Origin: Deltaproteobacteria bacterium | GTDB taxonomy: Bacteria; UBA10199; JADFYH01 | Reading direction: 5' to 3' | Length of the DNA: 47,940 nt | Assembly (NCBI GenBank): GCA_015233135.1 | Contig: JADFYH010000024.1 | Coordinates: 1-47,940, forward strand | Shown here: in pieces, positions 1 through 47,940 of the stretch | Layout of the letters: each line of letters opens with the position of its first letter | How positions within the stretch are numbered: the first letter of the stretch is position 1 | Position numbers and translations under genes: made by a program | The notes under the pieces: generated by a model | Told to the model about the DNA's origin: nothing | What the model saw: the letters and a program-made list of their open reading frames with translations, nothing else | Databases searched by the model: none

Positions 1-127
1 AAGATCCGTCGCTATTTTTTAGAGGAAAAAGTGGGTCCCTATCCTTGCGAACCACCGGGTCCCTATCATGCGTACAGGTGGGGCCCTATCATGCGAACTC
101 CAGGCTCCCTGTCATGCGCGCTGACAA
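1..127 (-). mobile_element. Putative IS-element end (left copy of the 127-bp terminal inverted repeat)
   Basis: Bases 1-127 are the exact reverse complement of 47814-47940. The segment holds four tandem 23-24 bp units (33-56, 57-80, 81-103, 104-126) with core GGGTCCCTATCATGCG. Read outward from the window it starts TGTCAGCGCGCATGACAGG. A TG-type tip followed by several short repeats is known for IS21-family ends, where transposase binds; the assignment here is inference because no transposase gene is inside the window. The element would extend left of base 1. It interrupts the effector-like reading frame that starts at 286. Confidence 0.55.
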
Positions 128-286
128 ATGTTTGATTTCGCGCAAGGCACCCAAGGCTTGGCTCAAATGGGGAAATTGAGACGGGCTAATATTTGGCAGG
201 GGCGCTTCTGCGGCAAGATGAGACGACAAGCGGGAATCGTTTGTCGGTAAAGTTGAAGATTGTATAGTTCTGTTTACGGTTACCAT
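89..286 (-). pseudogene. Truncated N-terminus of an effector-like protein, paralogue of the gene at 13338-15533
   Basis: The 65-codon frame starts MVTVNRT and runs through LGALREIKH. The intact gene at 13338-15533 starts MVTINRT and has LGALRRAKH at the matching place, and the DNA is also similar (for example CGCAAGGCRCCCAAG on the plus strand of both). After KH the frame enters the IS-like end, so the last 12 residues are read from repeat DNA and end at a TGA. This is therefore a 5' gene fragment cut off by an insertion, not a real small protein. Its upstream 27-bp promoter-like element (341-367) is preserved. A GC-rich hairpin (about 303-330) lies in the presumed 5' UTR. Confidence 0.7.
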
Positions 287-340
287 AAGTTTTTAAAGCT
301 CCAGGGAAGCTGAAATGGCTCAGCTCCCGGTCTTAAAAGC

Positions 341-367
341 TTATCGGTAGAGGGAAGAATTTGTTGC
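341..367 (-). promoter_or_regulatory. Sigma-28-like promoter element, copy 1
   Basis: On the minus strand the site reads GCAACAA-N12-ACCGATAA, 55 bp upstream of the start at 286. The same two boxes with the same spacing occur at 15581-15607 and 43309-43335, upstream of two other effector-like genes. CCGATAA matches the FliA/sigma-28 -10 (GCCGATAA). The 19-bp start-to-start spacing also fits sigma-28, but the upstream box is CAACAA and not TAAA. Sigma assignment is inference; the conservation is seen directly. Confidence 0.6.
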
Positions 368-529
368 TAGGTTTTTTTTCTTAAGAGTATCGAGTCCTCT
401 GTAACTTATTGAAGTGTTTTTTAAATCACTACCCGAACAACGTATAGCAATTCAAAGAAAAATACCTGAACGGGTAAGAAAATTGGATTTCTCCTTGAGA
501 ATTAAAGCAAATCCGATAAAGGTCGAGGG
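368..529. other. Intergenic stretch with no supported gene
   Basis: AT-rich DNA between the left promoter element and the nucleotidyltransferase gene. A plus-strand frame of about 44 codons is open here and ends at 540, overlapping the next start, but it has no convincing start codon or recognisable motif. It may be a remnant or chance. Confidence 0.3.
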
Positions 530-1099
530 ATGGATTTACTGAATGAAAATAGAGAATTAAAAACCTTAAAAAAGGTTATAGGGCAACTCGAAAAAGCTTC
601 TATCCCCTATATGTTAACAGGTTCCATGGCTCTTAATTTTTATGGCCATCCTCGAGCAACTAATGATTTCGATATTGTCATTGAGATATCTGAAAAAGAT
701 ATAAAAAAAATGGTCACTCTTTTCGAGCAAGATTCTTATATAAGTCTAGAGGCGGTCGAAGCGGCTATTAGCCAAGAAAGCATGTTTAATATCATTGATA
801 ATGAATCGGTCTTCAAAATTGATTTTATTATTCGCAAAAATGATCCGCTCTCTCTACAGCAATTCAAAAGGCGGCAAGTGAAGGAATTCTCCGGCATCAA
901 ACTCAATGTCATTTCTCCTGAAGATTTAATTTTAGCAAAGCTCCATTGGTCTCGAGAAAGTTTATCTGAAATACAGCAAAAAGATATTACAAATCTCATG
1001 AGAGTGCTTTCAAAAAAACTGGATTTTATTTATTTAGAAAAATGCGCCCAGTATTTAGGAATACTTGAGGAACTTAAAAAATTCTATGTATCGATCTGA
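530..1099 (+). CDS. Nucleotidyltransferase-fold protein (DUF6036/AbiEii-like)
   Basis: The 189-residue protein has the polymerase-beta-type nucleotidyltransferase signature: GSMALNFYGHPRATNDFDIV (residues 31-50) gives the GS motif and the two metal-binding aspartates D46 and D48, and KIDFIIR near residue 97 offers the third acidic residue. The family includes toxins or modifiers that transfer nucleotides to tRNA or proteins; the substrate here is unknown. A GAGG ribosome binding site lies just before the ATG. It overlaps the next gene by 14 bp, as expected for a translationally coupled pair. Length is normal for the single-domain family. The start could only move slightly without losing the N-terminal helix. 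Confidence 0.8.
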   Translation: MDLLNENRELKTLKKVIGQLEKASIPYMLTGSMALNFYGHPRATNDFDIVIEISEKDIKKMVTLFEQDSYISLEAVEAAISQESMFNIIDNESVFKIDFIIRKNDPLSLQQFKRRQVKEFSGIKLNVISPEDLILAKLHWSRESLSEIQQKDITNLMRVLSKKLDFIYLEKCAQYLGILEELKKFYVSI

Positions 1100-1355
1100 C
1101 ACTTCCTTAGAAGTTCAAAAATTATATGACGAAAAAATAAAGGCTCTTTCGAGTGAAGAAAAATTTTTAAGGGGAATTTCCCTCACCCATTTCTGCCGTG
1201 AAATGTGTTGGGCTGGAATTCATGAACGTAATCCACTCATGAATTTACAAGAATCTAAAGTGAGTTTTTTCGAGACAGTTTATGGAGCTTGCTTCTCCAA
1301 ACAAGAAAAGAAAAAAATTGCTGTTTTTTTTATGCAACACGGTAAAAAATCATAG
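1086..1355 (+). CDS. Small partner protein of the nucleotidyltransferase
   Basis: An 89-residue, charged, helical protein beginning MYRSDTSLEVQKLYDEK, with no signal peptide or membrane segment. The ATG at 1086 is preferred; a TTG at 1065 would add seven residues. It overlaps the upstream nucleotidyltransferase by 14 bp. From memory of genome contexts, small proteins with a similar opening (a helix, then an R-x-LS-type stretch) commonly sit beside DUF6036 nucleotidyltransferases, so it is probably the cognate partner or antidote. An RGISLTH stretch resembles an R-x5-H motif, but the rest does not look like a HEPN domain, so I do not call it HEPN. Biochemical role unknown. Confidence 0.65.
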   Translation: MYRSDTSLEVQKLYDEKIKALSSEEKFLRGISLTHFCREMCWAGIHERNPLMNLQESKVSFFETVYGACFSKQEKKKIAVFFMQHGKKS

Positions 1356-1446
1356 CTCAACCATAACGAATAATTTGAAACATTTCCAAAAAGTGCCGTA
1401 TCTTTGGGTGGAGAATTGAAATTTAAATTTTACACCTCATCAAAAT

Positions 1447-1950
1447 CTAAACTTTAAAAAGTAAATAAACCCACATCCCCAAAGCCAAAGCAGTCTTCAT
1501 AAAACTGGCAACCATGCGCGAAAAAAAGACGGCAAAAGCTGAAAGTGTGGCATTTTTAAACGACTGCCTTTTCACATACTCATAAACAAAGGCCCCTAAA
1601 AAAGTGCCCAGTAACAAACCCAAGAGAGATCCAATCAAAAAAACAGGCACACCTATCAAGGCCCCCAATAGGCCTCCGGCCAATGAAGCCCAGAATGCAC
1701 CTGTAGATACTTGAAGCTTCTTAGCTCCCCAAAAAGAGACAAAGAGCTCAAGTATTTCACCCATAAGGGCTAGTATAAATAGAAGTGCTAAAACTTTAAA
1801 ATCGGAACTGGAACGAGAAAAATTCCAGAGAAGGGAATAGAGAAAAGACAAGGCAAAAATCAGCCAGGTGCCGGGCAGACCTAGAGGGACAAGGGCAACA
1901 CCGACCAGAGAGGCTAGAAGAAGGATTATTTCGGGGACGAAATGCATCAC
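1447..1950 (-). CDS. DUF456 family integral membrane protein
   Basis: The 167-residue protein is very hydrophobic, with about four to five membrane segments. The centre has the family's glycine-rich stretch (GAFWASLAGGLLGALIG, then GSLLGLLLGTFLGAFVYEY) and an acidic EILELF segment before it, typical of DUF456. The start is either the GTG at 1950 or the ATG at 1947; both overlap the rnhB stop, so translation is probably coupled. It is the last gene of the rpsP-to-rnhB operon. Function is not known for the family. Confidence 0.8.
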   Translation of the reverse strand: MMHFVPEIILLLASLVGVALVPLGLPGTWLIFALSFLYSLLWNFSRSSSDFKVLALLFILALMGEILELFVSFWGAKKLQVSTGAFWASLAGGLLGALIGVPVFLIGSLLGLLLGTFLGAFVYEYVKRQSFKNATLSAFAVFFSRMVASFMKTALALGMWVYLLFKV

Positions 1951-2489
1951 AGTAGCTTAAACGACCTTCGGTGTATTTCACAAGGCCCCTTTTGAGCCAG
2001 CTCCTCACGATGCCTTGCAGTCGGATAACCTTTGTGGATTCCAAATGAAAAAGCCGGAAACTCTTTTTCATACTCTTTCATCATCCGATCGCGAGTCACC
2101 TTGGCAATAATGGATGCAGCCCCGATGGAAACACAATGCAAGTCGCCCTGGATGATTGCTTTTTGAGGGAGACACAATGGCAGGCAATGTCGTCCATCGA
2201 TTAAAAGAATTTCCGGTTTTAGCGAAAGCTGTTCAACAGCAATAGCCATCGCCTTGAGAGAGGCTTGAAAGATGTTAATTTCGTCAATTATTTGGGGAGA
2301 AACCACACCAACACCCCAGGCAAGCGCGACCTCTAAAATTTTTTGATATAAGTCATCTCTTTTTTGGGGGCTGAGTAATTTGGAATCGGTAATTCCATCA
2401 AAACCAGGAGGATGGGGCAAAATGACCGCTGCCGCCACGACTGGACCCGCCAGACAGCCTCGCCCAACTTCGTCGGTACCCGCAATCAA
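1947..2489 (-). CDS. rnhB: Ribonuclease HII
   Basis: RNase HII removes RNA from RNA-DNA hybrids and misincorporated ribonucleotides. The N-terminal GTDEVGRGCLAGPV carries the first catalytic D-E pair, LLIDGRH gives the third acidic residue, and GAASIIAKVTRDRMM and the HKGYPTARH segment are family hallmarks. The listed start is a TTG with no clear ribosome binding site, giving only four residues before DEVGRG. The frame stays open upstream without ATG or GTG, so the true N-terminus may be longer by 10-25 residues. It follows rplS in the conserved operon. Confidence 0.92.
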   Translation of the reverse strand: MIAGTDEVGRGCLAGPVVAAAVILPHPPGFDGITDSKLLSPQKRDDLYQKILEVALAWGVGVVSPQIIDEINIFQASLKAMAIAVEQLSLKPEILLIDGRHCLPLCLPQKAIIQGDLHCVSIGAASIIAKVTRDRMMKEYEKEFPAFSFGIHKGYPTARHREELAQKGPCEIHRRSFKLL

Positions 2490-2553
2490 GGAGCAGGCTT
2501 GAGATCGAAGATAAGGCTCTATTTTTTTTGGATTGATAGATTGTGGAAAATGA

Positions 2554-2961
2554 TTAAGCAGGTTGAGCTTCTGTAGATACCGCGACCTGAGGGGCAGGTT
2601 CCGGGATCAGTATTTTACGTTGTTCTTCGGTGATACGCGCCTTTTTACCCTTTAATTCACGCAAATAATAAAGTTTAGCACGTCGAACACGACCCCGAGC
2701 CAGTGTCTCGATTTTTTCGAGGGTGGGTGAATAGTAGGGAAAAATTCTTTCAACGCCAACGCCGTAGGACACTTTACGAACGGTAAAGGTGGAACTGAGG
2801 CCGTTGTTATGGATACGAATGACTACCCCTTCAAAAATTTGGATACGTTCTTTTTCACCTTCGATAATTCTACAGTGAACTTTAACGCTATCCCCGGCTT
2901 TAAAAGTACTGGCCTTTACGGCAGGTAAGTTTTGGTAACAAATTTTTTGTAAGGTATTCAT
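2554..2961 (-). CDS. rplS: 50S ribosomal protein L19
   Basis: L19 lies at the interface of the ribosomal subunits. The 135-residue sequence has the family core: [20 protein letters not shown], then [39 protein letters not shown] and [18 protein letters not shown]. The last 20 residues (ending STEAQPA) are a lineage-specific tail beyond the usual ~115-residue length. A GGAG ribosome binding site precedes the ATG. It lies downstream of trmD in the same direction, but the long palindrome at 2985-3131 separates them. Confidence 0.97.
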
Positions 2962-2984
2962 AAAAACAGCTCCATCTCAATTTA

Positions 2985-3131
2985 TAAGAAAGTATGGGGT
3001 TAAAAGGATTTTTGGTTTCTGACAAGGCGAAAATATGAGAAAAAGCGGAGTTTACTAAAAGTAAATGAGCATTTTGAACAGATTTTCAACGCCGTCAGAA
3101 ACCAAAAGGACTTTAACCCTATAGTTTCTAA
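2985..3131. repeat. 147-bp imperfect palindrome between trmD and rplS
   Basis: The two halves are near-complementary along their whole length: AGAAAGTATGGGGTTAAA near 2987 faces TTTAACCCTATAGTTTCT near 3128, and TTGGTTTCTGACAAGGCG faces CGCCGTCAGAAACCAA. The centre is TTTACTAAAAGTAAA at about 3051-3065. It fills nearly the whole trmD-rplS gap. It is either a MITE-like mobile repeat or a structured RNA element in the operon transcript. Confidence 0.75.
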
Positions 3132-3155
3132 GTGGTCAAAGGCCGCGAGGATGTA

Positions 3156-3863
3156 TCAGGATCCTTTTTTCTTGTCAAACTTATCTAAAAGATCAGGCCG
3201 GCGAATTCGTGTTTTTTCCAGGGCTTGTTCCAGACGCCAGGCTTTTATCTTTTTAGGATTGCCAGAAAGTAGGGTTTCGGGCACAGGCAAATCCTCAAAA
3301 ACTTCAGGTCTTGTGTAATGCGGGTATTCGAGCAGGCCCCATTCGATCGATTCTTCCTGAAGCGACTCTTCTTTTCCTATCACCCCGGGGATGAGACGCA
3401 AACAGGCATCTATGACCACTTGAGCGGCCACTTCCCCACCGGACAAAATATAATCTCCAATCGAAATTTCTTCATCGACATATTTATCAATAATCCGTTG
3501 ATCAATTCCTTCATAACGTCCACAGATTAAAAGAATATTTTCAAAATCAGAAACCCAGGACTTTATTTTTTCCTGCTTGAGAAGTGGGCCTTGGGGAGTG
3601 AGATAAATAAGCCTTCCCCCTGCTTCTCTTTGTTTATAATCCTGAATGGCAGCCGCCAAAGGGGCAGGACTTAGAACCATGCCCGCACCTCCACCATAAG
3701 GACTATCATCCACACGCTTGTGCTTGTTTTGGGTAAATAAACGCAGATCTTGTACTAGAACGGAAAATAGCTTCTTTTGAAGGGCCTTACCCACTAGGCT
3801 TTGCTGAAGGTAGGAATCAAAAAAGTGGGGAAAGATGGTGAGTATTTCAATTTTTTTAAGCAT
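3156..3863 (-). CDS. trmD: tRNA (guanine-N1)-methyltransferase
   Basis: TrmD methylates G37 of tRNAs using S-adenosylmethionine. The SPOUT-fold landmarks are present: SPYGGGAGMVLSP, LTPQGPLLKQ, LLICGRYEGIDQRI and EEISIGDYILSGGE, the trefoil-knot SAM site, then LLEYPHYTRP. The 235-residue length is normal. The protein starts MLKKIEILTIFPHFFDSYL, as in the family. It sits between rimM and rplS, the standard order, although palindromic repeats occupy the gaps on both sides. Confidence 0.96.
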   Translation of the reverse strand: MLKKIEILTIFPHFFDSYLQQSLVGKALQKKLFSVLVQDLRLFTQNKHKRVDDSPYGGGAGMVLSPAPLAAAIQDYKQREAGGRLIYLTPQGPLLKQEKIKSWVSDFENILLICGRYEGIDQRIIDKYVDEEISIGDYILSGGEVAAQVVIDACLRLIPGVIGKEESLQEESIEWGLLEYPHYTRPEVFEDLPVPETLLSGNPKKIKAWRLEQALEKTRIRRPDLLDKFDKKKGS

Positions 3864-3893
3864 TTTTCTATAGAGAACACATTTTTTGTATAT

Positions 3894-4005
3894 GTTTCCC
3901 CCTCTTAAGCTAAGAGGGGGTTAGGGGGCGTTATGGTAATTGCCTACAAGTGCGCCATAACCCCTCCCAACCTCCCCTTAGCTTAAGGGGAGGAGTAGGG
4001 AAAAA
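3894..4005. repeat. GC-rich composite inverted repeat between rimM and trmD
   Basis: The left arm (3895-3936) and right arm (3954-4001) are imperfect inverted copies, and each has its own small palindrome: CCCTCTTAAGCTAAGAGGG on the left and CCCCTTAGCTTAAGGGG on the right. The outermost GTTTCCC pairs with GGGAAAAAC. This is the style of a dispersed REP/MITE-like repeat. It could also attenuate transcription within the operon. Confidence 0.7.
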
Positions 4006-4013
4006 CCTTATAC

Positions 4014-4550
4014 TTAATCTAAATTACTCCAGCGCACGGTAATCACCTTTAAATCCCGATCCAGCTTCAAGACGAAATCTTTTACAAAAGGAATAAGTTC
4101 TTCCTTGTTAGTTGCTTCGTTGAAGACCTCTAAAAGCTCAGAAGCTCCATAGTACAGCAGATTTCTCACCTTTCCTAAACGCTGGGATTCTTCGTTCATC
4201 ACTACAAAGTCCTTCAATTCAAAGGCATAAAACTCTTCGAGATTTTTGGACAGCTCCAAATCTTTTTTCAATAGGAAGAACTCCCTCCCTTTTAGGGCAC
4301 TGACAGACTCCGGGGAGTGGAACTGCTCAAATTTTGCCACCCACATCTTAGGGAGCTGCTTGAGTGAGAGGAGTTGTAAAGGCTCAAAAGAAAAGCCCGC
4401 CGGGCTATAGTATAGCTGGCGGGCTTTTTTAATATTTTCGGAACGAAAATTATATAAATGTAATTTAAGTTCGCCTTTTATTCCCCAAGCAGAGCCGAAT
4501 TTTCCAAGGGCAACAAATTCATTTTCGGCAGGGAGAGAGTGATGATCCAT
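4014..4550 (-). CDS. rimM: 16S rRNA-processing protein RimM
   Basis: RimM assists maturation of the 30S head. The 178-residue protein starts MDHHSLPAENEFVALGKFGS; the frame continues upstream, but this start lies right after the khpA stop. The N-terminal RimM barrel shows GSAWGIKGELKLHLYN, and the C-terminal PRC-barrel shows DFVVMNEESQRLGKVRNLLY and ELIPFVKDFV. It lies between khpA and trmD as usual. A strong hairpin with flanking T-tracts (4391-4428) is inside the coding sequence, which is unusual. Confidence 0.93.
   Translation of the reverse strand: MDHHSLPAENEFVALGKFGSAWGIKGELKLHLYNFRSENIKKARQLYYSPAGFSFEPLQLLSLKQLPKMWVAKFEQFHSPESVSALKGREFFLLKKDLELSKNLEEFYAFELKDFVVMNEESQRLGKVRNLLYYGASELLEVFNEATNKEELIPFVKDFVLKLDRDLKVITVRWSNLD
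4391..4428 (-). terminator. Terminator-like hairpin inside rimM
   Basis: AAAAGCCCGCC (4391-4401) pairs perfectly with GGCGGGCTTTT (4418-4428), and the loop itself contains GCTATA-G-TATAGC. On the coding (minus) strand the stem is followed by TTTTCTTTT, and on the plus strand by TTTTTTAATATTTT, so the structure looks like a bidirectional intrinsic terminator. It encodes residues around KKARQLYYSPAGFSFE. While rimM is translated, ribosomes should suppress it. Confidence 0.55.
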
Positions 4551-4551
4551 A

Positions 4552-4788
4552 TTACTCAATAATTTCAAGAACGGTTCTCTTACGCAACTTGGTGGAAGTA
4601 GCCCCCAGGATAGTGCGCAGGGAACGCGCAGTACGCCCTTCTTTTCCAATAATTTTACCTAAATCGTCTTTGGCCACTTTCAACTCAATCACACTCGTGT
4701 GTTCCCCTTCTATTTCAGTGACCACCACTTCATCTGGTTTATCGACCAAGGCCTTCGCCATCACTTCTACGAGTTCTCGAAGAGTCAT
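4552..4788 (-). CDS. khpA: KH-domain RNA-binding protein (KhpA/YlqC)
   Basis: A 78-residue protein that is one KH domain. [20 protein letters not shown] contains the GxxG loop (IIGKEGR) that contacts single-stranded RNA, followed by [12 protein letters not shown] chose the ATG at 4788 (MTLRELVEV) over the in-frame ATG at 4800, because GGAG lies six bases upstream of it, inside the first-ATG region. It is placed between rpsP and rimM, as in many bacteria. Confidence 0.92.
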
Positions 4789-4818
4789 AATCATCTCCAT
4801 TGTGAACTAAATCAGGGA

Positions 4819-5091
4819 CTATTTAGTAGAAACCACTGCGGACTGAGCGGCTGTTTTCCGACCCACTTTTATAAGCTGGCCCACGGTTTCAGAAGGCTGC
4901 GCGCCCACACCCATCCAGTATTGCAGTCTTTCTTCTTTCAAACTTACTTTTTGATCTTTTTTTGCAGGATCGTAAGTCCCCAGAACCTCCAGATAACGGC
5001 CATCACGAGGACATTCCTTGTCTGCCACCACAATTCGGTAATAGGGTTTTTTCTTAGCTCCATGCCTCGCAAGGCGAATTCGAACTGCCAT
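4819..5091 (-). CDS. rpsP: 30S ribosomal protein S16
   Basis: The 90-residue protein has the S16 opening [20 protein letters not shown] and the conserved [22 protein letters not shown], followed by the [13 protein letters not shown] segment. It is the first gene of the operon rpsP-khpA-rimM-trmD-rplS-rnhB-DUF456. A ribosome binding site (AAGGAG) immediately precedes the ATG. The short C-terminal extension ends in AVVSTK. Confidence 0.97.
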
Positions 5092-5138
5092 TGGGACTCC
5101 TTAAAAATTAAAAACAAATTTCCAAAAAAAGGCTTTTT

Positions 5139-5167
5139 CCTATACAAGAAGCTTTCCCAGGGCACAA
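5139..5167 (-). promoter_or_regulatory. Candidate promoter of the rpsP operon
   Basis: On the minus strand TTGTGC (5162-5167) and TATAGG (5139-5144) are 17 bp apart, about 48 bp upstream of the rpsP ATG. Both hexamers are imperfect matches to the housekeeping consensus, so this is only a candidate. Confidence 0.3.
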
Positions 5168-5191
5168 GAGGTTTTTTTAGAGGGCAGAAAT

Positions 5192-8100
5192 TCATTTAAT
5201 CTCCACCCAAAACGACCGACTTCTCCCCTCATAACCACTCTCATAAAAAGGATGGGCCAAGGCGCCTGGGGCCTGAAAATTGCCCACCTGAGCCGCTCGC
5301 ACGATGTGTCGCACTTTGTAGATGCCGTAGCTGGCATAAGGCGCCAGCCACATCACTCGATCGTCATGCAGTTCGTCGTGAGTGAAGAGCGAAGATCGAT
5401 AAACAGGAGAAGTCATTTCTGCCGACTCGGCCAGACTTTCTGTTTGATAAGAGCCTGCATCGGAAAGGGAGAAATCCACCGCTTCAAATCCCGCAGGCAG
5501 CAAATGCTCGACCATCAATTGGTTCAAAGCTTGTTCCGCAATCACCATCAGTGTCACCTTATAATTTTCACCCAGTTCAAATTGAGTCAGCGGATGCTCT
5601 TCTTTGAGGTCTTTCAAATCGTAAAATTCGCGCTGAACCATCAAGCCTTCTTCTGCGCGCGGGATAGCATCCAGAGGATAATAGGCACTAAGTTCTGCTT
5701 GATAATAAAGGGCAGAGTTGGAATCGGAAGTGCTGAGTTTCATCTCGAGCGGCTGGGTCTGATGGGTCAACTCCGTCACCGAGTATTGTTTTTGTATCCA
5801 GCTGGCGAGCGAGAAAGGAAACATTTTTTCTTGCGTGAGATCTTTTCCCACTTGCAGTTTGACGTCGATTTTATTGGCTGTATTGGAATCGGAGGCAGCA
5901 AGATTGGAGTATTGAAGCAAGGCCATCAAGGCCTCGCGGGTGGCTTGCGTATTTCCCAGGTTTCCACCTTTCATTTTTGAAATCAGATAACGCACACTGG
6001 GCAATACCAATTCGTCTTTGGGATCATAGGCCAGAAAGGCGCGCAGCACTCGGGCGCTGATCGTCACTTCATCGTAGACCCTCGCCGTATCTTTCCAATA
6101 GGCCCTTTCCCCTTGTTCACTCTTTTGCCTTTGGACTTCATTTCTCAGTAAATCAATCGCGGGACTGAGCGCCGTATTTTTCTTACCGGATATTTTTTGA
6201 GTGATGGAGGTCCACAGCGAAGACTGAGTGGACGCGCTCTCGGGGCCGGGTGCGAGGATGCTCTGCGCCAGAACCAGACTGGCCAGGCCCCGCGTAGAAA
6301 ATCGATCGAGGTATTTGAGAGCCGTCTGGATCTGCTCTCGGGCTAAGGCATTATCCCTCGCCATCTTCTGACCCAACTCCAGCATCGACCAAGCGAGCTC
6401 TACACGAGAATCCAGCGCATATTGATCTGCAGAAGCTTTGGGATCATTGGGAGCAGGAAGTGTTTTTTGGGCGTTCAGTACCGATTGAAGATAGTCCAAT
6501 AAATCGACGGCCACTTTATTATCGTAACTCTCTGTTGGATAAAGCGCCAAAACTCGGGCCACCAAGGCCGAGACAAAAGGGTCCGAGCCTTGATCTTGAG
6601 TCCAAAAGTTAAAACCCCCATCTCTTTTCTGAAAGGTTTTCAGCTCGGCCAGCGACTTGGAATAAATTCGTTTTAGGGCCTCTTCATCCAGACTTCCATC
6701 GTCTTTGATCTTAAAATTCTGCTTCAGCAAAGCTTCCCAGGCCTGAGGAATTTTTGTGCCTTTTTGATGAAATTGTTTTTGCAAATCTGCAAGCTCGTGC
6801 AAGGCAATGAGCGCCGAGCTGCGCTGTTCGGCGCATCCATAGGGATAAGACAAAAGATAAGCGAAATTTTTCTGTAAAAGTGAAAGTGGAGAGCTGGAAA
6901 CTTCCACCTCAAGCCCTCCCCGATCTTGCCTCAGGTTTTGAGGCATCTGAATTTTTTCGACAGTCTGATCACGAGTAGCTCCAGAGGCTGTATAAATTTG
7001 AGGGAGGGAACGATCGTAAACCGGAAACGAATTTTCCAGAATATCCAACACGGATCCACTGGCATCTTTGAGGGTAAAGGCAATTTTTGCTTCATTGGCA
7101 CTGACACCCGCCAGTTCATATTCCAAGGGGTTTCGCTCATGGGCAGGCAGTTTTATTTCAAAAGTTTTTTCCGATTTGAGGGCCGCGCCGCCTTGCACCG
7201 CAATTTCCAAACTGCCTTGAAAATTTTCTTCGGAATTATTTTCTACAAAGACTGTCGGCTTTGCGACATCTTCCACCGCCAAGAAGCGAGGAAGCGAAGG
7301 CCGCGCAAATACGGGAACACCCGATTTAAAGGTATTAAAAGCGGATCCCACGCGGGTCTCGCTCGTCACCGCCAGGGCCTCCGCCACCCAAGTGGTCAAG
7401 TTGTCAGGCAGATTAAACTCCACCCAGGCCTCTCCATTGGCTGCGGTCTTTACGTGGCCACTAAAGAAGGCCGTGTCCAAAAACTTGTTTCGTTTTTTCT
7501 GATCCACCACATCGTTTTCGCCGTCTCCACTCTTAAAGTGGATCATGTTTTCTGCCGTGAACACGCCTAACTTACGAGGGAAATAAAAATAGTCGACCAG
7601 ATTGGGACTTTCATAATCAATCAATCTTAAAACCGATTCATCGGCCACCGAGACGATGACGTCTGCAGCCAGTGGCCTTCCCTTTTCATCTAAGGTAGTA
7701 ATTTTGACGCGCGCTTTTTCTTTGGGCTGATATTTGGCTTTCTCCGGCTCTACCTTCACGACCACACTTTTGCGCTCAGGAGAGATTTTCAGTTCGGTCA
7801 TTCCCATCTTCATCGTTGCGTCTTCGTCACCTTGCTTATTAAAGAGCAATAGGCTCACATAGACATTGGGCAGATAATCTTCCTGGATGGGAATATTAAA
7901 AGTATTTTGACCTTCAAAATGAATTACTTCCTGCTTCAGCACTCCCGCACGCTCCACCGTCAAAAGCCCAGTGGATCCGGGTTTGGCTTCCGGCACCAGA
8001 ATTTTCGCCACCTCCCCTACCTTATAAAAGTTTTGATCGGTGGCCAGGGCCATCCTCACATCGCTGTTGGCTTTGTAAGCCAGATCGGGATCTCCGCCCA

Positions 8101-11100
8101 CCCCCACCAGCGTAGCCGCCTGATTGATGCGCCCTTTTTCATCCTGGATCTCGGCTTCCAAACGATAATAGGCCCCTTTCGAAGTAGCGGGAAAGGTCCA
8201 AGTGCCTTGGGCTTGAGCGTCACTTTGAACACTGCTGGTCGTAATTAATTTGTCTTCGGGTTCCGATTCAAACACCCAATTTCCATCTTCATTGCGTTTT
8301 TTGATGGTCTTGTATTCGCGGCTATAAAGCTTCAAAGAAATACTGCGATTGGGGAGGCGCTGACCCTTGGTATTTAAAGTGACCAGATTGAATTGCAAGG
8401 GCTCCCCGGCATTAATCACTTTTTGTTTGGCCTTCACTCCCACATAGGCGGCAGCCCGATGCACCATGAAATCTTTGACGGCAAAAATCTGGGCCCCTAA
8501 TTCCTTGGCGGACACGCTTAAAGTATAGAGTTGCGCGGTTTCGTCTTCCTTTAAATTGGGAGTGGTGTTGATTTCAAAAAGCCCCTGCTCATCCAGCTTA
8601 TCGTAGACATCCGCCACCACTACCGCCTCAATACCCGTTTTGTTATCACTGCTGGCAGGATCATGCTTGATCTTGGGATCCATAATCCGGGAATCCGAAT
8701 CGGTGGAATAAACTCCCGACGCGAGGACCTTTCCATCTTCTTCAAAAAAATCTTTTTCTTCTGAATAAGAAGTGTCTCCATAATTTCCCTTCTTCTTCTT
8801 TTTTAAGATCTTTTCTTCATCCACAAAACTGTAATCCTGAAAGGCCTTGGGTTTAAAGCGATAGGCCTCTTGTCGGATATTCCAGCTGAGTTCGGCATTT
8901 TTGAGTTTTGCCCCAAAATAATATTCCCCCTGGGCCTTTATCTTGATGGGCTCTCCGCTCAAGGCCTCGTCCGTACTGGACGAAAGAGACAATTTAAAAT
9001 CCGGTTTCTTGTAGCTGTTCACATAAAAGATTTTTGTAAAACTCTGGGTCTTGGCTTCTCCCTTCCAGGACAGCGTGGGGATAGAAATGTTGAGACTGTA
9101 GCGCCCGCGGGGAATCTCTTCTCCGCCCAAGAGGATTTCATCTTCCAAGACTCCCGTCACAGAAAGAGGGAGCTTTTTCTTGTAGATCTCACTGTGATTC
9201 GAATCGACAATCTTCAAATCTACTTCCTTCAAATCGCTGGGCAGATGATACACCCCTTCACGAAGCCCACGGACAAAGCCTGAGAAAAATACCTTCTGGC
9301 CAGGGCGATAGACGGGTCTATCGGTATGCAAAAAGGCAAAGTAGTTTTTAACCTGAGTGGGTTTTTCAAACTCGTAACCAAAAGAAGAGGCCTCCAGACC
9401 TTCGACATCTTTTTCAGTGGAGAGGAGGCTGTAATATTTGGGATCGTCTACAATGACGGTCAGATGCCCTTCGTACTCGGCGGGAAGATCAATTTGATTG
9501 TTCAACAATTCTAAAATTCCATCGCTATTCGTATAACCCGTGGCCACCAATTGCTGGTCTCTCCAGATTTGGATGGGCAGCTGAGCCAAGGGTTTTCCGC
9601 TTTCGATATCCAGGGCCCAGACCACCGTCTTGTTTTCATAATGCTTTAAGGCCAGAGCCGTTTGCGTCAAAAGCAGGGTCTTGCTGGTCGTCACCGGTTC
9701 CGCTTGTACCAAGGTCTCGGTGTCGATACCCAACTTTTTCACCTTCTTCTTGAGTGTCATTTCACTCATCGGAAAAAACGTCACCTCCAGCATATAAAAA
9801 CCCGCCTGCAAATGGGGATAGGCCTCTGCTAGACTAATTTTCCCGTGGTAGTACTCATCGTAAGGCGCAGAAATCGTAAACTCTTTCAGATAAGGATCTT
9901 TGGCCTCTTCGCTTTTATTTTTCTCTTCTGCTGCATCCACTGAAGAGGCATTGGCCTCATAAGAATCTTCTCCTTCTCCCTCTTCACTTTGAGCATTCTC
10001 ACAAGGGTTTCCATGAGACAAGGTACTCGCTGAAGCCCGACAAGGAATTAATTTCAGCTGCATCTTTTCGGCATTGATGCTGGTGTAGGGAAGCAGCGGA
10101 AGCTTTTTGGAATAGAGCATTTTTTTGGTGATGTCGAGAGTGCCTTCCAAACCCGCATGCATTGTTTGAAATAATATTCTTTGCGGCGTCAGGTCTGGCC
10201 TGTCTGTTTGTCCCAATCGATCTTCCAAGGCCTTGGTAATTCTGATTTCATAAGGATGATTGAATTTGCTCGAAGGGCTGACACAAGCCGTGCGTTGGGG
10301 AAGATCTTGAGGATCGGTAGCAGTTTCCATTTCTGAATTTTCTTCTTCTTCAGAACCATAAACGCGGTCTTGATAATAATAAGTGATTCTAGCGCTAGGG
10401 TCCGGTTTCTCAGCCCCTTGGGGGATAAATTGCACGGACGATTCAAAGTTTTTTCTATTAATCGGATTGTTAAACTCGAAACAAATATCTCCGGTCGGCA
10501 GTTTCTTATCCAGTTTGATCGTTCCACGGCTGAGGAAAAGTTTTTTCAGTTCTTTTGCATCTTCCGTCCGCGAAAAAAGCTGGTCGGTGACGGATTCGTC
10601 CTGAGACCAGACATTGGAATCGGGATAGGCATGGGCCACATAGATGCGTTCCAATTTCATGGGCTCCGCGGTGTGCATCCCCAGTTTGGGCGAGACCGAG
10701 GTCTTTCGATCTCCTGTTAGCGGAGAAAGCTCTTTCGCCAAAAGAAATTCATATTCGGTATTGAGCTTCCAGCCTTTGTCAGCAGACACAAAAAGGGTTT
10801 CGCTCAAGTCTTCTGCTTTTTTGGGGGCTTCCCAGGAAAATTTCATCTTCTCTTCGCAGTCGCTACTTTGAATTTTATCGTGAGAACGATTATTTGGATA
10901 AAGAGGATCCGCTTCGCGCGTAATCGTATGGCAGCTCAGCCCGGCCTCTATTTCGGCACGATTCATTTTCTGGGAAAAATTGATTTTGAGAGGCGTGGAA
11001 ACCTTGACAAAGCTCTGTCCTGAGCGCGGAGAGACAAAGCGGGCCACGGGTTCCGAGGTATGAAACTCAATAACATGTTCTTTCGCGAGTTCCTTTCCAT

Positions 11101-11578
11101 CCAGCGACTTTAAACCCTTGGGCAAAATAGCCCTAAAATTTCTGGCCAAGGGAAGCTCTTCCAAAAATCGATATTCCATCCCCTTGGACCCCACCCAGCG
11201 AAATTCTCCTTTGATAGGAGGTTCTATTTTCAAATCGATACCAGGATGTTTATCCGGATCCACTTCAGTAAAGGGAATCATGGGATGATCGAATAAAATT
11301 TTTATTCCTTCCGACTGGGCTGGGATTTCACCCATCGGAGAGGCAATCAAGACATGCAGCCCTTCTGCGGGATTCGGCGCCTCCTGATTCAAATTCATCT
11401 TTTTTAAATCGACCTTGTTGATTTGCAACACTTGCTTGAACTTGGGTTTTTCAAAATGATGCACGAGCCAAGCGCCGATGGGAAGCAAGAGGAAAATGGA
11501 AAGGAGAAAAATCCAGAGAGGAAAATTGGAATCGGGATCTTCGATAATTTTTTTGAAATCGATTTTATCGAATTTCAT
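5192..11578 (-). CDS. Bacterial alpha-2-macroglobulin
   Basis: A 2128-residue periplasmic protease trap. A single N-terminal membrane segment (about residues 19-40, FPLWIFLLSIFLLLPIGAWL) anchors it; I see no lipobox, unlike lipoprotein versions. Several macroglobulin (MG) domains follow; residues 730-790 include FAFLHTDRPVYRPGQKVFFS, typical of MG domains. The thioester motif YPYGCAEQ is intact near residue 1580, so it should crosslink attacking proteases. It is followed by the helical TED domain and the C-terminal receptor-like domain. Two acidic low-complexity linkers (near 540-570 and 950-990) are lineage-specific. In other bacteria this gene is adjacent to pbpC; here pbpC lies 4.1 kb away, beyond an accessory insert. 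Confidence 0.93.
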   Translation of the reverse strand: MKFDKIDFKKIIEDPDSNFPLWIFLLSIFLLLPIGAWLVHHFEKPKFKQVLQINKVDLKKMNLNQEAPNPAEGLHVLIASPMGEIPAQSEGIKILFDHPMIPFTEVDPDKHPGIDLKIEPPIKGEFRWVGSKGMEYRFLEELPLARNFRAILPKGLKSLDGKELAKEHVIEFHTSEPVARFVSPRSGQSFVKVSTPLKINFSQKMNRAEIEAGLSCHTITREADPLYPNNRSHDKIQSSDCEEKMKFSWEAPKKAEDLSETLFVSADKGWKLNTEYEFLLAKELSPLTGDRKTSVSPKLGMHTAEPMKLERIYVAHAYPDSNVWSQDESVTDQLFSRTEDAKELKKLFLSRGTIKLDKKLPTGDICFEFNNPINRKNFESSVQFIPQGAEKPDPSARITYYYQDRVYGSEEEENSEMETATDPQDLPQRTACVSPSSKFNHPYEIRITKALEDRLGQTDRPDLTPQRILFQTMHAGLEGTLDITKKMLYSKKLPLLPYTSINAEKMQLKLIPCRASASTLSHGNPCENAQSEEGEGEDSYEANASSVDAAEEKNKSEEAKDPYLKEFTISAPYDEYYHGKISLAEAYPHLQAGFYMLEVTFFPMSEMTLKKKVKKLGIDTETLVQAEPVTTSKTLLLTQTALALKHYENKTVVWALDIESGKPLAQLPIQIWRDQQLVATGYTNSDGILELLNNQIDLPAEYEGHLTVIVDDPKYYSLLSTEKDVEGLEASSFGYEFEKPTQVKNYFAFLHTDRPVYRPGQKVFFSGFVRGLREGVYHLPSDLKEVDLKIVDSNHSEIYKKKLPLSVTGVLEDEILLGGEEIPRGRYSLNISIPTLSWKGEAKTQSFTKIFYVNSYKKPDFKLSLSSSTDEALSGEPIKIKAQGEYYFGAKLKNAELSWNIRQEAYRFKPKAFQDYSFVDEEKILKKKKKGNYGDTSYSEEKDFFEEDGKVLASGVYSTDSDSRIMDPKIKHDPASSDNKTGIEAVVVADVYDKLDEQGLFEINTTPNLKEDETAQLYTLSVSAKELGAQIFAVKDFMVHRAAAYVGVKAKQKVINAGEPLQFNLVTLNTKGQRLPNRSISLKLYSREYKTIKKRNEDGNWVFESEPEDKLITTSSVQSDAQAQGTWTFPATSKGAYYRLEAEIQDEKGRINQAATLVGVGGDPDLAYKANSDVRMALATDQNFYKVGEVAKILVPEAKPGSTGLLTVERAGVLKQEVIHFEGQNTFNIPIQEDYLPNVYVSLLLFNKQGDEDATMKMGMTELKISPERKSVVVKVEPEKAKYQPKEKARVKITTLDEKGRPLAADVIVSVADESVLRLIDYESPNLVDYFYFPRKLGVFTAENMIHFKSGDGENDVVDQKKRNKFLDTAFFSGHVKTAANGEAWVEFNLPDNLTTWVAEALAVTSETRVGSAFNTFKSGVPVFARPSLPRFLAVEDVAKPTVFVENNSEENFQGSLEIAVQGGAALKSEKTFEIKLPAHERNPLEYELAGVSANEAKIAFTLKDASGSVLDILENSFPVYDRSLPQIYTASGATRDQTVEKIQMPQNLRQDRGGLEVEVSSSPLSLLQKNFAYLLSYPYGCAEQRSSALIALHELADLQKQFHQKGTKIPQAWEALLKQNFKIKDDGSLDEEALKRIYSKSLAELKTFQKRDGGFNFWTQDQGSDPFVSALVARVLALYPTESYDNKVAVDLLDYLQSVLNAQKTLPAPNDPKASADQYALDSRVELAWSMLELGQKMARDNALAREQIQTALKYLDRFSTRGLASLVLAQSILAPGPESASTQSSLWTSITQKISGKKNTALSPAIDLLRNEVQRQKSEQGERAYWKDTARVYDEVTISARVLRAFLAYDPKDELVLPSVRYLISKMKGGNLGNTQATREALMALLQYSNLAASDSNTANKIDVKLQVGKDLTQEKMFPFSLASWIQKQYSVTELTHQTQPLEMKLSTSDSNSALYYQAELSAYYPLDAIPRAEEGLMVQREFYDLKDLKEEHPLTQFELGENYKVTLMVIAEQALNQLMVEHLLPAGFEAVDFSLSDAGSYQTESLAESAEMTSPVYRSSLFTHDELHDDRVMWLAPYASYGIYKVRHIVRAAQVGNFQAPGALAHPFYESGYEGRSRSFWVEIK

Positions 11579-11598
11579 GGAGGGCCTCTTTTATTAAA

Positions 11599-11809
11599 AA
11601 CTTGAGTTCCGCAGATTTTAAGAATCATTTTTTGCTCATTCTTGGCAAGTCCCCACCTATAAAGCATTTCCCCTCTCCCCTTGAGGGAGAGGGTCAGGGT
11701 GAGGGGTATTTCTAGTGCACTCAGGATCACCCTCTCTCTGACTCTCTCCCCTCAAGGGAGAGAGGACTTTTCAGAGTGGCTTCTTACTAAAATCTGCGGA
11801 ACTCAAGTT
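11599..11809. repeat. MITE-like element with 22-bp perfect inverted ends
   Basis: Bases 11599-11620 and 11788-11809 are perfect 22-bp inverted copies (tip AACTTGAGTTCCGC). Inside is a second GC-rich inverted repeat: 11669-11706 faces 11726-11766, each arm with its own small palindrome around CCTTGAGG or CCTCAAGG. TTAAAAACTT occurs at both outer edges (11594-11603 and 11808-11817) and could be a target duplication. It lies upstream of the alpha-2-macroglobulin gene. No coding sequence is seen. Confidence 0.7.
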
Positions 11810-11874
11810 AAAAACTTACCTAAAAGCGTGGAGGATAAAGGCTGGAAAATTAAAAATCAAGTCCTAGGGGATCC

Positions 11875-11984
11875 TTAATAACTCCCCGAAGGCTCAGTAA
11901 TCTGACCTTGACTCTCGATAATTCCAGTAAACATAGACGAGGCGATAACCTGATTAAAATGAAGAGTGCAATTAAAAATCAACG
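11875..11984 (-). pseudogene. Duplicated 5' fragment of ribE
   Basis: On the minus strand an ATG at 11934 opens MFTGIIESQGQIT and stops after 19 codons. The real ribE opens [13 protein letters not shown] at 25949. Similarity continues upstream of both ATGs (ATTCC-RGTAAACAT and the following ~50 bases on the plus strand), at roughly 70-75 percent by eye over about 75 bp. This is a degenerate copy of the ribE start and its leader, without the rest of the gene. Confidence 0.7.
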
Positions 11985-11996
11985 GGTACAAATATA

Positions 11997-12060
11997 GGAC
12001 TTTTTTGGAGCTCTATCCAAAATAGTCTGGACTTTTTTGGAGTTCTATCCAAAATAGTCT
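11997..12060 (+). promoter_or_regulatory. Tandem palindromic operator-like repeat upstream of the DUF4143 ATPase
   Basis: Two 32-bp copies (11997-12028 and 12029-12060) differ at one base. Each is itself a near-perfect inverted repeat: TTTTGGA and TCCAAAA arms around six bases, with outer GACT and AGTC. The second copy ends two bases before the ATG at 12063. Its position suggests autoregulation or a translation-blocking hairpin. Confidence 0.6.
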
Positions 12061-12062
12061 GC

Positions 12063-13277
12063 ATGCTCCCCAAACGCTCACTTTTTCAATTGTTGGAAGA
12101 AAGACACTTCCCTCACCACAAAATGGCCTTTCTCGTGGGGCCACGGCAGGCAGGAAAAACCTTTCTGGCAAAGGCACTTCTTAAAGAGCATTCCTGTTCT
12201 CCCCTTTATTACAATTGGGACGATGCCTATCAAAAAAAGAAGTTATTGAAAGATGCCTATTCTTTCGAAAAAGATTTTCCCTCTGCAAAACAACCTTTAG
12301 TCGTTTTTGATGAAATTCATAAGTATTCTCGCTGGAAAAATTTTTTAAAGGGAGTTTACGATCGATTTTATCCGGAAGTGGATTTTTTAATCACCGGCAG
12401 CGGCCGCTTGGACGTCTATAAAAAAGGCTCAGACAGTTTATTTGGACGCTTTTTCATTTATCACCTTCTTCCCTTAAGCGTAGGCGAACTGCTGGAGAAT
12501 GGCCTCACTCCCCTTTCAAAACAGTTTCAAAATTTTGAGGAAAATAAAAAAGCCCGAATTCTCTATGAAAACTTATGGAACTACTCCGGTTTTCCAGATC
12601 CTTATCTCAAAAAAGATGAGGCCTATTACCAGCAATGGGAAAACCTGCGAAGAGAGCTGGTCCTCCGACAAGACGTACGGGATTTAAGCAGTGTAAAAGA
12701 GTTGGGCATGATGGAACATTTATTTCATCTATTACCCGAACGAGTGGGCTCGCCCCTTTCCATCAACTCCCTCACTCAGGATATTGAAACCACTTTTAAA
12801 ACGATTCAAAATTGGATCCACATTTTGGAGCGGGTTTATTATCTTTTTTGCATTTCGCCTTATTCGAAAAAAATGGCCAGGGCGATCAAGAAAGAAAAGA
12901 AGGTTTTTTTATGGAATTGGAGAGAACTAGAAGACGAAGGAAAAAGGTTCGAAAACCTGGTTGCAGTTCATCTCAAAAAATTCGTCTCCCTCTATAATGA
13001 TTTTGGTCTGGCAAAACTTTCACTTCATTACTTACGAGATAAAAATAAGCGGGAAGTGGATTTCATCCTTCTAAAAAATGAAAAACCCTGGGTATTGATT
13101 GAAGCCAAACTGAGTGATCAAGCGGTTTCCAAAGACCTGCTTTATTATTCTGATCTGTTGAAGCCTGAGCATGTGTTTCAAATTGTTTCTACTCCAAATG
13201 TGTATTTCAAAAAGACCACGGAGACTCAAAAAGCTTGGGTGATGAGTGCCGATCGGTTTTTGGCGGGTCTGGTTTGA
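12063..13277 (+). CDS. AAA-type ATPase with C-terminal DUF4143 domain
   Basis: The 404-residue protein has Walker A GPRQAGKT (about residues 26-33) and Walker B LVVFDEIHK (about 79-87), with the sensor-like LITGSGR after it. The C-terminal half is DUF4143; its end, REVDFILLKNEKPWVLIEAK, resembles a restriction-endonuclease-like fold (D-x(n)-E-x-K). Members are common orphan ATPases of uncertain function, often mobile and proposed to act in stress or defence. The gene has no clear ribosome binding site because palindromic repeats abut the ATG. It is on the strand opposite to the flanking core genes and is part of the insert between alpha-2-macroglobulin and pbpC. Confidence 0.88.
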   Translation: MLPKRSLFQLLEERHFPHHKMAFLVGPRQAGKTFLAKALLKEHSCSPLYYNWDDAYQKKKLLKDAYSFEKDFPSAKQPLVVFDEIHKYSRWKNFLKGVYDRFYPEVDFLITGSGRLDVYKKGSDSLFGRFFIYHLLPLSVGELLENGLTPLSKQFQNFEENKKARILYENLWNYSGFPDPYLKKDEAYYQQWENLRRELVLRQDVRDLSSVKELGMMEHLFHLLPERVGSPLSINSLTQDIETTFKTIQNWIHILERVYYLFCISPYSKKMARAIKKEKKVFLWNWRELEDEGKRFENLVAVHLKKFVSLYNDFGLAKLSLHYLRDKNKREVDFILLKNEKPWVLIEAKLSDQAVSKDLLYYSDLLKPEHVFQIVSTPNVYFKKTTETQKAWVMSADRFLAGLV

Positions 13278-13337
13278 CTTAAAAAAACCTTTTTCAGTTC
13301 CACCTGCAACTCAAAATCAATTTCTGTCATCTGATTT

Positions 13338-15533
13338 TTAGTCCCGAGGTGCTACAACAACACGAAAACCGGTATCTCTTGCGCCAAGATTAGGCGAGCG
13401 ACTGTCCCGACGGGCCGCCAGCGCGTTCTCGGCACGTTTGAAGTCCCAGGTAAAACCACGCAGCTCGCGTTTAATAGAACCATTAATTATTACCGGATTT
13501 CGAAACCCTGCTGTTGTCTTGGCCAGTCCCTCTAACCTTGTTCGATACCAACCATTGCACCACTCCAAGACTCCATTGATCCTAACTCCCAAGGGGCCAG
13601 GAGGAACTGCATCCACCTCTAAGGGCCCATCCTCCCATCGTCGATTAAAATCAGCATTCTCTGCATTCGGTGCTTGTCCATCACTGGTCCCATATTTAAA
13701 ATTGCGGCATTGTTTCGTTTGAGGATCAACTCCCCCTCTCCTTACAAACTCAGCCTCTGCGGCGCTGGGTAGGCGGCCCGGCTGCCCCGTGAGTATTCTT
13801 CCCGCCCAATCACAAAAGCCCAAGGCCCCTACCCAGCTTACATGAGCGGGTTGGTTGGGTCTGTTTACTGGGAGGACTGGGTTGGCTATTTTTCTAACTG
13901 TTGGCACGACTCGTTCGATGCGTAATCCATTGGGATATTCAGTGGGATTCCCTTGATCATATCGATTGAGATCGAATTGCCTGTTTGAAAAAAATGCCCG
14001 GGCCTGGTCATCATTTCCACAACATTCGATAATTGCCTGCAAAGCCGCTTCTACAGTGACAGCTTCCCCCTTAATGACTTCATTAAAATAAGCCTGGGCA
14101 TCCTCTTCTGTTTCAAAACGACCCACGACCCAACAAAAGGGATTTCCTTTTTCTGTGGCAATAAGCGCGTAAGGTGTTTTTGACATCTCTCTTTGATAAA
14201 GCTCAAAGGCCGCATTCGTCACCACGGTTTCAGTCATACCAAAATCAGGCAGACTAAGCTCTTGAACAGGGCGTTTATCTAAATAAGCATCAGGGCCTTC
14301 TTCGCCCATTCTAAATCTACCCCCGAGAATTCGAACGAAGCTCATTAGTTGTGAAAGAGGATGCGCCTTGGCAAGCGCGTTTACACCGAGCACCCTTTCC
14401 AGCTCTGCAATTTTGGCCTCTGTCTCAGTAATCAATTTCTCCACCTCTCGCCGTTCATCCCCTCTTCTGGTTGTTGCCAGGCGTCTTTGCAAATCAGCAA
14501 GATCTCCTTGATAAACCGAAAGGTCCTCTCGTGTTCCTCGTGTTCTCGGACCAATTCCCCCCTCCCCCACCGCTCCCATCGCCAGCATCAAGGTTTGCAG
14601 CTGTGTTTGATGCCAAATCTCTGGGATTCGGCCTGCAAACTCGATGAAGTCTTGGCAGCTGGGGGATTCTACCGTAGGGGCGGCCCTCTGTGGCCGCCCG
14701 TCACCATTTGCGGTCGGGCACGGAGGCCCAACCCTACGAAGAAGATGACTTCCAACTGCAAACATCCCATGCCCCACACAAAAAGCCGCATCCGTTACAC
14801 TATTTTTGATCAGCTCTCGCCAGTTCAAGGCATCTCTCCAAACTTCTCTTTGCTCCACGGCTTCAAATACATTGCGATGTAAAATCTGGCGTGAGACTTT
14901 ATTGATTTGATGCCCCGCGAAGATCTCTAGTCCTGTTGCCACACAATTCGTCGCCCCACCGATCAATCTTCCTAAAATAAAGCTACCTGTGCTTCCGCCC
15001 AGCGCATGGCCCAGCACCTCCGCGGCTCCCAGGTTACCCATGCTGAGTAAATCTTGGGCCGAAAATGAGTTGGACGAATAGGACTGATGGGACAAATAGG
15101 CCTGGATGTTTCCGGAAAGATATTGATTCACCAGGTGCGTGACGGGAATACGAATACAGAATGCGGCCACTCTACCGAGTGCGTTATTGCCGACAAAGGC
15201 AATCAGACCTTGGCCGGCAGCCCTTCCTGCGAAGCCGGCGGGGATTCCGGCAGCCACCGCTATCCCCAGCTGTAGAGCAAAAGATTGGGTACAGATTTCC
15301 TGATCGAAAAACTCCAATGCCGGTCGGGCACAGAGACCCGATCCTACGGAAGAATACAGAGAGGAAAACAGGGAATGTTTGGCTCGGCGCAAGGCGCCCA
15401 AGATTGGGCTCAAAGGAGAAAATTCAGGGACAGCATTTGCGGATACAGAGGCTTCAGCGCCTTGATGTACGGCTAGATCAGCGCTATTTATAACCAATGT
15501 TAATGCTTGCGTAGTTCTGTTGATTGTAACCAT
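13338..15533 (-). CDS. Large effector-like protein with C-terminal FGE/SUMF1 (formylglycine-generating-enzyme) domain
   Basis: The 731-residue protein starts MVTINRT, shared with the truncated paralogue at 89-286. Residues 80-230 are glycine- and alanine-rich and moderately hydrophobic (FALQLGIAVAAGIPAGFAG; GHALGGSTGSFILGRLIGG), resembling translocation or pre-toxin regions of polymorphic effectors. A coiled coil follows (about 335-375, with RRGDERREVEKLITETEAKI). The C-terminal ~340 residues form an FGE-sulfatase fold: VRILGGRFRMGEEG, VSWVGALGFCDWAGR, LPSAAEAEFVRRGG and the closing DTGFRVV. The FGE catalytic cysteine pair is not obvious, so it may be a binding domain. Two stretches (about 62-71 and 265-287) are translated palindromic repeats. 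No signal peptide is seen. A sigma-28-like element lies 48 bp upstream. Confidence 0.7.
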   Translation of the reverse strand: MVTINRTTQALTLVINSADLAVHQGAEASVSANAVPEFSPLSPILGALRRAKHSLFSSLYSSVGSGLCARPALEFFDQEICTQSFALQLGIAVAAGIPAGFAGRAAGQGLIAFVGNNALGRVAAFCIRIPVTHLVNQYLSGNIQAYLSHQSYSSNSFSAQDLLSMGNLGAAEVLGHALGGSTGSFILGRLIGGATNCVATGLEIFAGHQINKVSRQILHRNVFEAVEQREVWRDALNWRELIKNSVTDAAFCVGHGMFAVGSHLLRRVGPPCPTANGDGRPQRAAPTVESPSCQDFIEFAGRIPEIWHQTQLQTLMLAMGAVGEGGIGPRTRGTREDLSVYQGDLADLQRRLATTRRGDERREVEKLITETEAKIAELERVLGVNALAKAHPLSQLMSFVRILGGRFRMGEEGPDAYLDKRPVQELSLPDFGMTETVVTNAAFELYQREMSKTPYALIATEKGNPFCWVVGRFETEEDAQAYFNEVIKGEAVTVEAALQAIIECCGNDDQARAFFSNRQFDLNRYDQGNPTEYPNGLRIERVVPTVRKIANPVLPVNRPNQPAHVSWVGALGFCDWAGRILTGQPGRLPSAAEAEFVRRGGVDPQTKQCRNFKYGTSDGQAPNAENADFNRRWEDGPLEVDAVPPGPLGVRINGVLEWCNGWYRTRLEGLAKTTAGFRNPVIINGSIKRELRGFTWDFKRAENALAARRDSRSPNLGARDTGFRVVVAPRD
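14673..14738. repeat. REP-like double palindrome inside the FGE-domain gene
   Basis: CGTAGGG at the left pairs with CCCTACG at the right. Inside are GGGCGGCC-N6-GGCCGCCC and GTCGGGC-N6-GCCCAAC. The insert is in frame and encodes about 22 residues around RRVGPPCPTANGDGRP. GC content is clearly above the gene average. Confidence 0.7.
15319..15350. repeat. Half-copy of the same REP-like repeat, same gene
   Basis: GGTCGGGCACAGAGACCCG followed by ATCCTACGG matches the right half of the repeat at 14673-14738 (GGTCGGGCACGGAGGCCCA, ACCCTACG). It is in frame, encoding SVGSGLCARPALE. The truncated paralogue at the left window end diverges just before this point. Confidence 0.6.
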
Positions 15534-15580
15534 AAGTTTTTAAGCCTTAAGAGAATAGTCAATCTTTCAGTTCTAAAAGC

Positions 15581-15607
15581 TTATCGGCACAGAATAGAAA
15601 TTGTTGT
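15581..15607 (-). promoter_or_regulatory. Sigma-28-like promoter element, copy 2
   Basis: On the minus strand ACAACAA-N12-GCCGATAA, 48 bp upstream of the start at 15533. The -10 box is a full match to the FliA consensus GCCGATAA. The spacing is identical to the copies at 341-367 and 43309-43335. The following CTTTTA and the AAAACTTATGGT around the start codon are also shared with copy 1. Confidence 0.65.
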
Positions 15608-15642
15608 GTAATCTTTTCAAAAAAGGATTTATTTCTATTATG

Positions 15643-15674
15643 CACACTCTCCCGTCGAGGGAGAGGGTGGGGGA
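15643..15674. repeat. Partial GC-rich palindromic repeat
   Basis: CTCTCCC (15647-15653) pairs with GGGAGAG (15659-15665), followed by GGTGGGGG. This looks like one half of the repeat type found inside 11599-11809 and in the ABC1-kinase gene. It lies between the promoter element and pbpC. Confidence 0.5.
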
Positions 15675-15721
15675 TGAAAAATCGCGTAATCTGAGTAAAT
15701 AAGTTTTTTTCAAAAACTCAA

Positions 15722-17830
15722 TTACCTCTCAATCTCACTCACCTTCATCCTCACTCGCCTCGCCTTTTCCTCTCCCACAAAGGCCTTCAGCTCATGAGTT
15801 CCCGGATTTAGACTCAAAAAAAACTTGTTCTCACTCATTTTGCTCTGCCTCAAGAACTCACCATCCAGCATCCAGGTGATTTTGGTTTCTGTCCCCTTAT
15901 ATTTTTTCTGTATGGCCTCGGGGATTTTCAATTCGCATAAAATTTTTTGATCTTCTTTTTTCTTGTGGAGATCAAACAAATAATGTGCCCCATCGGTGGG
16001 ACGAATAAAGCGTAAACTTTCGTGCGGGGCTTTTGCAGACAGGTTTTCCTGGTTTTGAGGCAGCCATTCCAAACCCACTTTTTGACACACTTCATCTTCG
16101 CAAATTGCCTTTTGGACCAGGTTTGCAGGGCGATTAAAATATTGAGCTTCTTTTCCTTCTTCCAGAAATTGCATGATTTGATGCCATAAAGGAACCGCCG
16201 CCTGGGCTCCGGTAAAACCCGGCATGGGGCTATTATCGGTATGCCCCACCCAAACACCTACCACATAACGAGGGCTATAACCCATAGCCCAGGCATCCCT
16301 GGAATCATGCGAAGTGCCAGTTTTAATGGCTACTTTTTTCTCTTCAATATTCATCAAGTCCGCATCTCCAAAGGCCAGGCGGCGCGCTTCAGAATCACTC
16401 AGAATACTGGTCACTAAAAAGGCCGCCTGTTTTTTGGGGCCGCTTTCGTAATCACCTTTGTCATCCCGCCCTCGCTGGAATGACAAGGTCGAGGATCTTG
16501 CATCTATAATCAATTCACGAAATTCCCCGCCTCGGGCCAAAGCGGCGTAGGCATTGCTCAACTCCAATAAAGTGACTGAGCCCGAACCCAAGGTGAGCGC
16601 CAAGCCATAGTGGGCGGGAGATTCATCGAGAGATCTAAAACCAAACTCATGCAGTAAATCCAGATAATAGGAAGTACCCATTTCTTCGAGGGTAAGTACG
16701 GCAGGGATGTTGAAAGAATTCGCCAGGGCTTCGCGTAAGGTAAGTACCCCGTGATAACGCCTATCAAAATTACGGGGGCTATAGGCCACATCTTCCAATT
16801 GATAAAAATGATAAGGCGCATCAACCACCAAATCAGAAGGGAAACGCCCATGTTCAAAGGCTAGAAAGTAAGTAAAAGGTTTGAGGGTGGAACCGGGCTG
16901 GCGCAAAGCGAGGGCATGGTTGACCTGCGCGCCTTCCCGGGATTCAAAAAAGTTTGCAGAACCTACCAGCGCCTGAAGCGAAGAGCTTTGCACATCAATC
17001 ACCACCAGGGCTGCCTGAATTTGAGGGTCGCTCTTCTGCAGTTCCTGCACGCCTTCTTGCACAATTTCAGAGGCTTTTTTTTGCAGGTCTTTATTGAGGG
17101 TGGATTGAAACACAAGATCGGCATCGGGCTGAGCGGCTTGAATTTGGGCCTTATTTTTAAGCCAGGCCAGCAAATGGGGAGAGGCATTATTGAGGCTTGG
17201 TTTTTCTTTGATTTCCTGCACTGCCTCGGGCCGCTTAAAATGACGCGCTAAAGTTTTTATTTCTTCGTCATTCAGCAACAGATTAGGTTTTCCGAAATAG
17301 GCCTTTGACGCGGCTTCCACGCCATAAAGCCGATGTCCCAGATAGGCATTATTGAGATAGCGTTCTAAAATTTCCTGTTTCGTATAATGCAACTCGCAAT
17401 CGAAGGCCAAAAAACTTTCCATCATTTTCCAAAACAGATTTCTGGAAACCCGATGGCCCAAATAGTTTTCGAGTAACATTTTGGAATATTGCTGAGTCAG
17501 CGTAGAAGCCCCTTGCACCAGACGCAGCGATTTTAAATTTACCCACAGCGCACGACCGATGGCAAAAGGATCAATTCCAAGATGCCCATAAAAGCGATGG
17601 TCTTCCTGATTCAACAAGGCCTGAACAAGCTGGGGATGAATTTGCTCCAAGGGTTTCCACTGCCTGTAACCAAAGCGCTCGCTACTTTGTTGGGCCAGAG
17701 TTTGATTTTCTGTATCGAGGATATAAATATTTTGGCGAGGGTTGGGAGAGTGGCGAATTTTTTCGAGGAAGTAAGATGTGGTAAACAGGAAAATTAATAT
17801 TAAAAAAAGAAAGCGGTGGGTAGTGAGCAT
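15722..17830 (-). CDS. pbpC: Penicillin-binding protein 1C (bifunctional glycosyltransferase/transpeptidase)
   Basis: The 702-residue protein is anchored by one N-terminal membrane helix (residues 7-22). The GT51 glycosyltransferase domain shows NQEDHRFYGHLGIDP (catalytic E76) and GASTLTQQ (107-114). The transpeptidase has the serine motif PGSTLKPF (near 313), SFN (NSFNIP) and KTGTS (near 501). A C-terminal BiPBP_C-type domain ends the protein. PBP1C usually pairs with alpha-2-macroglobulin to repair peptidoglycan after protease or effector attack; its partner here is at 5192-11578. Confidence 0.95.
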   Translation of the reverse strand: MLTTHRFLFLILIFLFTTSYFLEKIRHSPNPRQNIYILDTENQTLAQQSSERFGYRQWKPLEQIHPQLVQALLNQEDHRFYGHLGIDPFAIGRALWVNLKSLRLVQGASTLTQQYSKMLLENYLGHRVSRNLFWKMMESFLAFDCELHYTKQEILERYLNNAYLGHRLYGVEAASKAYFGKPNLLLNDEEIKTLARHFKRPEAVQEIKEKPSLNNASPHLLAWLKNKAQIQAAQPDADLVFQSTLNKDLQKKASEIVQEGVQELQKSDPQIQAALVVIDVQSSSLQALVGSANFFESREGAQVNHALALRQPGSTLKPFTYFLAFEHGRFPSDLVVDAPYHFYQLEDVAYSPRNFDRRYHGVLTLREALANSFNIPAVLTLEEMGTSYYLDLLHEFGFRSLDESPAHYGLALTLGSGSVTLLELSNAYAALARGGEFRELIIDARSSTLSFQRGRDDKGDYESGPKKQAAFLVTSILSDSEARRLAFGDADLMNIEEKKVAIKTGTSHDSRDAWAMGYSPRYVVGVWVGHTDNSPMPGFTGAQAAVPLWHQIMQFLEEGKEAQYFNRPANLVQKAICEDEVCQKVGLEWLPQNQENLSAKAPHESLRFIRPTDGAHYLFDLHKKKEDQKILCELKIPEAIQKKYKGTETKITWMLDGEFLRQSKMSENKFFLSLNPGTHELKAFVGEEKARRVRMKVSEIER

Positions 17831-17842
17831 AAAATTTGAATT

Positions 17843-19180
17843 TTAAAACCCAAACCTCCCCGCCAACTGCTTCATCCCCTTAAAACTCATATTGCCAAAC
17901 TTATCCATCATCCCCTTCATCTGTTCAAATTCCTTCAACAGACGATTTACCTCAGCCACTTGGGTGCCGCTACCTTTCGCTATTCTCAATCGCCGGTTTC
18001 CATTTAAAATTTTAGGATTCAATTTTTCTTTGCGCGTCATCGAATTTAAAATCGCCGCCTTCTTTTTGAGATCGGTTTCTAAATCGCCAAAATTGATATC
18101 TGCCTTCATTTTGGAAACGCCAGGAATCATCCCCGCCATTTTTTCCAAGGAACCCATTTTTTTCATCTGGCCCAGCTGCGATTGAAAATCGAGGAGGGTG
18201 AATCCCTTTTTAAGCACCCGATCCGTCATTTCTTTGGCTAGATCCAAATCGATATTTTGCTGAGCCTGTTCAATGAGCGAAAGCACATCGCCCATTCCCA
18301 GGATGCGCGAAGCCATGCGGTCGGGATGAAATTGCTCAAACTCAGTCGGCTTCTCGCCTACGCCTAAAAAGAAAATCGGTTTGCCCAGCACATGACGCAG
18401 CGACAAGGCCGCGCCACCGCGGGCATCGCCGTCGGTCTTTGTGAGAATCACTCCATCGAGAGGAATGGTGGCATTAAAATTTTGCGCCACCTTCACCGCT
18501 TCTTGCCCGGTCATCGAATCGACCACCAGAATTTTTTGTTGAACTTCAACCTTGCTACAAATTTTATTCAGCTCTTTCATCAGGATGTCATCGATATGCA
18601 AACGTCCTGCGGTATCGATAATCACGGTATCGTAGCCAAAATCGGCGGCATAATCACGAGCAATGCGGGCAATCTTCACCGGATCGTCGCTGGTTTTGGT
18701 GGGGTAAACAGCAATGTTGAGTTTATCAGCCAAAGTTTTAAGTTGTTCGATAGCTGCCGGACGATTCACGTCGGCAGGCACCAGATAAGGCGTACGCTTT
18801 TTTTTATCGCGCAGATACAAGGCCAGCTTGGCGGCGCTAGTGGTCTTCCCTGCCCCTTGCAAACCCGCTAGCAAAATAACAACCGGGGGTTTGAAAGCAA
18901 GATTGATTTCCTGGGTTTCACCTAAAACTTTGATGAGTTCTTCGTGAACTATTTTGACCAACATCTGGCCCGGTGTGAGAGATTTCATCACCTCTTGCCC
19001 CAAGGCCCGCACTTTTACGGCATCGGTAAATTCTTTCACCACCTTGAAATGTACATCGGCTTCAAGCAGTGAAAGCCGCACTTCGCGAAGGGCATCATCC
19101 GTATTTTTTTCATCGATGCGGGATAGACCCCGCATTTTATCTAAAACTTTTGTAAATTTTTGGCTGAGTTGATCAAACAT
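17843..19180 (-). CDS. ffh: Signal recognition particle protein Ffh
   Basis: Ffh binds signal peptides and 4.5S RNA and hydrolyses GTP with FtsY to deliver membrane proteins. The 445-residue protein has the N domain (MFDQLSQKFTKVLDKMRG), the G domain with GLQGAGKTTSAAKLA (G1), DTAGRLHID (G3) and TKTDGDARGG (G4 and following), and the methionine-rich M domain, where RIAKGSGTQVAEVNRLLKEF is the RNA-binding helix-loop-helix. Length is normal. It lies 12 bp upstream of pbpC on the same strand. Confidence 0.97.
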   Translation of the reverse strand: MFDQLSQKFTKVLDKMRGLSRIDEKNTDDALREVRLSLLEADVHFKVVKEFTDAVKVRALGQEVMKSLTPGQMLVKIVHEELIKVLGETQEINLAFKPPVVILLAGLQGAGKTTSAAKLALYLRDKKKRTPYLVPADVNRPAAIEQLKTLADKLNIAVYPTKTSDDPVKIARIARDYAADFGYDTVIIDTAGRLHIDDILMKELNKICSKVEVQQKILVVDSMTGQEAVKVAQNFNATIPLDGVILTKTDGDARGGAALSLRHVLGKPIFFLGVGEKPTEFEQFHPDRMASRILGMGDVLSLIEQAQQNIDLDLAKEMTDRVLKKGFTLLDFQSQLGQMKKMGSLEKMAGMIPGVSKMKADINFGDLETDLKKKAAILNSMTRKEKLNPKILNGNRRLRIAKGSGTQVAEVNRLLKEFEQMKGMMDKFGNMSFKGMKQLAGRFGF

Positions 19181-19189
19181 AAAATGCCT

Positions 19190-20044
19190 TTATTCAAACA
19201 CAATGGTTTTATTTTTATAAGCCAGTACCCGATGCTGTACATGCATACGCACGGCATGCGCCAGGGCCGAGCGTTCCAAGTCACGCCCTTTTCGAACCAG
19301 ATCTTCCACGCGATCGCGGTGGGACACTTCTGCCACTTGTTGGGCGATGATAGGCCCCTGGTCTACTTCCTCGGTCACATAGTGGCTGGTGGCACCAATC
19401 ACCTTCACTCCCCGGGCATAGGCCTGATGATAAGGTTTTGCACCCACAAAGGCCGGCAAAAAGGAATGATGAATATTAATAATGCGATGAGAATATTTTG
19501 AAATGAAGTCTGCAGATAGCACCTGCATGTAACGGGCAAGGACGATGAAATCGATCTGATGATCTTGCAGTAATTTTATTTGTGCCGCCTCCGCTTGGGT
19601 TTTATTTTGGGCATTTACCGAAAGGACATGAAAAGGAATCTTAAAATGCTGCGCCACCGATTTTAACTCGGAGTGATTACTGATAATGAGAGGAATTTCC
19701 ACTTCAAGCTCCCCCAGCTGATGACGGACCAGCAAGTCGTAGAGGCAATGGGGATATTTCGAAACGAAAAGCGCCAGGCGAGCAAGAGAATCGTTATATT
19801 TTAATTGGGTGCTAATGCGAAAGGACTGGGTAAGAGCCTCGATCTGCCTTTGAGCCGCTTCGCGTGACAGTTTGAAATTCTCCAAACTCCATTCAATGCG
19901 CAGAAAAAAAGTTTGAGTCTCCAAATCACAATGCTGATCCGAATCCAAAATATTTCCGCCATTTTGAAAAATGAAATTGGAAACCCTGGAGACAATACCC
20001 GGTTCATCGCGGCAGACAAGGAGGAGTACGGCTTTTTTATTCAT
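19190..20044 (-). CDS. purU: Formyltetrahydrofolate deformylase
   Basis: PurU hydrolyses 10-formyl-THF to THF and formate, balancing one-carbon pools. The N-terminal ACT domain (residues 5-80, LLLVCRDEPGIVSRVSNFIF) senses ligands. The C-terminal formyltransferase fold has the signature NIHHSFLPAFVGAKPYHQAY, containing the catalytic His region, and SHYVTEEVDQGPIIAQ, with the catalytic Asp. The 284-residue length is typical. It is followed by ffh on the same strand with a 9-bp gap. Confidence 0.95.
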   Translation of the reverse strand: MNKKAVLLLVCRDEPGIVSRVSNFIFQNGGNILDSDQHCDLETQTFFLRIEWSLENFKLSREAAQRQIEALTQSFRISTQLKYNDSLARLALFVSKYPHCLYDLLVRHQLGELEVEIPLIISNHSELKSVAQHFKIPFHVLSVNAQNKTQAEAAQIKLLQDHQIDFIVLARYMQVLSADFISKYSHRIINIHHSFLPAFVGAKPYHQAYARGVKVIGATSHYVTEEVDQGPIIAQQVAEVSHRDRVEDLVRKGRDLERSALAHAVRMHVQHRVLAYKNKTIVFE

Positions 20045-20147
20045 AAAATTCGACTCGCTGAGGCAGAAACATTTCCTGTAGCACTTTCAAAACCTGTTTC
20101 GCAATTTGTGAATGAATACGTCTCAGATGCTTTATCCACCTTTCTTT

Positions 20148-20891
20148 TCAAACAATCAACTTCCTCTCCATCTTCTTCAAAACCCAATAGGTGAGAGGAA
20201 TCATCATCAGCAACAGGCAAAAAAATGACTTAAAATAAACCTTGCCCGGCATAGCAAAAAACACCTCCCTCGCCCCCTGAGAGGCATAAGTGAGGGGAAA
20301 AATCCAGGCCAACTTTTGCACCAGATTGGGCATGTGATTGAGCGGAAAAAAAGTACCCGAGAATAAAAACATCGGTGAGACAAAGAGCGTAAAATAGTAG
20401 TTAAACACCTCGTAACCATTGGCATAGGCCGAAACCAGTAAGCCAATCGCCGCAAAGAGTAGGCCTTCGACAAAGCCCAAGGGCAGCGCCATCAGGGCCC
20501 AAGGGCTTCTGATTAAGCCAAAGCTGGCAAGCACTGCCATAATGATAACTGCCGAAAACATCCCCTTGATGGCCGCCCATAAAATTTCCCCAAAGACAAT
20601 ATCGCGAACCGAAAGAGGTGTGACCGCCATGGCATCAAAGGTTTTTTGCACGGCCAGGCGCGTGTAGGAAGAAAAAGTGGTTTCAAAGGTGGCCGCATTC
20701 ATGATGGCCACCACCACCAGGGCCGGAGCAATAAACTGCGGATAAGGCCTTCCGTCGATTTGTTGCACATAATGCCCGACTCCAAAACCCATCGCGAGCA
20801 GATACAGCAAGGGTTCGCCAAGATTAGCGACCAGAGAGGAACCGATGTAGCGAGACCAGACTTTGTAATTTCGGTAACAGATTTTGAGCAT
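20148..20891 (-). CDS. ABC-2 type transporter permease (NodJ-like)
   Basis: The 247-residue membrane protein has about six transmembrane segments. It opens with the cytoplasmic helix MLKICYRNYKVWSRYIGSSL. The loop TFETTFSSYTRLAVQKTFDAMAVTPLSVRDIVFGE matches the conserved ABC-2 permease region of the NodJ/DrrB group. SGTFFPLNHMPNLVQKLAWIFPLTY is the other hallmark. It starts directly after the stop of the ATPase gene, so the two form one exporter. The substrate (lipid, polysaccharide or drug) cannot be told from sequence. Confidence 0.88.
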   Translation of the reverse strand: MLKICYRNYKVWSRYIGSSLVANLGEPLLYLLAMGFGVGHYVQQIDGRPYPQFIAPALVVVAIMNAATFETTFSSYTRLAVQKTFDAMAVTPLSVRDIVFGEILWAAIKGMFSAVIIMAVLASFGLIRSPWALMALPLGFVEGLLFAAIGLLVSAYANGYEVFNYYFTLFVSPMFLFSGTFFPLNHMPNLVQKLAWIFPLTYASQGAREVFFAMPGKVYFKSFFCLLLMMIPLTYWVLKKMERKLIV

Positions 20892-21815
20892 TTAAAATTC
20901 CTTCAAATCCCTTCCTGCCACCCTCAAAAAAACATCTTCTAAATTGGCCATGCGATGCAGATAGGGATGATGGGCAAACAATTGATGCAATTCTTCGTTG
21001 ATTTTCTGCCCTTCTCTCACAAACACATAAAGGACCTCTTCTCCCCTTTCACATTCAAAGGCCTCTTGAACAAAGCGCGCGCTGAGAGATTCTAAAAGCG
21101 GTTTGGGGGCCCTGATTTCGTACACTTCGTTTCCTACCCATTCCTTCACCAATACAGAAGGCAGACCTTGAGTCAGAATCTTTCCTTTATCCATCATCAC
21201 CAGGGTATCGCAAAGTTGAGCGGCCTCTTCCATATAATGCGTCGTCAGCACCAGGGTGACTCCCAGTTTTTTGAGGCTGCGCAATTTGTTCCAGATGAGA
21301 TGGCGCGCTTGGGGGTCAAGGCCCGTCGTCGGTTCATCAAGGATTAAAATTTTGGGTTTATTGATGAGCGCCCGGGCAATCACCAAACGACGCTTCATTC
21401 CGCCGGAAAGTTTTTTGATATGCTCCTTCTTTTTTTCGGAGAGTTGCAGAAAATCGAGCAGCTCCTCCGCACGTTTTTTCGCTTCAGCGTGTGGAATATC
21501 AAAATAATTGGCATAGATGAGCAGGTTGTCGAACACCGAAAGATCGGGGTCCAGATTGTCTTCCTGCGGCACCACGCCCATCTCTCGCTTGATCGCCGAG
21601 GCCTCTCGAGTGACGTTCTTTCCCAGCACCCACAAATCCCCGTCCGTGACGGATGAAAAACAGTAGATCATCTTGAGGGTAGAACTCTTTCCCGCCCCGT
21701 TAGGCCCCAGAAAACCAAAGCATTGGCCTTCTTGAATTTCAAAATTGATATGGTCAACTGCCAGGAAACCGGCATAGCGCTTGGTCAGGTTTTGGGCCTG
21801 GATGATGATACTCAT
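20892..21815 (-). CDS. ABC transporter ATP-binding protein (NodI-like)
   Basis: The protein starts best at MSIIIQAQNLTKRYAGFLAV (21815); the frame stays open 16 codons upstream, but those residues do not fit the family. Walker A is GPNGAGKSS, the signature is LSGGMKRRLVIARAL, Walker B is ILILDEPTTGLD, and the H-loop is LVLTTHYMEEA. The C-terminal ~90 residues form the extra domain found in drug and polysaccharide exporter ATPases. It is co-transcribed with the permease, with no intergenic gap. Confidence 0.92.
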   Translation of the reverse strand: MSIIIQAQNLTKRYAGFLAVDHINFEIQEGQCFGFLGPNGAGKSSTLKMIYCFSSVTDGDLWVLGKNVTREASAIKREMGVVPQEDNLDPDLSVFDNLLIYANYFDIPHAEAKKRAEELLDFLQLSEKKKEHIKKLSGGMKRRLVIARALINKPKILILDEPTTGLDPQARHLIWNKLRSLKKLGVTLVLTTHYMEEAAQLCDTLVMMDKGKILTQGLPSVLVKEWVGNEVYEIRAPKPLLESLSARFVQEAFECERGEEVLYVFVREGQKINEELHQLFAHHPYLHRMANLEDVFLRVAGRDLKEF

Positions 21816-21940
21816 CCCTTGCTTACAGCATAGGGAAGACGCTGATTCAAGAAAGAAAAACAAACATTATGATCCAATAATTAACGCACAGTCACATTGA
21901 TTACAGCGGGTCGTCAATTTGTCGGTGACTGAGTACGAGG

Positions 21941-22465
21941 TTAATTCAGCTGATAATGCACCTGTACATCATAAGAAAAATCCATATGGCGCGCCTTGGC
22001 ATCTTCCACGAAGGCCTTATCTTCTACCAAAGTAACACTGAGGTCTTCTTTATTGCCTGCAATCATCGACATAAACAACCTGACTGCATTTCTCCACTCG
22101 AACATCCCACTGATAAAATCGGAAATAGAGAGGGCAAAGGAGGTATTTCCCTTTTGCAAAATTTTATCGACCATCATTCCCACCAAATGAGGGATGTCTG
22201 GATCATGAATTTTATTTTTTTCGCCAATTCCCAGTAGCATCAATTCGTTGGCCTCCACACGACCCCAGGTAGGCATTAGTAAAGCTTCTCCCCGCTCACC
22301 CGAAAAACGGGATTTGAGAATGAGTCTGGAAAGACTCCCATTGAATCGCCAATCCATCAGGCCGACACTCCCTTTCAGAGGACGATCGTCCAGGTAGGTC
22401 GTCACCAGTAAAAGATCGGTATCCACTAAATCCATGGGAGTATTGCAAATGCTAAGACGAATCAA
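21941..22465 (-). CDS. Stand-alone peptidase M17 N-terminal (macro-like) domain protein
   Basis: The 174-residue protein matches only the N-terminal domain of leucyl aminopeptidases: DDRPLKGSVGLMDWRFNGSL, SRLILKSRFSGERGEALLMP and ELMLLGIG. The metallopeptidase domain is absent, and the next gene in this direction is unrelated, so this is not an obvious truncation. Free-standing M17 N-domains occur in delta-proteobacterial relatives; they may bind a ligand or nucleic acid. It overlaps nusB by 4 bp and closes the rib-nusB operon. Confidence 0.75.
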   Translation of the reverse strand: MIRLSICNTPMDLVDTDLLLVTTYLDDRPLKGSVGLMDWRFNGSLSRLILKSRFSGERGEALLMPTWGRVEANELMLLGIGEKNKIHDPDIPHLVGMMVDKILQKGNTSFALSISDFISGMFEWRNAVRLFMSMIAGNKEDLSVTLVEDKAFVEDAKARHMDFSYDVQVHYQLN

Positions 22466-22869
22466 TTTTTTACTCCTTTTGCCAGGTTATCCAGTACGCC
22501 GTTGATAAAGGCCCCCGAATCTTCTGTACCAAATTTTTTTCCGATATCAATTGCTTCATTCAAGGTGACACTTTTTGGAATATCTTCACAGTATAAAATT
22601 TCGTACACGGCCATACGTAAAATATTTCTGTCGACAATAGACATGCGTGAAAGCTTCCAGTGAGTAGAATGTTTTTCGAGTAACTCGTCTATCTCTTTTA
22701 AATTGTGGGTGACACCCAAGACTAGGTGTTCCGTAAAATCCCGGGTTCCTTCCTCCTCAGCTTGGTTTTTCCAGAACAAAGGAAAAAGCTCCTGGGGAGA
22801 AAATTTTCCCAAATCAATCGGATATAAAAGTTGTAAGGCGGCCTCGCGAGCCTTTCTTCTATTCCCCAT
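22462..22869 (-). CDS. nusB: Transcription antitermination protein NusB
   Basis: NusB joins NusE (S10) on boxA RNA during rRNA antitermination. The start MGNRRKAREAALQLLYPID (22869) is the family's typical opening; a longer frame begins seven codons earlier. Further hallmarks are WKLSRMSIVDRNILRMAVYE, SVTLNEAIDIGKKFGTEDS and FINGVLDNLAK at the end. It overlaps ribH by 11 bp. ribH-nusB is a widespread gene order. Confidence 0.95.
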   Translation of the reverse strand: MGNRRKAREAALQLLYPIDLGKFSPQELFPLFWKNQAEEEGTRDFTEHLVLGVTHNLKEIDELLEKHSTHWKLSRMSIVDRNILRMAVYEILYCEDIPKSVTLNEAIDIGKKFGTEDSGAFINGVLDNLAKGVKN

Positions 22870-23350
22870 AGAACTCATCTTCCAAGGCAAGCATTTCTAG
22901 CACCACTTTTGCGGCTTCATAACCTTTGTTTGAATCATCCTCTCGACAGCGATCTAGGGCTTGTTGCTCATTGTCGGTGGTTAAAATTCCAAAACCTAAA
23001 ACGGTGCCCATGTTGAGCTGAACTTGCATAATTCCCTGAGTCACTCCCTGACAAACATAATCATAATGCGAAGTATCTCCCCGAATCACTGCCCCCAAAC
23101 AAATCACCGCATCCACATTGGCCTCTCCACTTTCTAGCATCCATTGTGAGGCCAGCGGAATTTCAAAAGCACCAGGGACTTCTTTGACCAGGATATCTTC
23201 TTCATCTAAACCAGATTCTTTCAAGGCCTGCAGGGCACCTTTCAAAAGTTTGGATGTAATTTGAGAATTAAAGCGACTGACCACAATGCCCACTCGCACC
23301 CCTTCGATGGAAATATTTTTTTTAATAGAGGAAGATTTTAGTTTTTGCAT
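22859..23350 (-). CDS. ribH: 6,7-dimethyl-8-ribityllumazine synthase
   Basis: RibH condenses the RibA/RibD product with 3,4-dihydroxybutanone phosphate to give lumazine. The enzyme motifs are VGIVVSRFNSQIT, VPGAFEIPLASQWM, AVICLGAVIRGDTSHYDYVC (with the catalytic His) and FGILTTDNEQQALDR. I chose the ATG at 23350, because a TTG eight codons earlier would overlap the vapC gene. It begins a few bases after the vapC stop, so it may now depend on that gene's translation. Confidence 0.95.
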   Translation of the reverse strand: MQKLKSSSIKKNISIEGVRVGIVVSRFNSQITSKLLKGALQALKESGLDEEDILVKEVPGAFEIPLASQWMLESGEANVDAVICLGAVIRGDTSHYDYVCQGVTQGIMQVQLNMGTVLGFGILTTDNEQQALDRCREDDSNKGYEAAKVVLEMLALEDEFYGE

Positions 23351-23357
23351 AGGTTGT

Positions 23358-23783
23358 TCACTCGGGAGAGACAATTTTTACTTTGCCCCAATCAAATCTT
23401 AAAAAATCTTTTGCATTTAAGGTAATCAGCACATCGGCTTTAGCCTTACACGCAGCTTGATAGAGGAGAGCGTCGTAAATTAAAGACCCTTTTAACCCCA
23501 CATGTAATAATTTACAAATAACTTCACGATACTCTTCTTCTTCTAAAACAATTTTTTTAAATTTTTTGAGTTCATTTTCAAAAACATCTCGTACTTCATC
23601 CACTGGATAATCGACTTTTGAATAAATTCGACAAAAGCTATTGAACATTTCTGCAATACTATGAACCCCCATCAAAGGCACATGATGCAAGGCTTTGTTC
23701 AGCCAAGCATGGGAAAACTTGTGACGTTCATGAGTGTCTACAAAAGCGGCTACCAGAGCCGAAGTATCTAAGAAAATATTCAC
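23358..23783 (-). CDS. PIN-domain toxin (VapC-like), module A
   Basis: The 141-residue protein has the PIN fold: first acidic residue in NIFLDTSALVAAF (D6), the second in HSIAEMFNSF (E44), and the later acidic cluster in LIYDALLYQAA and LNAKDFLRFD. PIN toxins cleave RNA with a magnesium ion. It follows an AbrB-type antitoxin gene by four bases. The module sits on the operon strand between ribBA and ribH, so rib transcripts may read through it. Confidence 0.85.
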   Translation of the reverse strand: MNIFLDTSALVAAFVDTHERHKFSHAWLNKALHHVPLMGVHSIAEMFNSFCRIYSKVDYPVDEVRDVFENELKKFKKIVLEEEEYREVICKLLHVGLKGSLIYDALLYQAACKAKADVLITLNAKDFLRFDWGKVKIVSPE

Positions 23784-23787
23784 CTTG

Positions 23788-24045
23788 CTATCTTTCTTGT
23801 CTGCAATCGTTGACTAGGTTCTCTAAAAAACCAGGTTCCAAGTCCCCCTCAATATGCAAAACTTTAATTCCATTTTTCTTTATGAATTTTCCTTTTGGTT
23901 TTTGAGGGGTCATTAAAATCCCTTCCTCCTTGGCATTTATTTCTAAAATCGTGCCTTCTTTTAAAAAAAATTGATCTCGAATATTTTTTGGAAGAACGAG
24001 GCGACCAGACTTATCGATAGTGGTTAAATTATTGGTATTATTCAT
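23788..24045 (-). CDS. AbrB/MazE-type antitoxin, module A
   Basis: An 85-residue protein beginning MNNTNNLTTIDKSGRLVLPK, the swapped-hairpin DNA-binding domain (IDKSGRLVLPKNIRDQFFLK). An in-frame start twelve codons upstream exists, but this one fits the family. The C-terminal half (KKNGIKVLHIEGDLEPGFLE) should bind and block the PIN toxin. Two direct repeats, ATGGYAATATTA, lie just upstream and may be its operator. Confidence 0.85.
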   Translation of the reverse strand: MNNTNNLTTIDKSGRLVLPKNIRDQFFLKEGTILEINAKEEGILMTPQKPKGKFIKKNGIKVLHIEGDLEPGFLENLVNDCRQER

Positions 24046-24055
24046 GGGATTTATT

Positions 24056-24092
24056 ATGGCAATATTAACGCCATTTTTCAATGGTAATATTA
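24056..24092 (-). promoter_or_regulatory. Direct-repeat operator candidate of TA module A
   Basis: ATGGCAATATTA (24056-24067) and ATGGTAATATTA (24081-24092) are in the same orientation, 25 bp apart, upstream of the antitoxin start and just downstream of ribBA. The arrangement fits autoregulation by the AbrB-type antitoxin; this is inferred from position. Confidence 0.4.
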
Positions 24093-24105
24093 TAAGAGTT
24101 TTAAT

Positions 24106-25350
24106 TCAAACCTTATCCAGCAAATGCCCCATTTTATCTTTTTTGGTTTTTAGATAATCTTTGTTACTGGCATGAGGAGCCATCTCAATGGGAACCCGCT
24201 CCGTCATCTCTAAACCATAGGCCTCAAGGCCCACAATTTTTTTGGGATTGTTGGTTATTAAACGAATTTTTTTGATTCCCAAATCCACCAAAATTTGAGC
24301 CCCAATTCCATAATCTCTCAAATCGGGCTTGAACCCTAATTTTTCATTGGCTTCCACCGTATCCATTCCCTGTTGCTGCAGACGATAGGCCTTGATTTTA
24401 TTCATCAAGCCAATACCACGACCTTCCTGGCGGATATACAAAATCACTCCCGACCCCTGGGCTTCTATCATCTTCATGGCCTGATGCAACTGCGGCCCAC
24501 AATCACAACGATAAGAAGCAAAGGCATCTCCGGTGAGGCATTCGGAATGCACCCGAACCAAAACTTCTTTTTGCTCTTCAATGTTTCCCTTCACTAAAGC
24601 CACATGATGACGGTTATCAATTTTATTATCGAAAACGATGATTTTGAAATTTCCATGCTCAGTCGGAAGCTCGGCCTCCGAGGCACGCGACACCAGAGAT
24701 TCATTTCTCAAACGATAGCGAATGATATCCGCCACCGAAACAATCTGCAGTTGATGTTTTTTTGAAAAAACTTCCAAATCGGGCCGGCGCGACATGGTTC
24801 CATCTTCGTTCATGATCTCACAGATCACCCCCGCAGGCTTCAATCCGGCCAATCTTGCCAGATCCACTGAGCCTTCCGTTTGCCCGGTGCGGACCAACAC
24901 CCCACCTTCTGCCGCTCGCAAGGGGAAAATATGCCCCGGGCGAACAAAATCAGAAGGCCTCGCATCCTCTCGAATGGCCAGTTGAATGGTGTGAGATCGG
25001 TCTGCAGCAGAAATGCCGGTGCTGATGCCCTGTCGGGCATCCACCGAAACGGTAAAAGGAGTGCCAAAAGCGGAATCATTATTCCGGGCATCCACCATCA
25101 GTGGCATGTCCAGACTTTGCGCTTTTTCCTGGGTGAGAGTCAGGCAAATGAGGCCTCGCGCATATTTGGCCATGAAGTTGATGGCTTCCGGCGTAACTTT
25201 CTCCGCCGCAAAGGCAAGATCTCCCTCATTTTCCCGATCTTCATCATCCACCAAAATCACCATGCGACCCGCACGAAATTCTTCGAGGGCCACTTCAACA
25301 CGTTCTACCGATTTCATTAAGGATTCCAAATCTTGAGGGAGTTTGTTCAT
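24106..25350 (-). CDS. ribBA: Bifunctional DHBP synthase/GTP cyclohydrolase II
   Basis: The 414-residue protein joins both entry enzymes of riboflavin synthesis. The N-terminal RibB half has [20 protein letters not shown] (acidic metal site) and [11 protein letters not shown]. The C-terminal RibA half has the zinc ligands in [15 protein letters not shown], then [15 protein letters not shown] and the [10 protein letters not shown] segment. Both active sites look complete. It overlaps ribE by 4 bp (ATGA), so the two are translationally coupled. Confidence 0.97.
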
Positions 25351-25949
25351 GATTTACCCAGAATACTTTCTACATATTTTACCAGAATATCCACTTCTAA
25401 ATTGACCCTATCCCCCACTTTTTTGGCTGTCAATGTCGTCATCTTCTGGGTGTGAGGAATCAGGCACAATTCAAAAGTGTCTTTTTTTAAATCATTAATC
25501 GTCAAACTCACGCCACTCACCGTGATGGAACCTTTGCTCACCAAATATTTTCGCAGGTTTTTAGGATAAGCGATCTTGAGCCATAAATATTTACCGTCCT
25601 TTTCTTGGGTCCAGCGGATAGCGCCAATAGTCGCCACCGTATCCACATGACCTTGCACCCAATGCCCGCCCAGCCGGTCTCCCAACCTGAGAGCTCTTTC
25701 CAAGTTCACCAAACTCCCTTGCTGACAGTCCGCCAGACAAGTTTTAACAAGGGTTTCCGGAGAGATGTCTACACTAAAAGTAGATCCTTTTTTTTGAGTG
25801 ATCGTCAGGCAACAACCATCCACGGCTATAGAATCGCCCAGTTTTTCTTTGGAAAGAGAGAATGGGGAACGGACACTCATTCGAAGTGAATGCTTCAATT
25901 TTTCTATTTGGGTGATTTGTCCCTGGCCTTCAATAATTCCGGTAAACAT
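25347..25949 (-). CDS. ribE: Riboflavin synthase (alpha subunit)
   Basis: RibE dismutates two lumazines to riboflavin. The true start is [12 protein letters not shown] (25949); the frame is open for 18 codons upstream but does not fit the family. The two barrel repeats are visible: [20 protein letters not shown] with DGCCLTI, and [35 protein letters not shown] is the repeat-linking signature. A degraded copy of its 5' end lies at 11875-11984. The divergent TA module B begins 119 bp upstream, so ribE is cut off from ribD by that insert. Confidence 0.96.
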
Positions 25950-26004
25950 GGGTGAAAGCGATAGCCTGATAAAATTGAGGAGGGCAATAAAAAAATAAAC
26001 CAAA

Positions 26005-26044
26005 TTGACAATATTTATAATATTCCTTACTGTAAAGTAAGGAA
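26005..26044 (+). promoter_or_regulatory. Promoter and palindromic operator of TA module B
   Basis: TTGACA (26005-26010) is followed after 17 bp by TACTGT. TTCCTTACT (26023-26031) and AGTAAGGAA (26036-26044) are perfect 9-bp inverted arms with a 4-bp spacer and overlap the -10 region. A further AATAAGGAAC before the start doubles as the ribosome binding site. This is a good candidate for antitoxin autoregulation. Confidence 0.55.
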
Positions 26045-26067
26045 CTAATTAATAAATAAGGAACAAT

Positions 26068-26319
26068 ATGTCAGTATCCACCTTGACTAGCAAAGGCCAA
26101 ACTACCATCCCTTTAGAAGTGAGGGATTTTTTAAAAATTAAAAGTGGTGACCGACTCGAGTATATCATTTCTAAGGGGGGAGAAATTTTACTAAAACCTC
26201 TTCACACTGAAGTGAGTAGCCTAAAGGGCCTACTTAAAAAATTTCATAAAGGCCCTGCTGTTTCTTTAGAAGAGATGAATCAGGTAATCCAGGAGCGAAA
26301 AAGAAAAGGAAGCAAATGA
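26068..26319 (+). CDS. AbrB/VapB-type antitoxin, module B
   Basis: The 83-residue protein starts MSVSTLTSKGQTTIPLEVRD, the AbrB/SpoVT DNA-binding domain (TSKGQTTIPLEVRDFLKI). The C-terminal tail is charged (EEMNQVIQERKRKGSK) and would contact the toxin. AAGGA lies just before the ATG. It overlaps the PIN toxin gene by 4 bp (ATGA). It is unrelated in detail to module A and lies on the strand opposite to the rib genes. Confidence 0.88.
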   Translation: MSVSTLTSKGQTTIPLEVRDFLKIKSGDRLEYIISKGGEILLKPLHTEVSSLKGLLKKFHKGPAVSLEEMNQVIQERKRKGSK

Positions 26320-26702
26320 TTGGTTTAGACACGAATATCCTCATCCGTTACCTGGTGGCCGATGATAAAATTCAACATGAAATTGCCTCGCGTTTCATTG
26401 AGAAGCAGGAAGAAATGTTTATTTCTTTAATTGTGGTCTGTGAAATGGTCTGGGTTTTAGAATCTTGTTACAAATTAAAACACGACAACATTGTACAAGT
26501 AGTTCAAAAAATTTTAGGGGTACGACAATTCCTGTTTGAGAGAAGCGACTTGGTTTGGAAGGCCTTGGAAGAATTTTCCGAAACTAAGGTAGACTTTAGC
26601 GATTGCCTCATCGGCTGGGTCAATAAACAAGAGGCTTGTGACTACACAGTCACTTTCGAAAAAGCCCTCAAAAAACTTCCAACTTTTCGAGTACTTTCCT
26701 AG
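26316..26702 (+). CDS. PIN-domain toxin (VapC), module B
   Basis: The 128-residue PIN protein has D5 in MIGLDTNILIRYLV, E43 in VVCEMVWVLES and the later acidic cluster in VDFSDCLIGWVNK. Such toxins are magnesium-dependent RNases. The gene is coupled to the antitoxin by a 4-bp overlap. Its stop overlaps the ribD stop by 4 bp in convergent orientation, so the module fits tightly between ribE and ribD. Confidence 0.88.
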   Translation: MIGLDTNILIRYLVADDKIQHEIASRFIEKQEEMFISLIVVCEMVWVLESCYKLKHDNIVQVVQKILGVRQFLFERSDLVWKALEEFSETKVDFSDCLIGWVNKQEACDYTVTFEKALKKLPTFRVLS

Positions 26703-27841
26703 GCTTCATTTTTGGGTATCAATGGATACAACTTCATCCACAAATCACCCCCAACACTTTCTTGTTCCACTAGCTGAAAAGAACAAGCCTCTGACAATTT
26801 CTTTTTCTCGAAATTTTGAAACAACTGCAAACCCAGTCCCCCCAATATTTTAACAGCTATAAAGAGCTGCAGTTCATCCACAAAACCTATTTCGAGCAAA
26901 GAAGAAGAAAGAGCTGCCCCACCTTCTACCAAAATTTGAGTGATATTTTTTGAGGTCAATTGCTGCATTAAATTCTGCCAATCCATTTTTTCTTTTTTGA
27001 ATTTACAAAAAAGGATTTCGACTCCCATTTGACGGAAACTTTTCAATTTCTTTTTGTCTTTCAAATTTTCATGAATCACCAAAAGAGTAGGAGTTTCCTT
27101 AGCGCTCTGAAAAACCTGATAAGAACTATTCAAACTCAAGTTTGGATCGATAATAATCCTGAGAGGATTTTCTCCTTTCACTTCTCTTACCGTCAAAAGA
27201 GGATCATCCGCTTTTACTGTTCCAGCGCCTACCATGATAGCATCTGCTTTTGCGCGGAGTTCATGAACTTTCTTGCGAGATTCTTTGGAGCTGATCCATT
27301 TGGAATTTCCTTGAGAGTCGGCAATCTTTCCATCCAAGGTCATCGCAGATTTTAAAATGAGATAAGGTTTTTTTTGCGTGATCCATTTTTGAAAAGGACG
27401 AATCAAATCCTCACATTGCTCTTTTAAACAACCTACTTCTACAAGAAGTCCATTTTTACGAAGGAGACGAACACCTTTCCCTTGAACTGCCGGATTAGGA
27501 TCCAAGCAACCTACGACCACTTTTTTAATTCCACTTTTTAGAATCGCATCGCTGCAGGGAGCTGTCTGTTTATCGATATGACAACAGGGCTCCAGCGTAA
27601 CGTATAGGGTAGCATTCTTTGGGATTTCTTTTAATTGGTTGAAAACTTCTATTTCAGCATGAGGACATCCCGCTGCTTGATGAAAACCTGTAGCAAAAAT
27701 TTCAGTTCCTACACAAAGAACAGCACCCACTTGAGGGTTGGGAGAAGTTTTTAAAGCGTGCCCTGCAAGCTCAATAGCTTCGGACATTTGAAGACGATCA
27801 AACTCAGAAAATTTACTTTTCACTTTTCTCTTCTTTTTCAC
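26699..27841 (-). CDS. ribD: Riboflavin biosynthesis deaminase/reductase
   Basis: RibD deaminates and then reduces the pyrimidine intermediate. The cytidine-deaminase-like half has the zinc motifs HAEIE and [15 protein letters not shown]. The reductase half has [33 protein letters not shown] and [14 protein letters not shown]. The GTG at 27841 gives a basic 18-residue lead and a 29-bp overlap with nrdR. An ATG at 27787 ([12 protein letters not shown]) fits the family better but lacks an evident ribosome binding site, so the start is open. Confidence 0.95.
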
Positions 27842-28280
27842 GTGTTTTAATCAAATCGACAAACTCGTCCATGTCTTTGAAAGATCGGTAAACGGAAGCA
27901 AAGCGCACATAGGCCACATTATCCAGGCTTTTGAGCCCATCCATAATGCGTTCGCCAATCAGGGTAGAGGGGATTTCCTTTTCTCCCCGTTCGATGAAGT
28001 CTGCCTGGATTTGATCCACAATTTTTTCGACGGTTTGAACGGGAACAGGCCGCTTCTCGCAGGCCCGCATGAGACCTCCGATAATTTTTGCTCGGTCAAA
28101 GGCCTCACGTCGTCCATCCTTTTTCACCACCATGGGCAAAACTTCTTCCACACGCTCGTAGGTAGTAAAACGTTTTTGACACTCATCGCATTCACGACGA
28201 CGACGAATTTCCGCACCCTCTTTGGAAAGGCGGGAGTCGATCACTTTGGTATCGATGTAGGCGCAAAAAGGGCATTTCAT
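27813..28280 (-). CDS. nrdR: Transcriptional repressor NrdR
   Basis: NrdR represses ribonucleotide reductase genes in response to ATP/dATP. The 155-residue protein opens with the zinc ribbon [17 protein letters not shown] and [13 protein letters not shown] (four cysteines), followed by the ATP-cone: [19 protein letters not shown] and [20 protein letters not shown]. It lies in the common glyA-nrdR-ribD order. No NrdR box is needed or seen here. Confidence 0.96.
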
Positions 28281-28319
28281 AAGTGGACAGCAGGGCGTTA
28301 CCTGAACAGCTATAATTTA

Positions 28320-29555
28320 TTAAAGATACAGTGGAAATTTTTTACAAAATTCTTTGATCTCAGTCTTAATCTTCTGTTGAAGAGATTCATTTTTTATATC
28401 GTTCAAAATGTCTGAAATCCAGTTTCCAATCTGCTTCATTTCATTTTCTTTCATGCCACGAGTCGTCAGGGCTGGCGTACCTATACGAATACCGCTGGTG
28501 ACAAAGGGAGAGAGTTTTTCCTGGGGCACCGTGTTTTTATTCACGGTAATGCCTGCCTTACCCAAGGCCTCTTCGGCCTCTTTTCCGGTAAGACCTCTTG
28601 GAGAAAGATCTACTAACATTAAATGATTGTCTGTCCCGCCCGAAACCAAGCGAAAATCTTTGGCCATTAGAGTGACCGCCAAGGCCTGGGCATTTTGAAT
28701 CACCTGAGCCGCATAAACCTTGAAATCAGCAGAGAGTGCTTCTCTAAATGCCACCGCTTTTGCAGCAATCACATGCATCAGCGGTCCACCTTGAATACCA
28801 GGGAAAATCTTACTGTTCACTTCTTTCGCATAGGCCTCCTGACACAGAATCATGCCCCCTCGAGGCCCGCGGAGGGTTTTGTGGGTAGTCGTGGTCACAT
28901 ATTCACAATGGGGAACTGGATCGGGATGGAGAGCAGTGGCTACAAGACCCGCAACATGAGCAATATCGGCCAGGATGCGAGCACCTACTTCATCGGCAAT
29001 TTCACGAAATTTTTTGAAGTCAATTTGACGGGGATAAGCAGAGGCTCCTACTACAATGAGTTTGGGTTTATTCTTTAGAGCTAAATCACGAACTTGATTA
29101 AAATCGATGGTTTCAGTCTCACTATTTAAACCATAAGAAGAAACATCAAAAAGAAAACCCGAAAAGTTGACCGGAGAACCGTGGGTGAGATGCCCCCCAT
29201 GAGAGAGACTCATTCCCAAGACCTTGTCTCCAGGCTTTAAGAAGGAAAAATAAACTGCCATGTTGGCCTGTGACCCCGAATGGGGTTGCACATTCACATG
29301 ATCGGCCTTAAAAAGTTTTTTGGCGCGCTGGATGGCCAGATTTTCAGCCACATCTGCATACTCGCAGCCCCCGTAATAGCGCTTTCCCGGATAGCCTTCC
29401 GCATATTTATTGGTAAGCACTGAACCCTGGGCCTCCATCACGGCCTTGCTGACAAAATTCTCGCTCGCAATCATTTCGAGCTTATATTCTTGTCGTTCGG
29501 TCTCAAACTGGATGGCTTCGGCAATTTCAGGATCTTGAGATTGGAGTAGAGACAT
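28320..29555 (-). CDS. glyA: Serine hydroxymethyltransferase
   Basis: GlyA interconverts serine and glycine with tetrahydrofolate. The 411-residue PLP enzyme has [45 protein letters not shown] and the PLP lysine in [15 protein letters not shown]. The C-terminal [15 protein letters not shown] binds substrate. Length is typical. It belongs to the operon with rpiB upstream and nrdR downstream. The last ~15 residues are lysine-rich. Confidence 0.97.
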
Positions 29556-29579
29556 ATAGTGGAACCTATTTGTTAGTAA

Positions 29580-30020
29580 TTAAAGGGATTCTAAATTCTT
29601 AATCTGATCCAAGCGCTGTTGATGCCTTCCCCCTGCATACTTTGCTTTTAACCAGGCCCAGAGCACTCTTTTTGCTTTCTCTTCATCTAAAATCCTGGCC
29701 CCCAAGGCAAGTACATTTGCATTATTATGTTCCTTGGCCATTCGGGCTGAAAACAAATCGGATACCACTGCAGCACGAATGCCTTTTATTTTATTGGCAG
29801 CAATAGAAATACCCACACCCGTTCCACAGATGAGGACACCCGCTTCTGCCCTGCCCTGCTGGATTTGCTCACAAAGCAGATGCGCAAAATCCGGATAATC
29901 TACAGAAGCTGTCGAAAAAGGACCCAAATCGACACAATCTATTTTTTTTTGGATTAAAAAATCTCGTAAGGTGTTTTTAAGAAAATAACCGGCATGGTCA
30001 GAGGCTAAAACAAGTTTCAT
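29580..30020 (-). CDS. rpiB: Ribose 5-phosphate isomerase B
   Basis: RpiB interconverts ribose and ribulose 5-phosphates. The 146-residue protein has the RpiB/LacAB hallmarks: [20 protein letters not shown] with [18 protein letters not shown], and [20 protein letters not shown] with the catalytic Cys. [15 protein letters not shown] follows. It overlaps acpP by 4 bp (ATGA). In related genomes fabF sits between acpP and rpiB; it is missing here. Confidence 0.95.
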
Positions 30021-30259
30021 TTTACACGTTTTTTGACGTACTCGACCACGTCCTGAACCATAAGAAGCTTTTCTGCCTCTTCATCAGGAATTTCCATTTC
30101 AAACTCTTCTTCCATGGCCATAATGAGCTCAACAATATCTAAAGAATCTGCGCCCAAATCTTCGACAAAATTAGAATCCCCTTGTATTTCATCTTCGGAA
30201 ATACCCAACTGTTCAGAGATAATTCGAATAATTTTGTTTTCTACACTCGTATTTGGCAA
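30017..30259 (-). CDS. acpP: Acyl carrier protein
   Basis: An 80-residue acidic protein with the phosphopantetheine site in [20 protein letters not shown]; the serine is in DSL. The start is a TTG (MPNTSVENK) with GGAG six bases upstream, inside the end of rpmF, so translation is likely coupled. The fatty-acid genes plsX and fabH/D/G, normally between rpmF and acpP in this type of cluster, are absent. Confidence 0.95.
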
Positions 30260-30262
30260 AAC

Positions 30263-30439
30263 TCACTCCATCGCAATAACTTCTTTACCCTTGTAAAAAC
30301 CACAGTGGGCACAGACCCGATGTGGCAACTTAGGTGAACCGCAACGATTGCACTTATTAAATTGAGTTGCTGTAAGTTTATGAGTTGCGCGTCGCATATC
30401 GCGCCTGGATTTGCTTGTTTTTCTCTTAGGAACTGGCAT
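30263..30439 (-). CDS. rpmF: 50S ribosomal protein L32
   Basis: A 58-residue protein found by reading the gap upstream of acpP. It starts [20 protein letters not shown], the L32 signature. Two CxxC pairs, CNRCG and CAHCG, form the zinc ribbon. It ends GKEVIAME, four bases before the acpP start. yceD, the usual upstream neighbour, is separated from it by the 3.5-kb fusion gene. Confidence 0.95.
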
Positions 30440-30532
30440 GATAACCCTCTTCTGGACTATAAATAATGAATCGAAAACGAGGTGCTGCGCTACACCAGAA
30501 GCAAGCCCCCTGTCAACTAGTACAACGGGAAC

Positions 30533-33500
30533 TTAATTACGTTCTTCAACAAAGAGCTGCACCCGGCGATTTTGTTCCCGATGAGATTCATCACTATTGG
30601 GAACAATAGGCTTGGCCTTTCCATAACCCACCGCTCTCAAACGGCCAGCATCGACACCCTGCCCTACCAAGTGATCGACCACAGACTGCGCCCTATTTTG
30701 AGAAAGTTTTTGATTGTAGCGATCGGAGCCCAGATCACAGGTATGCCCTTCTACTCTCACGCGTTTCAGTTCGACATGCTTGTTCAAAAAAGCGGCTACT
30801 TTACCTAAGATAGGTTTACTGATTTCGCGGATATTAAACTTGTCATAATCAAAAAATAGTTTTTCGGCCATGCGAATTTCATCGCCCACCAAATAGACGT
30901 CTTGATCGTCTTTGAGAGGGAGTTCATCGCCTGTATTTTTTATTTCCAACTCATCTGGAGGTCTCTTCGTATAAGTCACCCCTGTAAAGGCGCGATAAGC
31001 AGGAGCAGTGATCCCATTGGTCATCCCCATCCCCCCACCAAAATTTACATCGATGCCATTTTTAAAGCTATATCGTCCCCCCAAACGTGCTTCCAGAGGA
31101 CTGGTTCGTCTATCCTCAAAAAATTTCACTGTTTTTACTTCCGCTTCAGCAATCACTTTGAGTTTTTTAGGAAGGGCATCTACCGACACCCCCAAGCCCC
31201 CCTGAAATTGATCATCGATCAAATGTCCTGCAACATCCAGCACTGGACTGCGCATTTCGTAACCCACGTTGGCGGCCACAGAAACTCGTTTGTGGGGTTT
31301 GAAATCGACAATCAGCTTGCCTCCTCCTGAGAAATCCCCATTACCGGTAAAATTGGTCGCAGCATTCGTGGCGCTAGGAATAGAGAGATAAGGCAGTAAA
31401 CTCACACCCACATGGTGTTTCTTACGGTCTAAAATTTTAAATTTTAGGGCAAACTCCAAATCGCCCATTTCAGTATGAGCCTCATCCAATCTTCCCAAGG
31501 CGGGGGCATTGATACTTTCCCAAAGATACACGGGCATACGAATACCTACATCCAACCAGTTCAAGACTCCGTAAGAAGCAAGGGCATCGGCAATAAGCAC
31601 GTTGTCGCTTATTCCAGACTGCCGTACAAAATTGGAATTTCCTACTTCATAAGGACGTCGGGCATAATCAAACCATAACCCAAAATGAAATTTCCCCTGC
31701 TGTAGAGTGGGAGAGCCATAAACAGAATAATATTCTGAATCATCCATCGCAGGTTTAAAGAAATTTAAACCAAAGGAAGGATCTGCTTTAGCGGGTGGAT
31801 TAAAAAGCATTAAACTCAGAAGGATTAAAGAGAGTGAAAAAACGCCCTTTAAGGCAGAGCTTCTTCTAAAGCGCAGTGCGACCAAAAAAGCCACAAGCCC
31901 CACATAGAAAAAGACCGGAGTCTTATTGGAATTTACCGCGGGATTAAGAGAAGCCACACAACCTCCTTGATTATCTAAAGGGTTACCTTGTGAATCTGTG
32001 AGGGTGGTCTGGCCACCCACAACTTGTGCGCCAGTTTGTCCTTGGCCATTTCCTGAATTGTTCTGATTTCCACTATTACTATTACCGTTGTTATTGTTAG
32101 ATCCGCCATCGATATTACTTGTATTTCCCCCGCCGGTATCCTGCACCAGCTGACAATTGACACAAGTGTATCCGCTGGGAACAGGACCACAGGCCGTGCC
32201 ATCGCACGATTCTCCGAGGTCACAGACGTTATTTCCACAATTATTTACATTTTGGTTTCCTCCTCCTGGGTTTGGAGTGGATGCCTTGGAGAGGACCGTC
32301 ACCCTCTTTGTATCGTGGGCAAAGTCAGAAGGCACTTTTCCACATCGGCTGGAGCAGGTTAAGGTCAGATCATAGGTGCCCGGAGTATTAAAAGTAAAAG
32401 TGGGGACTAGAGTACTTGTCCCTGAAGAAGTGTAATTTGAATCGCCCGTCACAACAGCCACGGACCAGGAAGCAGAAAAGATAGCGGATGCATCCGCCGG
32501 ATTAGTAGAACATTCACCGCTCACAACGGTTGCAACTCCGACTAATGTAGAAATATCTGAACCTGCATTGGAAACAATGCTCTCCAAGCTATTCATGAAA
32601 ACAAAGGCTTTTCTTTCTAATGAGGGCGCAGTGGCCAGGGCAATCAGATCATCCCCTCCGGCAAGATCGAAATTCGAAGAACTAATCCCTGTAGCCTCAA
32701 GAAACTTGCCTGCCCCAAAGCTCAACGGCAAAGCGGTGTTCGACGGGGCGTAAGCACCACTGGAGAAAGCAGAGTTGAATACCACCACCCGTCCACTACT
32801 CACATTATTTGTGTCATCCTGGTAGGTAAAAGCCACGTCCTCCGCATTGTCATTATTAAAGCAACCTGTTGTCAGTGCAAATGGCTCTCCAGTAGTCGTG
32901 GGCGCATACACACGGTAATTCGATAAATTGAATCCCCCATTTTGCCCATTTATTAAATAATGAATCCCCCTGCCTTCTTGACCAGCCCCTGGGGTAGCGG
33001 TGAGGCCTGGGGTGGTATAGACAATATCCCCCCAACCATCCCCGTTAAAATCACCGATGGCAATGGAGGTTGGACGAGGATTCGAGGCGCCACTGCCTAC
33101 ATCGTAGTAGTCACAGAAATAAGTCATGCTGGAGGGACATTTTCCGGTAAAATCACAGAGAATAATCTTGCTCCCATTGACGCTATCATTAAGGGCTATC
33201 GCGACGTCCTTATTTTGATCGTTATTCAAATCTCCCACAGCGATGGAGGCACTGGCTGTCGTGTCCGCGAGGACTCCCGTATCCACATCCGTACGCGTTC
33301 CAGAGGCATCAAAAACAGCTAAAATCAGATTAGACGGAGAACTCTGATCAATGAGTGGCACCACTTTATTTCCAGCAACATCACTTCCAGCACATTCAAA
33401 GACAGCAGAAGTAGGCTGAGCCACTGTAGGGCTTGCCACCCCATATTTCGGAAGCCAAGAGAGATGAGAAGGGGTGACCGTTGAACCATCAAGGCCATAA

Positions 33501-34012
33501 CCCCCAGAAGCATCAGGATTTGAAAAAATTGTAATTTCGTAATCTGAATATTGGGGGAAAAAAATCGACGTGAGATCCGGCGTAGCTGAAAAACGACCTA
33601 CAGAAACAGAACCCATGGAACCCACAGTATTTATAGGATTGGGCGTATAGTTTAAGACGTTCGAATCAAATTGCTCGGTTAACCCGCCACAATCATTCCC
33701 AGGCCCATTTCCCAATAGTATGCTAAACGCTGCATTCCCTTGCTCTCCAGCGCGAAGGGCGACACAATCAGGAAATCCATCCCCATTGAAATCTGCAAAA
33801 GTTGAAGAATTTTTGCAGGCAACGCTATGGGCACTACTTTCAGACCCTCCAGAACAGGTTAGACCTGAGCCTGCAACTGAGTCACAGAGTACCAAATGAT
33901 ATTCACAAGAGGTATTGCTCTGTTGAAAAACTTGAGAAAAAGAAGAAATTTGAAACAAGAAAATAGGTAACGCAAAACCAACGACGAAAGATAAAATTCT
34001 CGCTTTATTCAT
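30533..34012 (-). CDS. Fusion of a secreted FG-GAP/PKD protein and an OmpA-family outer-membrane protein
   Basis: A 1159-residue protein with a cleavable-looking signal at 5-27. Residues 70-480 hold FG-GAP/VCBS repeats (FADFNGDGFPDCVAL, VAVGDLNNDQNKDVAIAL-like, IAIGDFNGDGWGDIVY). A PKD-like domain follows (about 490-590, with TFNTPGTYDLTLTC), then a cysteine-rich piece and an Asn/Gly-rich linker. Near 680-710, GGCVASLNP is followed by a hydrophobic helix and RFRRS, like a MYXO-CTERM sorting tail. A second signal-like helix ends with NPPAKA/DP (about 715-740) and leads into a beta-barrel-like region and a C-terminal OmpA domain (KLFFDYDKFNI; NRAQSVVDHLV; NRRVQLFVEERN) that binds peptidoglycan. 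It looks like two genes fused in frame. A weak sigma-28-like -10 (TCCGATAA) lies at 34102-34109. Confidence 0.85.
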   Translation of the reverse strand: MNKARILSFVVGFALPIFLFQISSFSQVFQQSNTSCEYHLVLCDSVAGSGLTCSGGSESSAHSVACKNSSTFADFNGDGFPDCVALRAGEQGNAAFSILLGNGPGNDCGGLTEQFDSNVLNYTPNPINTVGSMGSVSVGRFSATPDLTSIFFPQYSDYEITIFSNPDASGGYGLDGSTVTPSHLSWLPKYGVASPTVAQPTSAVFECAGSDVAGNKVVPLIDQSSPSNLILAVFDASGTRTDVDTGVLADTTASASIAVGDLNNDQNKDVAIALNDSVNGSKIILCDFTGKCPSSMTYFCDYYDVGSGASNPRPTSIAIGDFNGDGWGDIVYTTPGLTATPGAGQEGRGIHYLINGQNGGFNLSNYRVYAPTTTGEPFALTTGCFNNDNAEDVAFTYQDDTNNVSSGRVVVFNSAFSSGAYAPSNTALPLSFGAGKFLEATGISSSNFDLAGGDDLIALATAPSLERKAFVFMNSLESIVSNAGSDISTLVGVATVVSGECSTNPADASAIFSASWSVAVVTGDSNYTSSGTSTLVPTFTFNTPGTYDLTLTCSSRCGKVPSDFAHDTKRVTVLSKASTPNPGGGNQNVNNCGNNVCDLGESCDGTACGPVPSGYTCVNCQLVQDTGGGNTSNIDGGSNNNNGNSNSGNQNNSGNGQGQTGAQVVGGQTTLTDSQGNPLDNQGGCVASLNPAVNSNKTPVFFYVGLVAFLVALRFRRSSALKGVFSLSLILLSLMLFNPPAKADPSFGLNFFKPAMDDSEYYSVYGSPTLQQGKFHFGLWFDYARRPYEVGNSNFVRQSGISDNVLIADALASYGVLNWLDVGIRMPVYLWESINAPALGRLDEAHTEMGDLEFALKFKILDRKKHHVGVSLLPYLSIPSATNAATNFTGNGDFSGGGKLIVDFKPHKRVSVAANVGYEMRSPVLDVAGHLIDDQFQGGLGVSVDALPKKLKVIAEAEVKTVKFFEDRRTSPLEARLGGRYSFKNGIDVNFGGGMGMTNGITAPAYRAFTGVTYTKRPPDELEIKNTGDELPLKDDQDVYLVGDEIRMAEKLFFDYDKFNIREISKPILGKVAAFLNKHVELKRVRVEGHTCDLGSDRYNQKLSQNRAQSVVDHLVGQGVDAGRLRAVGYGKAKPIVPNSDESHREQNRRVQLFVEERN

Positions 34013-34163
34013 GTATACCCCCTGGAATCCAAAAATTTAAGTAACTGCAACATATTAAACTAAAGTAAAAAAATGCAAAGCAGAATTTTAGTATTATTTG
34101 CTTATCGGATTCCTGCGGAGGTATTGGTATCAAAATCTGTGGACCAAGCGCCAAACAAGCATG

Positions 34164-34724
34164 CTATCTTTTTACATCCAACTTCCCCAGAATTCTGAAC
34201 GGAGATTCTTTCATGCGTTGTTTTTCCTCACACTGGCAGTCTTTCTCATTCAAATTTCCACCGCAAACCTTACATAAACCTTTGCATGCGGGTTGGCACA
34301 AAAACACCATTGGTAAATCCAAAAAAGTCTGCTCCACCAGCATTTCACCCAAATCGATTTCATTGCTTTTGTAAAAGCTGAAATTGACGTCTTCGGCACT
34401 CAGCTCGACATCTTCCGATGCCTCGATGTCGCGTTGACGCTGCGATTCTTTGAGCGGCGCCATCCAGCGCTGGCTCTGAACTTTCATGGGAATCACAAAG
34501 GGGACAAGACAACGGTCACAAGTCCCATGGTAATCAAGGGTTAATTCCCCCGTAAAAGAGAGGTTGGCACCCGTTTTCTGGATTTTCAAAAAGCCCTGGA
34601 GGGGCTCTCCCTTTTTCCAATGCTCTTGAAAGGCCTCCTCAAATTTTTTCTTCGCCCAAGGGTCTTTATCAGAAAAATTCTGAAAAAAACCTTCGTCGGA
34701 TATTCGAGAAACTTGAACTTTCAT
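34164..34724 (-). CDS. yceD: YceD/DUF177 family protein
   Basis: The family is needed for 23S rRNA accumulation in bacteria and plastids. The 186-residue protein has the core GTCDRCLVPFVIPM and the C-terminal cysteines CQPACKGLCKVCGGNLNEKD that often bind metal. It normally precedes rpmF in one operon; here the FG-GAP/OmpA fusion gene lies between. Its start is only 26 bp from the divergent ABC1-kinase gene, so both promoters must overlap there. Confidence 0.88.
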   Translation of the reverse strand: MKVQVSRISDEGFFQNFSDKDPWAKKKFEEAFQEHWKKGEPLQGFLKIQKTGANLSFTGELTLDYHGTCDRCLVPFVIPMKVQSQRWMAPLKESQRQRDIEASEDVELSAEDVNFSFYKSNEIDLGEMLVEQTFLDLPMVFLCQPACKGLCKVCGGNLNEKDCQCEEKQRMKESPFRILGKLDVKR

Positions 34725-34750
34725 AAATAAGCTGCCTATCTTCTCTTTTC

Positions 34751-36442
34751 ATGAAAACCAAGTCAAAACTTCGCTTTGTTAAGGCCTATGTCTGTGCCTT
34801 GCACCTCTTTGTTTCCTATTTTTTCCTTGGACTGCTCTATTGGACTATCCCTAGAAAACTTCATCAAAGGATCCTGCTCTGGGCCCATGCTAGAAACGCC
34901 CAACGCTTGTTAAAAACCATCCTTAAACTTCAGGGGCTCTTCATTAAGGTAGGTCAAACGATTAGTATTTTGACCCATTTTTTGCCCGAGGCCTACACAA
35001 AAAACCTGGAGCAATTGCAAGATGCAGTCCCCCCCTGCCCTTACGAAGAAATCGAACAACGTTTTTTAGAAGAATTCCAAAAAAAACCCGATGAGATTTT
35101 CAAGGAATTCAGCAAAACCCCACTGGCCAGCGCTTCTCTGGGACAAGTGCATGTGGCCTATTTGAAGGGGGGAGAGAAAGTAGCGGTCAAGGTCCAATAT
35201 CCGGATATCGAAACAATCGTGAATCAGGATCTGAAAATCTTAAGGCGGATTTTTTGGTTTTTAGATCTTTTCTTTCCTCATTACCAACTCAAACAAACCT
35301 TTGAGGAAATTTCTTCCATCGTGCTTCAGGAATTGAACTTTATCAATGAAGGCAAAAATCTGGAATGGGTGCAAAATAATTTGAAGGACGAAAAAGATTT
35401 TCTCTTTTCGAAAGTGTATTGGCAGTACAGCACCGATCGTATTCTCACTTTGCAATTCATGGAAGGCATTAAAATTTCCCAAGTAGACCAGCTAAAGCAA
35501 TTGGGAGTGAGCCCTAGCGAGATTGCAAAAAAACTCATCCATGCCTACTGTAAACAAATTTTTATAGATGGAGTTTATCATGCCGATCCACATCCTGGAA
35601 ATTTTTTGGTGAGTGTGGAAAACACCTCATCCCAACCCTCTCCTCCAAGGGGAGGGGGTAAGGGAGAGGGTGAAAATTTCAAAATCGTTTTCATGGATTT
35701 CGGCGCTACCGCCAGAATTTCGGATGCCATGCGTGCAGGAGCCGCAGTGCTCATTGAGGGAATCATTCGTCGTGACAATGAACTCATCCGAAAGGCGCTC
35801 AAAGATATGGGATTTATCGCCCATGAGGAAAATGAAGAAAGCTTCGATAAAATTGTCGATTTTTTTTATGATCGGCTAAAAGACATCAAGCTTGAACAAA
35901 TTAAAGATTTTAATTTGAATAATGTCGCTTCTCTACAAGATATAGTGGAATTCAAAAAATTGGATGTGAGTTTTTCAGAACTGCTCCACGCCTTTAATGT
36001 CCCCAAAGATTGGGCCTTGCTGGAACGGGCCATGATTCTACTGCTTGGCCTTTCTACTCATTTGGATCCAGATTTAAATCCGCTTTCCATTATTATTCCC
36101 TATGCAGAAAAATTTGTTTTGGGAAAAAATAAAACCTTAGGTGAATTTGTCATCGATACACTCAAGCAAAATGTACTGACTTACCTGCAGCTTCCCCAGG
36201 ATCTGGCTAAAATCCTCAAAAAAATGAACCGCGGTGAAATGAATTTTACCTCAAAAAAACAAAACTCGGATCTAAGAGCCATTCAAAATCATTTAAAAAA
36301 ATTGAACCTCTGTCTTTGTTTTTTTGGACTCCTTTTCGCGGGCACAATTTTAAAAGAAGAATACACCCAATACAGCCCTTACGCGTTCGGCCTTGCTGGC
36401 TTTGTTGCACTACTCTGGCTTAAGAATATTTTACTGGGTTGA
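34751..36442 (+). CDS. ABC1/UbiB-family atypical kinase
   Basis: The 563-residue protein has the family-specific KVGQTISIL (KxGQ), the alanine-rich loop ASASLGQVHVA, VAVKVQYP (ATP lysine), DGVYHADPHPGNFLV and the metal site DFGA. Two C-terminal membrane helices (about 515-560) anchor it. UbiB-type proteins support quinone biosynthesis or lipid handling. Between GNFLVSVEN and KIVFMDFGA about 16 residues (SSQPSPPRGGGKGEGE) are encoded by a palindromic repeat (35624-35673) at the catalytic loop, a place where the family tolerates variable length. The frame is intact. Confidence 0.9.
   Translation: MKTKSKLRFVKAYVCALHLFVSYFFLGLLYWTIPRKLHQRILLWAHARNAQRLLKTILKLQGLFIKVGQTISILTHFLPEAYTKNLEQLQDAVPPCPYEEIEQRFLEEFQKKPDEIFKEFSKTPLASASLGQVHVAYLKGGEKVAVKVQYPDIETIVNQDLKILRRIFWFLDLFFPHYQLKQTFEEISSIVLQELNFINEGKNLEWVQNNLKDEKDFLFSKVYWQYSTDRILTLQFMEGIKISQVDQLKQLGVSPSEIAKKLIHAYCKQIFIDGVYHADPHPGNFLVSVENTSSQPSPPRGGGKGEGENFKIVFMDFGATARISDAMRAGAAVLIEGIIRRDNELIRKALKDMGFIAHEENEESFDKIVDFFYDRLKDIKLEQIKDFNLNNVASLQDIVEFKKLDVSFSELLHAFNVPKDWALLERAMILLLGLSTHLDPDLNPLSIIIPYAEKFVLGKNKTLGEFVIDTLKQNVLTYLQLPQDLAKILKKMNRGEMNFTSKKQNSDLRAIQNHLKKLNLCLCFFGLLFAGTILKEEYTQYSPYAFGLAGFVALLWLKNILLG
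35624..35673. repeat. Palindromic repeat inserted in frame in the ABC1-kinase gene
   Basis: ACCCTCTCC pairs with the following GGAGGGGG and with GGGAGAGGGT around AAGG. The sequence belongs to the same GC-rich repeat type as 11669-11766 and 15643-15674. It adds a Pro/Gly-rich segment and keeps the reading frame. Confidence 0.7.
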
Positions 36443-36448
36443 TCACTC

Positions 36449-37351
36449 ATGCTTGCTGAGCAAAAAACATCCAACAAACTACTCCTTTTCGTTTTTTGTT
36501 CTCTGCTACTTCATCTGATTCTTATTTTAATTTTCCTTTTTTTGCCAAAATCCAAAACCAACTTATTTGAAGAAAAGAAAGATAAAAAAGTAGTGTGGAT
36601 TGATCCTGCGATGCTGGGCCAAATTGTGGATATTGACAAGCCAGCCCTCTCAAAGAAACCCGAGAAGGCGAACAAACTGGCGGAATATGATTCTTCGGTA
36701 AAAAAAGAACAAGTGGCTCCGACTGTAAGATCCACTCCCAAAAAGGCAGTAAGCCCCAGCAAAAGAATACTTACAGAAAAAGAAAAAAATACCGCCAAAC
36801 CTAATCCTGAAGAAGCTCCCAAAGAAACCCCAAAACAACCTAAAGACCTCAGCTTGAAACCACAAGACCTTGCCAAAAATTTTACAAAACCCGAGGCCCC
36901 CAAGCTCAACTCTGCTCCCAGTCTTGATTTCAAAAGCCTGGATTCAGGCCTGGCCTACGGCAGAACTGGAACTTCCAGTTCTCAGGAATTTTTACCCGAT
37001 TATACCCTCGGTGGAAAAACTTATTTGAATGCGATGAAACTGCAGGAGATTTCTTATTTTGTTAAAATGAAACGAATCTTAAAGCTGCGCTGGAACCCTA
37101 TTCCCTCGGTGAGAAATTATTTGATGAATGAAAAGGTTAAAGTGAATCGAATTGAATGTGTCGTAGGCATAAGTCTAGATCCCGATGGAAAAACCTCCCA
37201 TTTATTTATCATTAAAGGATCGGGAGTGGGAAGCTACGACCGGGAGGTGCTCCAAACTTTCAAAGATTCTTCCCCTTTTTCAAAACCTCCTGAAAAATAT
37301 TTAAAGAATGGTGAACTGAATATGAGTTGGACTTTTACGGTTTATTTGTGA
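36449..37351 (+). CDS. TonB-like energy-transducing protein
   Basis: The 300-residue protein has one N-terminal membrane helix (about 10-33, LLLFVFCSLLLHLILILIFL), a long Lys/Pro-rich periplasmic stretch (60-170) and a TonB-type C-terminal domain: YFVKMKRILKLRWNPIPSVR, VVGISLDPDGKTSHLFIIKG and GSYDREVLQTFKDSSPFSKP. It starts 7 bp after the ABC1-kinase stop. It could energise an outer-membrane receptor or act like TolA; no ExbB/ExbD genes are in the window. Confidence 0.82.
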   Translation: MLAEQKTSNKLLLFVFCSLLLHLILILIFLFLPKSKTNLFEEKKDKKVVWIDPAMLGQIVDIDKPALSKKPEKANKLAEYDSSVKKEQVAPTVRSTPKKAVSPSKRILTEKEKNTAKPNPEEAPKETPKQPKDLSLKPQDLAKNFTKPEAPKLNSAPSLDFKSLDSGLAYGRTGTSSSQEFLPDYTLGGKTYLNAMKLQEISYFVKMKRILKLRWNPIPSVRNYLMNEKVKVNRIECVVGISLDPDGKTSHLFIIKGSGVGSYDREVLQTFKDSSPFSKPPEKYLKNGELNMSWTFTVYL

Positions 37352-37385
37352 GCCCAAAAAAACAGTTGTATCGGGAAGTGCACAA

Positions 37386-39701
37386 TTAAGCGCCTTCTGC
37401 CATCAATTGATAGCCACAGTCTTTGCCGGGGCACACTTTTTTCTCGCCCTCTTTTTTGGAATATTTCACCAAAAGATATTTAGAACCACATTGAGGACAG
37501 GCCTCATTTACCGGTTTGTCCCACAAGGCGAAGGTGCATTTGGGATAAGCGGTACAGCCGTAGAAAGACTTTCCCCGTTTTGATTTTCTTTCGGCAAGAG
37601 GGGCCGAGCATTGAAGGCAGTTCACTCCAATGGAAATGGCTTTGGTACTTTTACATTCGGGATATTTAGAGCAGGCCAGAAAACTACCAAAGCGTCCCCG
37701 TTTCACCAACATGGGAGAAGCGCATTTATCGCACACTTCAGTAGTGGTGGGGGTTTCCTGGATGGCATAAGCTCCATCCTCCGCTTTGGCGATTTCCTTG
37801 GTACTTTTACATTCAGGATATCCAATGCAGGCCAGAAATTCCCCGTGACGTCCGAATTTCACCACCATGGGTCGTCCACATTTTTCACACACAAAATCTG
37901 TTTTAATTTCTTGCCGCTTGATATCTTTCATTTGCACCTTTGCCTTTTGCAAAGTGGCATCAAAAGTGGTGTAGAATTTTTTTATGGTGTCTCGCCAAGC
38001 AAGCTTGCCTTCTTCGACGTCATCCAATTCGTCCTCCATTTTTGCGGTGAACTGAACATTTAAAATATCGGGAAAATGATTGACCAAAAGGTTATTGACG
38101 ATATTGCCCAAGGTCGTAGGCCTGAATTTATTCTGTTCTTTGCTGATGTATTTTTTATCCACGATCGTCGAAAGAATACTCGCATAGGTAGAAGGCCGTC
38201 CAATTCCCTTTTCTTCCAATTCTTTCACGAGTGAAGCATCGGTAAAGCGGGGGGGAGGCTGGGTGAAATGCTGTTCGGGAAGCAGATCCAACAATTTTAA
38301 ATTTTCCGGGGCTGCCAGATTGGGGAGTCTCTTCTCTTCATCTTCATCCGCAGTATCGTCTTTGCCTTCCAGATACACGGCAATAAAGCCCGGGAATTTC
38401 ATCACCGAACCCGTCGCCCTGAAATCATAAGGCCCTGCGCTGATATTAAAAGTGGTTTGATCAAACACAGCGGGAGACATCTGACAGGCGATAAAACGCT
38501 TCCAGATGAGTTCGTACAATTTCATTTCATCAGCGCTCAAAGATTTTGCGACCAGGGCAGGGTCATATTGCAGAGACGTGGGGCGAATGGCTTCATGGGC
38601 ATCCTGCGCCGCCTTCTTGCTTTTGTAGACAATCGCAGCTTCAGGCAAATAATCTTTGGAATAATTTTTAAGGATGAATTCGCGGACTTCAACAAGGGAG
38701 TCGGGGGATAGGCGAGTCGAATCGGTACGCATGTAGGTAATTAAACCGGCCGTTTCGCCTTCACTCACTTCCACACCTTCGTAAAGTTTTTGGGCCAGCA
38801 TCATGGTCTTCTTAGCCGAATACCCCAACTTTCGCGCGGCCTCTTGCTGGAGGGTGCTGGTGGTAAAAGGCGGGGAAGGCTGGCGTCGTCGCTCCTTTTT
38901 AAGAACTTCTTTGAGAATAAAAGGAGTTTTGGAAACTTCCTCTTTAATCTGCTCGGTTACTTCTTTATTTCCCAACTCGATTTTTTTTCCTTCTTTGCCC
39001 ATTAACTTCGCCACAAAAGAGGGCGCCTTGCTTCCTTCGAGCTGAGCTTCCAAACTCCAGTATTCGGTACTTACAAACTTTTCAATCTCGGCTTCGCGCT
39101 CGCAGATAATCCGAACCGCCACCGATTGCACACGCCCCGCCGATAAGCCCCGTTGCACTTTTTCCCAGAGCAGAGGGCTGATTTGATAACCCACCAGGCG
39201 ATCGAGCACACGCCGTGCTTGCTGGGCATCGAACAGACTTTGATTTAAGGCTAAAGGGTGCGCAATGGCCTCTAAAATAGATTTCTTGGTAATTTCATGA
39301 AAAAGCACCCGTTGAATTTTATCGGAGGCCGCAGTTACTGGAGCCTCAAGCTTTTTGGCAATTTTGGAATCTTTTTTGGTTTTTTTGATAGCCTTGCTTT
39401 TTGAACTTATTTCTTCGGCGATATGCCAGGCAATGGCCTCTCCCTCACGATCCGGATCGGTTGCCAGAAACACGTAATCGGATTTCTCGGCGGCAGATTT
39501 GATTTCATCAATAACTTTTTTCTTTCCTTTAATCACTTCATAGGTCGGCTCAAAATCATTTTTGATATCGACACCCAGCTTTGACACCGGCAGATCTTTC
39601 ACATGGCCCACCGACGCCTTCACCGAATAGTTTTTTCCCAAATATTTACCGATGGTCTTCGCTTTGGAAGGAGATTCAACAATCACGAGAGTTTTGGACA
39701 T
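37386..39701 (-). CDS. topA: DNA topoisomerase I
   Basis: TopA relaxes negative supercoils. The 771-residue type IA enzyme has the TOPRIM domain (LVIVESPSKAKTIGKYLG; LATDPDREGEAIAWHI) and the catalytic tyrosine in GLITYMRTDSTRLS. It ends with four Cys4 zinc ribbons: CEKCGRPMVV, CDKCASPMLV, CLQCSAPLAE and CPQCGSKYLL. A lysine-rich insert at about 105-130 is lineage-specific. dprA lies 11 bp upstream; the convergent TonB-like gene ends 34 bp away. Confidence 0.97.
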   Translation of the reverse strand: MSKTLVIVESPSKAKTIGKYLGKNYSVKASVGHVKDLPVSKLGVDIKNDFEPTYEVIKGKKKVIDEIKSAAEKSDYVFLATDPDREGEAIAWHIAEEISSKSKAIKKTKKDSKIAKKLEAPVTAASDKIQRVLFHEITKKSILEAIAHPLALNQSLFDAQQARRVLDRLVGYQISPLLWEKVQRGLSAGRVQSVAVRIICEREAEIEKFVSTEYWSLEAQLEGSKAPSFVAKLMGKEGKKIELGNKEVTEQIKEEVSKTPFILKEVLKKERRRQPSPPFTTSTLQQEAARKLGYSAKKTMMLAQKLYEGVEVSEGETAGLITYMRTDSTRLSPDSLVEVREFILKNYSKDYLPEAAIVYKSKKAAQDAHEAIRPTSLQYDPALVAKSLSADEMKLYELIWKRFIACQMSPAVFDQTTFNISAGPYDFRATGSVMKFPGFIAVYLEGKDDTADEDEEKRLPNLAAPENLKLLDLLPEQHFTQPPPRFTDASLVKELEEKGIGRPSTYASILSTIVDKKYISKEQNKFRPTTLGNIVNNLLVNHFPDILNVQFTAKMEDELDDVEEGKLAWRDTIKKFYTTFDATLQKAKVQMKDIKRQEIKTDFVCEKCGRPMVVKFGRHGEFLACIGYPECKSTKEIAKAEDGAYAIQETPTTTEVCDKCASPMLVKRGRFGSFLACSKYPECKSTKAISIGVNCLQCSAPLAERKSKRGKSFYGCTAYPKCTFALWDKPVNEACPQCGSKYLLVKYSKKEGEKKVCPGKDCGYQLMAEGA

Positions 39702-39712
39702 TTTTTTACCTT

Positions 39713-40903
39713 TTAATTTTCTGCTTTTACAAAAAACTTTCCGGGGAGTTCATTGACATAACCCCTCAGCATTAAATCGGTGAGTATCCCAATCGCCTCC
39801 GAAGAACCCAGTCCCGATTTTTCGACGAGTTGATCGACATGCAAGGCATCCTCCGACAAACAAGTATATAAGCGAGCTTCAGAACCCTTCAAGTCTTCAG
39901 CGATTCTGTTTTTCAATCCTTCAGGGCCTGCCTCTTTATTCTGGCTTTTTTCAGAAGGCAAAGTTTTTTTAGCCTGCCCAAACTGATAAAGAGACTGAAA
40001 CTGCAAAAATTCTTCGAGCACTTCCGAAATACTCGTCACCAACTTTGCGCCTTCCTGGATTAAACGATGAACTCCGGCATTATTCTTTGAGAATATTGAA
40101 CCAGGGACGGCAAACACCTCCCTGCCCTGCTCCAGCGCAAACTTTGCTGTAATCAGCGCCCCACTTTTTTCGGGCACTTCCACGAGGAGGACTCCTTTGG
40201 ATAAGCCACTGATCAAACGATTACGCTCGGGGAAATTCCAGGCTTGAGGAAGGGTCTCTGTGGCATACTGAGTGACAAAGGCACCTCGCTCAATCATCGG
40301 CTGAAACAATTTCAGATTTTCCCTGGGATAAACCAGATCCAGGCCCGTTCCCAAAACCCCAACGGTCGGCAAATTGTGACGGAGCGCCGCTTCGTGGGCA
40401 CAAGTATCAATCCCTCTTGCAAAGCCGCTTACAATCAGGAAGTTCTGACCTTGAAGTTCTGAAATAAAACTTTCAACTACTTTTCTCCCATAATCGCTAC
40501 ACTCCCGAGTGCCCACAAAAGCGAGAGGGAAATGAGTGCTGAAAGTGTCCAGCTTGCCTTGAGTAAAAAGAAGAGGCGCTGCATCAGGAATTTCTTTGAG
40601 TAGATCTGGATAGGCGGGATCCAAAAAACTGAGGATTTTGCCCCCTCTTTCCTTCATCCACAAAATTTCTTTTTCCGCCCGTCTTAAAATTTCTTCGGAG
40701 GCATAATCGCTCAATATTTTTTGTCGTTTACTTTCCTCTTTTAAGGGAACTTGCTCCAGTTGAGCATAAATCCAGGCTTCATCCTGAAGTAAATTCAAAG
40801 AAGCAGAAGGCAGATTCTTGTAAAGAACATGAAAGGCCTTTTTCCCTAATCCAACGGTAAAAAAGATTTTTAGTAAATTCAAAAGAGAAAGGTCATCAAG
40901 CAT
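39713..40903 (-). CDS. dprA: DNA-processing protein DprA
   Basis: DprA loads RecA on incoming single-stranded DNA during transformation. The 396-residue protein starts best at MLDDLSLLNLL (40903), with AGGAAG upstream and an 8-bp overlap with the HU gene. The Rossmann-like core shows LAFVGTRECSDYGRK, IVSGFARGIDTCAHEAAL, TVGVLGTGLDLVYPREN and SGALITAKFALEQGREVFAV. The C-terminal winged helix (ALHVDQLVEKSGLGSSEAIG) is present. dprA-topA is a frequent pair. Confidence 0.95.
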   Translation of the reverse strand: MLDDLSLLNLLKIFFTVGLGKKAFHVLYKNLPSASLNLLQDEAWIYAQLEQVPLKEESKRQKILSDYASEEILRRAEKEILWMKERGGKILSFLDPAYPDLLKEIPDAAPLLFTQGKLDTFSTHFPLAFVGTRECSDYGRKVVESFISELQGQNFLIVSGFARGIDTCAHEAALRHNLPTVGVLGTGLDLVYPRENLKLFQPMIERGAFVTQYATETLPQAWNFPERNRLISGLSKGVLLVEVPEKSGALITAKFALEQGREVFAVPGSIFSKNNAGVHRLIQEGAKLVTSISEVLEEFLQFQSLYQFGQAKKTLPSEKSQNKEAGPEGLKNRIAEDLKGSEARLYTCLSEDALHVDQLVEKSGLGSSEAIGILTDLMLRGYVNELPGKFFVKAEN

Positions 40904-41192
40904 GGTGTAAAGCACTTCCTGCATCAACTCGTTCTTTCAGTTCTTTGCCCACCTTAAAATAAGGAAGTTTTTTTGGTTTTACTTCTATCGATTGGTTGGT
41001 GCGTGGGTTTCTACCCTTATAGGAGCCATAACTGCGAACCACAAAACTGCCAAAGCCCCTAATTTCGATACGATCCCCTCTCATCAGGGCCCCACACATT
41101 AAATCAAAAACCAAGTTCACAGTATCCTCCGCCTGCTTCTTGGGTAAATTGGCCTTCGACATGATTTGTTCTATAAGATCGGATTTATTCAT
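40896..41192 (-). CDS. HU/IHF-family DNA-binding protein
   Basis: A 98-residue protein starting MNKSDLIEQIMSKANLPKKQ; in-frame codons upstream lie inside the tRNA gene and are not used. It shows the HU/IHF core RIEIRGFGSFVVRSYGSYKG and the DNA-binding arm RNPRTNQSIEVKPKKLPYFK. The length and arm suggest the IHF-beta side of the family, but HU cannot be excluded. The ATG lies only 14 bp after the 3' end of tRNA-Arg, so its mRNA should arise from tRNA processing or read-through. Confidence 0.93.
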   Translation of the reverse strand: MNKSDLIEQIMSKANLPKKQAEDTVNLVFDLMCGALMRGDRIEIRGFGSFVVRSYGSYKGRNPRTNQSIEVKPKKLPYFKVGKELKERVDAGSALHHA

Positions 41193-41206
41193 AGTAATTC
41201 CCCCAA

Positions 41207-41279
41207 TGCCCCCGGCATGAATCGAACATGCGACCAACGGTTTAGGAAACCGCTGCTCTATCCCCTGAGCTACGGAGGC
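41207..41279 (-). tRNA. tRNA-Arg (anticodon CCU)
   Basis: The 73-nt minus-strand sequence folds as a cloverleaf. The acceptor GCCTCCG pairs with CGGGGGC; the D-stem is GCTC/GAGC; the anticodon arm GCGGT-TTCCTAA-ACCGT has anticodon CCT; the T-arm is GCATG-TTCGATT-CATGC. The discriminator is A, and CCA is not encoded. It lies 14 bp upstream of the HU/IHF gene on the same strand. It also marks the border between core genes and the AT-rich accessory region to the right. Confidence 0.95.
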
Positions 41280-41373
41280 GGAATTTTTATTTTCATAACT
41301 TTATATATACATTTTAAATGGTTAAGCTACTTATTTTTTTTAAACAACCCATATAACAAAAAAGTGTATTTTT

Positions 41374-42053
41374 TTGTCCCCAGACCCATCCATCGCACGG
41401 AATGAGCCGCGAAGCTTTGATGACTCCTTATCTAATCCCTATGCTTCTGCAACTATTTTTGTAGCTTCTATCTATTAGATGAAAAAGAACTTCTCTCGAT
41501 TATCGCCCACGAATCCAACTGTCATTACTACACCATTGCCTGGAATCTTCCGGGGAAACCCCAAACGGCAAAATCAAAATTCTTCGATTCTCTCAATGAA
41601 GCCAAAAGCCTGGCCGAAGCATTAATCGCCACTAAACAATATCGAGTCGATGTAGGTATAGGTCAGATTAACAACGAAGCACATCTTCAGCCCAAAGGGT
41701 GGAGTCTGGAAGAGGTATTAAATCCACAAACGGCTTTGAACCGGGTGGCTCAAGTGCTTAAAGAAAGGGGCTGGGCGAATTATCATTCGAGTAATTCGGA
41801 TTTAGCGAGGAGATGGCAAGAGTTAGCTTTAAAGGCGCTCTCTCAAATTAATTCTAATTCTGAAATTTCTTTTTTAAAGAAAAAAACAAATATTAAAAAT
41901 ATTTCAATTGCTAACTTAAATAAAAAACGCTCTCAATCTAAGCTGATTGTTTATAACAGCTTAGACCAGAGCGTTTCTCAAGATTTTAACAAAAAATTAT
42001 TTATTTTGAATCCAGCAAAAGTAAATTCATTTGGCATTTATACTCAATTCTAA
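41374..42053 (+). pseudogene. Lytic transglycosylase-like gene with a 1-nt frameshift
   Basis: One frame reads SFDDSLSNPYASATIFVASIY and then meets TAG at 41476-41478. The next frame continues at 41475 with LDEKELLSIIAHESN, an SLT-type start with its catalytic Glu in HESN. It goes on to YRVDVGIGQINNEAHL, the second SLT signature (VDVGxxQIN), up to 42053. Restoring one T in the run at 41475-41476 joins the two parts. The C-terminal 60 residues are Lys/Asn-rich. Such enzymes (VirB1-like) open peptidoglycan for secretion systems. It is a frameshifted gene or a sequencing error; the only in-frame start I see is a TTG at 41374. Confidence 0.65.
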
Positions 42054-42078
42054 TTAAGAATTTTTCATTGGACACAAT

Positions 42079-42234
42079 CTATTGATAGGTCGCTGCAAAA
42101 GCGGCTCGTTCTATTCGGTAAACCTCATTCATTACATTGCCTGCCGCATCAAGTGGCATACAAAGATAATCACCTATTGTCACAATCATAGATTCTCCCC
42201 AGCTAGCAGTAAAACGGGCTACTCCATTTTTGCA
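42079..42234 (-). pseudogene. Small remnant or short gene downstream of the effector-like gene
   Basis: A minus-strand frame reads CKNGVARFTASWGESMIV, then GDYLCMPLDAAGNVMNEVYR and ERAAFAATYQ before TAG at 42079. An internal ATG (MIVTIGDYL) has GGGGAG seven bases upstream, so a 36-residue product is possible. The composition looks coding, but no full-length start exists. Its position 22 bp after an effector-like gene is where an immunity gene would sit. I do not recognise the family. Confidence 0.4.
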
Positions 42235-42256
42235 TCACGTTTATTTCTGTACCAAA

Positions 42257-43267
42257 TTAATCCACTGGAATTTTAGTTTTTGGATTTATCTCAAGCCTAA
42301 ATACAACAGGTATTTTCAAGTCACCCGTAGTTCTCTGTATGGTTACCTGCATAGGAGTTCCTTTAGAATCACTAAAAGGAATTTCACTAACATTATCGTC
42401 TCCTAAAAGCGCTACGATTCCCTCTGTAGCTTCAGCATCACCTATTAGCCCCGACAATCCGTTGCGGAGCACTGATTTAAGAAAAGTTACCATCGACTGT
42501 TTAATTCTACCAGTGATTTGCTCAAGTCTGATTCTTTGAGGTTCTGGTAGGGTATGTCTTCTATCTGTAAAATACCTATCCCATTCTTCTGGAGTTTGAG
42601 GCCCGTTTGCCATCATTATCCCAGCGCCTAAAGGCCCACCGGCATTAGCCACTGCTGCCCGAGTAGGAACTCGAATGGAAACTGTGTCCACAGCAAGAGC
42701 TTCCGCAAAGCGTCCACCTTGGGCTAAATCTTGCATCCATTGAGGAACTGGAATTTGAACTGCTTCTGCATTACGGACAGCATTGGCAACTTCTCCACCC
42801 CCTTTAATCATGGAGCGTCCGCCCATTACTAATAAGGCAGCTGTTAAGAGAGTTGTGGTCACTTCATCCGCTGCAGCTTGTGCCCCTTTATGAGACAAGG
42901 ATCCGTTAGCCCAGCTCCAAAGATTGCGGCCTACTAAACCTACTCCATCGAGCATTCCTTTAACTGGAGTCGAAACAAAAGTTCCGATTCCATAGAGAGG
43001 TCCAAGTACTCCATGAGAGACAGTGGCACTAACCGTATCCAGAGCCCACTGATTGATTCCTAGTGGAATAGCTCCTAAAACACGAGCCGCACCTAAGCTT
43101 ACGCCAACTAATGCTCGAGTAGCAGAAGAAGAGTGATTTTCATTTAAACGGGTATCAACAAGGCCAGCTGCTTGATCAATTGCTTCATTGTAAGCTTGAG
43201 TCACCGAATGATGATCGGCCCAGAAATCTTGAGTTTGACGAATAACATTTGTAATGGAAGAAAACAT
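42257..43267 (-). CDS. Effector-like protein of unknown activity
   Basis: A 336-residue protein starting MFSSITNVIRQTQDFWADHH. Residues 50-155 are rich in Gly/Ala/Ser with amphipathic helices (VGVSLGAARVLGAIPLGINQ; GVLGPLYGIGTFVSTPVKGM), as in pre-toxin regions of polymorphic effectors. The C-terminal ~120 residues (from EEWDRYFTDRRHTLPEPQRI) are a distinct domain I do not recognise. No signal peptide or clear membrane helix. AAGGAGAG precedes the ATG, and the sigma-28-like element lies 42 bp upstream. A short reading-frame remnant follows where an immunity gene would be expected. Confidence 0.6.
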   Translation of the reverse strand: MFSSITNVIRQTQDFWADHHSVTQAYNEAIDQAAGLVDTRLNENHSSSATRALVGVSLGAARVLGAIPLGINQWALDTVSATVSHGVLGPLYGIGTFVSTPVKGMLDGVGLVGRNLWSWANGSLSHKGAQAAADEVTTTLLTAALLVMGGRSMIKGGGEVANAVRNAEAVQIPVPQWMQDLAQGGRFAEALAVDTVSIRVPTRAAVANAGGPLGAGIMMANGPQTPEEWDRYFTDRRHTLPEPQRIRLEQITGRIKQSMVTFLKSVLRNGLSGLIGDAEATEGIVALLGDDNVSEIPFSDSKGTPMQVTIQRTTGDLKIPVVFRLEINPKTKIPVD

Positions 43268-43308
43268 AAACTCTCCTTGAATTTTTAATTATCAAAACAC
43301 TAGAAGAG

Positions 43309-43335
43309 TTATCGGTAAGAGAATAAAATTGTTGC
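43309..43335 (-). promoter_or_regulatory. Sigma-28-like promoter element, copy 3
   Basis: On the minus strand GCAACAA-N12-ACCGATAA, 42 bp upstream of the start at 43267. Both boxes and the 12-bp spacer match copies 1 and 2, although the intervening and downstream bases differ. Conservation of the two boxes amid diverged flanks supports a protein-binding site over simple sequence duplication. Confidence 0.65.
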
Positions 43336-43432
43336 TTAAAAAAATGAAAAAAAACTACCCCCAGTAATTAAATGCATCTAATGAAATAATTTTTATTTTC
43401 TTTAGATTAAAGCTAGTTACAGCTTAAAAATT

Positions 43433-43606
43433 CTTTGTATCCGGGGCTTATGCAGAATCCATAAGTTCATGGACAAAACAAGTAACAGGTATGGATTGGA
43501 CTGTACAAAGATTGGGCTCTCTCATTACCACGACCAGAGATGAAGCGATGCGAGCAAGACAGCGAAATATTCCAGGTCGCTTATTTGAGTTCTTAGAAAA
43601 TTTTTA
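43433..43606 (+). other. Orphan reading-frame fragment
   Basis: A plus-strand frame of about 57 codons has coding-like composition: SGAYAESISSWTKQVTGMD, LGSLITTTRDEAMRARQRN and IPGRLFEFLENF, then TAA. There is no upstream start except an internal ATG at 43491. It may be the 3' end of a lost gene. No similarity is recognised. Confidence 0.3.
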
Positions 43607-44189
43607 ATGGCATCTTTCGACAGAGAGGATAAAAAAGCCCAATCGCTCCATTAACAATCCCTTTGACATCGTCACCGACGACTTCAACCACGATGGCCAC
43701 GCGGACCTCTTAATTTCTGTCACCGGCAGCAATAAAATTGTGACATTACTGGGCAACAAAGAACCCACGCTCTCAAGCCCCTCGATAGATTCCACAACAG
43801 GCGTCTTTCAAGTCACCTATACCGATGCCGATAACGAAGCACCGACAAGTATTACCGTAACCATTGATGGAACACCAGTGACCGAAGCAGACCCAACAGA
43901 CACCACTTACACTGACGGCAAAATCTATCACGTCACCCACGCCCTAGCCGAAGGCAGCCACAGCTACAAATTCGCCGCTAGCGATGGCACTTACAATGCA
44001 GTCGGTAACCCAGCTTCAATCGTAACCACCGACCAAAGCGTAACGGTAGCTCCTGCAGCCACGGCTTCTAGCAGTGGAGGGTGTTCTCTTTCTTCTTCTC
44101 CCTCTCATGATGAAACACTGTATGCATTTGCTGCGTCAATTTTGATGTTGGGTGCGGTGAGAATTGTCAGGAGAAGAAGTGTTTCTTAA
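43607..44189 (+). pseudogene. 3' fragment of an FG-GAP surface protein with MYXO-CTERM-like tail
   Basis: The frame opens directly after a stop at 43604-43606 and has no proper start. It begins with an FG-GAP/VCBS unit (DDFNHDGHADLLISVTGSNK), continues with an Ig-like region (VFQVTYTDADNEAPTSITVT) and ends with GGCSLSSS, a hydrophobic helix and RRRS. This Cys + helix + Arg tail resembles MYXO-CTERM sorting signals and matches the internal tail in the fusion protein at 30533-34012. The 5' part of the gene, with signal peptide, is missing. Its stop overlaps the convergent immunity-gene stop by 4 bp. Confidence 0.65.
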
Positions 44190-44524
44190 TAGGGAAGTGG
44201 CCCCAATTCCCCTTCATATCGAATATAAACCCATTCTTTAAGCCTCTCCATTTTTTGTGGGGCATCTAGTTGAATGACTTGTTCGTCGAGCTGCCAGTTT
44301 TCATAAAAATCAGAAGCTATTTCTGTCGCGAAAGCGGAGACTAAATCTCTTTCAATGTCACAAATGGATTTATCAAAATAAGATTTTACAAAAATAATTC
44401 TCTTTTCAAAATCCCAGCCTAGAGTGATAGCTCTTAGGCTTGGAGTAGCAACACCTCGTAAAGCACTTTGTGCGCCTAATAATAGTCTAATTCTAAATTT
44501 ATTTTCTTCTTCTGTGATTGTCAT
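44186..44524 (-). CDS. Candidate immunity protein for the Ntox50-like toxin
   Basis: A 112-residue protein beginning MTITEEENKFRIRLLLGAQS, with no signal or membrane segment. It overlaps the toxin gene by 4 bp (ATGA) directly downstream, the usual arrangement for cognate immunity. The central EKRIIFVKSYFDKSICDIER and ATEIASDFYENWQLDEQVIQ look like an alpha/beta fold of the type common among small cytosolic immunity proteins. I cannot name a specific Imm family. Role is inferred from position. Confidence 0.65.
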   Translation of the reverse strand: MTITEEENKFRIRLLLGAQSALRGVATPSLRAITLGWDFEKRIIFVKSYFDKSICDIERDLVSAFATEIASDFYENWQLDEQVIQLDAPQKMERLKEWVYIRYEGELGPLPY

Positions 44525-45444
44525 TTTCGAGGGCTCCTAGGTACGATGTGGACGTCATTTTTTGCATAATCAATCGAACCAATTGTAGTTTCAAAATATG
44601 TTTTAGCTTCTTTGTCATAAAATTTTCCAATTGTTTCACCAAAATCAATTCTTTCTTTATAACCCGCTTCAGGAAATATTTTTCCAGGCCCCATAGCTTT
44701 ACCCGTTCCTGCAAATTTATCAACAAGACCCTGTGGATCAGGATGAGTAAGGATGCTTCTCGGTAGATCAAAATTATTATGCCCCAAAATATGCTTTCCC
44801 TGCTTGCCTTCGTGTACCGTAAATTTTTGAGGTTTAAGTTCACCTACACCCTCGGGATTTATTTTTGAAAGCAAAGTTTCTTTTTCAAATCCATTCGCTC
44901 CCTGGGCCAAAAGCTCTGCTGCCTCGGGGATAATCTTCTTTTCAGTTTGAGCCAGAATTTTTAACCCTGCTTCTTCAAGACCTGCAGCCTTACTCAGCAG
45001 AGAGGCCTCTTTCTCAACCGCCAGCACACCTTTCAATTCTCCCGGCCCATAAAATAGGGACGCAACATTAAAAGTAGTCTCTCCCCAAGCCTTGGCCCTT
45101 ACATTGGGGTCACTGCTTTCAAAAGGCTTTGTGAATTCATTCCATTCGTGTTGAACTGCGTGACCCAGTCTCTCAGATCTTTTTAAAATTTCTTCTTTGG
45201 GCTGATCCCAAAGCCTTTGCAGATCTTTATAATCCTGCCTGGCTTCTTGATACGCGGCTTCTGCTTTTTCTTGGGGGTGAGAAATAAAATCGGCCGTTTT
45301 TTCTAAGGTATCCAAGCCTTGTATGGCAGGGAGCAGAGAGAGCTTGGCCAGGCCTTTGGCGGTGTCTACAACCCCTTGCCCTATCCCGGCATAAAAATAG
45401 AAGGCTTGCTTGGCACGGTCTTTAAAAGAGAGTTGAGTTTCCAT
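44521..45444 (-). CDS. Polymorphic toxin with Ntox50-like C-terminal domain
   Basis: A 307-residue protein. The N-terminal part (FYFYAGIGQGVVDTAKGLAK, then TLEKTADFISHPQEKAEAAY) resembles pre-toxin regions of polymorphic toxins. The C-terminal ~90 residues carry EGKQGKHILGHNNFDLPRS, LTHPDPQGLVDKFAGTGKAM, YKERIDFGETIGKFYD and YAKNDVHIVPRSP. This pattern matches, from memory, the polymorphic toxin type 50 domain, a predicted RNase; a profile search is needed. No signal peptide. The upstream 60-bp leader is nearly identical to that of the divergent toxin gene at 46124. Some coding DNA downstream (44186-44524) is its probable immunity gene. Confidence 0.72.
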   Translation of the reverse strand: METQLSFKDRAKQAFYFYAGIGQGVVDTAKGLAKLSLLPAIQGLDTLEKTADFISHPQEKAEAAYQEARQDYKDLQRLWDQPKEEILKRSERLGHAVQHEWNEFTKPFESSDPNVRAKAWGETTFNVASLFYGPGELKGVLAVEKEASLLSKAAGLEEAGLKILAQTEKKIIPEAAELLAQGANGFEKETLLSKINPEGVGELKPQKFTVHEGKQGKHILGHNNFDLPRSILTHPDPQGLVDKFAGTGKAMGPGKIFPEAGYKERIDFGETIGKFYDKEAKTYFETTIGSIDYAKNDVHIVPRSPRK

Positions 45445-45500
45445 GCTTAGTTACAAAGCAGGAACTGTGCCTGTTTGCTGGAAAAAAGAGTTGATGAAAA
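45442..45500 (-). promoter_or_regulatory. Shared toxin leader, copy 1 (sigma-54-like core)
   Basis: On the minus strand this 59-bp segment, ending at the ATG, matches 46067-46126, with a perfectly identical 24-bp core. The core contains AGGCACAGTTCCTGCT (45457-45472): GG and GC 10 bp apart, as in sigma-54 -24/-12 boxes (TGGCAC-N5-TTGCW). If it were used, transcription would start about two bases before the ATG, giving a leaderless mRNA. CAGG-N7-CCTG also makes it a possible operator. Confidence 0.65.
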
Positions 45501-46066
45501 ATGAGAGCTTATTGAATTTGTGAAAAAATGGAGCGTATGGAAATCGAACGAGTGTAGGAAAAATGGAATGCGTTGAATAATATGAACTCACGAAAATGCT
45601 CTCGCATTTTCTCCCCTGTCATACGCGCCGACATTTGACTATGCTTAAATGAACGACCTAATCAAAACGGGTGAATTGCGGCGAAATCACGCAACGCGGG
45701 ATGGAATAACGATTTCCTCTTAACTATTATTGCTCAGGGTGGACAAATTTAGATGCGCTCGCCCTGGGGGATCGAGGGGAGTTCACCATACTACAAATCC
45801 ACTTTTCGTCTCCAAACTCTCACCACACACAACATTAAAATTGACGCAACAAAGAGCAGAAAATTTTTTTCATAATTTTCACTTTTTTTTTAAATTATTT
45901 TAAATACTGGGTCTAGCTAATGCATTGGAAATGCCAAAAAAAGTGGACGAAAAATATGAACTTTTATTTTGTGGAAGTTTGAAACTCGGACGCTTAAAGT
46001 TTTATGCGTTCGATTTATGAACGCCGTCTTTTCTTTTTCTTTTTTGTAGATTGAATAAGTATTCGT
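45501..46066. other. Intergenic region between the divergent toxin operons
   Basis: 566 bp, AT-rich, with no supported gene on either strand. At 45611-45632, CTCCCCTGTCATACGCGCC followed by GACA resembles the outermost unit of the IS-like window ends (CTCCCTGTCATGCGCGCTGA), with two mismatches and one indel, perhaps a decayed IS end. Long T- and A-tracts occur at 45865-45905. Confidence 0.4.
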
Positions 46067-46126
46067 TTTTCAACAGCTCTTTTTTTACAGCAAACAGGCA
46101 CAGTTCCTGCTCTGTAAGGCAGCATG
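46067..46126 (+). promoter_or_regulatory. Shared toxin leader, copy 2 (sigma-54-like core)
   Basis: Plus-strand counterpart of 45442-45500. AGGCACAGTTCCTGCT lies at 46096-46111, 12 bp before the ATG. Roughly 50 of 60 positions agree between the copies, including the T-tract upstream, whereas the proteins encoded downstream differ. AAGG six bases before the ATG could serve as a weak ribosome binding site here but is missing in copy 1. Confidence 0.65.
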
Positions 46127-46948
46127 GACTTCTCTTCAATCACCTCATTCTTTTCAAACTCTGTTGCTAAAGTGCAAAACTTTATTTCAGGAACAGAAAA
46201 TCATTCACCTCCTCCCGGGGCTGCTCAAGCCTCTTCATCTCTGAATCCGCCGGATCCACCGCAGCAAGTGAGTCGGTTGAAAAATTTGGAACAAAAGCTT
46301 TCGGATTCTTTTTGTGAGGTGAGTGATTATGTAAAAGGCTTTGGCCGTGGGATTAATCCTGTTTCATCTTTCACAGATCCCATTCAGAGTTCTCTCAAAA
46401 TTGAAGACTCTCACTGCAGCGATGGAAAATCTTTTGCCACAGGGCAAATGCATGGTGCAGCTGTGGGTTTAGCTGGAGATGCCCTTGCTATAAGTACAGG
46501 GGCCACTACCGATGGACTCAGCTTTGCGTGCGAAGGCGTTACCGCTGGGGCCTGTACGCTTGCTGCTGTGCCGGCGATGGCCTTGGGAACTACTCAAATC
46601 GCAGCAGGTGCGATGATGGCCGTGGGGCATGGGGCGAATTATTTGGAGGCAAGTGCGGAGTTGCATCGGTTTGGAAGTTCAAAAGAATCAGTTCGTAGAC
46701 TTAATCGAATGTCACAAGAAGCGGAAAACGATCCTAATACTAAAATTCATGGAGTCTCTGTAAGTGAAAATAAACCTACTGATGGCCGAGAGATCTCAAC
46801 TGCGCAAAAAAATGAAGTTGAAAAATACTTTAAGGTTCATGATACTCCAAAAAAATGGGATACTGGCCACAAAACTTTAGAGCTACCAAAGCCGGTCACT
46901 CAGCAAATTACGGATCTATATAACCGACTTTTTGGAAGGATACCATGA
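46124..46948 (+). CDS. Polymorphic toxin-like effector
   Basis: A 274-residue protein starting MDFSSITSFFSNSVAKVQNF, then a Pro/Ser-rich linker (45-65). VKGFGRGINPVSSFTDPIQ and the Gly/Ala-rich hydrophobic stretch at about 108-175 (GAAVGLAGDALAISTGATTD; AVPAMALGTTQIAAGAMMAV) look like a pre-toxin or translocation region. The C-terminal ~70 residues are the likely toxin: HGVSVSENK, FKVHDTPKKWDTGHKTLELP and KPVTQQITDLYNRLFGR, with conserved-looking His, Asp and His. I recall similar ends in other polymorphic toxins but cannot name the family. The gene overlaps its immunity candidate by 4 bp. Confidence 0.68.
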   Translation: MDFSSITSFFSNSVAKVQNFISGTENHSPPPGAAQASSSLNPPDPPQQVSRLKNLEQKLSDSFCEVSDYVKGFGRGINPVSSFTDPIQSSLKIEDSHCSDGKSFATGQMHGAAVGLAGDALAISTGATTDGLSFACEGVTAGACTLAAVPAMALGTTQIAAGAMMAVGHGANYLEASAELHRFGSSKESVRRLNRMSQEAENDPNTKIHGVSVSENKPTDGREISTAQKNEVEKYFKVHDTPKKWDTGHKTLELPKPVTQQITDLYNRLFGRIP

Positions 46949-47328
46949 GCATACAATGTTGTACTTTATTTCTACAAAAAAAATCTGGCTCTTCGCCTTT
47001 TGAAATTATTTACTTATTAGATTACTACGATGGTGCTGTTGCTGGTTTTCTGCGATGTAGAATTTGCAATAAAAAATATTTCTTTTGGATGATAGCTTGG
47101 GATAAATGGCAAGCGTACAGATTATTTGCCATCAGAGAGTTTGCAGCCGATCTCAGTGAATTGATTGAAAGTAGAAAACACAAAATAGACAAATTTATTA
47201 AGGAGCCTCTTCCTAAAGCAATAGAAGAAGAAATTAGAGATTGTCAAAACTCAAAAAACTTAACGTATCTTTACACACAAGATATCGAAAGAAAAATTGA
47301 TAAGATTCTTCTTTCATTCTCAAGATAA
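46945..47328 (+). CDS. Candidate immunity protein with a CxxC motif
   Basis: A 127-residue protein with LLDYYDGAVAGFLRCRICNK followed by KYFFWMIAWDKWQAYRLFAI. The CRIC pair and the YYDG...C..C...W(D) pattern are reminiscent of an uncharacterised family of small cytosolic proteins seen near toxins. The C-terminal half is charged and helical (IEEEIRDCQNSKNLTYLYTQ). The ATGA overlap with the upstream toxin gene supports an immunity role. No signal peptide. Confidence 0.62.
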   Translation: MSIQCCTLFLQKKSGSSPFEIIYLLDYYDGAVAGFLRCRICNKKYFFWMIAWDKWQAYRLFAIREFAADLSELIESRKHKIDKFIKEPLPKAIEEEIRDCQNSKNLTYLYTQDIERKIDKILLSFSR

Positions 47329-47360
47329 ACTTCTGGCTTCTTCATGTCCTGCCTCCTGCG

Positions 47361-47660
47361 CTATAGGCTGCGCGCACGGTGTGCCACGTAGTTACGAAGC
47401 ACTTTATCCATTAAAGACTGCCAACCTTGGCCTGTAGATTTGAAATAACTCACAACCTCTGGACTATAGCGTACCGATACGAGAAGTTTTTTATTTTCAG
47501 ATTTTGGTCGCCCACGCAAAGTGCGTAGAGGAAGCATAGCCTTAAGTTGTTTTCGCGTGAGGGGTTGTACATCAGGGTCTCGCTTCGCTGCTGCGATAAT
47601 CGATTTGTCTTCTTTTGCGCTAGGCAAAAGAATGGTCTTTTTCTTAGAAGTTTTCGACAT
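47361..47660 (-). CDS. brnA: BrnA-family antitoxin
   Basis: A 99-residue protein. The N-terminal half is Lys-rich; the C-terminal half has the BrnA ribbon-helix-helix signature: RGRPKSENKKLLVSVRYSPE, then VVSYFKSTGQGWQSLMDKVL and RNYV. BrnA binds DNA and neutralises the BrnT ribonuclease. Its start overlaps the brnT remnant by 17 bp, the usual operon order (toxin first). Since BrnT is truncated, BrnA is probably an orphan. Confidence 0.85.
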   Translation of the reverse strand: MSKTSKKKTILLPSAKEDKSIIAAAKRDPDVQPLTRKQLKAMLPLRTLRGRPKSENKKLLVSVRYSPEVVSYFKSTGQGWQSLMDKVLRNYVAHRARSL

Positions 47661-47806
47661 AGTGCTTTACCTCGCGACGAGTTGCACGGCGTAGGCTGAT
47701 GATTCTGCGTACCTCACCACGATCTACGAACGCTACATAGTAAAGAATATAAATCTCCTCCGTCACCGATTTAATTAATCTTAGCCCAAAGAAAGTTGTC
47801 TAATTC
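47644..47806 (-). pseudogene. Truncated BrnT toxin remnant
   Basis: The minus-strand frame ending at 47644 reads TEEIYILYYVAFVDRGEVRR, then IISLRRATRREVKHYVENF, the C-terminal half of BrnT (RIIS.R.ATRRE hallmark). Upstream the frame meets a stop near 47807, and at 47814 the IS-like end begins, so the N-terminal half with the catalytic RNase residues is gone. The insertion at the right window edge explains the loss. Confidence 0.8.
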
Positions 47807-47813
47807 ATCAAAG

Positions 47814-47940
47814 TTGTCAGCGCGCATGACAGGGAGCCTGGAGTTCGCATGATAGGGCCCCACCTGTACGCATGATAGGGACCCGGTGGTTCGCAAGGAT
47901 AGGGACCCACTTTTTCCTCTAAAAAATAGCGACGGATCTT
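47814..47940 (+). mobile_element. Putative IS-element end (right copy of the 127-bp terminal inverted repeat)
   Basis: Exact inverted copy of 1-127, starting TTGTCAGCGCGCATGACAGG and containing units of the CGCATGATAGGGACCC type. The element would extend right of the window. It truncates brnT. The identity stops at base 47814 (base 128 on the other side differs). Confidence 0.55.

Follow-up and report, generated by a model that had tools for sequence, protein, structure and literature searches.

A probable TraA/TraB-like polyprotein precursor with tandem sorting signals in a UBA10199 bacterium

The window analysed here, a 47,940-nucleotide stretch of DNA from a bacterium of the UBA10199 lineage, carries on its reverse strand a gene in which a sorting tag that normally ends a protein stands in the middle of one and is directly followed by what resembles a second signal peptide. 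This layout raises the question of whether two neighbouring genes have been merged by error or whether a genuine precursor is encoded and, in the latter case, how its halves would be sorted. The comparisons reported below support the reading of the gene as a fusion of two genes that are found apart elsewhere, with a middle segment that is most likely cleaved, and its product is probably a TraA/TraB-like polyprotein precursor with tandem sorting signals that would be cut into a surface protein and an OMP/OmpA anchor.

Layout of the fused frame

The gene (Table 1) is one open frame from ATG to stop, with zero internal stops in its 1159 codons, and the frame is identical in assembly G000, the window's own genome. 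Along the protein, an N-terminal signal peptide is followed by FG-GAP repeats, a weak PKD-like domain, a Cys-rich motif, a QGGC tag, a first helix (residues 699-713), the Arg-rich stretch RFRRSSALK (714-722), a second helix (723-737), the motif NPPAKA (738-743), an OMP domain and an OmpA domain. The initial annotation had described a Cys, helix and Arg tail at about residues 680-710, a second signal-peptide-like segment ending in NPPAKA/D directly after it, and a CTERM-type FG-GAP part joined in frame to an OmpA part. All three observations hold, the last of them in an intact frame with FG-GAP and OmpA matches above the Pfam cut-offs.

Table 1. Position of the fused gene and of its parts in the window
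Feature	Coordinates	Strand	Residues	Evidence
Fused precursor gene	30533..34012	-	1-1159	Single intact frame; G003 has an orthologous fused frame at this locus
N-terminal Sec signal peptide	33935..34012	-	1-26	ILSFVVGFALPIFLFQI is hydrophobic (hydropathy 2.35); position of the cleavage site judged by eye
FG-GAP repeats, core of the N-terminal surface domain	32981..33337	-	226-344	PF01839 45.7 bits, PF13517 38.7 bits, both above cut-off
Possible PKD-like domain (tentative)	32330..32485	-	510-561	PF18911/PF00801 below cut-off, E 0.03-0.05
Cys-rich stalk-like motif	32150..32245	-	590-621	Read off the sequence
Internal MYXO-CTERM-like sorting tag QGGC-helix-RFRR	31859..31969	-	682-718	Cys685 (codon 31958-31960); lineage tag profile A1, E 5.5e-14, partly a self-match, this tag being among the 12 rows of the profile
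Internal signal-peptide-like segment	31784..31858	-	719-743	Predicted signal peptidase I site between AKA and D; NPPAKA at 31784-31801
OMP domain, probable beta-barrel	30881..31783	-	744-1044	Relatives in 46/46 phylum genomes
OmpA peptidoglycan-binding domain	30566..30856	-	1053-1149	PF00691 77 bits, cut-off 27.2

The invariant Cys, hydrophobic helix and Arg-rich cluster that define the MYXO-CTERM motif are represented here by QGGC685, the first helix and RFRRSSALK, although the tag is internal to the protein and not C-terminal. A TIGR03901 search of the genome (E up to 1) listed C30 above the cut-off and C1 below it, and the window tag was not listed. Both halves have unfused paralogues in the same genome. 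That of the N-half (L008 5507-8137, 876 aa) has its tag, GGCAASLNP..., in terminal position, with four DUF4215 stretches ahead of it, and that of the OMP half (L007 6315-7625) is 436 aa long. Pfam support for the barrel comes solely from the G010 orthologue of the OMP domain, which matches PF13557 above the cut-off; a single-sequence AlphaFold model of the C-terminal 495 residues was uninformative (pLDDT 33.5), and the barrel assignment rests on homology. Solved relatives of the OmpA domain include Pal, OprF and YfiB. A contig scan returned OmpA-domain matches only, in unrelated taxa.

Fused and split relatives in the phylum

Fused forms were found in at least 15 of 46 phylum genomes, a count that includes G015, where the frame runs to the contig end just past the junction. 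All 46 genomes belong to one class, which suggests that the phylum is distinct from GTDB Myxococcota. Frames like that of the window are kept in G003, G010, G015, G021 and G027, and all of these except G015 encode orthologues that are 45-49% identical over the C-terminal part and have the tag and the second helix in frame. Fused genes that are more distantly related and have different N-terminal domains, such as TSP3 repeats or a beta-propeller, are present in G002, G004, G008, G009, G014, G019, G020, G023 and G031, and G019 has two fused genes in tandem. The fused gene of G010 (L048 5669-7528) combines a short Cys-rich N-part with the tag, the second helix and OMP/OmpA. The arrangement in that genome is a mixed one, a free FG-GAP CTERM gene (L048 3536-5662) lying just upstream of the short fused gene.

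Gene order is also shared. In G003, which belongs to another family, the fused frame occupies the same locus as in the window, between a gene resembling window 34164-34724 in size and likeness on one side and acpP and rpiB-glyA on the other, while in G021 the fused gene adjoins, on the other side, ubiB and a TonB-like gene, again matching the window (gene names assigned by eye in both cases). The rpiB and glyA homologues of G003 themselves form a single 558-aa open frame (L047 1049-2725); the window has them as separate genes (28320-29555 and 29580-30020).

Split forms also occur, and two of them (G038 and G033) fall within the window's own clade. In G038, the gene for a free FG-GAP protein ending in a CTERM tag lies before an OMP/OmpA gene that has a signal peptide and its own ATG, preceded by AGGGAG; the free protein is homologous to the fused N-halves, and weakly (38 bits) to that of the window. 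In G033, the OMP gene comes with a signal peptide of its own, and no tagged gene neighbours it on the contig. Neighbouring CTERM and OMP genes, in that order, were also identified in G005, G016, G028, G030 and G042, and in the split orthologues L050 and L051 the N-terminal signal peptide corresponds to the internal residues 719-743 of the window protein. In a tree built from 48 OMP halves (15 fused, 33 split), the fused/split label requires at least five changes, all of them forced by well-supported branches (bootstrap range 5-5). A single fusion event was rejected on the basis of these five changes. Three fusions and two splits would be one reading of them, the tree alone leaving their direction unfixed. 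Fusion and splitting are recurrent in this lineage.

These results bear directly on the possibility that a missed stop or a frameshift in the assembly has merged two genes, as the initial annotation suspected for the junction. The protein does look like two welded genes, and relatives have split forms, but the fused frame recurs in independently assembled genomes of other genera and families, in G003 at the same locus, and the C-terminal identity is at the level given above. Assembly error was rejected on these grounds and is, in our estimation, extremely improbable; since the join is conserved in relatives and has arisen several times, the fusion is not a sequencing error. The initial annotation had also pointed to what would speak against an artefact, namely relatives in which the gene is likewise single and intact and its middle segment is conserved, and this is what the phylum genomes contain. 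Its description of two neighbouring genes with a lost boundary is correct insofar as the halves do exist as separate genes, as in G038; a recent loss is at odds with the retention of the fused frame across genera and families and with the changes counted on the tree.

The junction and its putative processing

The two-helix junctions of 12 related sequences span 57-63 aa and have in common the Cys, helix 1, a loop and helix 2. In all 12, the loop contains two to four K/R and no D/E, and the signal-peptidase-like site has Ala at position -1. The predicted pattern is that of a stop-transfer tag leading directly into a signal peptide, and its presence across these related sequences is well beyond chance. 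In family f3, four fused proteins have instead a single hydrophobic segment at a junction of 36-38 aa and are not explained by the hairpin model outlined below. They are L056, L057, L058 and L060, an example of their junctions being GCSMLPGGSFVMGIWWLILIFWFGVIPKVWGLNID.

In the precursor that we consider probable, the frame would be translated as one chain and would thereby yield, at a fixed 1:1 ratio, a surface protein resembling TraA and an outer-membrane/OmpA anchor resembling TraB. The N-terminal signal peptide would take the chain into the periplasm, helix 1 of the CTERM tag would stop transfer, the Arg loop would remain cytoplasmic and helix 2 would restart transfer; both domains would therefore be periplasmic before cleavage, facing that compartment on either side of a two-helix hairpin held in the inner membrane. 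Cys685 would be lipidated, a candidate enzyme being the Lgt homologue encoded beside the protease gene, and a myxosortase-family protease would cut the chain next to this residue, after which the N-half would reach the surface through type II secretion. Signal peptidase I would cut after Ala743 and free the OMP half for insertion in the outer membrane, where its OmpA domain would bind peptidoglycan. Once separated, the halves may still act together, for instance in adhesion or contact. Sorting had been considered paradoxical unless the middle was cleaved. Cleavage does seem most likely, and the paradox would dissolve if the two signals formed such a hairpin.

Genes for this putative machinery are present. 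A myxosortase-family CPBP gene was found in 36 of 40 phylum genomes, with a match in one of 14 control genomes. The protease of G000 (L080 4914-5609) scores 86 bits against Mrt_core (NF040914), below the 100-bit cut-off that is exceeded in G003, G010, G018 and G021 (118-122 bits); its catalytic motifs EExxxR, FxxxH and HxxxN are present as PEEYFFR, FAFSH and FHALCN, and align in the five proteases compared. Myxosortase was not found in G027, a carrier of the fused gene whose genome is 83% complete. Type II secretion is present in G000, with GspD above the cut-off. A profile to which the tag of the window protein contributes gave ten tag-like matches in G000. A small protein elsewhere in the window (43740-44189, forward strand) ends in the MYXO-CTERM-like tag SSSGGCSLSSSPSHDETLYAFAASILMLGAVRIVRRRSVS (E 8.9e-12, the profile including this tag). 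Three weak tag-like matches, in frames of 634, 763 and 723 aa, lie close together at G000:C48 3277-9598, which is possibly a cluster of tagged surface proteins.

Of 30 genomes, 29 gave matches to Lgt (PF01790), as a rule two each. In all 27 genomes with both matches, an Lgt homologue lies upstream of the protease on the same strand, at 32-504 nt from domain to domain. The gene order in G000 is ileS-lspA-lgt-protease, with lgt and protease spanning L080 4030-5609 (G000:C10), and linked pairs are also seen at L082, L083, L084 and L085. A second, better-scoring Lgt is encoded on a different contig in G000 and elsewhere in the genome in most of the 27, and the protease-linked copy retains the Arg and RGD-region motifs. 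The MYXO-CTERM acyltransferase is called unidentified in PMC11980579, and we hypothesize that the protease-linked Lgt homologue acylates the cysteines of CTERM tags.

The OMP half could also be made, alone or in addition, from an internal start in or before helix 1, with helix 2 acting as an ordinary signal peptide. Such a nested gene could coexist with the precursor, and we regard it as improbable. TTG710 in G000 would yield a good signal peptide, MVALRFRRSSALKG-VFSLSLILLSLMLF-NPPAKA with D after the cleavage site, but it lacks a Shine-Dalgarno sequence; among the 12 two-helix junctions, no internal start with one is kept at a comparable position, and in G031 there is no ATG, GTG or TTG between the two helices. 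An AGGAGG directly precedes GTG686 in G000 and TTG627 in G021 and leaves room for internal initiation, although both starts would precede helix 1, and AGGAGG before such a start is not kept in G010, G015, G003 or G027.

Slightly less probable again is a product that stays largely as one chain, cut at one site or at none, in which the hairpin would be a lasting inner-membrane anchor tying a surface-type domain to the wall via OmpA. Conservation of the frame as a single chain and the f3 members with their single hydrophobic segment would agree with this arrangement. However, the OMP half has free-standing orthologues that carry signal peptides of their own, and its persistence in the inner membrane is disfavoured because such proteins would not work from there; the invariant Ala at -1 and the split forms within the same clade also argue against a lasting single chain.

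Known systems and implications

The architecture is not new, because the same order of parts has been described for MXAN_5598 of M. xanthus, in which an adhesin, an internal MYXO-CTERM, a beta-barrel and OmpA share one frame. Guo, Haft and Wall propose a gene fusion, suggest processing of the N-part and liken the protein to TraA plus TraB (PMC11980579). The likeness to the window protein, by that description, extends to the surface domain, the internal tag, the OMP domain and OmpA; in contrast, MXAN_5598 is presented there as a single atypical case near ftsA/ftsZ, and the passage that describes it makes no mention of a second signal-peptide helix such as that seen here. Vesicle samples of M. 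xanthus have been found to contain MXAN_5598 (PMC4158809).

The TraA/TraB pair of outer membrane exchange likewise consists of a MYXO-CTERM surface protein with a Cys-rich stalk and a partner with an OmpA domain, but it is encoded by two neighbouring genes that overlap by four bases (PMC3325183), whereas the window has one frame. TraA is recognized by PA14, Cys-rich repeats and MYXO-CTERM, a combination that the window protein lacks: a Pfam search gave no PA14 match in it, and FG-GAP repeats instead. The best NCBIfam match of the C-half is the TraB profile NF033763, at 148-151 bits and thus far below the 700-bit cut-off, and the architecture of TraB, with a signal peptide (here on the split orthologues), an OMP domain and a C-terminal OmpA, is the same. 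With regard to MYXO-CTERM/myxosortase sorting (TIGR03901; MrtX, MrtC, MrtP), in which MrtX cleaves TraA (PMC11980579), the lineage shares the elements of the tag, one myxosortase-family protease in nearly every genome and type II secretion, but the internal tag is outside the TIGR03901 matches and the G000 protease scores below the MrtX, MrtP and MrtC cut-offs. A literature search on internal signal peptides in polyproteins found nothing.

What is new here is the conservation of the fused frame, its repeated fusion and splitting and the tandem-signal junction in another lineage, together with a candidate acyltransferase, the Lgt homologue whose gene immediately precedes that of the myxosortase. 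It is conceivable, although we advance it tentatively, that this phylum repeatedly welds surface proteins to outer-membrane anchors as polyproteins with a cleavable hairpin of tag and internal signal peptide, a second Lgt being dedicated to lipidation of the tag Cys. It is unusual for a bacterial precursor to carry two membrane sorting signals in direct succession and, since fusion and splitting have occurred several times, the fused and split forms provide natural test pairs for the reading of such junctions. The constant Lgt-myxosortase neighbourhood, in turn, offers a concrete candidate for the acyltransferase that is missing from the MYXO-CTERM literature (PMC11980579).

Follow-up and report, generated by a model that had tools for sequence, protein, structure and literature searches.

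A TM-family palindrome carried in frame by an ABC1-family kinase gene in a deltaproteobacterial genome

INTRODUCTION

In the intrastrand-triplex motif (TM) of Escherichia coli, TMECO, the hairpin CCCTCTCCC-loop-GGGAGAGGG is joined by a 3-nt linker (TTA in type A, CCG in type B) to a third strand (GGGTGAGGG), and some type A and type B copies form inverted pairs (Holder et al. 2015, PMC4666352). That paper describes the 23 TM copies of strain MG1655 as always intergenic, with no link to transposons, phages, or plasmids. Other palindromic repeats have been reported inside genes. Two reviews (PMC10969869, PMC2229807) describe Rickettsia palindromic elements (RPEs), multicopy palindromes of about 105-150 bp that lie in frame in conserved protein genes. 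GTAG/CGTC REPs located inside genes include in-frame copies and dimers, many of them in replication and repair genes, and intragenic REPs have been noted in uvrA of Opitutus terrae and Thioalkalivibrio (PMC3733652). ERIC, YPAL, and Correia-107 are short mobile repeats that have been found fused in frame to ORFs (PMC2229807). In the literature searched, for which journal coverage was partial, we found no earlier report of TM copies inside genes. In-frame palindromes are already known, and what is new here is that they come from another element family (TM) in another lineage.

We analyzed a 47,940-nt stretch of DNA, hereafter called the window (contig JADFYH010000024.1, Deltaproteobacteria bacterium), from a draft genome of 64 contigs that is 98.3% complete (G000 below). 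At Rfam gathering thresholds, the window contains one tRNA. The 127 nt at one end (positions 1-127) recur without a mismatch, in inverted orientation, at the other (47814-47940); both contain 23-nt tandem repeats and probably mark an assembly break at a repeat. A sequence-only reading of the window had reported that a palindromic repeat also present between genes lies in frame within a kinase gene.

RESULTS

Comparison with described repeat systems

Copies in this genome have the TM architecture of hairpin, 3-nt linker, and third strand, in both type A (TTA) and type B (CCG) forms, and they share with TMECO the arms (CCCTCTCC.../...GGAGAGGG), the third strand (GGGTGAGGG), and the occurrence of inverted pairs. 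The assignment to TM was made by sequence, and the folding that we computed is that of the hairpin. The location differs: the MG1655 copies are all described as intergenic, whereas 36 of 113 sampled insertion points here fell within ORFs and the window copy lies in a coding sequence. Like the RPEs, the element is a palindrome present in many copies, some of which have entered ORFs without shifting the frame, but RPEs are about 105-150 bp long and belong to Rickettsia, while the present element has a 46-nt core and occurs in another lineage; this contrast is one of length and lineage. ERIC, YPAL, and Correia-107 are larger units (about 107-168 bp) of other bacteria.

With the GTAG/CGTC REPs, our element shares in-frame intragenic copies, pairs, and occurrence in repair genes including uvrA. 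Under one alternative, the genome's Y1 transposase (locus L046) would move the palindrome as part of a RAYT/REP system. A single Y1_Tnp gene scored above the Pfam cut-off in this genome, and 38 of 46 genomes of the class had a match. However, no RAYT gene flanked by TM was found (a search of the 3.2-kb L046 locus turned up no TM-like site), the window copy has neither a GTAG nor a CGTC tag, and no such consensus appeared in the flanks of 87 full TM matches. TM and Y1 counts were also uncorrelated over the 46 genomes (Spearman 0.10, P = 0.50). RAYT mobilization, unsupported by either gene proximity or copy-number correlation, seems to us a rather improbable explanation.

An insert between the HPGN and DFG motifs of an ABC1-family kinase

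The kinase gene and the features within it are as follows:

34751-36442, + strand: intact ABC1-family atypical kinase gene, 563 aa (PF03109, E = 4.7e-74; best fold match, COQ8A)
35585-35602, + strand: DPHPGN codons, residues 279-284 (no variation among the 15 proteins of the alignment)
35624-35674, + strand: 17-codon insert that keeps the frame, TSSQPSPPRGGGKGEGE, residues 292-308 (T292-E308; from alignment with relatives and the model)
35625-35670, + strand: TM-family palindromic core, CCTCATCCC-AA-CCCTCTCC-TCCAA-GGGGAGGGGG-TAA-GGGAGAGGG (from sequence, consensus match, and folding)
35696-35707, + strand: DFGA codons, residues 316-319 (from alignment)

The ORF (34751-36442) stays open across the insert segment and has no internal stops. 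Because its match to the UbiB model TIGR01982 (E = 7.9e-79, 265.3 bits; NCBIfam) did not reach the equivalog cut-off of 487.55, we label the gene as ABC1 family, which its sequence makes a safe assignment, and withhold the UbiB function label. The top fold matches of the predicted model were COQ8A and mycobacterial ABC1 proteins. KxGQ, the Ala-rich loop, HPGN, and DFG are motifs of ABC1/UbiB atypical kinases, and the window gene has this motif set together with the PF03109 domain. In the alignment, KxGQ, the Ala-rich loop, Lys, HPGN, and DFG were all retained in the insert-bearing kinase; HPGN and the D, G, and A of DFGA were invariant in 15 of 15 proteins, with Y in place of F in some.

Relative to its class relatives (alignment with 14 of them), the gene carries a stop-free insert of 51 nt that lies, as the sequence-only reading had it, between the HPGN and DFG motifs, with DPHPGNFLVSVEN before and NFKIVFMDFGA after TSSQPSPPRGGGKGEGE. 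The span first given, 35624-35673, had the correct start and ended one base short of 35674. In the TM core, a hairpin at the center is flanked by two outer arms, one per side. We built an AlphaFold2 model on 15 sequences (mean pLDDT 74.3), in which the insert falls between strands 285-289 and 310-314 and residues 292-307 have pLDDT values < 50, as for a disordered loop. According to this model, the insert lengthens the hairpin turn that joins the HPGN strand to the DFG strand, outside the catalytic loop proper; modeling agreed with the loop character first proposed, while the placement in the catalytic loop had to be given up. When solved ABC1 structures were aligned to the single sequence, five of six alignments broke off immediately ahead of the insert, between residues 287 and 291, and the sixth reached 318.

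The insert is also predicted to fold as nucleic acid. Against dinucleotide shuffles, its folding z was -2.95 for the DNA + strand, -2.40 for the DNA - strand, and -3.63 for RNA, with a predicted RNA fold energy of -33.7 kcal/mol. The coding strand at 35649-35670 (+) contains four G-runs (GGGGAGGGGGTAAGGGAGAGGG), and judging by this sequence, a G-quadruplex is possible in the mRNA. Together with the stable triplex formed in vitro by E. coli TM (PMC4666352), these properties would suit a role for the nucleic acid itself: transcription or translation would be slowed between the kinase motifs by an mRNA hairpin or by the G-rich sequence of the coding strand. The element is not conserved at the ABC1 turn across the class, however, and its copies are spread over many unrelated genes, so we consider such a role very unlikely.

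The insert resembles a high-copy palindrome of the genome

We compared the window copy with a 35-nt TM consensus typed by hand from own-genome copies. In one orientation the two agreed at 28 of the 35 positions, with TAA as the linker and GGGAGAGGG as the third strand. Its best local TM score, obtained in the other orientation, was 44, compared with a best score of 26 and a mean of 19.2 among 300 codon-shuffled versions of the gene, and chance resemblance to TM was rejected on this basis. The pattern CCCTCTCCN2-20GGAGAGGG had 196 matches in the genome (nested double matches counted), and the reversed control had none. Within the window, TM scores rose clearly over background at 11.6-11.8 kb and 15.6 kb, both intergenic, and at the kinase insert. 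The palindromic repeats between ORFs (>=130 aa) of the window are the following:

11671-11764, no strand assigned: two further TM-family palindromes (consensus scan, ORF map)
15645-15667, no strand assigned: TM-family palindrome with one mismatch (consensus scan, ORF map)
3897-3994, no strand assigned: a further C/G-rich inverted-repeat pair, TCCCCCTCTTAAG... (repeat search, ORF map)

From its sequence, we identify the insert as a diverged copy of a high-copy palindrome of the TM family. The earlier description, in which a repeat found between genes recurs in frame in the kinase gene, is upheld by the score and by the other TM copies of the window.

The sampled stretches of G000 plus the window contained 87 full TM matches, 82 of which were 34 nt long; TTA was the linker in 32, TCA in 22, CCA in 9, and CCG in 8. 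Neither inspection by eye nor the flank profiles of these 87 matches revealed a clear target-site duplication. The profiles did show T-C before the element and T/G-rich, then A-rich bases after it, and these bases may be part of the element itself.

The same turn in relatives of the class

Among 46 genomes of the class, own genome included, 20 had a strong ABC1 match (E < 1e-90). Among the matches listed in a wider contig scan, the ABC1 relatives were distant, the best (43%) being from a Myxococcales MAG. TM core matches ranged from 0 to 71 in the other 45 genomes, and 31 of the 46, again counting our own, had at least one. Alignment of homologues, which had been suggested with the sequence-only reading, showed a TM-like element at the ABC1 turn in 3 of 20 orthologues (G000, G031, and G037) and none in 16; the turn of G021 was masked by Ns. 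In G031 the TM-like palindrome is broken up by a second palindrome, and in G037 there is a TM-like start at which the contig ends. At the turn, G013 has a short inverted repeat of another kind, with 8-nt arms. In family f10 the turn is occupied by a long loop of acidic character without TM, and turn length varies in the class. The refuting case named with the sequence-only reading, a Pro/Gly-rich segment in relatives that lack the repeat family, did not arise: of five orthologues whose genomes gave no TM core match, four (G001, G008, G013, and G042) lack any such segment, and the fifth, G021, has a part-masked turn. Elsewhere in the G031 ABC1 gene (locus L013, 1888-1983), a second insertion with the repetitive peptide RQAATWQAATRQAA lies just past the Ala-rich loop strand.

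The variable length of the turn, and the long loop of f10, would allow the Pro/Gly-rich segment to be an ordinary ancestral loop that is repeat-like by chance or through G/C-rich codon use. We give this almost no credence, given a score of 44 against 26 for the best of 300 codon shuffles, the absence of the segment from 16 of 20 orthologues, a G+C content of 0.60 in the insert vs. 0.41 in the whole kinase gene, and the TM elements that this genome carries in at least 25 further ORFs.

In an ABC1 tree computed with the loop removed, G031 and G037 paired (100/99) inside a clade (100/100) that also holds the TM-free G013, f8, and f15, while G000 grouped with f10 and f4 rows, both TM-free at the turn (100/99). 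Two independent TM insertions at this turn would be the simplest reading of these sequences, since a single ancestral insertion would require several losses.

TM copies inside other genes of the genome

To count TM copies in genes, we used 73 sources from the genome: 13 came from a set of 15 loci, two of which duplicated others, and the remaining 60 were stretches surrounding copies in the lists. The census is therefore a sample among the copies listed, with some listed copies outside it, and it excludes the window copy. Matches within 25 nt were joined and more distant pair members were kept separate. We excluded 13 duplicates, as well as any copy less than about 60 nt from the end of its source. 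A point was scored as inside an ORF when the open frame had at least 120 codons, with at least 60 on each side of the insertion point.

By this rule, 36 of the 113 sampled insertion points were in frame inside 25 ORFs, 12 were near an ORF edge, and 65 were in no ORF. Among the 77 points not inside ORFs, 17 were bordered on either side by long frames of the same strand, which could be interrupted genes or plain neighbors. Of the other 60, 11 had abutting frames on opposite strands, 28 had a frame on one side, and 21 had none. An NCBIfam match (E <=1e-10) was obtained for 21 of the 25 TM-bearing ORFs, leaving four without one. The families are UvrA, UvrC, MutL, MutY, ATP sulfurylase, AceE, Ddl, LeuRS, MetH, a TIGR03960/TIGR03936 radical SAM protein, a TIGR00275 flavoprotein, NagZ-like, ComEC, BioF, and HpnC plus HpnD, together with matches under the model's cut-off to HpnE, MacB-like, GMP_PMI-like, AmgK-like, and GvpN-like ATPase proteins and to an RNase G piece truncated by the locus end. 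The site was empty in 15 of 15 aligned relatives for ATP sulfurylase and in 18 of 18 for the second UvrA site; in the other 23 ORFs, insertion was deduced from the open frame and family match. Five forms recur among the insert peptides: PSPLRGEGQGE, PLPRGERAGVR, PHPNPLPQGER, LTLTLSPKGRG, and SPQPSPLKGEG. The kinase insert is real and is one of many in this genome, not an isolated event.

Three of the loci have further features. HpnC and HpnD form one 613-aa ORF (L250:1612-3450, G000:C20) with the TM insert in the HpnC part, and the adjoining HpnE also has one. In L245 (G000:C17:6800-15500, - strand), a frame is open over all 8.7 kb and has at least four TM insertion points, with no NCBIfam match at E 1e-10. 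The MutY ORF (L036, G000:C1, locus 398-2065) has, besides its TM insert, other stretches that by eye resemble a different repeat family (RETKDVRRKTKEVRRETG...SHLPSHLSRLTSH).

Under the same rule, 6 of 20 copies in G024 were in ORFs, but only three of the six matched a family. These three lie in two ORFs, one matching glutamate synthase and the other a kinase-like protein, each under the model cut-off. The G024 ORFs without a family match may be chance frames, and we give this count little weight.

Signs of selection and shared loops

TM copies are depleted from coding DNA, and most coding copies are in frame: at most 53 of the 113 sampled points lie in genes (the 36 in frame plus up to 17), against a coding share of 84% in the window by a simple ORF count. 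Two further comparisons gave weak signs of selection. The TTA linker, which places a TAG stop in one frame, was found in 6 of 36 full copies inside ORFs (window included) vs. 27 of 61 outside (P = 0.007), a signal weakened because the inside class is itself defined by an open frame. Frame f2 was used by none of 36 copies in ORFs although open in 34% of outside copies, but r2, the frame most often closed outside ORFs (open in 25%), was used seven times, which weakens frame avoidance in turn. For these two reasons, we do not take the avoidance of stops or of particular frames to prove selection.

Repair genes (UvrA, UvrC, MutL, and MutY) account for 4 of the 25 TM-bearing ORFs, which is unusual against an assumed background share of 2-5% (P = 0.001-0.03 under that assumption). 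At the first UvrA site, G000 has a TM inverted pair, and G012 (family f12) has an in-frame GTCATTCCCGCGAAGGCGGGAAT at the same loop. The GTCATTCCCGCGAAGGCGGGAAT pattern had 48 matches in G012 and none in G000, and G012 had no TM core matches; this fits loops taking whichever repeat is active in a genome, as far as sequence comparison can suggest. In the UvrA genes of G024 and G030 (L152 and L153), the first UvrA loop has long GGAACTCGGG-like or GGGTCACGGG-like repeats where G000 and G012 have palindromes.

The kinase appears to tolerate the insert

The sequence-only reading had left two outcomes, tolerance at a loop or an effect on activity, and had raised the question of a second intact gene copy. 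Searching the genome yielded no second full ABC1 copy; besides the one full match, there was one weak match of 82 residues. Because the ABC1 motifs survive and there is no second full copy in the genome, we read the insert as probably tolerated by the kinase, and alignment, distances, and model favor this outcome over the other.

Under that other outcome, the insert would impair or retune the kinase, with the gene heading for loss or changed in activity or partner binding. The ABC1 branch of G000 is the longest in the in-group of the tree (1.01, with others up to 0.61), which could reflect relaxed constraint. Simple distances of the G000 ABC1 protein to outgroups were 7-9% above those of f10, whereas its UvrA was slower than that of f10 and its ATP sulfurylase was mixed. 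A guanylate kinase bearing an RPE stayed active with altered substrate affinity, according to PMC2229807. Yet the ORF has no stops, KxGQ, the Ala-rich loop, Lys, HPGN, and DFG are in place, the gene is the sole full ABC1 match, and turn length also varies in TM-free relatives such as f10, all of which makes impairment or retuning unlikely in our judgment. Strong acceleration of the ABC1 gene, as suggested by the tree, was set aside given that simple distances were only 7-9% above f10.

DISCUSSION

We consider it very probable that a TM palindrome inserted into the ABC1 kinase gene and was kept in frame at the HPGN-DFG turn, under broad insertion and selection that purges gene-breaking copies. 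TM palindromes would insert broadly across the genome, and selection would then remove copies that break genes, so that mainly intergenic copies and in-frame copies at flexible loops persist. The kinase insert would have been retained because it is divisible into whole codons, has no stop in the frame used, and landed at the HPGN-DFG hairpin turn with no conserved residue lost. The result would be an added Pro/Gly-rich loop of 17 residues in a kinase that presumably still works.

A much more speculative extension, which we think has little chance of being correct, is that palindromes serve as a genome-wide source of translated Pro/Gly-rich linkers (in five of six frames), that repeat families compete for a few loops of housekeeping enzymes, and that hits in the repair proteins UvrA, UvrC, MutL, and MutY alter repair and feed back on genome instability.

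Translated palindromes are best known from Rickettsia, and here a different, very widespread repeat family lies inside core enzymes of another lineage. Peptides encoded by such repeats are to be expected within genuine genes when gene callers and HMMs are applied. The case lets one ask whether the repair-gene bias reported in PMC3733652 is real. Since relatives have empty sites, and one of them an unrelated repeat at a shared loop, it also becomes possible to study where in essential enzymes a loop will take up an insertion.
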